Source: Ramlibacter sp. | GTDB lineage: Bacteria; Pseudomonadota; Gammaproteobacteria; Burkholderiales; Burkholderiaceae_C | DNA length: 35,787 nucleotides | Direction: 5' to 3' | Assembly (NCBI RefSeq): GCF_028292805.1 | Contig: NZ_JAQGLS010000292.1 | Coordinates: 1 to 35,787, forward strand | In this document: one piece after another, positions 1 through 35,787 of the stretch | How the letters are laid out: each line of letters starts with the position of its first letter | Numbering within the stretch: position 1 is the first letter of the stretch | Translations under genes and position numbers: made by a program | Notes under the pieces: model-generated | The model's input: only the letters and a program-made list of their open reading frames with translations | The model's database searches: none | Told to the model about the DNA's origin: nothing

Positions 1-770
1 CCCACGGTGCGGAAACGCACGGTGCGCGTGACGACCTGCTCGCCCTCGCGCGGCGGCGTCAGCTCGGTCACCGGCACCAGCAGGCCCCTGCGCTCGACGA
101 CCTGGCGCTGGTGCGCGTAGTAGATCGACGGCAGCGCGATCTCTTCGCGCTCGATGTACTGCCACACGTCCAGCTCGGTCCAGTTGGAGATCGGGAACAC
201 GCGGAAATGCTCGCCCGGGTGCAGCCGGGTGTTGAACAGCGTCCACAGTTCCGGCCGCTGCGCCTTCGGCTGCCACTGGCCGAAGCCGTCGCGGTGCGAA
301 AAGATGCGCTCCTTGGCGCGGGCCTTTTCCTCGTCGCGGCGCGCGCCGCCGATCAGGGCGTCGAAGCGGAACTCCTCGATCGCCTCCAGCAGCGTCACCG
401 ACTGGTGCGCGTTGCGGCTCTCGCCGGGGTGCGCCAGCCGCACCGTGCCTCGCTTGATCGAGTCTTCGACGCTGCGCACGACCAGCTGCGCGCCCAGCTC
501 CTTCGCGCGCAGATCGCGGAAGTCCGTCACCTCGGTGAAGTTGTGGCCGGTGTCGATCATCAGCAGCGGGTAGGGGATACGGCCGCTGCCGAACGCCTTT
601 TCGGCCAGCTTGAGCAGCACCAGCGAGTCCTTGCCGCCCGAGAACAGCAGGGTGGGGCGCTCGAAGGCGCCGGCCACTTCGCGCAGGATGAAAATCGCTT
701 CTTCTTCCAGCGCATCCAGGTGCCGGTTGCTGATGCGGCCCAGCAACTGGGGTTCGGCTCGGGCGTTCAT
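1..770 (-). CDS. cysD: Sulfate adenylyltransferase small subunit CysD (3' end outside window)
   Basis: Catalytic small subunit of ATP sulfurylase, which with the GTPase CysN turns sulfate and ATP into adenylyl sulfate (APS) in the cytoplasm. The reading frame starts at ATG 770 (MNARAEPQLLGRISNRHLDA). It carries the PP-loop nucleotide-binding signature LLFSGGKDSLVLLKLA, followed by LMIDTGHNFTEV and the GGARRDEEKARAKER block that is strongly conserved in CysD. The frame is open for 256 codons to the window edge; the family is about 300 residues, so only the C-terminus is missing. The ATG overlaps the cysH stop as ATGA, so translation is probably coupled. cysN is expected just beyond the left edge. 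This is the last gene visible of the cysI-DUF934-cysH-cysD operon. Confidence 0.96.
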   Translation of the reverse strand, partial: MNARAEPQLLGRISNRHLDALEEEAIFILREVAGAFERPTLLFSGGKDSLVLLKLAEKAFGSGRIPYPLLMIDTGHNFTEVTDFRDLRAKELGAQLVVRSVEDSIKRGTVRLAHPGESRNAHQSVTLLEAIEEFRFDALIGGARRDEEKARAKERIFSHRDGFGQWQPKAQRPELWTLFNTRLHPGEHFRVFPISNWTELDVWQYIEREEIALPSIYYAHQRQVVERRGLLVPVTELTPPREGEQVVTRTVRFRTV

Positions 771-1507
771 GTGGTCACTTTCTCGTTGTCGGTCGTCACG
801 TGCAGGCCGCATTCCTTGGCGGCCTCGTCTTCCCACCACCAGCGGCCGGCGCGGAAGTCCTCGCCCAGGCTGATGGCGCGGGTGCAGGGCGCGCAGCCGA
901 CGCTGGGGAAGAACTGGTCGTGCAGCGGGTTGTAGGCGACGTCGTTGGCCTGGATGTAGTGCCAGACGTCGCCCCAGGTCCAGTCGGCCAGCGGGTTGAG
1001 CTTGATGCGGCCGCCCTTGGCTTCGTCGGCGCGGTCCACCAGCGGCACCTCGGCGCGGGCGGCCGATTGCTCGCGGCGCAGGCCGGTGATCCAGGCGCGC
1101 TGGCCGGCCAGCGCGCGCTCCAGCGGCTCCAGCTTGCGGATCTGGCAGCAGGCCTTGCGCAGCGCGATGCTGCGGTACATCGCCTCCTTGCCTTCACGCT
1201 CGACGAAGTGCACCACCTGCTCCTGCAGCGGCGTGAACACCTCGACCGGCGCGCGCGAACCGGCGCGGGTGCGCTCCAGCAGCGCCAGGGTTTCCGCGTG
1301 CAGCATGCCCGTCTCCAGCACGAACACCGGGATCTCCAGCTGCAGGGCGTTGATCAGGTGCGTGATGACGACGTCTTCCGCGCCCAGGCTGGACGCCTGC
1401 TTGAGCGGCGCGAACCGGCTGGCGGCGCCCACCAGCAGGTCTTGCGTGGCGGCGAGCTTGGCGGCGTGGTCGTGCGAGGCACGCGCGTGCAGGTCGACGG
1501 CGCTCAT
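767..1507 (-). CDS. cysH: Assimilatory adenylyl-sulfate (APS) reductase, [4Fe-4S] type
   Basis: Reduces activated sulfate to sulfite using thioredoxin. The 246-residue protein has the C-terminal catalytic motif KECGLH (Cys233). It also has the Cys120-Cys121 pair (KACCQIRK) and Cys205-x2-Cys208 (VGCAPCTR). These four cysteines ligate the [4Fe-4S] cluster in APS reductases and are absent from E. coli-type PAPS reductase, so the likely substrate is APS rather than PAPS and no APS kinase would be needed. That substrate call rests on family knowledge. The start is ATG 1507, two bases after the DUF934 stop, and the end overlaps cysD by 4 bp. Length is normal for the family. Confidence 0.96.
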   Translation of the reverse strand: MSAVDLHARASHDHAAKLAATQDLLVGAASRFAPLKQASSLGAEDVVITHLINALQLEIPVFVLETGMLHAETLALLERTRAGSRAPVEVFTPLQEQVVHFVEREGKEAMYRSIALRKACCQIRKLEPLERALAGQRAWITGLRREQSAARAEVPLVDRADEAKGGRIKLNPLADWTWGDVWHYIQANDVAYNPLHDQFFPSVGCAPCTRAISLGEDFRAGRWWWEDEAAKECGLHVTTDNEKVTT

Positions 1508-1509
1508 GG

Positions 1510-1881
1510 TCAGCGCCGAAACAGCGGCTGCGTGCCGGCAGCGTCGCCCTGGTAGAACGACGGGAAGCGGGCGAACTGGCGCTCGGCGTCGGCCGGGTCC
1601 TTGCCTTCCTTCAACACCGCGCTGGAAAAGCCCGTGCGGTGCATCTGTACCAGCTGGTCGATGCCGACGTCGCCGGTGGCGCGGATGTCGCCTTCGAAGC
1701 CGCGCCGCTGGCGCAGCAGGCGGGCCTGGCTGAAGGCGCGGCCGTCGGTGAACTTGGGAAACTGCAGCTCGATGCGGTCTACTCCGTCCAGCGGCACGGC
1801 CAGCGCGTCGGCGTCGTTCGCCAGCACCAGCACGTTCACGTCGGGCTCGGCCGGCGTTCCATGGGCGATCAGGCGGATCAT
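1510..1881 (-). CDS. DUF934 protein, sulfite-reductase companion
   Basis: A 123-residue protein (MIRLIAHGTPAEPDVNVLVL...) of the DUF934 family. Genes of this family are almost always found directly after a CysI-type sulfite reductase in proteobacteria; their biochemical role is not established. Visible family features are the block ELQFPKFTDGRAFSQARLLR followed by a conserved GDVGIDQL segment. There is no signal peptide or membrane segment. The ATG at 1881 overlaps the cysI stop as ATGA, and the stop lies two bases before the cysH start, so the gene sits mid-operon. An accessory role in assembly or activity of sulfite reductase is inferred from this position only. Confidence 0.9.
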   Translation of the reverse strand: MIRLIAHGTPAEPDVNVLVLANDADALAVPLDGVDRIELQFPKFTDGRAFSQARLLRQRRGFEGDIRATGDVGIDQLVQMHRTGFSSAVLKEGKDPADAERQFARFPSFYQGDAAGTQPLFRR

Positions 1882-3704
1882 GCTGCCTCCTTCTGGACGA
1901 AACGGGCGCTGTTGGCAGCGGCCTTGAACGGGTCCATGCCCACGCGGCGCAGGGTGGCGATGAAGGTTTCGGCGCGGCCGTCGGCGGCCGGCTGGCGCAG
2001 GCGGCGGTAGGCGTCGAGCACGGCTTCGATCACCACCGGCACTTCGGCGGCGGAGAACGAGGGGCCGACCACCTTGCCGGGCAGGGCCGGCCCCGACAGG
2101 TCGGTGCCGTCGGCGCCGCCCAGGGTCACCTGGTACCACTCCTTGCCGTCCTTGTCGACGCCCAGGATGCCGATATGGCCGGCATGGTGGTGGCCGCAGG
2201 AGTTGATGCAGCCGGAGATGTTCAGGCGGATGTCGCCCAAGTCGAACTCTTCGTCCAGGTCCTGGAAGCGCTGGGTGATGGCCTCGGCGATCGGCAGCGA
2301 ACGGGCGTTCGCCAGCGAGCAGAAGTCGCCGCCGGGGCAGGCGATCATGTCGGTCAGCAGGCCGATGTTGGGGCGCGCGAAGCCGGCCTTGCGGGCGGCC
2401 GCGAACAGCTCGGGCAGGTCTTGGGCGTGGACCCAGGGCAGCAGCAGGTTCTGTTCGTGCGTCAGGCGCGCTTCGCCGGCGGAAAAGCGGTCGGCCAGCT
2501 CGGCCGCCGTCTCCATCTGCTCGGCGGTGGCGTCGCCGGGGGCCTGCCCCAGGCGCTTGAACGACAGCGTCACGATGCGCAGCGCCGGGTCGCGGTGCGA
2601 GCGCACGTTGCGCTGCAGCCAGCGGTCGTATGCGGTGTCGGCTTCGGCGCCGGCGCGCACGATCTCGTGCAGCTGCGCCTCGGCGCCCTTGCGCAGCGTC
2701 GGCACCAGGGTGGGGCTGACGAAGCAGGCCGCCACGCGGTCGTACTCGGCCTGGGTGATGGTGTGCGGGCCGCCGTCGAGTTCGACGATCTGGCGGAATT
2801 CCTCTTCCACCTTGTCGATGTAGCGCTGGCCTTCGGCCTTGACCAGGATCTTGATGCGGGCCTTCCACACGTTGTCGCGGCGGCCGTACTCGTTGTAGAC
2901 GCGGATGCAGGCTTCGACGTAATTCAGCAGCTGGTGCCAGGGCAGGAACTCGCGCACCACGGTGCCGATGATGGGCGTGCGGCCCATGCCGCCGCCCACC
3001 TGAACCCGAAAGCCAAGGGCGCCGGCGCCGTCGCGCACCAGCTGCAGGCCGATGTCGTACCAGCCCAGGGCGGCGCGGTCTTCGGCGGCGCCGTTCAGGG
3101 CGACCTTGAACTTGCGCGGCAGGAAGGCGAACTCCGGATGCAGCGTGCTCCACTGGCGCAGGATCTCGGCGAACGGGCGCGGGTCGGCGACCTCGTCGGC
3201 GGCGATGCCGGCCAGCTCCTCGGTGGTGATGTTGCGGATGGTGTTGCCGCTGGTCTGGATGCCGTGCATGTTCACGGACGCCAGCAGGTCCATCACGTCG
3301 GCGCTCCTGGCCAGCGGGATCCAGTTGTACTGGACGTTGGTGCGGGTGGTGAAGTGGCCGTAGCCGGCCGTCAGCACGGTGGCCACCGGGGCGCCGCCGG
3401 GCACCGGCACTTCGCCCAGGGCGGACTGCTTGACCTGCGCTTCGCTCAGCAGGGCGGCGTCGGGACGGTCGTAGTCGCGGGCGATCTTGGCCAGCGCGCG
3501 CAGCTGAGCGCTGGAAATCTCGCCGTAGGGCACGGCCACGCGCAGCATCGGCGCATAGCGCTGGATGTACCAGCCGTTCTGCAGCCGCAGCGGGCGGAAT
3601 TCCTCTTCGGTGAGCTTGCCGGCCTGCCAGCGCTCGAGCTGGTCGCGATACTGTTCGGCGCGGGCGCGCACGAATTGCCGGTCGAAATCTGTGTAGCGGT
3701 ACAT
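1878..3704 (-). CDS. cysI: Sulfite reductase hemoprotein (nitrite/sulfite reductase family)
   Basis: Six-electron reduction of sulfite to sulfide, the last step before cysteine synthesis. The 608-residue protein has the two duplicated ferredoxin-like/siroheme halves of the family. The siroheme-[4Fe-4S] ligands are visible as Cys456-x5-Cys462 (ACPGGDFCSL) and Cys499-x3-Cys503 (SGCINSCGHHH). The N-terminal half carries the TRTNVQYNWI and TSGNTIRNIT blocks. No flavoprotein subunit (CysJ) gene is adjacent, so the electron donor may be ferredoxin or a separately encoded reductase; this is inference. It is the first gene of the cys operon; the start at ATG 3704 follows a roughly 220-bp divergent promoter region. 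A nitrite reductase function cannot be excluded from motifs alone, but the cys neighbours argue for sulfite. Confidence 0.94.
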   Translation of the reverse strand: MYRYTDFDRQFVRARAEQYRDQLERWQAGKLTEEEFRPLRLQNGWYIQRYAPMLRVAVPYGEISSAQLRALAKIARDYDRPDAALLSEAQVKQSALGEVPVPGGAPVATVLTAGYGHFTTRTNVQYNWIPLARSADVMDLLASVNMHGIQTSGNTIRNITTEELAGIAADEVADPRPFAEILRQWSTLHPEFAFLPRKFKVALNGAAEDRAALGWYDIGLQLVRDGAGALGFRVQVGGGMGRTPIIGTVVREFLPWHQLLNYVEACIRVYNEYGRRDNVWKARIKILVKAEGQRYIDKVEEEFRQIVELDGGPHTITQAEYDRVAACFVSPTLVPTLRKGAEAQLHEIVRAGAEADTAYDRWLQRNVRSHRDPALRIVTLSFKRLGQAPGDATAEQMETAAELADRFSAGEARLTHEQNLLLPWVHAQDLPELFAAARKAGFARPNIGLLTDMIACPGGDFCSLANARSLPIAEAITQRFQDLDEEFDLGDIRLNISGCINSCGHHHAGHIGILGVDKDGKEWYQVTLGGADGTDLSGPALPGKVVGPSFSAAEVPVVIEAVLDAYRRLRQPAADGRAETFIATLRRVGMDPFKAAANSARFVQKEAA

Positions 3705-3790
3705 GGAACTGGAGACAGGCCGTGAAATGGCCCGATCCAGGGACTGTATTCAGTTGCCTTATGGAACCAAACTACATTTTTGTTCGAGGT

Positions 3791-3808
3791 ATATGCGGAT
3801 AAGCATAT
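3791..3808. promoter_or_regulatory. 18-bp near-palindrome upstream of cysI, shared with sbp
   Basis: The site reads ATATGCGGATAAGCATAT, an inverted repeat with ATATGC/GCATAT arms around a 6-nt centre. It lies about 85 bp upstream of the cysI start. A copy identical at 15 of 18 positions lies at 6557-6574 upstream of sbp. The only link between the two genes is sulfate assimilation, so a CysB- or Cbl-type LysR regulator is the obvious candidate. Protein identity is inferred; the repeated sequence is observed. Confidence 0.6.
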
Positions 3809-3923
3809 TCTCAAGCCTGGCGCGGGCTGCGGCCAAGTTTTTGGGCGACCCCGGATAAGCACGGGTGGGCAGGTTGGCGCGTCGTCTGCATAATCACCAC
3901 AGAGGCAGGAGGGAAACCGGTCC

Positions 3924-4646
3924 ATGGCGCAACGGGTGTTCATCAAGGTGGTGGGGTTCACGGACCAGGAGCGCCACGCCGTCAACACCGTGTTTCGCCT
4001 GTCCGAACAGTGCCGCACGATGTACCAGCTGTGGACCCCGCACGCGCCCGAGGCCGCCGGGATGGCCTTGCTGGACGGGCAAAGCTACGAAGCCAGGGTC
4101 GAGGCCGAGCTGTCGTTCAACGGCGGCCTCAAGCTGCTGTGGGTGGGGCCGGAAGCGCCGGCCCGGGTCTGGCGCAGCTTCGACCGGCCGATCGCCTGGC
4201 CGGCCATCATCGAGGCCATGGACTCCGTGTTCGTCGGCGATCCGCTGGACTTCGACGTCGAGGTGGGCGAGCCCACCACCGGCATGTCGCTCAAGCAGGC
4301 GCTGATCGTCTGCGCGGACCGCGACGAGCGCCTCTACCTGCGCGCGCGCCTGTCGCTGGCGCACCTGACCCAGGCCGACGAAGCCGAAAGCGGCACCCAG
4401 GCGGTGGAACTGGCGCGCGGCAAGCAGTACGACGTGGCGCTGGTCGGCTTCGGCCTGCCCGACATGGACGCCTGGTCGGTGCTGCGCGAGCTGCGCGACG
4501 GCAAGCGCCCCATCCCGCACGTGGCGGTCACCAAGTGCCGGCGCTCCCTGCCGGAACACGTGCGGGCCTGGCTCGGCGGCGCCGAGGCGCTGCTCGATGC
4601 GCCACCGCACCCGGCGCGGCTGAATGCCTGGTTGAAGCGGATCTAG
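3924..4646 (+). CDS. Protein with degenerate C-terminal receiver domain
   Basis: A 240-residue cytoplasmic protein with a good ribosome-binding site (GGCAGGAGGG) ahead of ATG 3924. Residues 124-240 read as a response-regulator receiver: strand ALIVCADRDER with acidic residues, then DVALVGFGLPDMDAW, then HVAVT. The phospho-acceptor Asp is replaced by Gly175 and the conserved Lys near the end is missing (EALLDAPP), so classical phosphorylation should not be possible. Residues 1-120 (VFIKVVGFTDQERHAVNTVF...) match no domain I recognise. The gene is divergent from cysI and its stop overlaps the mnmC stop tail-to-tail by 3-4 bp. A protein-protein interaction or non-phosphorylated signalling role is possible but not shown by sequence. 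Confidence 0.8.
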   Translation: MAQRVFIKVVGFTDQERHAVNTVFRLSEQCRTMYQLWTPHAPEAAGMALLDGQSYEARVEAELSFNGGLKLLWVGPEAPARVWRSFDRPIAWPAIIEAMDSVFVGDPLDFDVEVGEPTTGMSLKQALIVCADRDERLYLRARLSLAHLTQADEAESGTQAVELARGKQYDVALVGFGLPDMDAWSVLRELRDGKRPIPHVAVTKCRRSLPEHVRAWLGGAEALLDAPPHPARLNAWLKRI

Positions 4647-6292
4647 GCGCTTTTCACGCGCCGCGCATCCAGCGCCTGCGCCAGCCGCGCCTGCAGCGGC
4701 CACGGCTCGCCGTGCAAGCGGGCCGCGATCCATTCCCCACACAGCGCCGCGAAGGTCAGGCCGCGCGAACCCATTGCGGTGCTGACCCACAGACCGGGCT
4801 CGATCTCGCCGGCCAGAGGACGGCGGTCACTGGACGCCCAGCGCACATTGCTCCAGGCCTGCACCGCGCCGCCAGCAAACTGCGGCGCCAGCGCGGCGGC
4901 GGCCGTGGGCAGCAACTCGCGCAGGCGTTCCAGGTTGGCGGCATGGTCCTGCGCACGCGGCGACGGATCGGCGTCGGCACGGCCGTAGGTCGAGCCGGTC
5001 AGCCAGGCCCGGCCGGCAGCCAGCGGCAGGTCGGGCAGGAAGTGGCCGTTGCCGTTGACGGGGTGGCCAGGCAAGATGTCGCCCGCCTGGCGCAAGCCCC
5101 AGGACACCTGGCCGCGCACCGGATGGGTCGTGACGCGGCCGGCCAGCAAGCCGGCGCTGGCGCCGGCGGCGGCCACCACCACCAGCGGGGCGCGGCCCAG
5201 CGCGGCGCCGCCAGCGTCGCGCACCATCCAGCCATCGCCATCGCGCACCACGTCGTGCACCTTGCAATTGCCCTGGAACACGATGCCTGGCCCGGCCAGC
5301 CAGGCCCGCACCAGCGCCGCCGGCCGGACCCAGCCGGCCGTGGCGTGCCACCAGGCGGCATGCTGCAGTGGGAGCCCCGCCGCTGCTTTCTGCGCGGCGT
5401 CGGCATCGCGGCTCCACGCGTCCAGGCTCGGTCCCAGCGCCGGCAGCGGTCGTTGGTCGTTCCCGCGCTGCTCCAGCACGCCGCTCGGCGCCCAGTCCAC
5501 GCCTTGCTCCAGCAACCGGGCGCATTCCTGCCAGGTGATGCGAACCCCGCTGCGCGATAGCCGCGACAGCAGGTTGTCGTCGGGCGACTGGTGTGGCGCC
5601 ATCAAGCCCCCCGGCAGCGAGGAGGCGCCGGCGGCCGGCTCGGCGGCGACGTCCAGCACCCGCACCGACCAGCCCCGCCGCGCCAGGCTGGCGGCCACGG
5701 CTGCGCCAGCCAGGCCGGCACCGACCACGATGCAGTCAGAGGGGCAGGGCGGTGAAGCTTGCGGCAGCCCCTTGACCTGCCAGGCCGGCGCGTAGCGCGC
5801 CTGCAAGCCGTCCTGCGCGATGCTGTCCACCACGAAGCCCAGGCTGGCCAACTCGCGCGGCGTCACCTGCACGGGGCCTTCGCAGGCCAGCTGCGAGCCG
5901 GGTCGGCACAGGCGCGGCAGGGCTTTCAGCGTGGCGGGGGCGAGCGCATCGAACAGCAGTACATCGGCGCGGAAGGCCTGCTCCTTGAGCATGGCGGCGA
6001 GCTCGCCCACGCACAAGGTGAGCAGCACCCGGCCATCCTCGAAGGAGAAGCGGTGAAAGCCCGGCGTGAGGCCGCTCCAGGGCGGGACCGGGCCGGCAAC
6101 CGTGATTGCCACGTAATGCAGCAACGCGGGACGCTGCGGGTCGTCGCGCCAGGCCTGCAACGTCGCGGGAAAGCGCAGGCCCCCGGCCAAGCCCGCCTGC
6201 AGCACGCGCCACTGGCCGGCTTGCGCCCAGGCAGCGCGCGGGTCCACCGAATCAGGTGGCGGGAGGCACGTAGCCGGCCGCGGCGTCGGCAC
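4643..6292 (-). CDS. mnmC: MnmC: tRNA cmnm5s2U34 FAD oxidoreductase with decayed methyltransferase domain
   Basis: In E. coli, MnmC is bifunctional: the C-terminal FAD domain removes carboxymethyl from cmnm5(s2)U34 in tRNA and the N-terminal domain methylates the product. Here the C-terminal half is intact, with the dinucleotide fold [20 protein letters not shown] near residues 188-207, [12 protein letters not shown], and the terminal [20 protein letters not shown] block. The N-terminal half is degenerate. Where family members have a [EL]xGFGxGxNF SAM-binding loop, this one has [10 protein letters not shown] (residues 32-41); about 30 residues after it are missing, and the DGFAPAKNP catalytic block is reduced to FDALAPA. 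Total length is 549 against 668 in E. coli. The start is uncertain: GTG 6292 overlaps yggX by 41 bp, while GTG 6247 begins four bases after the yggX stop. Confidence 0.88.
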
Positions 6293-6524
6293 CGCCGCCG
6301 AAGAAGTGGGCTTCCATCTGGCGCTTGAGGTAGTCGCGGGCCCGGGCGTCGGCCAGGTTCAGGCGGTTTTCATTGACCAGCATGGTCTGGTGTTTCAGCC
6401 AGGCGGCCCAGGCTTCCTTGCTGACGCTTTCCCAGAGGCGCTTGCCCAGTTCACCGGGGTATGGCGGGAAATCGAGGCCCTCGGCTTCGCGGCCGAGCTT
6501 GATGCATTGAACTGTGCGCGCCAT
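6252..6524 (-). CDS. yggX: Probable Fe(2+)-trafficking protein YggX
   Basis: A 90-residue protein of the YggX family, linked to protection of Fe-S clusters and iron handling under oxidative stress. Visible family features: [19 protein letters not shown] with the conserved Cys7, [11 protein letters not shown], and the helical C-terminal segment [20 protein letters not shown]. Length matches the family (about 90). An AGGAG ribosome-binding site sits eight bases upstream of ATG 6524, which favours this start over an upstream in-frame ATG at 6572. mnmC follows immediately, so the two are probably co-transcribed. The start lies just below the sbp control region, making the pair divergent from sbp. 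Confidence 0.95.
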
Positions 6525-6556
6525 GGGCGTCTCCTGGGAATCTGGTGGGGATGTGC

Positions 6557-6574
6557 TTATGCGGATATGCATAC
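6557..6574. promoter_or_regulatory. Second copy of the cysI/sbp upstream palindrome
   Basis: The site reads TTATGCGGATATGCATAC and is identical to the cysI upstream site at 15 of 18 positions. It lies about 70 bp upstream of sbp in the divergent yggX-sbp region. In the direction of transcription both copies also fit TGCTTATSCGSATAT followed by GAAC 8-12 bp downstream. A CysB-type activator is the likely ligand by inference from the sulfur genes it flanks. Confidence 0.58.
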
Positions 6575-6643
6575 AAGAACTCTGTCGTTCCCGTTGCGGC
6601 CGCCGGCTTCCAGAATGCCCCCATTCAATAACGAGGTGCCTTC

Positions 6644-7666
6644 ATGAGCCAACGCCGCGACTTTATCAAGATTCCCATGGCCGCCGCCCTGGCGGCGGCC
6701 ATGACCTTCGCGGCGCTGCCCGCAGCGGCGCAGACGGTGCAGCTGCTCAACGTCTCCTACGACCCGACGCGCGAGCTGTACGTGGAGTTGAACCAGGCCT
6801 TCGCCAGGTACTGGAAGGCCAAGACCGGCCAGGACGTGAGCATCCAGCAGTCGCACGGCGGCTCGGGCAAGCAGGCCCGCGCCATCATCGACGGCCTCGA
6901 TGCCGACGTCGCCACGCTGGCGCTGGCCGGCGACACCGATGCGCTGGTCAGGCACGGCGGCTGGCTCAAGGCCGACTGGCAAAAGAAGCTGCCGCACAAC
7001 GCCTCGCCCTACACCTCGACCATCGTGCTGGTGGTGCGCCAAGGCAATCCCAGGGGCATCAAGGACTGGGACGACCTGGCCAAGCCCGGCATCAGCGTGA
7101 TCACGCCCAACCCGAAAACGTCGGGCGGGGCCCGCTGGAACTACCTGGCGGCCTGGGAGTTCGCCAAACGCAAGTACGGCGGCGACGCGCAAGCCAAGGA
7201 CTTCGTCGGCAAGCTGTACGCCAACGTGCCCGTGCTCGACACCGGCGCCCGCGGCTCGTCCATCACTTTCGCCCAGCGCAACCAGGGCGACGTGTTCATC
7301 TCCTGGGAGAACGAAGCCTACCTGCTGGAAAAGGAATTCGGCAGCAAGGTCGACGTGCTCTACCCCTCGCTCAGCATCCTGGCCGAGCCGGCCGTTGCCG
7401 TGGTCGACAAGGTGGTCGACCGCAAGGGCACCCGCGCCGTGGCCGAGGAGTACCTCAAGTACCTCTACACGGAAGAAGGCCAGGACATCGCCGGCAAGCA
7501 CTTCTACCGCCCGGCGATTTCGCAGAAGGCGCAGGCCAAGTACGCCAGGCGGTTCCCCAAGCTCAACCTGTTCACCATCGACCAGGCTTTCGGCGGCTGG
7601 GATCAGGCGGCCAAGGTCCACTTCGCCGACGGCGGCAGCTTCGACCAGATCTACACCCGCAAGTGA
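6644..7666 (+). CDS. sbp: Sulfate/thiosulfate ABC transporter substrate-binding protein
   Basis: Periplasmic receptor that delivers sulfate (possibly thiosulfate) to a CysTWA-type transporter. The 340-residue protein has a twin-arginine export signal (SQRRDFIK followed by a hydrophobic stretch ending LPAAAQ, cleavage near residue 30), so Tat export is predicted. Mature-protein family blocks are [13 protein letters not shown] near the N-terminus, [30 protein letters not shown] and ISWENEAYL. The closest family split is Sbp versus CysP; the blocks fit both and I use sbp loosely. No permease or ATPase gene follows, so the membrane components must be encoded elsewhere. The start is ATG 6644 with a weak upstream GAGG. 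Regulation probably goes through the palindrome at 6557-6574. Confidence 0.93.
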
Positions 7667-7669
7667 TCA

Positions 7670-7695
7670 GTGGGGCCGCGTCGGCACGGCCCCAC
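7670..7695 (+). terminator. Strong hairpin just after sbp stop
   Basis: Perfect 9-bp arms GTGGGGCCG/CGGCCCCAC with an 8-nt loop, starting four bases after the sbp stop codon. There is no following T-tract, so it may stabilise the sbp transcript or act as a weak or Rho-assisted terminator rather than a classical intrinsic terminator. Confidence 0.5.
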
Positions 7696-7744
7696 GGCGA
7701 CGCAGGCGGCGCAGAATGATTGCATCCAACCCAGGAGCACAGTC

Positions 7745-8311
7745 ATGACCTACCGCATCGCCCTCGTCGTCGGCAGCCTTCGCAAGGATTCGTTCAACGG
7801 CCAGCTGGCCGCCGCGCTCAAGAAGCTGGCGCCGCCGGACCTGGAGTTCGAGCTGGCGCGCATCGACGACCTGCCGCTGTACAACCAGGACGATGACGCC
7901 AACCAGGCCGAGCCGGTGCGGCGCCTGAAAACCGGGATTTCCGCCGCGCAAGGGGTGCTGTTCGTCACCCCCGAATACAACCGCTCGATCCCGGGCGTGC
8001 TCAAGAACGCGATCGACCACGCCTCGCGCCCCTATGGCCAGAGCGCCTGGGCCGGCAAGCCGGCGGGCGTGATCGGCATCTCGGTCGGCGCGATCGGCAC
8101 CGCGCTCGCGCAGCAGCACCTGCGCAACGTGCTGGCCTACCTCGACATGCCGACGCTGGGGCAACCCGAGATGTTCATGCAGAACAAGCCGGGCTTGTTC
8201 GCCGAAGGCGGCGGCGTGGGCAACGACGCCACCAAGCAGTTCTTGCAGAAGTTCCTGGACGCCTTCTCGGCCTTCGTCAAGCAGCACGCGGACCGCGTGG
8301 CCAACAGGTGA
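7745..8311 (+). CDS. NADPH-dependent FMN reductase family protein
   Basis: A 188-residue flavodoxin-fold oxidoreductase. Family signatures are the FMN phosphate-binding loop VVGSLRKDSFNGQLA at residues 8-22, LPLYNQDDD, and the hallmark TPEYNRSIPGVLKNAIDHASR near residues 79-99, followed by GKPAGVIGISVG. These proteins reduce FMN or quinone, chromate or azo substrates with NAD(P)H; the actual substrate cannot be read from sequence. The start at ATG 7745 has a good AGGAG seven bases upstream, which rejects the longer in-frame extension. It lies 78 bp after sbp on the same strand, but the hairpin between them argues against tight coupling. A role in supplying reduced flavin for sulfur metabolism (for example a sulfonate monooxygenase) is possible but unsupported here. 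Confidence 0.9.
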   Translation: MTYRIALVVGSLRKDSFNGQLAAALKKLAPPDLEFELARIDDLPLYNQDDDANQAEPVRRLKTGISAAQGVLFVTPEYNRSIPGVLKNAIDHASRPYGQSAWAGKPAGVIGISVGAIGTALAQQHLRNVLAYLDMPTLGQPEMFMQNKPGLFAEGGGVGNDATKQFLQKFLDAFSAFVKQHADRVANR

Positions 8312-8334
8312 GCGGGGCGCCCGCCGCGCCCTCG

Positions 8335-8435
8335 GTCATTCCCGCGTAGCCGGCAATCCAGGGCGTTCGCCTTTCAACAAGCCCCCGTGCGGGCTTTGTC
8401 TTGAATGCCCTGGATCCCCCCTGCGTGGGGATGAC
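8335..8435. repeat. REP-like inverted repeat with central hairpin
   Basis: Two imperfect inverted arms, 8335-8368 (starting GTCATTCCCGCGTAGCCGG) and 8403-8435 (ending GGGGATGAC), flank a compact hairpin at 8379-8396 (AAGCCC/GGGCTT). The outer arms match over most of about 33 bp. This is the layout of a dispersed palindromic intergenic element. A second element with related GTCATCCC...ATGAC ends is at 31315-31368. It follows the FMN reductase gene and may also terminate its transcript. Confidence 0.7.
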
Positions 8436-8572
8436 GAGGATTGCGCTACATCACCTCGACACGCCGTGGCGCGCGCACCAATGTTTGCATTGTGAGCAAA
8501 GGGAGAATCGGCCGTTCCCGCGCACGACGTTGCTGCCTCCATTGCATTGCTTTCAGCCAGGAGTTTCGTTCC

Positions 8573-8860
8573 GTGAAGGCAAGCAAGTTGTTCGCCCGCG
8601 GCGTGGCCGTGTTCGCGGCGCTCGCCGCGCCGGCGCCGTGCATCGACATCGTCGGCGTCGGCGTCGGTGCTGTACGCCACCGGGAAGTTCGCGCCTGCCG
8701 CCTTGTGGGGCTCGCCCGCGACAGCCGCCGCCGAAAGAACTACAGGCTCCCGAAGGCAGATCCGGCCAGCCTTGGCTCCAGCTCAAGTCACTTGGCGGCG
8801 AAAAGATGTTCAGTGTCGGGGTTGGCTGGTTCTGGATCGGCAGCCGTGCCGAATACGACA
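8573..8860 (+). pseudogene. Possible broken secreted-protein gene
   Basis: The roughly 600-bp gap between the FMN reductase and azoR has no clean gene. It does hold an AGGAG site followed by GTG 8573 and a convincing signal-peptide start (MKASKLFARGVAVFAALAAPAP). Protein-like sequence then appears to change frame: VLYATGKFAPAALWGSPA near 8670-8725 in the next frame and WLQLKSLGGEKMFSVGVGWFW near 8775-8835 in the third. This pattern suggests a small exported protein gene disrupted by at least two frameshifts. I do not recognise the family. The frame that stays open from 8573 runs antisense into azoR and is unlikely to be expressed as such. Confidence 0.3.
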
Positions 8861-8907
8861 GGCCCCGTGGGCTGGGCGCGGTTGACCGGGCTCAGCCGCC
8901 TCATGGC

Positions 8908-9549
8908 TCAGGCCGCGATCGCCGCCCGCCGCTCGTTTGCCGCTTCCGCCGTCTGCGCCCGGATCGCCACATCCGCATCCGCCAGCGCCTTCGCCTTGAC
9001 TGCCTCGCCCATGGCCACGCCCTCGGCCCGCACGAAGCGCACGTCGGTCACGCCCAGGAAGCCGAGCACCGTCTTGAGGTAGCTCTCCTGGTGGTCGTAA
9101 GCCGAGTCGTCGCCGTAGGCGCCGCCGCGCGAAGACGCCACGATCACCGTCTTGCCCCCGGACAGGCCTTCGGCGCCGTTGGCGCCATAGCGGAAGGTGC
9201 GGCCGGCCTGTGCGATGCGGTCGATCCAGGCCTTCAGCTGGCTGGGGATGGTGAAGTTGTACATCGGCGCGCCGATCACCACGACGTGGGCCGCCAGGAA
9301 CTGGCTGACCAGCCGTTCGGAGACGGCGTTCTCGCGCTTTTGCGCCTCGGTCAGGCTGGCGCCGTCCAGGCCCAGCCGAAAGCCCAGGGAGTCGATGTCG
9401 AGGTGGCTCGGCGCGTCGGTGGCCAAGTCGAGATGGTCGACTGTGGTGCCCGGCCGGGTGGCCTGCCACTGGGCGACGATGCGGCGAGTCAGCTCGCGCG
9501 AAACGGAGTTGGCGCCGAGGGCGCTGGAGTCGATGTGCAGCAATTTCAT
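8908..9549 (-). CDS. azoR: FMN-dependent NADH-azoreductase
   Basis: A 213-residue flavodoxin-like quinone/azo reductase of the AzoR family, a homodimeric FMN enzyme that reduces quinones and azo bonds with NADH. Visible features: [20 protein letters not shown] (FMN phosphate loop), the [22 protein letters not shown] block near residues 95-116 that defines the family, and SSRGGAYGD. The start ATG 9549 fits the family N-terminus; an in-frame ATG 42 bases upstream is disfavoured. The gene is divergent from a lysR gene across a 116-bp region, the classic arrangement of a LysR regulator and its target. Confidence 0.93.
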
Positions 9550-9636
9550 GGGAGTTTTTCTGGTGGGTAGGAGCTGTCTGCTCCGGTTCACTGATTATGA
9601 AGATGAGTCGATTTCTTGATAAGTTGGCGAGATCGG

Positions 9637-9652
9637 GATAGATTGTTCTATC
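9637..9652. promoter_or_regulatory. Perfect inverted repeat in azoR-lysR intergenic region
   Basis: GATAGATTGTTCTATC has perfect 6-bp arms (GATAGA/TCTATC) around 4 nt and ends 13 bp before the lysR ATG. Its position suits autorepression by the LysR protein and control of divergent azoR. The binding protein is inferred. Confidence 0.5.
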
Positions 9653-9665
9653 TGTGGGACGATCC

Positions 9666-10604
9666 ATGCAGGATCTGAACGATCTTCTGTACTTTGCCGA
9701 GGTGGTGGACGGCGGCAGCTTTGCCGCCGCCGGGCGCTCGCTGGGCATCCCCAAGTCGCGCCTGTCGCGGCGCGTGGCGGAGCTCGAGGCGCGGCTGGGC
9801 GTTCGCTTGCTGCAGCGGACCACGCGCAAGCTGTCGCTGACGCAGGCCGGCGAGACCTACCACCGCCACTGCGTCGCCATGCGCGAGCAGGCCGAAGCCG
9901 CCGACGAAGCCGTGGCGCTGGTGCAGACCGAGCCGCGTGGCACCGTGCGCGTCACCTGCCCGGTCACGCTGGCGCAAAGCACCATCGGGCCCTTGTTGCC
10001 GCGCTTCCTGCTCACCCACCCGCAGGTGCGCATCGAGATGCAGGTGACGAATCGCGTGGTCGACCTGGTGCAGGAAGGCGTGGACGTGGCCCTGCGCGTG
10101 CGTTCCAGCCTGGACGACAGCGGCACCCTGGTGGTCAAGCGGCTCGGACCCACGCTGGGCGCGCTGTTGGCCAGCCCGCAGCTGCTGCAGCGCTTGGGCC
10201 AGCCGCGCGCGCCGGACGATCTGAAGAACCTGCCGACCGTGGCCATGTCGGCCATCGACGGCCGTGCCAGCTGGCGGCTGCTGGGCCCGAACGGCCAGGC
10301 CTTCGAGCTGCAGCACCAGCCGCTGTGCATTGCCGACGACCTGTTGACGCTGAAGTTCGCCGTGCTGCAAGGCACCGGCATCTGCGTGCTGCCCGACTAC
10401 ATGTGCAGCCAGGAGCTGCAGCGCGGCGAGCTGGTGCCGGTGCTGCCCGGATGGGCGCCGCCCGCCGCGGCGGTGCTGGCGGTGTTTCCCACTCGCCGCG
10501 GCATGGTGCCGGCGGTGCGGCGCTTCCTGGACTTTCTCGGCGCCAACATGGCCGGCGAGCGCATCGTCGCCGCGCCGGCCCAAATTGCGGGACAAGCCGC
10601 ATGA
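9666..10604 (+). CDS. LysR-family transcriptional regulator
   Basis: A 312-residue LysR-type regulator. Residues 1-60 form the winged helix-turn-helix (MQDLNDLLYFAEVVDGGSFAAAGRSLGIPKSRLSRRVAELE); the rest is the effector-binding domain (TVRVTCPVTLAQSTIGPLLPRF, EGVDVALRVRSSLDDS, LLTLKFAVLQGTGICVLPDY). This sequence type resembles the CrgA/DsdC-like group often found next to oxidoreductase genes. The start ATG 9666 is preferred over GTG 9654 because it aligns with the usual N-terminus. The neighbouring divergent azoR is the likely target. The stop overlaps the ATG of the following broken DM13 gene, so the two were once co-translated. Confidence 0.92.
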   Translation: MQDLNDLLYFAEVVDGGSFAAAGRSLGIPKSRLSRRVAELEARLGVRLLQRTTRKLSLTQAGETYHRHCVAMREQAEAADEAVALVQTEPRGTVRVTCPVTLAQSTIGPLLPRFLLTHPQVRIEMQVTNRVVDLVQEGVDVALRVRSSLDDSGTLVVKRLGPTLGALLASPQLLQRLGQPRAPDDLKNLPTVAMSAIDGRASWRLLGPNGQAFELQHQPLCIADDLLTLKFAVLQGTGICVLPDYMCSQELQRGELVPVLPGWAPPAAAVLAVFPTRRGMVPAVRRFLDFLGANMAGERIVAAPAQIAGQAA

Positions 10605-10925
10605 AAAAGCTGTTCTTCTGGCTGGTGTCCACCCATTTCGTGGTGTTCACGACTGGCTTCGCCCTTGGCACTGTGTGCTGCCGGTGCTGTCCGCGCCGCA
10701 GGCGCCGACAGCGGCCGAGGTGCAGCCGGCGGCGCAGGGCGCGCGCTACAAGGCAACCTTCGGCCGCGACTTGAAGGGCAGCGACGCGCTGCACTGGGGC
10801 GAGGGCGAGGTGACGCTGACGCCGACCACGGTCGCACTGCGCGGCCGCCCGGCGCCGGGCCCGGCCTGCCGACTCTATCTCGCGAAGCCTTTTCGCAGTT
10901 CATCACGGCGGCAAAGTACCGTTGA
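10601..10925 (+). pseudogene. Frameshifted, truncated DM13-domain protein gene
   Basis: ATG 10601 overlaps the lysR stop (ATGA). It begins MKKLFFWLVSTHFVVFTTGF, a membrane-anchor-like N-terminus, then loses frame near 10670. Restoring one base gives VLPVLSAPQAPTAAEVQP followed by a DM13 signature: ATFGRDLKGSDALHWGEGEV near 10760-10815 and PAPGPACRLYL. A second shift occurs near 10880, after which the third frame reads SREAFSQFITAAKYR and stops at 10925. DM13 domains are about 100 residues, so the C-terminal part is lost and the remnant runs into the 3' end of glgA. DM13 is a domain of extracytoplasmic proteins, proposed to be redox-related. The two frame changes are observed; a sequencing error at one of them cannot be excluded. 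Confidence 0.72.
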
Positions 10926-12384
10926 CGCTGGCGGCGTCGATGGCGGCGCGGTACACCTCGATGTAGCGCTGCGCACTCTCGTTCCAGCCGAACGCCCGCG
11001 CCATGCCGTTGGCCTGGATCCGGCGCCAGCGCTTGCGTTCGTTCCAGGCGCGCACGGCGCGCAGGAGCGCTTCCTGCAGGCCTTCGGCATCACAGGCGGC
11101 CATGATGAAGCCGGTGCCGTGATCCGGGTCGGCGTCGCTGTCGATCACCGAATCGAGCAGGCCGCCGGCCGGCGCCACCACCGGCGGCGTGCCGTAGGCC
11201 TGGCTGTACATCTGGTTCAGGCCGCAAGGCTCGAAGCGCGAGGGCATCAGGAAGGCGTCGGCGCCGGCCTCGATCAGGTGCGCCAAGCCTTCGTCGAAGC
11301 CCAGCGTCACCGCCACCTGCAGCGGATGGCGCTCGGCCGCATCGCGCAGCCCCTGGGCCAGCGTCGGGTCGCCCTGGCCCAGAACCACCAGCTGCGCGCC
11401 TTGCGCCAGCAGCCCGGGCAAGGCGCCCAGCACCAGGTCGATGCCCTTTTGCTCGGTCAGCCGGCTGACCGCCGCGAACAGCATGGCCTTGGGGTCGGTC
11501 GGCAGGCCGCAGCGGGCCTGCAGCGCCGCCTTGCACAGGCGCTTGCCTTGCAGGTTGTCGCGGCTGAAGCGGTGCGGCAGCAGCGGGTCGTGCGCCGGGT
11601 CCCAGGCCTGCGTGTCGATGCCGTTCATGATGCCGTGCAGGCGGCCGGAACGCGCGCGCAGCAAGCCGTCCAGGCCCACGCCCTGGGCTTCGGTCTGGAT
11701 CTCGCGGGCGTAGGTGGGGCTGACGGTGGTGATGGCATCGGCGAACTGCAGGCCGGCCTTGAGCATCGACAGCTGGCCCCAGAACTCCACCCCGTCCAGG
11801 CCGCGCCAATGCAAGGGAATGCCCAGCAGGTCGGCGCTGCCCATGGGGAACAGGCCGCGGAAAGCCAGGTTGTGCACCGTCATCACCGACACCGCCGTCG
11901 GCTCGTGCGGCGCCAGGGCCCGGGCTTGCGCCAGGTACACCGGCGCCAGGCCGCAAGGCCAGTCGTTGGCATGCACGACGTCGGCCGCCCAGCCGTGCAA
12001 GGGTGAATGCGCCGTGCCCAGTTGTGCCGCCACCCGGCTCAAGAGGCCAAAGCGCATGTCGTTGTCGTGGTAGTCGTTGCCGCTGGCATCCACGTACGGG
12101 CCGCCGTGCCGCTGGTACAGCGCAGGACAGGCCAGCAGCAGCAGCGTCACGCCGCTGTCCACCTTCACCGGCACCAGCTGCGCGGCCGGCCACGGCCCCC
12201 AGGCCGGCAGCTCGACGCCGTCGCCGATCTCGCCGCTCACGCGCACGCCGCGGTAGGCCGGCATCAGCACCCGCACGTCATGGCCCAGCGCCGCCAGCGT
12301 GGCCGGCAGCGCCGCGCTGACGTCGCCAAGGCCGCCGGTCTTGACGTAGGGCGTGCACTCGGGTGTGGCAAACAGGATGTTCAT
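10903..12384 (-). CDS. glgA: Glycogen synthase (ADP-glucose)
   Basis: GT5 glycosyltransferase that extends alpha-1,4-glucan using ADP-glucose made by GlgC. The 493-residue protein starts MNILFATPECTPYVKTGGLGDV, containing the KxGGLGDV ADP-glucose-binding motif (Lys15). The C-terminal half has the retaining GT-B catalytic motif SRFEPCGLNQMYSQAYG with its paired Glu. Length matches the family (about 480-500). The ATG 12384 overlaps the malQ/treY stop (ATGA) with GGAGG upstream, so it is translationally coupled as the last gene of the glycogen/trehalose operon. Its 3' end abuts the remnant of the DM13 pseudogene on the other strand. Confidence 0.96.
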   Translation of the reverse strand: MNILFATPECTPYVKTGGLGDVSAALPATLAALGHDVRVLMPAYRGVRVSGEIGDGVELPAWGPWPAAQLVPVKVDSGVTLLLLACPALYQRHGGPYVDASGNDYHDNDMRFGLLSRVAAQLGTAHSPLHGWAADVVHANDWPCGLAPVYLAQARALAPHEPTAVSVMTVHNLAFRGLFPMGSADLLGIPLHWRGLDGVEFWGQLSMLKAGLQFADAITTVSPTYAREIQTEAQGVGLDGLLRARSGRLHGIMNGIDTQAWDPAHDPLLPHRFSRDNLQGKRLCKAALQARCGLPTDPKAMLFAAVSRLTEQKGIDLVLGALPGLLAQGAQLVVLGQGDPTLAQGLRDAAERHPLQVAVTLGFDEGLAHLIEAGADAFLMPSRFEPCGLNQMYSQAYGTPPVVAPAGGLLDSVIDSDADPDHGTGFIMAACDAEGLQEALLRAVRAWNERKRWRRIQANGMARAFGWNESAQRYIEVYRAAIDAASVNGTLPP

Positions 12385-15300
12385 GCTTGGTCCTCCGCCA
12401 CCAGGACGGCGAACGGCAATGCGCCGGCCCCGGCGAACACCTCCTGCAGGTCCAGCGACGGATCGTCCTCGGCCCCGAGTCTGACAGCCTCGCCGGTCAG
12501 CCAGTTGCGCCAGCGGTGAAAGCGCCGCAGCGGGCCGCCCTCCAGGCCGCAGCGCACGCTCGTGCCGCGCCACAGCTGTGGCGTCCAGGCTTCGTCGTCG
12601 CCGCGGCACAGGGTCCAGGTCAGGCGCGCCGTCACCACCAGCACCGCCTCGCGCTCATGGCTGCGGGCGAACGCCACTGCATGGTCCGCCGCCGGTCCTT
12701 CGGTCGCCAGCGGCAGGTAGCCCGCGGCGCGGAACAGCGCCTGCTTGTCGCGCCGCAGCTGCAGCAGCCGCCACGTCACCAGCTGCTTGCTGCGGCCATC
12801 GGCCGCCTGCGCATCGAGTTCCTGCCAGTGCGCGGCGGCCGGCCAGCCGCCCCGGTACAGCCCTTGCAGTTGCTCCAGTTGCGCGGAGAGGCGGGGAAAG
12901 TCCACCGGCCGCCGGTTGTCGGGGTCGACCAGGCTGAAGTTCCAGTCTTCGCAGCCCTGGTACACGTCGGGCACGCCGGGCGCCGTGAACTTCAGCGCCA
13001 GTTGCGCCAGGCTGTTGCGAAAGCCGAAGGGCGCGACACGGGCAGTGAACTTCTGCAGTTCGTCGGCGAAGGGGCTGGGCTGGCCGGCGCGAAGCACGCC
13101 GTCCAGGTACTTCTGCAGCGCCTCTTCATAGGCGCTGTCGGGGCAGACCCAGCTGGTGTTCAGCTTGGCTTCGCGCACAGCCTTGACCATGTAGGCCTGC
13201 ATGCGCTGGCGCAGGTCTTCGCGGGCGGCGGCGTCCGGCGGCTGCGCCGGCCACAGGCCCACCAGCGTCTGGAACAGCAGCCAGATGTCGTTGCCCACCG
13301 GCCAGGTGCCCTTGCGCGTGCGGGTCAGGTACAACTGGGCCCAGCCGCTCAGGCGCAGCAGCACGTCCTCCCATTCGGCCGGCAGCTCCGACAGCACCGC
13401 TATGCGCGCGCGCAGATCTTCCGAGCGCTTGGTGTCGTGGGTGGAGGTGCCCAGCATGCAGTGCGGCCGGTGCCGCTGGCGGCTCGCGTTGGCCGCATGG
13501 AACGCCGCCACCGAGACGCCGAAGCTGCGCGGGTCGCCGCCCACCTCGTTGAGTGACAACAGCGGCACATAGCGGTAGAAGGCCGTGTCTTCCATCGCCT
13601 TGGCCATCACTGGCGCCGTGAACTGCTGCCAGCGGGCCAGGAAGCGCTCGCGCATGTCGGGCACCATGTGCTCTGCCTCGCCTTCGCCCAGCAGCACTTC
13701 GCGCAGGTGCCGCAGCACCGGCGCTTCCGAGCCGCCCAGGTGGCGCTGCGCCCCGGCGATGGCCCAGTCGATGTGCTGGCGGTCCATCGCGCTGGCCGCT
13801 TCGCCCACGCGCAGGTAGGTGCGGTAGACCGGGAACGCGGCCGCCACTTCAGCCAGCGCCGCCCGCAACCGGTTGCGGGTGAAGTCGCAGCGGCGCCGGT
13901 TGCCGCGCGTCATGCGGTGCAGCGTGTGCGCCAGCCAGTTCAGCTCGGAGTACAGCGAGGTCTCGATGATCAGCTTCTTGCACTGCCACAGCAAGGCGTC
14001 GAAGTCGCAAGGCTCGCCGGTGAAGGCGTGGTAGGCGGCCAGCAGCGCGTTTTCGTGGCGGCCTTCGACGAACAGGCCGTTGACCAGGTTGGCGAAGCGG
14101 TAGCCGGTGTCGCCGTGCACCGGCCAGCCATCGGGCAGCGGCTCGTGCTCGGCCTGGATCTTCTCCACCAGCAGGTACAGCGCGCGCGCCGGGTGGCCGC
14201 TTGCCTCGGCCTGCGCCACGTAGCGGGACTGCAAGGCATCGAAGTAGGCCTGCGGCTGGCTCAGGCCGTCCGGGTGGTCGATGCGCAGGCCCGTCAGCAG
14301 GCCTTCCTGCAGCCATTGCAGCACCTTGCGGTGGGTGGCCTCAAACACCTCGGGCCGCTCCTGCCGCAGGGCGGCCAGGGTGTTGACGTCGAAAAAGCGC
14401 CGGTAATTGACGTCGTCGCTGGCCACGTGCCAGTCGGCCAGCCGGTAGGCCTGGCTGGAGATCAGCGCATCGAGCGCGTCGAAGCTGGCCGGCTCGCCGG
14501 CCTGGCCATTCAGGCGCTGCACGCAGGCGGCGATCCAGCGCGAGAACCATTCGTGGCGCGCCGCCAGCCGCGCCAGCTGCCGCTTGAAGACGCCGCTGTC
14601 GCGCGCGCGCTGGCGGCGTGCCTCCGGCTCCGGGGTGTCGCGCCCGGGCAGGCGGGCGAACGCGTCCAGCAGCGCCCCCACCACCGCATGGCTGTCGCCG
14701 TCGTTGTCGTCGTGCGCCGGCGGCGCCGGCAGCGCGGCCAGGATGGACGGGTAGCTGGCCGGATCGACCGGGAAGCGGTGGTCCCAGTAGCGCAGGCCGA
14801 ACTCGCCCCTCTCGGGCTCGAAGTGCAGTGCGATCTCGCCGGCCTCCAGCACCTTGCCGTAGTGGTCGCCCAGCACCGGCAGCAGCAGCCGCCCTTCCAT
14901 TTCGGGCTGGGCCGGCTTCCACTCGATGTCGAAGGTCTCGGCGTGGGCCGAGGCGCGACCGTGCTCCAGCACGTCCAGCCACCAGGCGTTGTCGGCCTCC
15001 AGCACGCCCATGTGGTTGGGCACGATGTCCAGGATCTGGCCCATGCCGCTGCGGCGCAGGACGCGGCACATGCGGGCATGCGCCTCCTCGTCGCCGACCT
15101 CGGGGTTGAGCTGGCTATGGTCGACGATGTCGTAGCCGTGGGTGCTGCCCGGGCGCGCGCGCAGGTAGGGTGAGCTGTACAGGTGGCTGATGCCTAGCGA
15201 GCGCAGGTAGGGAACGGCCTGCGTGACCTGCTCGAAGGTGCAGCCTTTGTGGAACTGGATGCGATAGGTGCCGCACGGGATGCTGGCCGTCTCCAGGTCC

Positions 15301-17420
15301 GGCAGCTCCTGCGGATGGCTCTCGTGCGGCCTGGGGCCGGTGCGCTCGGCTCGCAGGACGGCAGCCAGCGAGCCCCAGCGCGGATCGCTGCCCAGGGCTT
15401 CGACGCCCACCGCCAGCTTTCGCCGCCAGTTGGGATAGCGCTCCTCGCTGGTGCCTGGCACGTTCACCTGCAGCAGCTGCCCGGTGACGTCCTCCAGCTG
15501 CACGCCCACCAGCCAGCACGGCGTGCGCGCCAGGCAGGCATAGACCGCGTCGACGAAGTCCGGCGTCGCATCGGGCAGCGAGGTCGGCTGCACCGTCGCG
15601 CCATCGGGCAGCAGCGACTCGCGGTCCAGCGCCAGCAGCAGGCGCGCACGGTCCTGGGCCCGCTCCAGCACCTGCTGCTCGCGCGCGGCCTGGTCCGGGT
15701 AGAGGCCAAGCCGCGCCGACAGCTCGATGTCCTCGCCCAGCCAGAAGCCGCGCAAGGTCGGCAGGTCGTGCGTGCTGACCACCGCCAGCGCCTTGTGCTG
15801 CCACTGGCCGGGCCGGCGGAAGTTGCCGTCATCCTCGCGCTCGAACAGCAGCGGCTTGTACGACAGCAGGTCGCGCTCGCGCATCGCCTCGCGCATGCGC
15901 GGCGCAACGTTGCCCAGGTCTTCGCCGATCACCATGCACTGCTGGCGCCGGCTCTCCAGCGCCAGCACGCCCAGCAGGTCGTCCAGCGGATAGTCGACAT
16001 AGGTGCCGCCGTCGGGCCCGGTCCAGAACAAGCGCATCAGCGCCATCACATGGTCCAGCCGCAGCGCGCCGCAATGGCGCATGTTGGCGCGCAAGGTTTC
16101 GATGAACGGCTGGTAGCGGGCGGCGTGCAGGCGCTGCGGGCTCCAGGGCGGCAAGCCCCAGTCCTGTCCGTTCGGCGCCAGCGGATCGGGGGGCGCGCCC
16201 GCATGCATGCCCAGGGCGAACAGCTGCTGCTCCTGCCACGTTTCGGCGCCGCCGCCGTTCAGGCCCACGGCCAGGTCGCAGTACAGGCCGATGCCCATGC
16301 CGCGGGTGCGCGCATAGCGCTGGCACGACTCCAGCTGCAGCTCGCACAGCCACTGCAGCCAGAAGCGGTACTGCACCGCCTGCGCATGTTCCCGCGCAAA
16401 AGCTTGCACGGCAGGGCCTTGCGGGTCTCGGTACTCCTGCGGCCAGGCCGGCCAGCCCCAGGCGTCGGGGTCGCGCGCGAACAGGTGGTCCTGCAGCGCC
16501 TCGAACAGCGCATGCGGCGCCAACGTCGCGTCACGCTCGCGCATGTAGCGCAGGAAATGGGCGCCGCGCGAGCGGTCGCTGTTCAGCTCATGCGCCTCGA
16601 AGTGCCGCCACAGGATGCGCAGCACGCTCTCCTTGGCAGCCGCCACGCCGGGGTAGTCGACCATCGCGGCGTCGCGCAGGCTGCGCAGCCGTTCCTGGAA
16701 GACCTCCGACTGCACCTTCTCCACCGCCTCTTCGCAGCCGCTCAGGTCCACCAGCGTCTGCACGTCCAGGTAGATCGGGTTCAGCGCCCGCCGGCTCGAC
16801 GGGCTGTACGGGCTGGCCATCGCCGGGTTGTGCGGGAAGAGGGCGTGCAAGGGACTCAAGCCAAGGAACGACGCGCCTTGGTGCGCCGCCGCGTCGGCCA
16901 GGCGCCGCAGGTCGCCGAAGTCGCCGACGCCCCAGTTGCGGGATGACCGCAGCGCATACAGCTGGATGGTGCAGCCCCACCAGCGTTCGCCGGCCTGCAG
17001 CCCCGGGGCCACCCAGCACTGCAGCGGCGCGATGGCGACCAGGCAGTGGTCTTGCCCGCCATCGTCCAGCGTGAGCTTGTAGTAATCGGGCTGCAGGCCC
17101 GCCGGCAGGTGGATGCGCGCCTCGCCGGCGTCGTGCTGCACCTCGCCGGCGGCGACTTGCGTGGCGCCGTCGTCGCGCAGCAGCTGCCATCGCGTTGGCG
17201 CCTGTTGCTGCGCCCGCCAACGGACCACCGGATGCGCGCCCTCGCGCGCCACGAACACCGGCGGCAGGCCGTCCCTGGGCGCGCCGGCCGCGCCGGTCAT
17301 GGCCTGCACGGCGCGCGCCAGCACCGCCTCCGGCACGACCTCTTCCTTGCCCCAGAAGCCGTGGTAGCGGTCGGCGATGCCCAGCTTGCGGGCGCGTTCG
17401 GCCAGGTCGGACTCGATCAC
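12381..17420 (-). CDS. malQ-treY: Fused 4-alpha-glucanotransferase (MalQ) and malto-oligosyltrehalose synthase (TreY)
   Basis: A single 1679-residue open frame. Residues 1 to about 695 are a GH77 amylomaltase: GALRLDHVMALMR (nucleophile Asp near 456), VIGEDLGNV (acid/base Glu near 498) and VSTHDLPTLRGFW (near 550). After a short linker (TGPRPHESHPQELPDLE), residues from about 712 are a GH13 TreY: YRIQFHKGCTFEQ, SSPYLRARPGSTHGYDIVDH, DIVPNHMG, LRIDHPDG (near 1047), LLVEKIQAEHEPLP (near 1085) and GTSTHDTKRSEDLRARI (near 1327). TreY turns the reducing end of a glucan into a trehalosyl unit; MalQ would recycle short maltodextrins. The start is GTG 17420 overlapping the treZ stop; the frame stays open further upstream but that is antisense-like sequence inside treZ. 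All catalytic motifs of both halves are present. Confidence 0.94.
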   Translation of the reverse strand: MIESDLAERARKLGIADRYHGFWGKEEVVPEAVLARAVQAMTGAAGAPRDGLPPVFVAREGAHPVVRWRAQQQAPTRWQLLRDDGATQVAAGEVQHDAGEARIHLPAGLQPDYYKLTLDDGGQDHCLVAIAPLQCWVAPGLQAGERWWGCTIQLYALRSSRNWGVGDFGDLRRLADAAAHQGASFLGLSPLHALFPHNPAMASPYSPSSRRALNPIYLDVQTLVDLSGCEEAVEKVQSEVFQERLRSLRDAAMVDYPGVAAAKESVLRILWRHFEAHELNSDRSRGAHFLRYMRERDATLAPHALFEALQDHLFARDPDAWGWPAWPQEYRDPQGPAVQAFAREHAQAVQYRFWLQWLCELQLESCQRYARTRGMGIGLYCDLAVGLNGGGAETWQEQQLFALGMHAGAPPDPLAPNGQDWGLPPWSPQRLHAARYQPFIETLRANMRHCGALRLDHVMALMRLFWTGPDGGTYVDYPLDDLLGVLALESRRQQCMVIGEDLGNVAPRMREAMRERDLLSYKPLLFEREDDGNFRRPGQWQHKALAVVSTHDLPTLRGFWLGEDIELSARLGLYPDQAAREQQVLERAQDRARLLLALDRESLLPDGATVQPTSLPDATPDFVDAVYACLARTPCWLVGVQLEDVTGQLLQVNVPGTSEERYPNWRRKLAVGVEALGSDPRWGSLAAVLRAERTGPRPHESHPQELPDLETASIPCGTYRIQFHKGCTFEQVTQAVPYLRSLGISHLYSSPYLRARPGSTHGYDIVDHSQLNPEVGDEEAHARMCRVLRRSGMGQILDIVPNHMGVLEADNAWWLDVLEHGRASAHAETFDIEWKPAQPEMEGRLLLPVLGDHYGKVLEAGEIALHFEPERGEFGLRYWDHRFPVDPASYPSILAALPAPPAHDDNDGDSHAVVGALLDAFARLPGRDTPEPEARRQRARDSGVFKRQLARLAARHEWFSRWIAACVQRLNGQAGEPASFDALDALISSQAYRLADWHVASDDVNYRRFFDVNTLAALRQERPEVFEATHRKVLQWLQEGLLTGLRIDHPDGLSQPQAYFDALQSRYVAQAEASGHPARALYLLVEKIQAEHEPLPDGWPVHGDTGYRFANLVNGLFVEGRHENALLAAYHAFTGEPCDFDALLWQCKKLIIETSLYSELNWLAHTLHRMTRGNRRRCDFTRNRLRAALAEVAAAFPVYRTYLRVGEAASAMDRQHIDWAIAGAQRHLGGSEAPVLRHLREVLLGEGEAEHMVPDMRERFLARWQQFTAPVMAKAMEDTAFYRYVPLLSLNEVGGDPRSFGVSVAAFHAANASRQRHRPHCMLGTSTHDTKRSEDLRARIAVLSELPAEWEDVLLRLSGWAQLYLTRTRKGTWPVGNDIWLLFQTLVGLWPAQPPDAAAREDLRQRMQAYMVKAVREAKLNTSWVCPDSAYEEALQKYLDGVLRAGQPSPFADELQKFTARVAPFGFRNSLAQLALKFTAPGVPDVYQGCEDWNFSLVDPDNRRPVDFPRLSAQLEQLQGLYRGGWPAAAHWQELDAQAADGRSKQLVTWRLLQLRRDKQALFRAAGYLPLATEGPAADHAVAFARSHEREAVLVVTARLTWTLCRGDDEAWTPQLWRGTSVRCGLEGGPLRRFHRWRNWLTGEAVRLGAEDDPSLDLQEVFAGAGALPFAVLVAEDQA

Positions 17421-19240
17421 AGCGTGATCTCCCCGCCCAGGGTCCAGCGCGCTGCCCAGGCCGGCCATTGCGAGGAGGGCGCATCCTGCGGCCAGCGATG
17501 GCTGAACACCGTGTTCGCCTCGACCGGGCCCAGGTGCTGGGCCGGCACCTCGATCGCATCCGGGCCGAGGTTCAGTTCCAGGCACAGCATCTGGCCGTCC
17601 GAGTAGCGCCATTGCACCGACAGGCCGCGCTCGCCGACGCGTTGCGCCGTGTGTCGCCCGGTCTGCAGCAGCGCCTGCCGCGGCGTGATGTGGGTCCGCC
17701 GCGCGGCCAGCGCCGCCTGCACCTGGTGCAGCCAGGCCTTGCCGGCAGCGCTGGCCGCGTGGGCACGGTTCGGGCGGCTGGCCTCGAAGGTGGCGACGCT
17801 GCACGGGTCGGGCAAATCGTGTGCCTCTTCGTGGCCGAACTCGCGGCGGCGGCCTTCGCGCACCGCTTGGCGCAGTTCGCCCTCCCAGTCGGCGAAATAC
17901 AGGAAGGGCTCGGGCGTGCCCCATTCCTCGCCCTGGAACAGCATCGGAATGGCGGGCGTGAGCAGCGCCAGCAGCGTCGGCAGCAGCGCTGCATCCGGCG
18001 GCACCAGCCGCACCAGCCGCTCGCCGCGCGCGCGGTTGCCGACCTGGTCGTGGTTGTGGGCGAAGTTGACCAGCGCCGACAGCACCTGTGGCGGCGCGGG
18101 CTTGACCTCCTCGCGGGCGCCGCCCGGCTTGCGCTTCGAACCTTCGAACACCATGCCGTGGGTGAAGCCGCGCGCCAGCAGGGTCAGGGGGTCGGCGCCG
18201 TAGTCGTGGTAGTAGCCCTGGGTCTCGCCCGTCATCGCCACGTGCAGCACGTGGTGGAAGTCGTCGTTCCACTGCGCGTCATAGCGACCCGGCGCGGGCG
18301 CGGCCGCCAGGTGTCGGTAGCCGTTGTGCTCGTTCTCCAGCACCAGGTGCACGTGCCGGCCATGGGTGGCGGCGCGCACGGCGCCGGACAGTTCCTCCAG
18401 GATGTGCGTTTCGCTGGTGTCGCTGATCGCATGCACGGCGTCCAGCCGCAGGCCGTCGAAGCGGTACTCCTGCAGCCAGAACAACGCGTTGTGGATGAAG
18501 AAGTCGCGCACCGGCCGGCTGTCCGGCCCGTCGAAGTTGATCGCCGCGCCCCACGGGCTGGTAGCCGTCTTGGAGAAGAAGCCGGGCGCATAGGCCGTCA
18601 GGTAGTTGCCGTCCGGACCGAAGTGGTTGTAGACCACGTCCAGAAACACCATCAGCCCGAGGCGGTGCGCCGCCTGGATGAAGCGCTTGAGCTCGTCGGG
18701 GGTGCCGTAGGCGGGGTGTGGCGCGAACGGCAGCACGCCGTCGTAACCCCAGCCGAAGCGGCCCGGAAAGGTCGCCAGGGGCATCAGTTCGACCGCGGTG
18801 ATGCCCACCTCGGCCAGTTCCTTGAGCCGCTCCATCGCCGCGGCCAGCGTGCCCTCGGGCGTGAAAGTGCCGACGTGCAGTTCATACAGCACGGCGTCGT
18901 GCCAGGGACGGCCGCGCCAGTCGGCGTCCCATTCGAACTGCTTGGGGTCGACCACCACGCTGGGCTCATGCGGTCCGGCCGGGTTCTGCCGCGCCGCCGG
19001 GTCGGGCACCAGCAGCTTGCCGTCGATGCACCACTGGTAGCCGCTACCGGCCGTGGCTTCGGGCACGGTGCACTCCCACCAGCCATCGGCATCGGCCTGG
19101 GCCGGGCGCAGCAGCGGCGTGCCGGCGGCGCCGGGATGGAACGCCAGTTCGGCGCGTTGCGCCGCGGGCGCCCAGAGGCGGAAGGTCACGCCGTCGGCGT
19201 GCAGCTGGGTGCCGAAAGGCATGACGTGTTGGCAACGCAC
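17417..19240 (-). CDS. treZ: Malto-oligosyltrehalose trehalohydrolase
   Basis: Releases free trehalose from the trehalosyl-ended glucan made by TreY. The 607-residue GH13 enzyme has an N-terminal beta domain (MPFGTQLHADGVTFRLWAPA) and a catalytic barrel with FGWGYDGVLPFAPHPAYGTP, LDVVYNHFGPDGNYL, GLRLDAVHAI (nucleophile near 267), LENEHNGYR (Glu near 302) and FAHNHDQVGNRARGER (near 397). I chose GTG 19240 because AGGAG lies eight bases upstream and homologs usually have a few residues before MPFG; ATG 19222 is the alternative. It sits five bases after the glgX stop and overlaps malQ/treY as GTGA, so the trehalose step is embedded in the glycogen operon. Confidence 0.95.
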   Translation of the reverse strand: MRCQHVMPFGTQLHADGVTFRLWAPAAQRAELAFHPGAAGTPLLRPAQADADGWWECTVPEATAGSGYQWCIDGKLLVPDPAARQNPAGPHEPSVVVDPKQFEWDADWRGRPWHDAVLYELHVGTFTPEGTLAAAMERLKELAEVGITAVELMPLATFPGRFGWGYDGVLPFAPHPAYGTPDELKRFIQAAHRLGLMVFLDVVYNHFGPDGNYLTAYAPGFFSKTATSPWGAAINFDGPDSRPVRDFFIHNALFWLQEYRFDGLRLDAVHAISDTSETHILEELSGAVRAATHGRHVHLVLENEHNGYRHLAAAPAPGRYDAQWNDDFHHVLHVAMTGETQGYYHDYGADPLTLLARGFTHGMVFEGSKRKPGGAREEVKPAPPQVLSALVNFAHNHDQVGNRARGERLVRLVPPDAALLPTLLALLTPAIPMLFQGEEWGTPEPFLYFADWEGELRQAVREGRRREFGHEEAHDLPDPCSVATFEASRPNRAHAASAAGKAWLHQVQAALAARRTHITPRQALLQTGRHTAQRVGERGLSVQWRYSDGQMLCLELNLGPDAIEVPAQHLGPVEANTVFSHRWPQDAPSSQWPAWAARWTLGGEITL

Positions 19241-19245
19241 GCTGG

Positions 19246-21420
19246 CTACTCCTGCGGCGCCTGCGTCAGCAGCGCCATTGAATGGGAAAGAAGTTCGAGT
19301 TTGCCCCCGCCCGCATGCAGCGACGCTTGCGGTTCGGAAAAATGGCCGCTGCCGGTGTCGATGCGCAAGGCCCAGTGGCCGTCGTGGCCCGGGACGCGCG
19401 GCAGCGTGAAGGTGGCGGCTTGGCCGGTGGCGTTGAACGCCAGCAGCACCGAGCGGCCGCAGGGCGTGCCGGCCGGCGCGAAGCGTGCGTCCAGCACGGC
19501 GGCGACGCTGAGTACGGCCGGGTTGGTCCATTCGTCCTCGAGCATCGGCAGGCCCCAGACGCTGTACCAGCCGACGTCGCGCCGGCCGTTGACATCGGGC
19601 ACGCCGCTGAGCCAGGCGTTGTGCCGCAGCACCGGCAGCTCCCGGCGCAAGCGCAGCAGCGCCTGGGTGAATCCCAGCAGCGGGTCGTCGCGGTGCCGGG
19701 TGCCCCAGTCGAACCAGCTGACCTCGTTGTCCTGGCAATAGGCATTGTTGTTGCCGCCCTGGGTGCGGCCCATCTCGTCGCCGCCCAGCAGCAGCGGCAC
19801 GCCGCGCGAGGCGAACAACGTGGTCAGGAAGTTGCGCTTTTGCCGCTCGCGCAAGGCACGGATCTCGGCCACCTCGGTCGGGCCTTCGGCGCCGCAGTTC
19901 CAGCTGCGGTTGTGGCTTTCGCCATCGCGGTTGTCCTCGGCGTTCGACTCGTTGTGCTTGTCGTTGTAGCTGACCAGGTCGTTGAGCGTGAAGCCGTCGT
20001 GCACGGTGATGATGTTGACGCTGGCGGCCGGGCCGCGGCGCGAGTGGCCGTAGACGTCGGCCGAGCCGCACAGCGCCGCGGCGAAGTCCGGCAGGCTGCC
20101 TTCGGTGCCGCGCCAGTAGTCGCGCACGCGGTCGCGGTATTGCCCGTTCCACTCGCCCCAGCCCTGGGGAAAGCCGCCCACCTGATAGCCGTGCGGCCCC
20201 AGGTCCCAGGGCTCGGCGATCAGCTTGACGCGCTTGAGCACCGGGTCTTGCGCCACCGCGGACAGGAACGGCCCGCGGTGGTCGAAGCCGCCGCTGGCGT
20301 TGCGCGCGACTGCCGGCGCCAGGTCGAAGCGGAAGCCGTCGACATGCATCTCCTCGACCCAATAGCGCAGGCTGTCCATCACCAGCCGCAGCATCGCCGG
20401 GTGGCTGGCGTTGAGTGTGTTGCCCGTGCCGGTGTGGTCCACGTAGTGCCGGTGGTCTTCCGTCAGGCGGTAGTAGCTGCGGTTGTCGATGCCCTTGAAG
20501 CACAGCGTGGGCCCCAGATGGTTGCCTTCGCAGCTGTGGTTGTAGGCGACGTCGAGGATCACCTCCAGCCCGGCGGCATGCAGCGCCTTGACCATGGCCC
20601 GGAACTCGTCGATGTCGTCGCCGGCCAGGTAGCGCGGATCCGGCGCGCAAAAGGCGATGGTGTTGTAGCCCCAGTAGTTGCCCAGTCCCAGGTCGACCAG
20701 CCGGCGCTCGTCGTTGAAGGCCTGCACCGGCAGCAGCTCCACCGCCGTCACGCCCAGCGCCAGCAGATGGCCGATGGCCGGCTCGGTGGCCAGCCCGGCG
20801 AAGGTGCCGCGCAGGTGCGCGGGCACCTGCGGCAATTGCTGGGTGAAGCCGCGCACGTGCACTTCGTAGAACACGCTGTCTTCCATCGACCTTGCGGGAT
20901 GCTGGTCGTCGCCCCAGTCGAAGGCCGACTCCACCACCACGCACTTGGCGGCCGTGACGGCGTTGTCGCTGGTGTCGGGCACCAGGTCGCGCCGCTCCTG
21001 CCCGAGCGGATAGGCGTACTGCCATTCAGCCCCGCGCAGCGGCCGGTCGAGCTTGCGCGCGTACGGATCGAGCAGCAGTTTGTGCGGGTTGCAGCGCCAG
21101 CCCAGGTGCGGGTCGTAAGGGCCGTAGACCCGCAGGCCGTAGCGGGCGCCGGGGCCGGCGCCCTCGACGAAGCCGTGCCAGATGTCCTCGGCCCGGCCGG
21201 GCAGGGCGATGCGGCGTTCCTCGCGGGTGCCGCTGGCGTCGAACAGGCAGACCTCGACCCGGTCGACGCCGCTGGCAAAGACGGCGAAATTGACGCCGCC
21301 TTCGCCGGGCGTGGCGCCCAAGGGCCACGCCCGGCCATGCCGGCAGCCCGCCGTCGGAGCCGGCGCGAGGGTGGGCGGGGCAGGGTGGGCGAGGGGTTTG
21401 CCGACGGCTTTCGCCGTCAT
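19246..21420 (-). CDS. glgX: Glycogen debranching enzyme GlgX
   Basis: GH13 isoamylase-type enzyme that hydrolyses alpha-1,6 branches of glycogen, here probably giving linear chains to TreY. The 724-residue protein has the CBM48-like N-terminus ([21 protein letters not shown]) and barrel motifs [40 protein letters not shown] (nucleophile near 365), LIAEPWD (near 402) and [19 protein letters not shown] (near 474), then [21 protein letters not shown]. coli GlgX is about 657 residues, so the length is usual for a slightly extended homolog. The ATG 21420 overlaps the glgC stop (ATGA). TreX-type debranching is the equivalent name in trehalose clusters. Confidence 0.95.
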
Positions 21421-22709
21421 GCAAGCACCTCCATGCGCGGGGCCTCGCCACTCGCCGTGGAGTCGCCGTGCGCGAGGTACGGCGATGGCGCGTTGCGCGG
21501 CGGGAAATGGCCTGCCGGCACGACCACGATGCCACTCTCGGTCACCGCGAAGCGCCGGCGATCCTGCGCCAGGTTCCAGCCGATCTGCTCGCCCGGCGGG
21601 ATGTCGTTGTCCTGGTCGATGATGCAGCGGCGCAACTGGGCGCCGCGGCCGATGCGCGAGCGCTCCATGACGATGCAGTGCTCCAGGCTGGCCTGCGGCT
21701 CCACCAGCACCGAGCGGCGCAGCATCGCGTGGTCGAGCGTGGCGCCGTCGACGATGCTGCCCGAGCCGACGATGGAGCGGTTGATCACGCCGTTTTCGAT
21801 CTGCGCCGACTCGGCCTGGTCGGGGCTGGCGTAGATCGGCCAGCGGCGATTGGTCATGCGGAACTTCGGCTGGGCGCCCAGCGTGTCGAAGTGGGCCTGG
21901 AAGTAGGCGTCGATGGTGCCGACGTCGCGCCAGTAGGCCTTCTCCTCGTAAGGCTCGGTGCCGGGAATTTCGTTGGTGGCGAAGTCGTAGGCCACCAGCC
22001 GGTGGCTTTTTACCATTGAGGGCAGGATGTGCTTGCCGAAGTCGGTGTCGCCGGTTTCGTGCATCTTGCGCAGCGCGGCCAGCAGCACGTCGGCGTTGAA
22101 GATGTAGTTGCCCATCGAAGCCAGCGCGTGCGTGCTGCTGCCCGGCATGGGTTGCGTGGCCTTGGGCTTTTCCTTGAAGTCGGTGATGCGGTGGTCGTCG
22201 TCGATCTCCACGATGCCGAACTGGTCGCTCTGGTCCAGCGCCACCGGGATCGTCGCCACGCTCGCATGGGCGTTGCTCCCGATGTGGAAGTCGATCATCT
22301 GCCGCACGTCCATGCGGTAGATGTGGTCGGCCCCGAACACGGCCACGATGTCGGGCTGGAAGCTCTCGATCAGGTGGATGTTCTGGTACACCGCATCGGC
22401 CGTGCCCTGGAACCACTCCGGCCCGTTGTGCATCTGCGGCGGCACCACCGTGATGAAGTGCTGCGGGATGAAGCGCGCCATGGTCCACGACTGCCGCACA
22501 TGCTCGATCAGCGACTGCGACTTGTACTGCACCAGCAGGTAGATCGAGTAGATCTCCGAGTTCACCAGGTTGGAGAGCACGAAGTCGACGATGCGATGCT
22601 TGCCGTTGAAGGGCACGGCCGGCTTGCACCGGTTGGCCGTCAGCGGATGCAGGCGCGAACCTTCACCACCGGCCATGACGAAGGCCAGGACGTTCTTATT
22701 GCCGGGCAT
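21417..22709 (-). CDS. glgC: Glucose-1-phosphate adenylyltransferase
   Basis: Makes ADP-glucose from glucose-1-phosphate and ATP, the committed step of bacterial glycogen synthesis. The protein begins [24 protein letters not shown] with the nucleotide-binding GGxGxRLxPLT loop, then [42 protein letters not shown] and [14 protein letters not shown], ending with the left-handed beta-helix repeat region. I prefer ATG 22709, which has GGAG six bases upstream, giving 430 residues; ATG 22721 is an in-frame alternative. The start overlaps the glgB 3' end by 14 bp. The family is allosterically regulated by glycolytic metabolites, but the effector cannot be read from the sequence. Confidence 0.95.
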
Positions 22710-24639
22710 GGGGTTCTCCATGAAGGGATGCGGTCGTTGGAGTGGTCGGGAGCGAGAGGATCACCACGCCTAGCGGCGGCACGGTGAGGAGAGCGCTGGC
22801 GGGCCAGCCGCCCAGCGGATGGTCGGTGGCCTCCACCTGTCCGAGGTTGCCGACGCCGCTGCCGCCATAGATGGATGCGTCGCTGTTGAGAACCTCCTGC
22901 CAAGGCCCTTTCGCCGGCAGGCCGATGCGCAGCCCGAAACGCGGCTCTGGCGTCATGTTGCAGACCACTGCCACCGGTGCCTGGCCCTCGGCGCGCCGCA
23001 GGAAGCAGACGATGGTGCTTTCGTGCCGCTCGTTGGGCAGCCAGCTGAAGCCACGGGCGTCGAAGTCGGTGGCGTGCAGCGAGGACAGCCGCCGGTACAG
23101 CGCGTTCAGGTCGGACAGCCAGCGGGCCAGCCCGGCGTTCAGCGGCCGCGCCCACAGCTCCCAGTCGAGGACGCCTTCGTGGCTCCACTCGGCCAGCTGG
23201 CCGAACTCGCCGCCCATGAACAGCAGCTTCTTGCCCGGGTGGGTCCACATGTAGCCGAACAGGCTGCGCACGCCGGCGAACTTCTGCCATTCGTCGCCAG
23301 GCTGGCGCCCGAGCAGGCTGCCCTTGCCGTACACCACTTCATCGTGCGACAGGGGCAGCACGAAGTTCTCATGAAAGGCATAAACCGCCGAGAAGCGGAT
23401 GTCGTCGCCGTGCCAGTGGCGGTAGAAGTGCGGCCGCCCGGCGTAGCGCAGCGTGTCGTTCATCCAGCCCATGTTCCACTTCATGCCGAAGCCCAGCCCG
23501 CCGTCGTGGACGGGCCGCGTGACCGCTGGCCAAGCCGTCGATTCCTCGGCGATCACGTGCACGTCGGGAAAGCGCGCGTAGACCGCGGTGTTCAGGTCCT
23601 GCAGGAAGCGCACGGCGTCGTGGTTCTGGTTGCCGCCATGCTTGTTGGGAATCCACTCGCCCGGCTCGCGCGCGAAATCCAGGTACAGCATCGATGCCAC
23701 GGCATCCACGCGCAGCCCGTCGAAGTGGTACTTCTCCAGCCAGTACAGCGCGTTGCCGATCAGGAAGTCACGCACTTCGTAGCGGCCGTAGTTGAAGATC
23801 AGGCTGTTCCACTGCGGATGAAAGCCCAGGCGCGGATCGTCGTGCTCGTACAGCGCCGTGCCGTCAAAGCGCGCCAGCGCGTGCGCGTCGGCCGGGAAGT
23901 GCGAGGGCACCCAGTCCAGCAGCACGCCGATGCCGCGCTGGTGCAGCGTGTCGACGAACGCCATCAGGTCCTCGGGCGTGCCGTAGCGCGCGGTGGGGGC
24001 GAAGTAGCCGGTGATCTGGTAACCCCAGGAGCCGTAGAACGGATGCTCCGCCACCGGCATCAGCTCCACGTGGGTGAAGCCCAGGTTGTCGCAGTGGGTG
24101 GCCAGGCGCTGGGCGATGTCGCGGTAGTTCAGGAAGCCGCCGTCTTTCTCGCGCTGCCAGGAGCCCAGGTGCACCTCGTACACCGACATCGGCTGGTCGT
24201 GCGCCTGCCGCTGGCCGCGGCTGCCCATCCACTCCTGGTCGCTCCAGGCATGCTGCGGGTTCCAGATCTGCGAGGCCGTGCCGGGCGGGTGTTCCATGCG
24301 GAAGGCATAGGGGTCGGCCTTGTCGGTCCACTGGCCGTGCACGTTGTGGATGCGGAACTTGTAGCACTGGCCAGCGCGCGCGCCTTCGATGAAGCCGCTC
24401 CAGCGGCCGCTGCCGTCGTCCAGCCGGTGCAGGGCTTCGCTGCTCCAGTCGTTGAAGCTGCCGATGACGCCCACCGCGCGGGCGTTCGGCGCCCAGACGG
24501 TGAACCAGGTGCCGCGCTCCGCCGGATGCGCGCCCATGACTTCGAACTGGCGGTGGTGGTGGCTGGCATGGCGGCCTTCCGGCTGCGGCCGGGCAGGGCG
24601 ATGCGAGGCGGGTTCCGTCTCGGTCATTTGGGGCTTCAT
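22696..24639 (-). CDS. glgB: 1,4-alpha-glucan branching enzyme
   Basis: Introduces alpha-1,6 branches into glycogen. About 647 residues, with a CBM48-like domain ([20 protein letters not shown]) and the GH13 barrel: [47 protein letters not shown] (nucleophile near 310), [10 protein letters not shown] (near 362) and [16 protein letters not shown] (near 431). E. coli GlgB has 728 residues; this one lacks the extra N-terminal N1 domain, like many shorter GlgBs. The start is chosen at ATG 24639 ([10 protein letters not shown]); ATG 24627 is possible. It is the first gene of the six-gene operon running to glgA. Confidence 0.95.
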
Positions 24640-24855
24640 GGCCTGGGTCGTTGTATCGCCCCATTGTGGTCCGGCGCCCCACCCGGACCATGAAGGATCC
24701 GGCGACATGCGTCGTAGGTCCGCGCCTACAGGCGAACCAGACCTGTGCGTTCAGGCGCCTGCCCGCCAGACGACGTCGAGCTGGACCGACTCAGCGAGGG
24801 TGTGCGCCTGCTCGCACCTTGCGCGCTGGAGGATGCGCAGCCCGAGCTGCACAGC
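24640..24855 (-). promoter_or_regulatory. Control region upstream of the glg/tre operon
   Basis: This 216-bp stretch separates the livF 3' end from the glgB start and must contain the operon promoter. It holds the inverted repeat GGTCCGG...CCGGACC (24668-24674 and 24683-24689, 8-nt spacer) about 30-50 bp before glgB, which could be an operator or a leader hairpin. I see no clear consensus -35/-10 pair. Confidence 0.4.
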
Positions 24856-25561
24856 CTAAACGCCGAGGTACTGCTCGAGCAGCTGCGGCCGCGATCGCAG
24901 TTCGGCAGAGCTGCCCTGGAACACCACTTCGCCCTTGACCAGGATCACGTTGCGGTTGGTCACCTGCGTCACATGCTTCCAGTTCTTGTCGACGATCACG
25001 CTGGAGATGCCGCTGCCCGCGATCAGGCCGCAGATCCGCCAGATCTCGCGCGCGATCAGCGGGGCCAGCCCCTCGGTCGCCTCGTCGAGGATGAGCACGT
25101 CCGGGTTGGTCATCAGGGCGCGGCCGATGGTCAGCATCTGCTGCTCGCCGCCCGACAGTTGCTGGCCGCCGTGGCCCAGCCGTTCCTGCAGCCGCGGAAA
25201 AGTCTCCAGCACCCGCTCGTAGGTCCAGTCGCGCTGACCCTTGGTGCCGGGTCGCGCCGCCATCACCAGGTTTTCTTTGACGCTCAGGTTGCCGAAGATG
25301 CCGCGGCCTTCGGGCACATAGGCAACGCCAAGCTGCGCTACTTCATAGGGCGGCCGCCCGACCATGTCGCGGCCTTTGACCCGGACGCTGCCCCCGCGTG
25401 GCCGCACCAGGCCGACCAGGGTCTTGAGCAGGGTGCTCTTGCCCATGCCGTTGCGCCCCATCAGGCCGATGGTCTCGCCGCGCGCCACGTCGAAGTCGAC
25501 GCCGCGCAGGATGTGGCTGGCACCGTAGTACGTCTGCAGCGCGCGCGCTTCGATCAGGGCC

Positions 25562-25569
<8 letters not shown>
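24856..25569 (-). CDS. livF: ABC transporter ATP-binding protein, LivF type
   Basis: One of two ATPases of a branched-chain-amino-acid-type (HAAT) ABC importer. The 237-residue protein has Walker A GRNGMGKSTLLKTLVG, the LivF-typical VPEGRGIFGNLSVKENL, signature LSGGEQQMLTIGRAL and Walker B VLILDEATEGLAP. The start ATG 25569 overlaps the livG stop by 8 bp and matches the family N-terminus. Because benzoate-CoA ligase and boxR lie upstream in the same locus, the substrate is more likely benzoate or a related aromatic acid than an amino acid; this is inference from context. It is the last gene of the transporter operon. Confidence 0.94.
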
Positions 25570-26393
<824 letters not shown>

Positions 26394-26401
<8 letters not shown>

Positions 26402-27398
26402 GCGGCGTCTCCTTGCGGCGCAGCACGCGTTCCAGCATGCCGAGCAAACCACGCGGGGCGAAGGTGACGATCAGCACGATGAACAGGCCCGTCCACAGCT
26501 GCCAGTGCTTGCCGGCGTTGAAGCTGCCGATGGTGGGCAGGTCCTTGGCTTCGTGCAGCAGCATCTCGAAGGCGAAGGCGCCGACGATGGCGCCGGCGAA
26601 GTTGCCCATGCCGCCCAGGATCAGCATCATGATGGCGTGCGCGCTCATGTGGAACCCCATCAGCTCGGGGTTGATGAAGCCCGTCTGCGCGCCCCACAGG
26701 TAGCCGGCCAGCCCGGCCAGCGCGCCGGCTAGCGTGAAGGCGGCCAGCTTGTAGCCGAAGGTGCCAAAGCCCATCGCCCGCATGCGGTGCTCGTTGACGC
26801 GAATGCCGGCCAGGGCGCGGCCGAACGGGCTGAACAACAGCCGTCGCAGGAAGCAGTACACCAGCAGCATCACGGCCAGCGTGAAGTAGTAGAAGACGCG
26901 CTTGTCCTCCAGGTCGAACAGGCCGGCGTTCGGCTTGAAGTTGATGTACAGGCCGTCGGAGCCGCCCAGCGCCTTGTTGTCGAAGAACAGGAAGAACACC
27001 ATCTGCGCGAACGCCATGGTGACCATGATGAAGTAGATGCCATGGGTGCGGACCACGAAGAAGCCGATCACCAGCGCGGCCAGCCCGGAGCCGGCGACCG
27101 CCAGCGGCAAGGTCCACCACAGCGACACCGCCGCGTCCGGTGGCGTGACGAAGGCCAGCGCGTAGCCGGCCAGGCCGAAGTAGGCGGCATGGCCCAGCGA
27201 CACCAGGCCGGTGACGCCTTGGAGCAGGTCCAGGCTCATGGCGAAGATCGCCAGGATCATCATGCGCGCCACCATGGAAGCGTAAAACTCGGTGGCGACG
27301 AAGGGGAACACCAGTAGCGCCACCAGCGCCAGCGCCAGCCCGACCTGAAGCCCGCGCGGCAAGGTCTCCAGCCGGGAGGCGGTGGAGGTGGAGCTCAT
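26394..27398 (-). CDS. livM: Branched-chain-type ABC transporter permease, LivM type
   Basis: One of two inner-membrane permeases of the HAAT importer. The 334-residue protein has about nine hydrophobic segments and family blocks SLDLLQGVTGLVSLGHAAYFGLAGYA, RTHGIYFIMVTMAFAQM, SPFGRALAGIRVNEHRMRAMG (the EAA-like cytoplasmic loop contacting the ATPase) and LILGGMGNFAGAIVGAF. The start ATG 27398 (MSSTSTASRLETLPRG) matches the usual N-terminal cytoplasmic stretch. The stop overlaps livG. An 88-bp gap separates it from livH, which holds no gene. Confidence 0.94.
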
Positions 27399-27486
27399 GC
27401 GCCGCCGCCGGGCCGGCCCAAGTCGGCGAAGGCCCGCTCGGGGAACAGCGCGGTACACGAAACGACAAGCGTGGGGGCTACATTCG

Positions 27487-28350
27487 TCATTGCTTGAACA
27501 GTCCTTCCGGCTTCCACAGGAGAACGGCCGCCATCAGCATGTACACCAGCATGCCGGCCACCTGCGGCAGCAGCACCTTGCCGAAGGTGTCGACCAGGCC
27601 GACCAGCAAGGCGGCGATGAGGGCGCCGCGGACCGAGCCGATGCCGCCGATCACCACCACCACGAAGCACATGATCAGCACCTGCGAGCCCATGTTGGGG
27701 TAGACGCTGGAGATCGGCGAGGCGATCATGCCGGCGATGGTCGCCAGGCCCACGCCGAGGGCGAACACCACGGCGTGGATCAGCTTGATGTTGACGCCCA
27801 GCGACTCGGTCATGTCGCGGTTGAAGGCGCCGGCGCGAATCTTCATGCCCAGCCGGGTTTTCGAGATCAGCAGGTACAGGCCGAGGGCCAGCACGATGCA
27901 CACGCCCGACATGAACAGCCGGTAGACCGGGTAGGAGAGGTTGTCGGTCAAGGGGATGGAAGCCGAGAGCAGGGCGGGGATGGCCACGCCGTGGACATCG
28001 TCGCCCCACAGGATGGAGCGCATTTCCTCGAACATGTAGATCAGGCCGAAGGTGAGCAGCACCTGGTCGAGGTGGTCACGCTGGTAGAAATGGCGAAACA
28101 GCACGCGTTCCAGCACCAGTCCGAAGATGACCGACAGCACGGTGCCGAGCAGGATGGCCAGCACCAGGCTGCCGATGGTGCTGGAGAGCCACCACGCCAG
28201 GTAGGCGCCCAGCATGTAGAAGCTGCCGTGGGCGAGGTTGACCACGCCCATGATGCCGAAGATCAACGTCAGGCCGGCGGCCAGCATGAACAACAGCAGC
28301 CCGTACTGGACGCTGTTGAGGAGCTGGATGAGCAAGTTGGGGAGGTCCAT
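27487..28350 (-). CDS. livH: Branched-chain-type ABC transporter permease, LivH type
   Basis: Partner permease of LivM. The 287-residue, highly hydrophobic protein starts MDLPNLLIQLLNSVQYGLLLFMLAAGLTLIFGIMGVVNLAHG, the hallmark LivH N-terminus, and has the cytoplasmic loop TRLGMKIRAGAFNRDMTESLGVN plus VVVIGGIGSVRGALIAALLVG. Length is typical (about 290). No clear ribosome-binding site lies before ATG 28350; the mRNA just upstream folds into strong hairpins (28360-28389, 28405-28429), which may lower permease translation relative to the binding protein. Confidence 0.94.
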   Translation of the reverse strand: MDLPNLLIQLLNSVQYGLLLFMLAAGLTLIFGIMGVVNLAHGSFYMLGAYLAWWLSSTIGSLVLAILLGTVLSVIFGLVLERVLFRHFYQRDHLDQVLLTFGLIYMFEEMRSILWGDDVHGVAIPALLSASIPLTDNLSYPVYRLFMSGVCIVLALGLYLLISKTRLGMKIRAGAFNRDMTESLGVNIKLIHAVVFALGVGLATIAGMIASPISSVYPNMGSQVLIMCFVVVVIGGIGSVRGALIAALLVGLVDTFGKVLLPQVAGMLVYMLMAAVLLWKPEGLFKQ

Positions 28351-28359
28351 GGAGGCAGG

Positions 28360-28389
28360 GAGGGACTAGGGGCCAGGGCCTAGTCCCTC
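28360..28389 (-). terminator. 11-bp perfect inverted repeat before livH
   Basis: Arms GAGGGACTAGG (28360-28370) and CCTAGTCCCTC (28379-28389) with an 8-nt loop. It lies between livK and livH on the transcript and lacks a T-tract. It is likely an mRNA-processing or attenuation hairpin rather than a full terminator, since the permease genes follow. Confidence 0.55.
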
Positions 28390-28404
28390 GTCCCTAACCG
28401 CTGT

Positions 28405-28429
28405 GGGTTGACGCTTGCCGCGTCAACCC
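28405..28429 (-). terminator. 10-bp perfect hairpin at the livK stop codon
   Basis: Arms GGGTTGACGC (28405-28414) and GCGTCAACCC (28420-28429) with a 5-nt loop; the livK stop TGA lies inside one arm. No T-tract follows. Together with the neighbouring hairpin it could protect the livK message from 3' decay, a known way to make binding protein in excess of permease. Confidence 0.55.
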
Positions 28430-29610
28430 AGCTTGCACCCCGCGCCCGAATCGGCCAGCGCCTTGGCGGCGATGCCGACCACCTTGTTGTCGCCCTTTTC
28501 CACGCGGCGCAGGTAGATGTCCTGCACCGGGTTGTGCGACTTGCTCATCGTCCACTTGCCGCGCGGGCTGTCGATGGTTTGCGTCTCCAGCGACTTGTAG
28601 AGAGCCTGCTTGTTGCCGATGTCGCCCTTGACGGCGGCGATGCCCTGCGCCAGCAGCAGACCGGTGTCGTAGCCCTGCACCGCGTACACGTCCGGCTGCA
28701 TCCGGAACTCCTTGGCGAAAGCCAGCCGGAACTGGTTGTTGCGGGGCGTGTCCAGCGAATCGGCATAGTGCATCGTGGTCATGATGCCTTCGGCGGCCGG
28801 GCCGGCGGCCGTCAGCACGCCTTCGGTCAGGAAGCCGGACCCCCACAGCGGGATCTTGTCCTTCAGGCCGGCCGCGGCGTAGTCGCGGATGAACTTGGCG
28901 GCGCCGCCGCCAGCGAAGAAGCAGGCCACTGCGTCGGGGCGCAGCGAGGCGATCTCGGTCAGCAGCGCCTGGAACTCCACGTTGGGGAAGGGCAGGCCCA
29001 GTTCCTTGATGATGGTGCCGCCGGCCGCGGTGTAGCTTTCCTTGAAGCCTTCGAAGGCTTCGTCGCCGGCCGCGTACTTCCAGGTGATCCAGACCGTCTT
29101 CTTCAAGCCCTTGTCCATCATCGGCTTGCCCAGCGCGCGCGTGGGCTGGCTGTTGCTGAACGAGGTGCGGAACACGTTGGGCGCGCACAGCGAGCGGGTG
29201 GCTGCATGGACGCCGGCGTTGGGGATCAGGTTGAGCACGCCGCTGTCACGGGCCACGCGCTGGATGCCCATCTGCACGCCGGAGTGGACAGTGCCGATCA
29301 GCACGTCGACCTTGTCGCGCTGGACCAGACGGTTGGCGTTCTCGACGCCCTTGGACGGCTCCGATTCGTCGTCGACCTTGAACCACTCGATCTCGCGGCC
29401 GCCCAGCTTGCCGCCCTTTTCGTTGATCGCCATGCGCACGCCGTTCTCGATCGCCACGCCCAGCTGCGCGAAGGTGCCGGTGTACGGCAGCATGAAACCG
29501 ACGCGGACCTTGTTCGACTGGGCGCGCGCGATCTGGGGCAGCAACAGGCCGGTCGAGGCGGCGCCGACGATGGCGGCACCGCGGGAGAGGACGAGGCGGC
29601 GAGTGGTCAT
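28423..29610 (-). CDS. livK: ABC transporter substrate-binding protein, LivK/benzoate type
   Basis: Periplasmic receptor of the HAAT importer. The 395-residue precursor starts MTTRRLVLSRGAAIVGAASTGLLLPQIARAQ, a signal peptide with an RR pair that could use Tat, cleaved near ARA-Q. The mature part has KVRVGFMLPYTGTFAQLGVAIENGVRMA and the type-I periplasmic-binding fold (VDVLIGTVHSGVQMGIQRVARDSGVLNLIPNA; YDTGLLLAQGIAAVKGD). AGGAG precedes ATG 29610. The location directly downstream of benzoate-CoA ligase and the boxR unit suggests binding of benzoate or a related aromatic acid; this is inference, not motif evidence. Confidence 0.93.
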   Translation of the reverse strand: MTTRRLVLSRGAAIVGAASTGLLLPQIARAQSNKVRVGFMLPYTGTFAQLGVAIENGVRMAINEKGGKLGGREIEWFKVDDESEPSKGVENANRLVQRDKVDVLIGTVHSGVQMGIQRVARDSGVLNLIPNAGVHAATRSLCAPNVFRTSFSNSQPTRALGKPMMDKGLKKTVWITWKYAAGDEAFEGFKESYTAAGGTIIKELGLPFPNVEFQALLTEIASLRPDAVACFFAGGGAAKFIRDYAAAGLKDKIPLWGSGFLTEGVLTAAGPAAEGIMTTMHYADSLDTPRNNQFRLAFAKEFRMQPDVYAVQGYDTGLLLAQGIAAVKGDIGNKQALYKSLETQTIDSPRGKWTMSKSHNPVQDIYLRRVEKGDNKVVGIAAKALADSGAGCKLG

Positions 29611-29658
29611 GGATGCTCCTGGTTTCGTTTAGTTGAGGCCTGAAGTATTTTTATCGCA

Positions 29659-29703
29659 TGCACGGGGATCGCGCCACATGGCTTTCCCTCAGGCGTGGTG
29701 CAC
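29659..29703. promoter_or_regulatory. TGCA half-sites upstream of livK
   Basis: In the 103-bp gap between benzoate-CoA ligase and livK there are two TGCA words (29659-29662; 29699-29702, the latter in the palindrome GTGCAC). TGCA and GTGCAC are the recognition words described for BzdR/BoxR regulators. Spacing is long (36 bp), so this is a weak candidate for local BoxR control of the transporter. Confidence 0.3.
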
Positions 29704-29713
29704 TGGATTGCTC

Positions 29714-31288
29714 TTACTGGCCGGCGTCCGCGCGCAGGCGAAAGCGCTGGATCTTGCCGGTGGCCGTCTTGGGCAGCTCGGGCACGAAGGCGATCCAGCG
29801 CGGGTACTTGTAGGGCGCCAGCAGCGTCTTGACGTGCGCCTGCAGGTCGGCGGCGCTGGCTTCCTGGCCTGCCTTCAGCACCACGTATGCCTTCGGCTTG
29901 ACCAGGCCGTCGCTGTCGGCCACGCCGATCACTGCTGCTTCAAGGATGGCCGAGTGCGTCATGAGGCAGGCCTCCACCTCGAACGGCGAGACGTAGATGC
30001 CGCCCACCTTGAGCATGTCGTCGCTGCGCCCGCCGTAGGTGTAGTAGCCGTCGGCGTCGCGGGTGTACTTGTCGCCGCTGCGCGTCCACGCGCCGGAGAA
30101 GGTCGCCTTGGTCTTGGCGCGGTTGTTCCAGTACATGATCGCCGAGGTCGGCCCGCTGACCTGCAGCTCGCCGATCTCGCCGGGCCCGCACTCGCTGCCG
30201 TCGTCGCCGACGATGCGCAACTCGTAACCCGGCACCGGCTGGCCGGTGGTGCCGTAGCGCACCTTGCCGGGGCGGTTCGACAGGAAGATGTGCAGCATCT
30301 CGGTGGAGCCGATGCCGTCCAGGATCTCGGTGCCGAATTCGGCGGTCCAGCGCTTGCCGATGTCGGCGGGCAAGGCTTCGCCGGCGCTGGTGCACACGCG
30401 CAGGTTCAGCTCGCTTTTCTGCGGCCGCGCCGGGTCGGCCAGCAAGGCCGCATAGAGCGTCGGCACGCCGTAGAAGATGGTGGGCCGGTACTTCCTGAGC
30501 ACGCCGAACACATCGGCCGGGGTCGGTCGCGCCGGCAGCAGCACCGCGGTGGCGCCAACGCTCATGGGGAAGGTCAGGCTGTTGCCCAGGCCGTAAGCGA
30601 AGAACAGCTTGGCGGCGGAATAGACGACGTCGTCTTGGCGGAGGCCCAGCACCGCGCGGCCATACAGTTCGGCCGTCTGCACCAGGTGCGAGTGCAGGTG
30701 CACCGTGCCCTTGGGCGCGCCGGTGGAACCGCTGGAATAGAGCCAGAAGCAGGCGTCGTCGCTGCAGGTGCCCGCCACCTGCTGGTCGGGCGCGCCGGAT
30801 GCGACCAGGCTCGCCACCGAGTTGTCGCCGGCGGCGCCGGCCACGAAGATCTGCGCCAGCGTGGAGATCGTGCCGACCAGCGGCTCGAAGGTGGGCAGCA
30901 AGGGCTTGGAGACGAACAGTGCCTGCGCGCGTGAATCGCGCAGCATGTAGTCGAAGTCCCTGGTCGTGAGCAGCGTGTTGGCCGCCACCGGCACCACGCC
31001 GGCCAGGATGCAGCCGAGGAAGACAACGGGCCATTCCGGTGTGTCCAGCATGGCAATCACCACGCGCGCCTCGGGGCCGATGCCCCGCTGGCGCAATGCG
31101 TTGGCGAAGCGATGCGAGTGCTCGGCGAGTTCGCCGTAAGTCAGTTGCGCGCCGCTGGCCGCATCGACGAAGGCGACCTTGCCCGGGCGCGCCGCATTGC
31201 GTTGCAGCAGGTCGTGGGCAGCGTTGTAGTCGCGCGGGATCTCGATCCGCGGCGGGGTGGAGCTGTGGTCGGCGTGGCTCATGTGCAT
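29714..31288 (-). CDS. bclA: Benzoate-CoA ligase
   Basis: Activates benzoate to benzoyl-CoA with ATP, the first step of the box pathway. The 524-residue adenylate-forming enzyme has the AMP-binding loop WLYSSGSTGAPKGTVHLH (near 182-199), AYGLGNSLTFP, the benzoate-CoA ligase block RPTIFYGVPTLYAALL, DGIGSTEMLHIFLSNRPG, GDKYTRDADGYYTYGGRSDDMLK and the C-terminal catalytic Lys in LPKTATGKIQRFRLR. The ATG 31288 has AGGAG nine bases upstream; ATG 31282 is possible. The length is typical (about 520-530). Related ligases act on 2-fluoro- or hydroxybenzoates, but the block spacing and boxR neighbour make benzoate the best call. Confidence 0.93.
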   Translation of the reverse strand: MHMSHADHSSTPPRIEIPRDYNAAHDLLQRNAARPGKVAFVDAASGAQLTYGELAEHSHRFANALRQRGIGPEARVVIAMLDTPEWPVVFLGCILAGVVPVAANTLLTTRDFDYMLRDSRAQALFVSKPLLPTFEPLVGTISTLAQIFVAGAAGDNSVASLVASGAPDQQVAGTCSDDACFWLYSSGSTGAPKGTVHLHSHLVQTAELYGRAVLGLRQDDVVYSAAKLFFAYGLGNSLTFPMSVGATAVLLPARPTPADVFGVLRKYRPTIFYGVPTLYAALLADPARPQKSELNLRVCTSAGEALPADIGKRWTAEFGTEILDGIGSTEMLHIFLSNRPGKVRYGTTGQPVPGYELRIVGDDGSECGPGEIGELQVSGPTSAIMYWNNRAKTKATFSGAWTRSGDKYTRDADGYYTYGGRSDDMLKVGGIYVSPFEVEACLMTHSAILEAAVIGVADSDGLVKPKAYVVLKAGQEASAADLQAHVKTLLAPYKYPRWIAFVPELPKTATGKIQRFRLRADAGQ

Positions 31289-31314
31289 CGTCGTTGTCTC
31301 CTGGGGCTTGCTCT

Positions 31315-31368
31315 GTCATCCCGGCCTCGCGTCGGGATCCATGGATTGCGGGTCGCGCCCGCAATGAC
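31315..31368. repeat. REP-like palindromic element between flavodoxin and ligase genes
   Basis: Begins GTCATCCCGG and ends CCGCAATGAC, with internal hairpins CCCG/CGGG and TTGCGGG/CCCGCAA (perfect 7-bp arms) and a central ATCCATGGAT palindrome. The ends resemble those of the element at 8335-8435. It lies in the 84-bp gap and may affect read-through from the flavodoxin gene to the ligase. Confidence 0.65.
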
Positions 31369-31372
31369 GACG

Positions 31373-31852
31373 CTAAGCGCTGGCCGCCTGCTTCTGCATC
31401 ACCGGGATCGCCTCGGCCAGCCACTCGCGGCACCACGCGGCACCGAGTTCCTCGGCCAGGGTGCCGGAACTGGCGTCGTGACACCACACCTGGCCGATGC
31501 GCTGCGCGCCCAGGCCTTGCAGGCGCTGGTCGAACTTCTGGCCGCCAAAACAGAAGGTCTGCAGGTAGGTGCGGTCACCCAGTGCCACCACGCCGTACTT
31601 CACGTGGCCCAGGAAGCGCGGCTGCGCGTCGAGCGATTCGTACAGGGCGCGGGCGTTGTCGGGCACGTCGCCCGAGCCGTAGGTCGAGGTGCAGATGAGA
31701 TAAAGTGCATCGTCATCGAACACGGCCGGGTCCAGCCCGTCCATCATCACGATCTCGATGTCGTCGACGAGGTCGGCACAGTCCATCTGGATGGCTTGGG
31801 CGACATAGTCGGCCGTGCTGGTCATGGTGCCGACGAGGATCTTGAGCTTCAT
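31373..31852 (-). CDS. Flavodoxin-domain (MioC-like) protein
   Basis: A 159-residue single flavodoxin domain: MKLKILVGTMTSTADYVAQAI (FMN phosphate loop TMTSTAD), LYLICTSTYGSGDVPDNARALYESLDA (first FMN-stacking loop), YGVVALGDRTYLQTFCFGGQKFDQRL (second loop). These are the MioC/flavodoxin signatures, so the product should be a small FMN electron carrier. The ATG 31852 is chosen from the family N-terminus; the ribosome-binding site is weak. It is the first gene on this side of the boxR divergent promoter, ahead of benzoate-CoA ligase. An electron-transfer role in aerobic benzoyl-CoA oxidation is plausible from position but not known. The gene could equally serve another reductase. Confidence 0.88.
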   Translation of the reverse strand: MKLKILVGTMTSTADYVAQAIQMDCADLVDDIEIVMMDGLDPAVFDDDALYLICTSTYGSGDVPDNARALYESLDAQPRFLGHVKYGVVALGDRTYLQTFCFGGQKFDQRLQGLGAQRIGQVWCHDASSGTLAEELGAAWCREWLAEAIPVMQKQAASA

Positions 31853-31902
31853 GCGGGGTCCGATCTTGGCTGCATGGATCTGGTCCACATGCAGCAAACT
31901 GC

Positions 31903-31950
31903 TTGACAGGCGACTTGCAGGAAGTATATTGCAAACCTGCCTCAGCGCAA
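31903..31950. promoter_or_regulatory. Overlapping divergent promoters with TGCA repeats (boxR / flavodoxin-bclA)
   Basis: Plus strand: TTGACA (31903-31908), 16-bp spacer, TATATT (31925-31930), driving boxR. Minus strand: TTGCGC (31950-31945), 16-bp spacer, TATACT (31928-31923), driving the flavodoxin-ligase side. The two -10 boxes overlap. TGCA words lie at 31871, 31890, 31916 and 31930, with the inverted pair TTGCA-N10-TGCAA at 31915-31934 covering both -10 boxes. TGCA repeats are the known recognition words of the BoxR/BzdR family, so repression of both promoters by BoxR, relieved by benzoyl-CoA, is the inferred model. Confidence 0.68.
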
Positions 31951-31976
31951 GTCCTGATTCTTCCAGAAGGCACTTC

Positions 31977-32903
31977 ATGCAAGCGATGACCGACATCGAA
32001 TCCCGCGCCACCCTGGTCGACCTGGGTGCCCGCGTGCGGGCCTGGCGCGCCCGCCGCGGCATGACGCGCAAGCAGCTGGCGGCCGACTCCGGCTTGTCCG
32101 AGCGCTTCCTGGCCGACGTCGAGGGCGGCAAGGGCAACGTCTCCATCAATTCGCTGGAAGCCGCGGCCCGCGCTTTGAACATCACCTTGCTCGACCTGCT
32201 GCAGGACGCGCCACGGCCCGCGCTGGCCCGGGTGCACAACCTGCTGGGGCGGCTCGAGGAAGGCCAGCTCGATCAGGCCTATGGCATGTTGGCCAGCACC
32301 TTTGGTTTGTCCGATGCGCACGGTCGCGAGCGGCGCATCGCGCTGGTGGGGCTGCGTGGCGCCGGCAAGACCACGCTGGGCGGGCAGCTGGCGGCCCAGC
32401 GCGGCGTGCCCTTCGTCGAGCTGGACCGCGAGATCGAGCGCGAAGCCGGCACCAGCATGAACGAGATCCTGCTGCTGCACGGTCAGGCGGGCTACCGCCG
32501 CTACGAGCGCCGCGCGCTGCTGCGCATCGCCGAGGAGCACGCGGGCGGCGTGGTGATGACCACCGGCGGCAGCATCGTGAGCGAACGCGAGACCTTCGAC
32601 CTGCTGCAGTCGCACTTCCATTGCGTGTGGGTCAAAGCCAGCCCCGAGGAGCACATGAGCCGGGTGGTGGCGCAGGGCGACATGCGCCCGTTCGACGCCG
32701 CCCGCGGCGAGACCGACGGCGAGCTCTCGCGCAGCGCCATGGGCGAGGCGCTGGACGACATCCGTCGCATCCTGGCCAGCCGCGAGGCCTTGTATGCACG
32801 CGCGGACTCGGTGGTGGACACGGCGGCGCGCAGCGTCAAGCAATCGCTGAAAGATCTCGAGCGGGCCGTGCCCGCGGCCAAGGACAAACTGGAGGCAGCA
32901 TGA
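31977..32903 (+). CDS. boxR: BoxR-type benzoyl-CoA-responsive repressor (XRE HTH + shikimate-kinase-like domain)
   Basis: A 308-residue regulator with an N-terminal XRE helix-turn-helix (residues ~15-75: VRAWRARRGMTRKQLAADSGLSERFLADVEGG) fused to a shikimate-kinase-like domain with P-loop GLRGAGKTTLG (Lys131), FVELDREIEREAG and ATTGG-like MTTGGSIVS. This HTH-kinase fusion is the BoxR/BzdR architecture; in studied members the kinase-like domain senses benzoyl-CoA and is not a functional shikimate kinase. AGAAGG precedes ATG 31977; ATG 31986 is an alternative. The stop overlaps the boxC ATG (ATGA), so boxR headed the catabolic operon. The protein looks intact although the genes it should control downstream are broken. 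Confidence 0.94.
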   Translation: MQAMTDIESRATLVDLGARVRAWRARRGMTRKQLAADSGLSERFLADVEGGKGNVSINSLEAAARALNITLLDLLQDAPRPALARVHNLLGRLEEGQLDQAYGMLASTFGLSDAHGRERRIALVGLRGAGKTTLGGQLAAQRGVPFVELDREIEREAGTSMNEILLLHGQAGYRRYERRALLRIAEEHAGGVVMTTGGSIVSERETFDLLQSHFHCVWVKASPEEHMSRVVAQGDMRPFDAARGETDGELSRSAMGEALDDIRRILASREALYARADSVVDTAARSVKQSLKDLERAVPAAKDKLEAA

Positions 32904-33458
32904 GGGCAATGCCCGAGCCCCTGCTGTTCAAGCCGACGCCGAGCGGCGAGGAGCGCGAGTTCGTGAGCTTCGCCACCCACCCGGCGCACTGCTGCCACTG
33001 GGCGCTGGACGTTCAGGGCGGCGTTGCCCGGCTGACGCTGGACATCGACGAGGACGGCGGCATCAAGCCGGGCTACAAGCTCAAGCTGAACAGCTAGGGG
33101 ATCGAGCTGACCCCGCTCAAGCCGGTCATCGACGAGCAGGTCGACCACGCCACGCGCATCGCCACCTTCACCGTGTCCGGCCCCAAGACCTGCATCGAAG
33201 CCACGCCGGCGGCGATCGTCGCCGCCGGCGCGAGCTGATGGCCGCTGCAGCTGGCGCGGGAGCTCGACGCCGCCATCCTGAACCTGCGCACCAACGAGCT
33301 GCAGATCGGCGTGTGGGTCTTGAAGACGCGCCGCGACGCCGACCTGGTGATGGCCTCCGACGCCGTGCTGGAGCAGCACAAGGACCACTGGCTGGTGGGC
33401 GAAACCACCGGCGCGCTGCGCCGCACGCTGGCCCGCCTGGCCTTCCTGAACTGGTTAG
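32900..33458 (+). pseudogene. boxC: Remnant of boxC (benzoyl-CoA-dihydrodiol lyase)
   Basis: ATG 32900 overlaps the boxR stop. The N-terminal 65 codons are recognisable BoxC (HCCHWALDVQGGVARL, LDIDEDGGIKPGYKLKLNS) and end at an in-frame TAG (33095-33097) where intact family members continue SYDLGVDIEL. Past the stop, in the same frame, sequence jumps to a later region of BoxC (GIELTPL, ATRIATFTVSGP, IVAAGAS), hits a second stop TGA (33236-33238) in place of the expected Trp of AWWPLQ, then continues WPLQLARELDAAILNLRTNE and GETTGALRRTLARL. Intact BoxC has about 550 residues; roughly 200 are deleted in the middle and the C-terminal part is absent. The enzyme would convert 2,3-epoxybenzoyl-CoA by hydrolytic ring opening, but this copy cannot. 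Confidence 0.85.
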
Positions 33459-33533
33459 ATGGCCGGCTGGATCGCCCGCCGACCGCGGCGTCAACGCCAA
33501 CGCGCGGTGGAGTACGAGTACGTGAAGCTCTGA
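33459..33533 (+). pseudogene. boxB: Terminal fragment of boxB (benzoyl-CoA 2,3-epoxidase subunit)
   Basis: The last ~24 codons of a boxB gene follow directly on the boxC remnant: AGWIA, then (after a frame change) DRGVNAN, then VEYEYVKL and TGA at 33531-33533. The family ends with a block of the type GWIAPP...GxNxxPxxFEYVKL, which these pieces match. At least two single-base frame changes lie inside the fragment. A deletion has evidently joined boxC to the end of boxB and removed nearly all of boxB. Identification rests on a short terminal match. Confidence 0.62.
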
Positions 33534-33543
33534 TGCGAGCGAT

Positions 33544-33569
33544 GCGGCCTCGTGCCGCTTCTTTCTTTT
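33544..33569 (+). terminator. Intrinsic terminator of the former box operon
   Basis: Hairpin GCGGC-CTCGT-GCCGC (33544-33558) followed by the T-rich tract TTCTTTCTTTT. It begins 10 bp after the boxB remnant stop, in the expected place for the end of the catabolic operon. Confidence 0.65.
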
Positions 33570-33616
33570 GGGTTCCTGCCGGCAAGACGCTGCTTGCCCG
33601 GTAGAATGCAGCCCTT

Positions 33617-33693
<77 letters not shown>

Positions 33694-33697
33694 TTTC

Positions 33698-33724
33698 AAC
33701 CCGTCGGATCCCGACGGGTTTTTT
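33698..33724 (+). terminator. Intrinsic terminator after tRNA-Pro
   Basis: Perfect 10-bp stem AACCCGTCGG/CCGACGGGTT with a 3-nt loop, running into six T residues. It starts four bases after the tRNA 3' end. Confidence 0.92.
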
Positions 33725-33780
33725 GCTTTCTGGTGAGGCCTTCTGGCATACGTGCTTCGCTCAACCCGAAGCCGCCGTGG

Positions 33781-33795
33781 TGACACATACTGTCA
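33781..33795. promoter_or_regulatory. Inverted repeat TGACA-N5-TGTCA upstream of small ORF
   Basis: Perfect 5-bp arms in TGACACATACTGTCA, ending 33 bp before the ATG of the 62-residue ORF. Operator-like position; the minus-strand reading also offers a TTGACA -35 box. Function is inferred. Confidence 0.35.
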
Positions 33796-33828
33796 AGGTT
33801 CCCAACGGCTCACCAGGAAAGACCTTCG

Positions 33829-34017
33829 ATGTCACGACTTCTCGACCTTCTCCGGGCTTCGGTCCGTCGGGAAAAGGCATGGACCGAAACGCGCATCGAC
33901 GAAACCGAGCGGGAGCCCGCCGGCAGCCCCGGCGAAACGCGCAAACCGGCGCATGACTTCCTGGCGACGGTTCCCCTTCCGCTGGCGTGGACCAAGCAGC
34001 CGGAACGTCGCCTTTAG
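33829..34017 (+). CDS. Hypothetical 62-residue protein
   Basis: Small ORF with an AGGAAAG ribosome-binding site before ATG 33829. The sequence is charged and mostly helical at the start (MSRLLDLLRASVRREKAWTE) and rich in Pro, Glu and Arg later; there is no signal peptide, membrane segment or known motif. It sits between two tRNA genes, downstream of a terminator and an inverted repeat, and ends seven bases before the convergent zinc-ribbon ORF. I do not recognise it. It could be spurious, but the ribosome-binding site and clean ends make it worth keeping. Confidence 0.45.
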   Translation: MSRLLDLLRASVRREKAWTETRIDETEREPAGSPGETRKPAHDFLATVPLPLAWTKQPERRL

Positions 34018-34023
34018 CAGCGA

Positions 34024-34176
34024 TCAGCCGGGGCCGCGCGTCTGCTTTGGCAGCAACATCGTCCGGCCGCATCTGGCGCAGCGATACTGCCGGCGCCCGA
34101 TCAGGATCCGCGCCCACCAGGGCCGGTGTTCCCGGATATGGTTGTGCTTGCCGCATCCGCAAGGTCTCAGGTCCAT
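34024..34176 (-). CDS. Small zinc-ribbon protein (50 residues)
   Basis: A 50-residue ORF with a strong GGGAGGA ribosome-binding site six bases before ATG 34176. The protein begins MDLRPCGCGKHNHIREH, continues with a Trp/Arg-rich middle (RPWWARILIGRRQYR) and has CARCGRTMLLPK, giving Cys6-x-Cys8 and Cys33-x2-Cys36. This is the layout of a small zinc ribbon. Similar short Cys-paired proteins with a tryptophan-arginine centre are common as uncharacterised genes in this order, as far as I recall. The gene is convergent with the 62-residue ORF and lies upstream of tRNA-Arg. Its role is unknown; nucleic-acid or protein binding is the usual guess for such ribbons. Confidence 0.68.
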   Translation of the reverse strand: MDLRPCGCGKHNHIREHRPWWARILIGRRQYRCARCGRTMLLPKQTRGPG

Positions 34177-34305
34177 GGCAGTTCCTCCCGCAGCTTGAGC
34201 TTACGCGCTCCCGGCCTTTAGCTCAATCATCAGCCGCGCGGCAGTGACGCCAGAAAACAATGCGAAAATTGAACTCGGCGGCACCGGCGTGGCCGGCTTG
34301 CCTTT

Positions 34306-34382
34306 CTGCCCGTAGCTCAGTTGGATAGAGCACCTGCCTTCTAAGCAGGTTGTCGGGGGTTCGATTCCCTCCGGGCAGGCCA
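34306..34382 (+). tRNA. tRNA-Arg (anticodon TCT)
   Basis: 77 nt including encoded CCA. Acceptor CTGCCCG pairs with CGGGCAG, D-arm AGCTCAGTTGGATAGAGC, anticodon stem CCTGC/GCAGG with loop CTTCTAA and anticodon TCT (34340-34342), T arm GGGTTCGATTCCC. It reads AGA/AGG, rare codons in this GC-rich sequence. The stop of the convergent response-regulator gene lies 11 bp beyond its 3' end. Confidence 0.97.
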
Positions 34383-34393
34383 GCGCCCCAACC

Positions 34394-34780
34394 TCACCGC
34401 ATCCGGATCAGCTCGTCGATCGTCGCCACCAGCTGCGCCGGGTCGGCCGGGCTCGTGAAGTACGCGTCGGCGCCCGACTTTCGGCTTTCCCAGTGGTCTT
34501 CCTCGCTCAGGTACATGGCGGTGATGTGGACGATCGGCACGCTGGACGTGCGCGGGTCCTTGCGCAGCAGCCGGCACACCTCGAATCCCATCACGTCCGG
34601 CAAGTGGATGTCGAGTACCACGGCAGCCACGTACTCGGCAAATTCGAGTGCCTCGGAACCGGAGGCCGCCTCCATGGTCTTGTAACCCGCGGCGCGCAAG
34701 GTGCGCGCCGTCCCGTAACGTTGCTGCGGGTGGTCGTCGACCACCAGCACGCTCAAGAGTCCACGGTTCAGGGGGTCCAT
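34394..34780 (-). CDS. Single-domain response regulator (CheY-like) lacking the conserved Lys
   Basis: A 128-residue receiver with no output domain. Visible active-site residues are the acidic pair Asp15-Asp16 (VLVVDDHP), phospho-acceptor Asp57 (VVLDIHLPDVMGF) and Thr87 (HITA). The invariant Lys expected in the FTxP loop is Ser110 (AYFTSPAD), which in other receivers affects phosphorylation or the switch. Start ATG 34780 is taken from the receiver boundary; the frame stays open upstream but that sequence is not family-like. It is divergent from a multi-HAMP sensor kinase across 280 bp, so it is probably a phospho-partner or modulator of that kinase. Confidence 0.9.
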   Translation of the reverse strand: MDPLNRGLLSVLVVDDHPQQRYGTARTLRAAGYKTMEAASGSEALEFAEYVAAVVLDIHLPDVMGFEVCRLLRKDPRTSSVPIVHITAMYLSEEDHWESRKSGADAYFTSPADPAQLVATIDELIRMR

Positions 34781-34949
34781 ATCGATGTGATTCAGCGAGC
34801 TGGTGATCGTACACCGCGGCGCTGCCGTCGGCCAGGGCCGCAGGCGCGGCGCTGGCACAACGGTTGCGCGCGTGCTGGCCGCCAAATATTCCGTGATCTC
34901 TGCAAAGGCGGGGCTCGCGGCCCTTGGTGTCGGCCGCCTCCTACACGAT

Positions 34950-35011
34950 GTCCGGATTTCCTGCCGGACACTCGCTCGCTCGGCCATCAGCTGCTGCGTG
35001 CGTCACGCACG
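34950..35011. promoter_or_regulatory. Inverted repeats in the response regulator/sensor kinase intergenic region
   Basis: The 280-bp region between the two divergent genes has no ORF I can support. It holds GTCCGG...CCGGAC (34950-34955/34964-34969, 8-nt spacer) and the 15-bp palindrome CGTGCGTCACGCACG (34997-35011). The second lies 50 bp upstream of the kinase ATG and is a possible operator. Confidence 0.4.
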
Positions 35012-35060
35012 ACGCCGAACGTTGTCATTCAGAGCCGAGCGCGCCACCGACGGAGACCCC

Positions 35061-35787
35061 ATGGACCAGGCACTCACCCCGAGCAACCTCAAGAAGAAGC
35101 CGGGCAAGGGCCCAGCGAACAAACCGGATGCGGCCTGCGGCCCGGCGGCGTCGCCGACGCCGATCCAGGTGCTGGCCCCCGAGGCCGCCGAGACACGGTC
35201 CAGACAGATGCTGGCCGCCCTCACTTCCTTTGCCGGCGGCGAGTTCGGCGTGCGGCTGCCGGCCGACTGGTCCGGCATCGATTCGCGGATCGCCGAGGCC
35301 TTCAACAAGTCCATCGCCAACGCGGAGCGGATCACCACCGAAGCCGCGCGATTGAGCAACACCGTGGGCAAGGAAGGCCGCTTGACGCAGCGGATCTCCG
35401 CGCCCGGCGCCGTCGGCAGCTGGGCCGACCAGGTCGACTCGCTCAACACGCTGATCGACGACCTGGTGCGTCCCACCACCGACATCGCCCGCACCATCGG
35501 CGCCGTGGCCAAGGGCGACCTCGGTCAGCCGATGGACCTGCAGGTGGACGGCCGGCCGCTCAAGGGCGAGTTCCTGCGCTCCGCCCGGCTGGTCAACACC
35601 ATGATCGAGCAGCTGTCGGTGTTCACCTCCGAGGTGACGCGGGTGGCGCGCGAGGTGGGTACGGAAGGCAAGCTGGGCGGCCAGGCCCAGGTCAAGGGCG
35701 TGTCGGGGGTCTGGAAGGACCTGACCGATTCGGTCAACCAGATGGCCGGCAACCTGACGGCGCAGGTGCGCAACATCGCCGACGTGA
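35061..35787 (+). CDS. Multi-HAMP sensor histidine kinase (C-terminus outside window)
   Basis: The frame starts at ATG 35061 with GGAG upstream and stays open for 242 codons to the edge. After a Lys/Pro-rich N-terminal tail with no membrane segment ([20 protein letters not shown]), the sequence turns into tandem HAMP repeats: [60 protein letters not shown] and [20 protein letters not shown]. Repeated units of this exact type belong to large cytoplasmic group-III hybrid histidine kinases, in which HAMP chains signal to a kinase and receiver. The catalytic domains are beyond the window. The divergent single-domain response regulator is a candidate partner. Confidence 0.9.

Follow-up and report, generated by a model that had tools for sequence, protein, structure and literature searches.

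In the genome of the soil bacterium Ramlibacter sp. analyzed here, the native (type I) boxC and boxB genes of the benzoyl-CoA (box) pathway have decayed, and the BoxR regulator, the benzoate-CoA ligase and the transporter encoded beside them have very probably been kept for a type II box operon located on another contig, C38. The window, namely the whole stretch of 35,787 nucleotides under analysis, corresponds to contig C298 (NZ_JAQGLS010000292.1) of assembly GCF_028292805.1, which comprises 3.83 Mb in 329 contigs and is estimated to be 95.2% complete and 2.39% contaminated.

Positions 32900-33533 of the window are a boxC-boxB pseudogene on the forward strand. The initial annotation had described this region as the first 65 codons of boxC and a later segment, with about 200 residues lost in between, a TAG at the junction, a TGA replacing a conserved Trp codon and a fusion to the last ~24 codons of boxB; all these features were recovered, and the lesions can be specified as follows. 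The first piece (32900..33097) retains 65 codons plus the TAG, and 32900-33094 matches positions 1-44 of the BoxC model TIGR03222 (E 1.3e-12, 47.3 bits). The TAG, at 33095-33097, was produced by the junction of an in-frame deletion of 576 bp (192 codons), as gauged on the relative locus L099 (L099 11120-11695); an additional in-frame deletion of 30 bp follows shortly after it, within the second piece (33098..33235; model positions 257-292, E 8.5e-4, 18.2 bits). The TGA lies at 33236-33238, where 4/4 aligned relatives have TGG, and precedes the third piece (33239..33442), whose match to positions 295-361 covers 33239-33454 (E 2.8e-25, 89.1 bits). Finally, a deletion of ~1.9 kb (1905 bp when gauged on L060 and 1925 bp on L099), with its junction at about 33443-33457, removed about 95% of boxB together with the boxC end, and fused boxC to the boxB tail (33443..33533); alignment with relatives identifies the last ~25 codons of boxB, which end at 33533 and carry -2/+2 indels.

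The scores of the three pieces compare with a TIGR03222 cut-off of 712.3 bits and two stops lie between them, so that no full-length BoxC is encoded; the remnant is a pseudogene of BoxC descent. A chance match to generic enoyl-CoA hydratases was considered and rejected, since, at E up to 1, none of the three pieces hits any NCBIfam model other than TIGR03222. The boxC part was aligned with four relatives (L045, L060, L099 and L102, the latter with frameshifts of its own) and the boxB tail with five (L024, L060, L064, L099 and L102). Locus L102/L186, from Ramlibacter terrae H242 (G049), has broken frames also in the neighboring livF, livH, ligase, boxR, boxC and boxB genes, which, together with a completeness estimate of 63%, suggests an error-prone assembly.

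Misassembly or base-call errors hiding a true locus with intact boxC and boxB are a very unlikely explanation of these lesions. The window does come from a fragmented, metagenome-type assembly of 329 contigs, and the relatives G014 and G049 show box-gene frameshifts that are possibly sequencing errors; however, at least five lesions of different kinds, including two in-frame deletions, are gathered in about 640 bp, unlike the outcome of a single misassembly. Moreover, the flanking genes are open and ordered as in relatives, the codons of the remnant have a raised dN that assembly would hardly produce, and a profile search of the contigs found no other type I boxC or boxB in the genome.

The genes surrounding the pseudogene are preserved, as initially annotated: BoxR and the ligase score above their family cut-offs and the transporter frames are open. 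boxR (31977..32903, forward strand, with a putative start codon) reaches 344.7 bits with NF006015 (cut-off 204); the match spans protein residues 53-355, and separate helix-turn-helix and shikimate kinase models also hit the protein, the latter corresponding to its shikimate-kinase-like C-terminal part. On the reverse strand are a flavodoxin of 159 aa (31373..31852; PF00258, E 1.4e-22), the benzoate-CoA ligase (29714..31288; TIGR02262, 781.4 bits, cut-off 375.25) and an ABC transporter of the branched-chain/aromatic type (24856..29610), whose orthologues are found in the type I loci of relatives. The latter comprises open frames for a substrate-binding protein (SBP, 28423-29610), livH (27487-28350), livM (26394-27458), livG (25562-26452) and livF (24856-25692); the livFGHM names were assigned by analogy, family confirmation (ABC_tran) being limited to 24859-25692. 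The flavodoxin is conserved across type I box loci; its best NCBIfam models, flavodoxin PRK08105 and MioC, are both below cut-off. Two further reverse-strand genes of the window, coding for a 608-aa nitrite/sulphite reductase-domain protein (1881-3704) and a 549-aa FAD-dependent oxidoreductase (4646-6292), have no evident tie to the box locus.

Downstream of the pseudogene a tRNA-Pro(tgg) gene is found (33617..33693, forward strand), which is a conserved neighbor of type I loci. It occurs downstream and on the same strand in 12/12 relative loci scanned, in 10 of them 3′ of boxB, while in L162 and L164, which are devoid of type I boxB, it follows the remaining genes, boxR or boxC; this common position indicates that the window contains the native type I locus. 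Among the loci compared, L102 is the closest for the transporter-ligase-boxR stretch, with 86.6% identity over 8.0 kb.

Selection was assessed by Nei-Gojobori counts against eight relatives, with SBP, livH and livM covered among the transporter genes. The dN/dS values of the three boxC pieces are 0.30, 0.43 and 0.44, versus 0.12, 0.46 and 0.23 among relatives; the middle piece, of 45 codons, is variable anyway and shows no rise. In the 65-codon remnant dN is 0.150 versus 0.050 among relatives, with similar dS (0.493 versus 0.431). The values of the retained genes closely follow those of relatives: 0.17 versus 0.17 for boxR (dN 0.093 versus 0.083), 0.23 versus 0.21 for the ligase (dN 0.104 versus 0.097), 0.15 versus 0.15 for SBP (dN 0.052 versus 0.053), 0.15 versus 0.13 for livH and 0.23 versus 0.22 for livM; for the flavodoxin they are 0.20 versus 0.17 (dN 0.119 versus 0.082, dS 0.585 versus 0.473). 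Thus, boxR, the ligase and the tested transporter genes are under ordinary selection, and the initial proposal of a locus caught during loss holds for boxC and boxB, but not for boxR, the ligase and these three transporter genes.

These data also bear on the possibility that the whole benzoate locus is dying, the ligase, the transporter and BoxR being intact only because the loss is recent and not because they serve C38. At the DNA level, about 86-92% identity to the nearest relative persists in the remnant pieces, indicating that the loss is not ancient; the dN of the flavodoxin is somewhat raised, and G018 and G031 have no type I ligase beside their other type I genes. Against this, dN/dS rises in 2/3 remnants and little or not at all in BoxR, the ligase, SBP, livH and livM, and profile searches found the BoxR and the benzoate-CoA ligase of the window to be the only ones above the respective cut-offs in the genome. 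A dying locus is accordingly judged unlikely.

A search of the genome for boxA, boxB and boxC, the check that the initial annotation had proposed, revealed one complete set, on the reverse strand of C38: boxC (type II) at C38:4831-6549, boxB (type II) at C38:3397-4821 and boxA at C38:2106-3383. Their products score 958.6, 880.9 and 724.3 bits with the BoxC, BoxB and BoxA models (cut-offs 712.3, 499.1 and 459.2) and contain no stops; the operon has no boxR of its own. At the DNA level, C38 boxC is 68% identical to the remnant over the main segment (301 columns) and 84% over another 56. In a BoxC tree of 79 rows, built with a quick method and with 19 Polaromonas type I rows omitted at random, the remnant groups with the type I rows and C38 BoxC falls in the type II part, where its partner is the BoxC of G058 (99*). 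Types were assigned to rows from their best matches, and the outgroup row L125, typed I, sits on the type II side. Given the main-segment identity and the different clade, the idea that the C38 set arose by recent duplication of the window's own copy was rejected.

C38 is probably not contamination, because its isc operon, in which family matches confirm fdx, hscA, iscS and iscR, and the window share the same best relative, R. terrae (G049/L102). The isc operon has one full-length match in the window's own genome among the matches listed; outside that genome the highest score belongs to G049 (87%), with identities of up to 88% in some partial matches of other genomes. It is thus highly improbable that C38 comes from another Ramlibacter, in which case the organism would have no intact box enzymes and benzoyl-CoA would be used otherwise, or the pathway would be lost. 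The estimate of 2.39% contamination would fit such an origin, as would the facts that the BoxC nearest to that of C38 belongs to G058 and that G049, the best relative of the window, has no type II set. The shared affinity of the isc operon and the window to G049 and the sole full-length match listed for the isc operon in the window's own genome argue against it, as do the close GC contents obtained when C38 and the window are compared (68.0% and 68.9%).

The preferred reading is, then, a division of the pathway between the two contigs. From their families, the transporter and ligase of the window would take up benzoate and convert it to benzoyl-CoA, which would feed the C38 enzymes, the BoxBA epoxidase first and then BoxC; the C38 set would provide the ring-opening dihydrolase and the epoxidase together with its reductase. 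The type I boxC and boxB may have become redundant and then decayed, whereas the regulator, ligase and transporter of the window would remain under selection because the C38 operon supplies the catalytic enzymes. The initial annotation had considered accumulation of benzoyl-CoA or its use by enzymes from elsewhere in the genome and, as to the history of the locus, repurposing after takeover by a second box copy as an alternative to ongoing loss. The complete C38 set, together with the location of the only BoxR and the only ligase in the window, supports use elsewhere following such a takeover; no finding calls for accumulation.

The regulatory side of this arrangement was approached through the BoxR sites, which, according to the available text of PMC6449761, are TGCA repeats, mostly spaced by 6 nt. 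The divergent promoter region of the window (31853..31976) contains four TGCA, at 31871, 31890, 31916 and 31930, and only degenerate sites: the one at 31890 sits in TGCA-N6-TGCT, and an exact TGCA-N6-TGCA is absent from the region. In 28 kb of C38, TGCA-N6-TGCA occurs exactly twice, at 6535 and at 6647, each time at the boxC start; the site at 6535-6548 extends over the initial codons of the longest open frame of boxC and is upstream of the BoxC model match. When the 520-bp region of C38 was shuffled 20,000 times under a first-order Markov model, the mean was 0.0135 sites and 1 shuffle reached the observed number. The C38 operon thus has, at its putative promoter, the TGCA repeats with 6-nt spacing that characterize the BoxR regulon.

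Similar sites were identified in other genomes. Five boxC II operons have no adjoining boxR II (G000, G022, G030, G046 and G058) and 4/5 carry exact sites, that of G022 having a site with a single mismatch; among operons with their own boxR II exact sites were found in 4/12, near boxR or boxC, specifically upstream of boxR II in G008 and G011 and near boxC in G003, G035 and G008 (the G051 operon is cut by a contig end). Stand-alone boxB-boxA pairs contain TGCA-N6-TGCA once each, shortly upstream of boxB, in 3/3 cases; these pairs, from G007 (L169), G008 (L172) and G038 (L165), gave no boxC hit in the fetched stretch. The DNA-binding regions of BoxR I and BoxR II are similar, not identical. As the C38 operon has BoxR-type palindromes at its start and no boxR of its own, we infer that the sole BoxR of the window may plausibly control it in trans; it would act as a repressor through the TGCA-N6-TGCA at the boxC start, and would probably repress both loci. 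This regulatory step is the weak one of the proposed arrangement: the differences between the BoxR I and BoxR II DNA-binding regions, the inexact site of G022, the degenerate sites of the window, the overlap of one C38 site with boxC codons and the exact sites in operons that have a boxR II all count against it.

Sixty genomes, including that of the window (G000), were searched for BoxR, BoxB and flavodoxin, and 59/60 (all but G099) for BoxC and BoxA; genomes were sorted by hand from the listed scores, with contig-end fragments assigned by bits per residue. BoxB II and BoxA are present in 20 genomes, 35 have type I only and five neither (G006, G010, G028, G048 and G056). Type I BoxR is retained in 16/20 genomes with BoxB II, and 6/16 of these have lost type I boxC and/or boxB: G000 (both, with remnants left), G003 and G022 (boxC), G018 (boxC and ligase), G030 (boxC, boxB and flavodoxin) and G038 (boxB, with a boxB-boxA pair elsewhere). 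A clean type I loss was seen in 0/35 type-I-only genomes, 30/35 having both boxC and boxB above cut-offs; of the other five, G014 and G049 have boxC frameshifts, in G001 and G044 boxC is confined to pieces at contig ends, and G099 is outside the BoxC search. With kinship ignored, Fisher p is 0.0004 for 6/16 versus 0/35, 0.0009 for 6/16 versus the 0/30 verified genomes, and 0.008 when the frameshifted G014 and G049 are scored as losses.

The six loss cases require at least five changes on a BoxR tree, a quick and poorly supported one of 85 rows (6/82 inner branches starred) with five rows disregarded because of contig ends or frameshifts. Decay may extend further in two other genomes, in which searches found no type I boxR, boxC or boxB: G051 (81% complete), where the flavodoxin, the ligase and the transporter genes of type I are kept, and G031, in which the type I flavodoxin and the start of SBP are followed by the contig end. 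Since G030 and G038 correspond to isolates, R. aurantiacus AW1 and R. rhizophilus, respectively, the pattern of loss is not restricted to metagenome assemblies, and the replacement of type I genes seems to recur in related species. A different arrangement is observed in L193 (G020, C22:107500-125500), where a second set of ligase and transporter genes, adjoining boxCBA II, has a boxR II-type gene on either side.

The distribution of BoxA raises a further point. boxA is absent from the native copy in the window, and C38 BoxA gave tblastn matches in 0/80 BoxR loci, many of which end at contig ends. Among the 59 genomes of the genus searched, BoxA is above cut-off in exactly the 20 genomes with BoxB II and in 0/34 of those with type I only, G001 having BoxA-like pieces below cut-off. 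A flavodoxin orthologue is present in 78/80 BoxR loci from Ramlibacter, Polaromonas, Caenimonas and kin, and in 47/48 genomes with BoxB I versus 4/7 box-positive genomes without it (p = 0.005), a co-occurrence that in part follows from the shared locus; in G030 flavodoxin, type I boxC and type I boxB are all absent. ORFs read by eye 3′ of type I boxB in L060, L038 and L078 resemble a chemoreceptor, PhoX and a TRAP-type permease, with no reductase evident. These data are only suggestive and make the flavodoxin a candidate for delivering electrons to a BoxB that works without BoxA. Tentatively, the type I locus might represent a BoxA-free box pathway, in which BoxB is fed electrons by the flavodoxin encoded next to the ligase, with the gain of the BoxA-bearing type II operon making type I BoxC and BoxB dispensable and repeatedly lost; this is conceivable rather than probable, and the flavodoxin kept in G000, G038, G051 and G031 despite no intact BoxB I speaks against a BoxA-free pathway. 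A BoxA-free type I locus, which may already be in print, poses the question of the reductant of its epoxidase.

As far as the available text of PMC6449761 and PMC10803450 goes, both two-copy box clusters and ligase-BoxR loci with box genes missing have already been described. The window resembles the BoxR-regulated clusters of Betaproteobacteria (Suvorova and Gelfand 2019, PMC6449761), in the parts of that work consulted, in that boxR and the box genes are divergent from the ligase and transporter genes and that TGCA-repeat sites are mainly 6 nt apart; it differs from them by its native boxC/boxB pseudogenes, by having no boxA there and by a second copy without its own boxR. In the accessible portions of PMC10803450, group IC_FM, which gathers benzoate-CoA ligases with an incomplete Box context and includes Ramlibacter and Polaromonas members, similarly keeps the ligase and BoxR while nearby box genes are missing, and the incomplete Box context of P. 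xenovorans LB400 is suggested to be complemented by another complete copy. That work, in the same portions, reports absence from the gene context, whereas remnants, lesions, selection and recurrence across the genus are measured here; a decay series within one genus and a selection contrast were not found in the accessible part of the open-licence literature.

Taken at the strength given above, the window illustrates a catabolic pathway rebuilt by parts: a divergent set of enzymes has replaced the original one, and the native genes for regulation, uptake and activation have stayed in place under selection. It also cautions that pathway capacity inferred from a single gene neighborhood is misleading. 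The genus as a whole offers a graded series, from loci that are intact to those with boxC lost, boxB lost, both lost and, at the end, the regulator not found either; through this series, the regulatory take-over of an acquired operon becomes testable.
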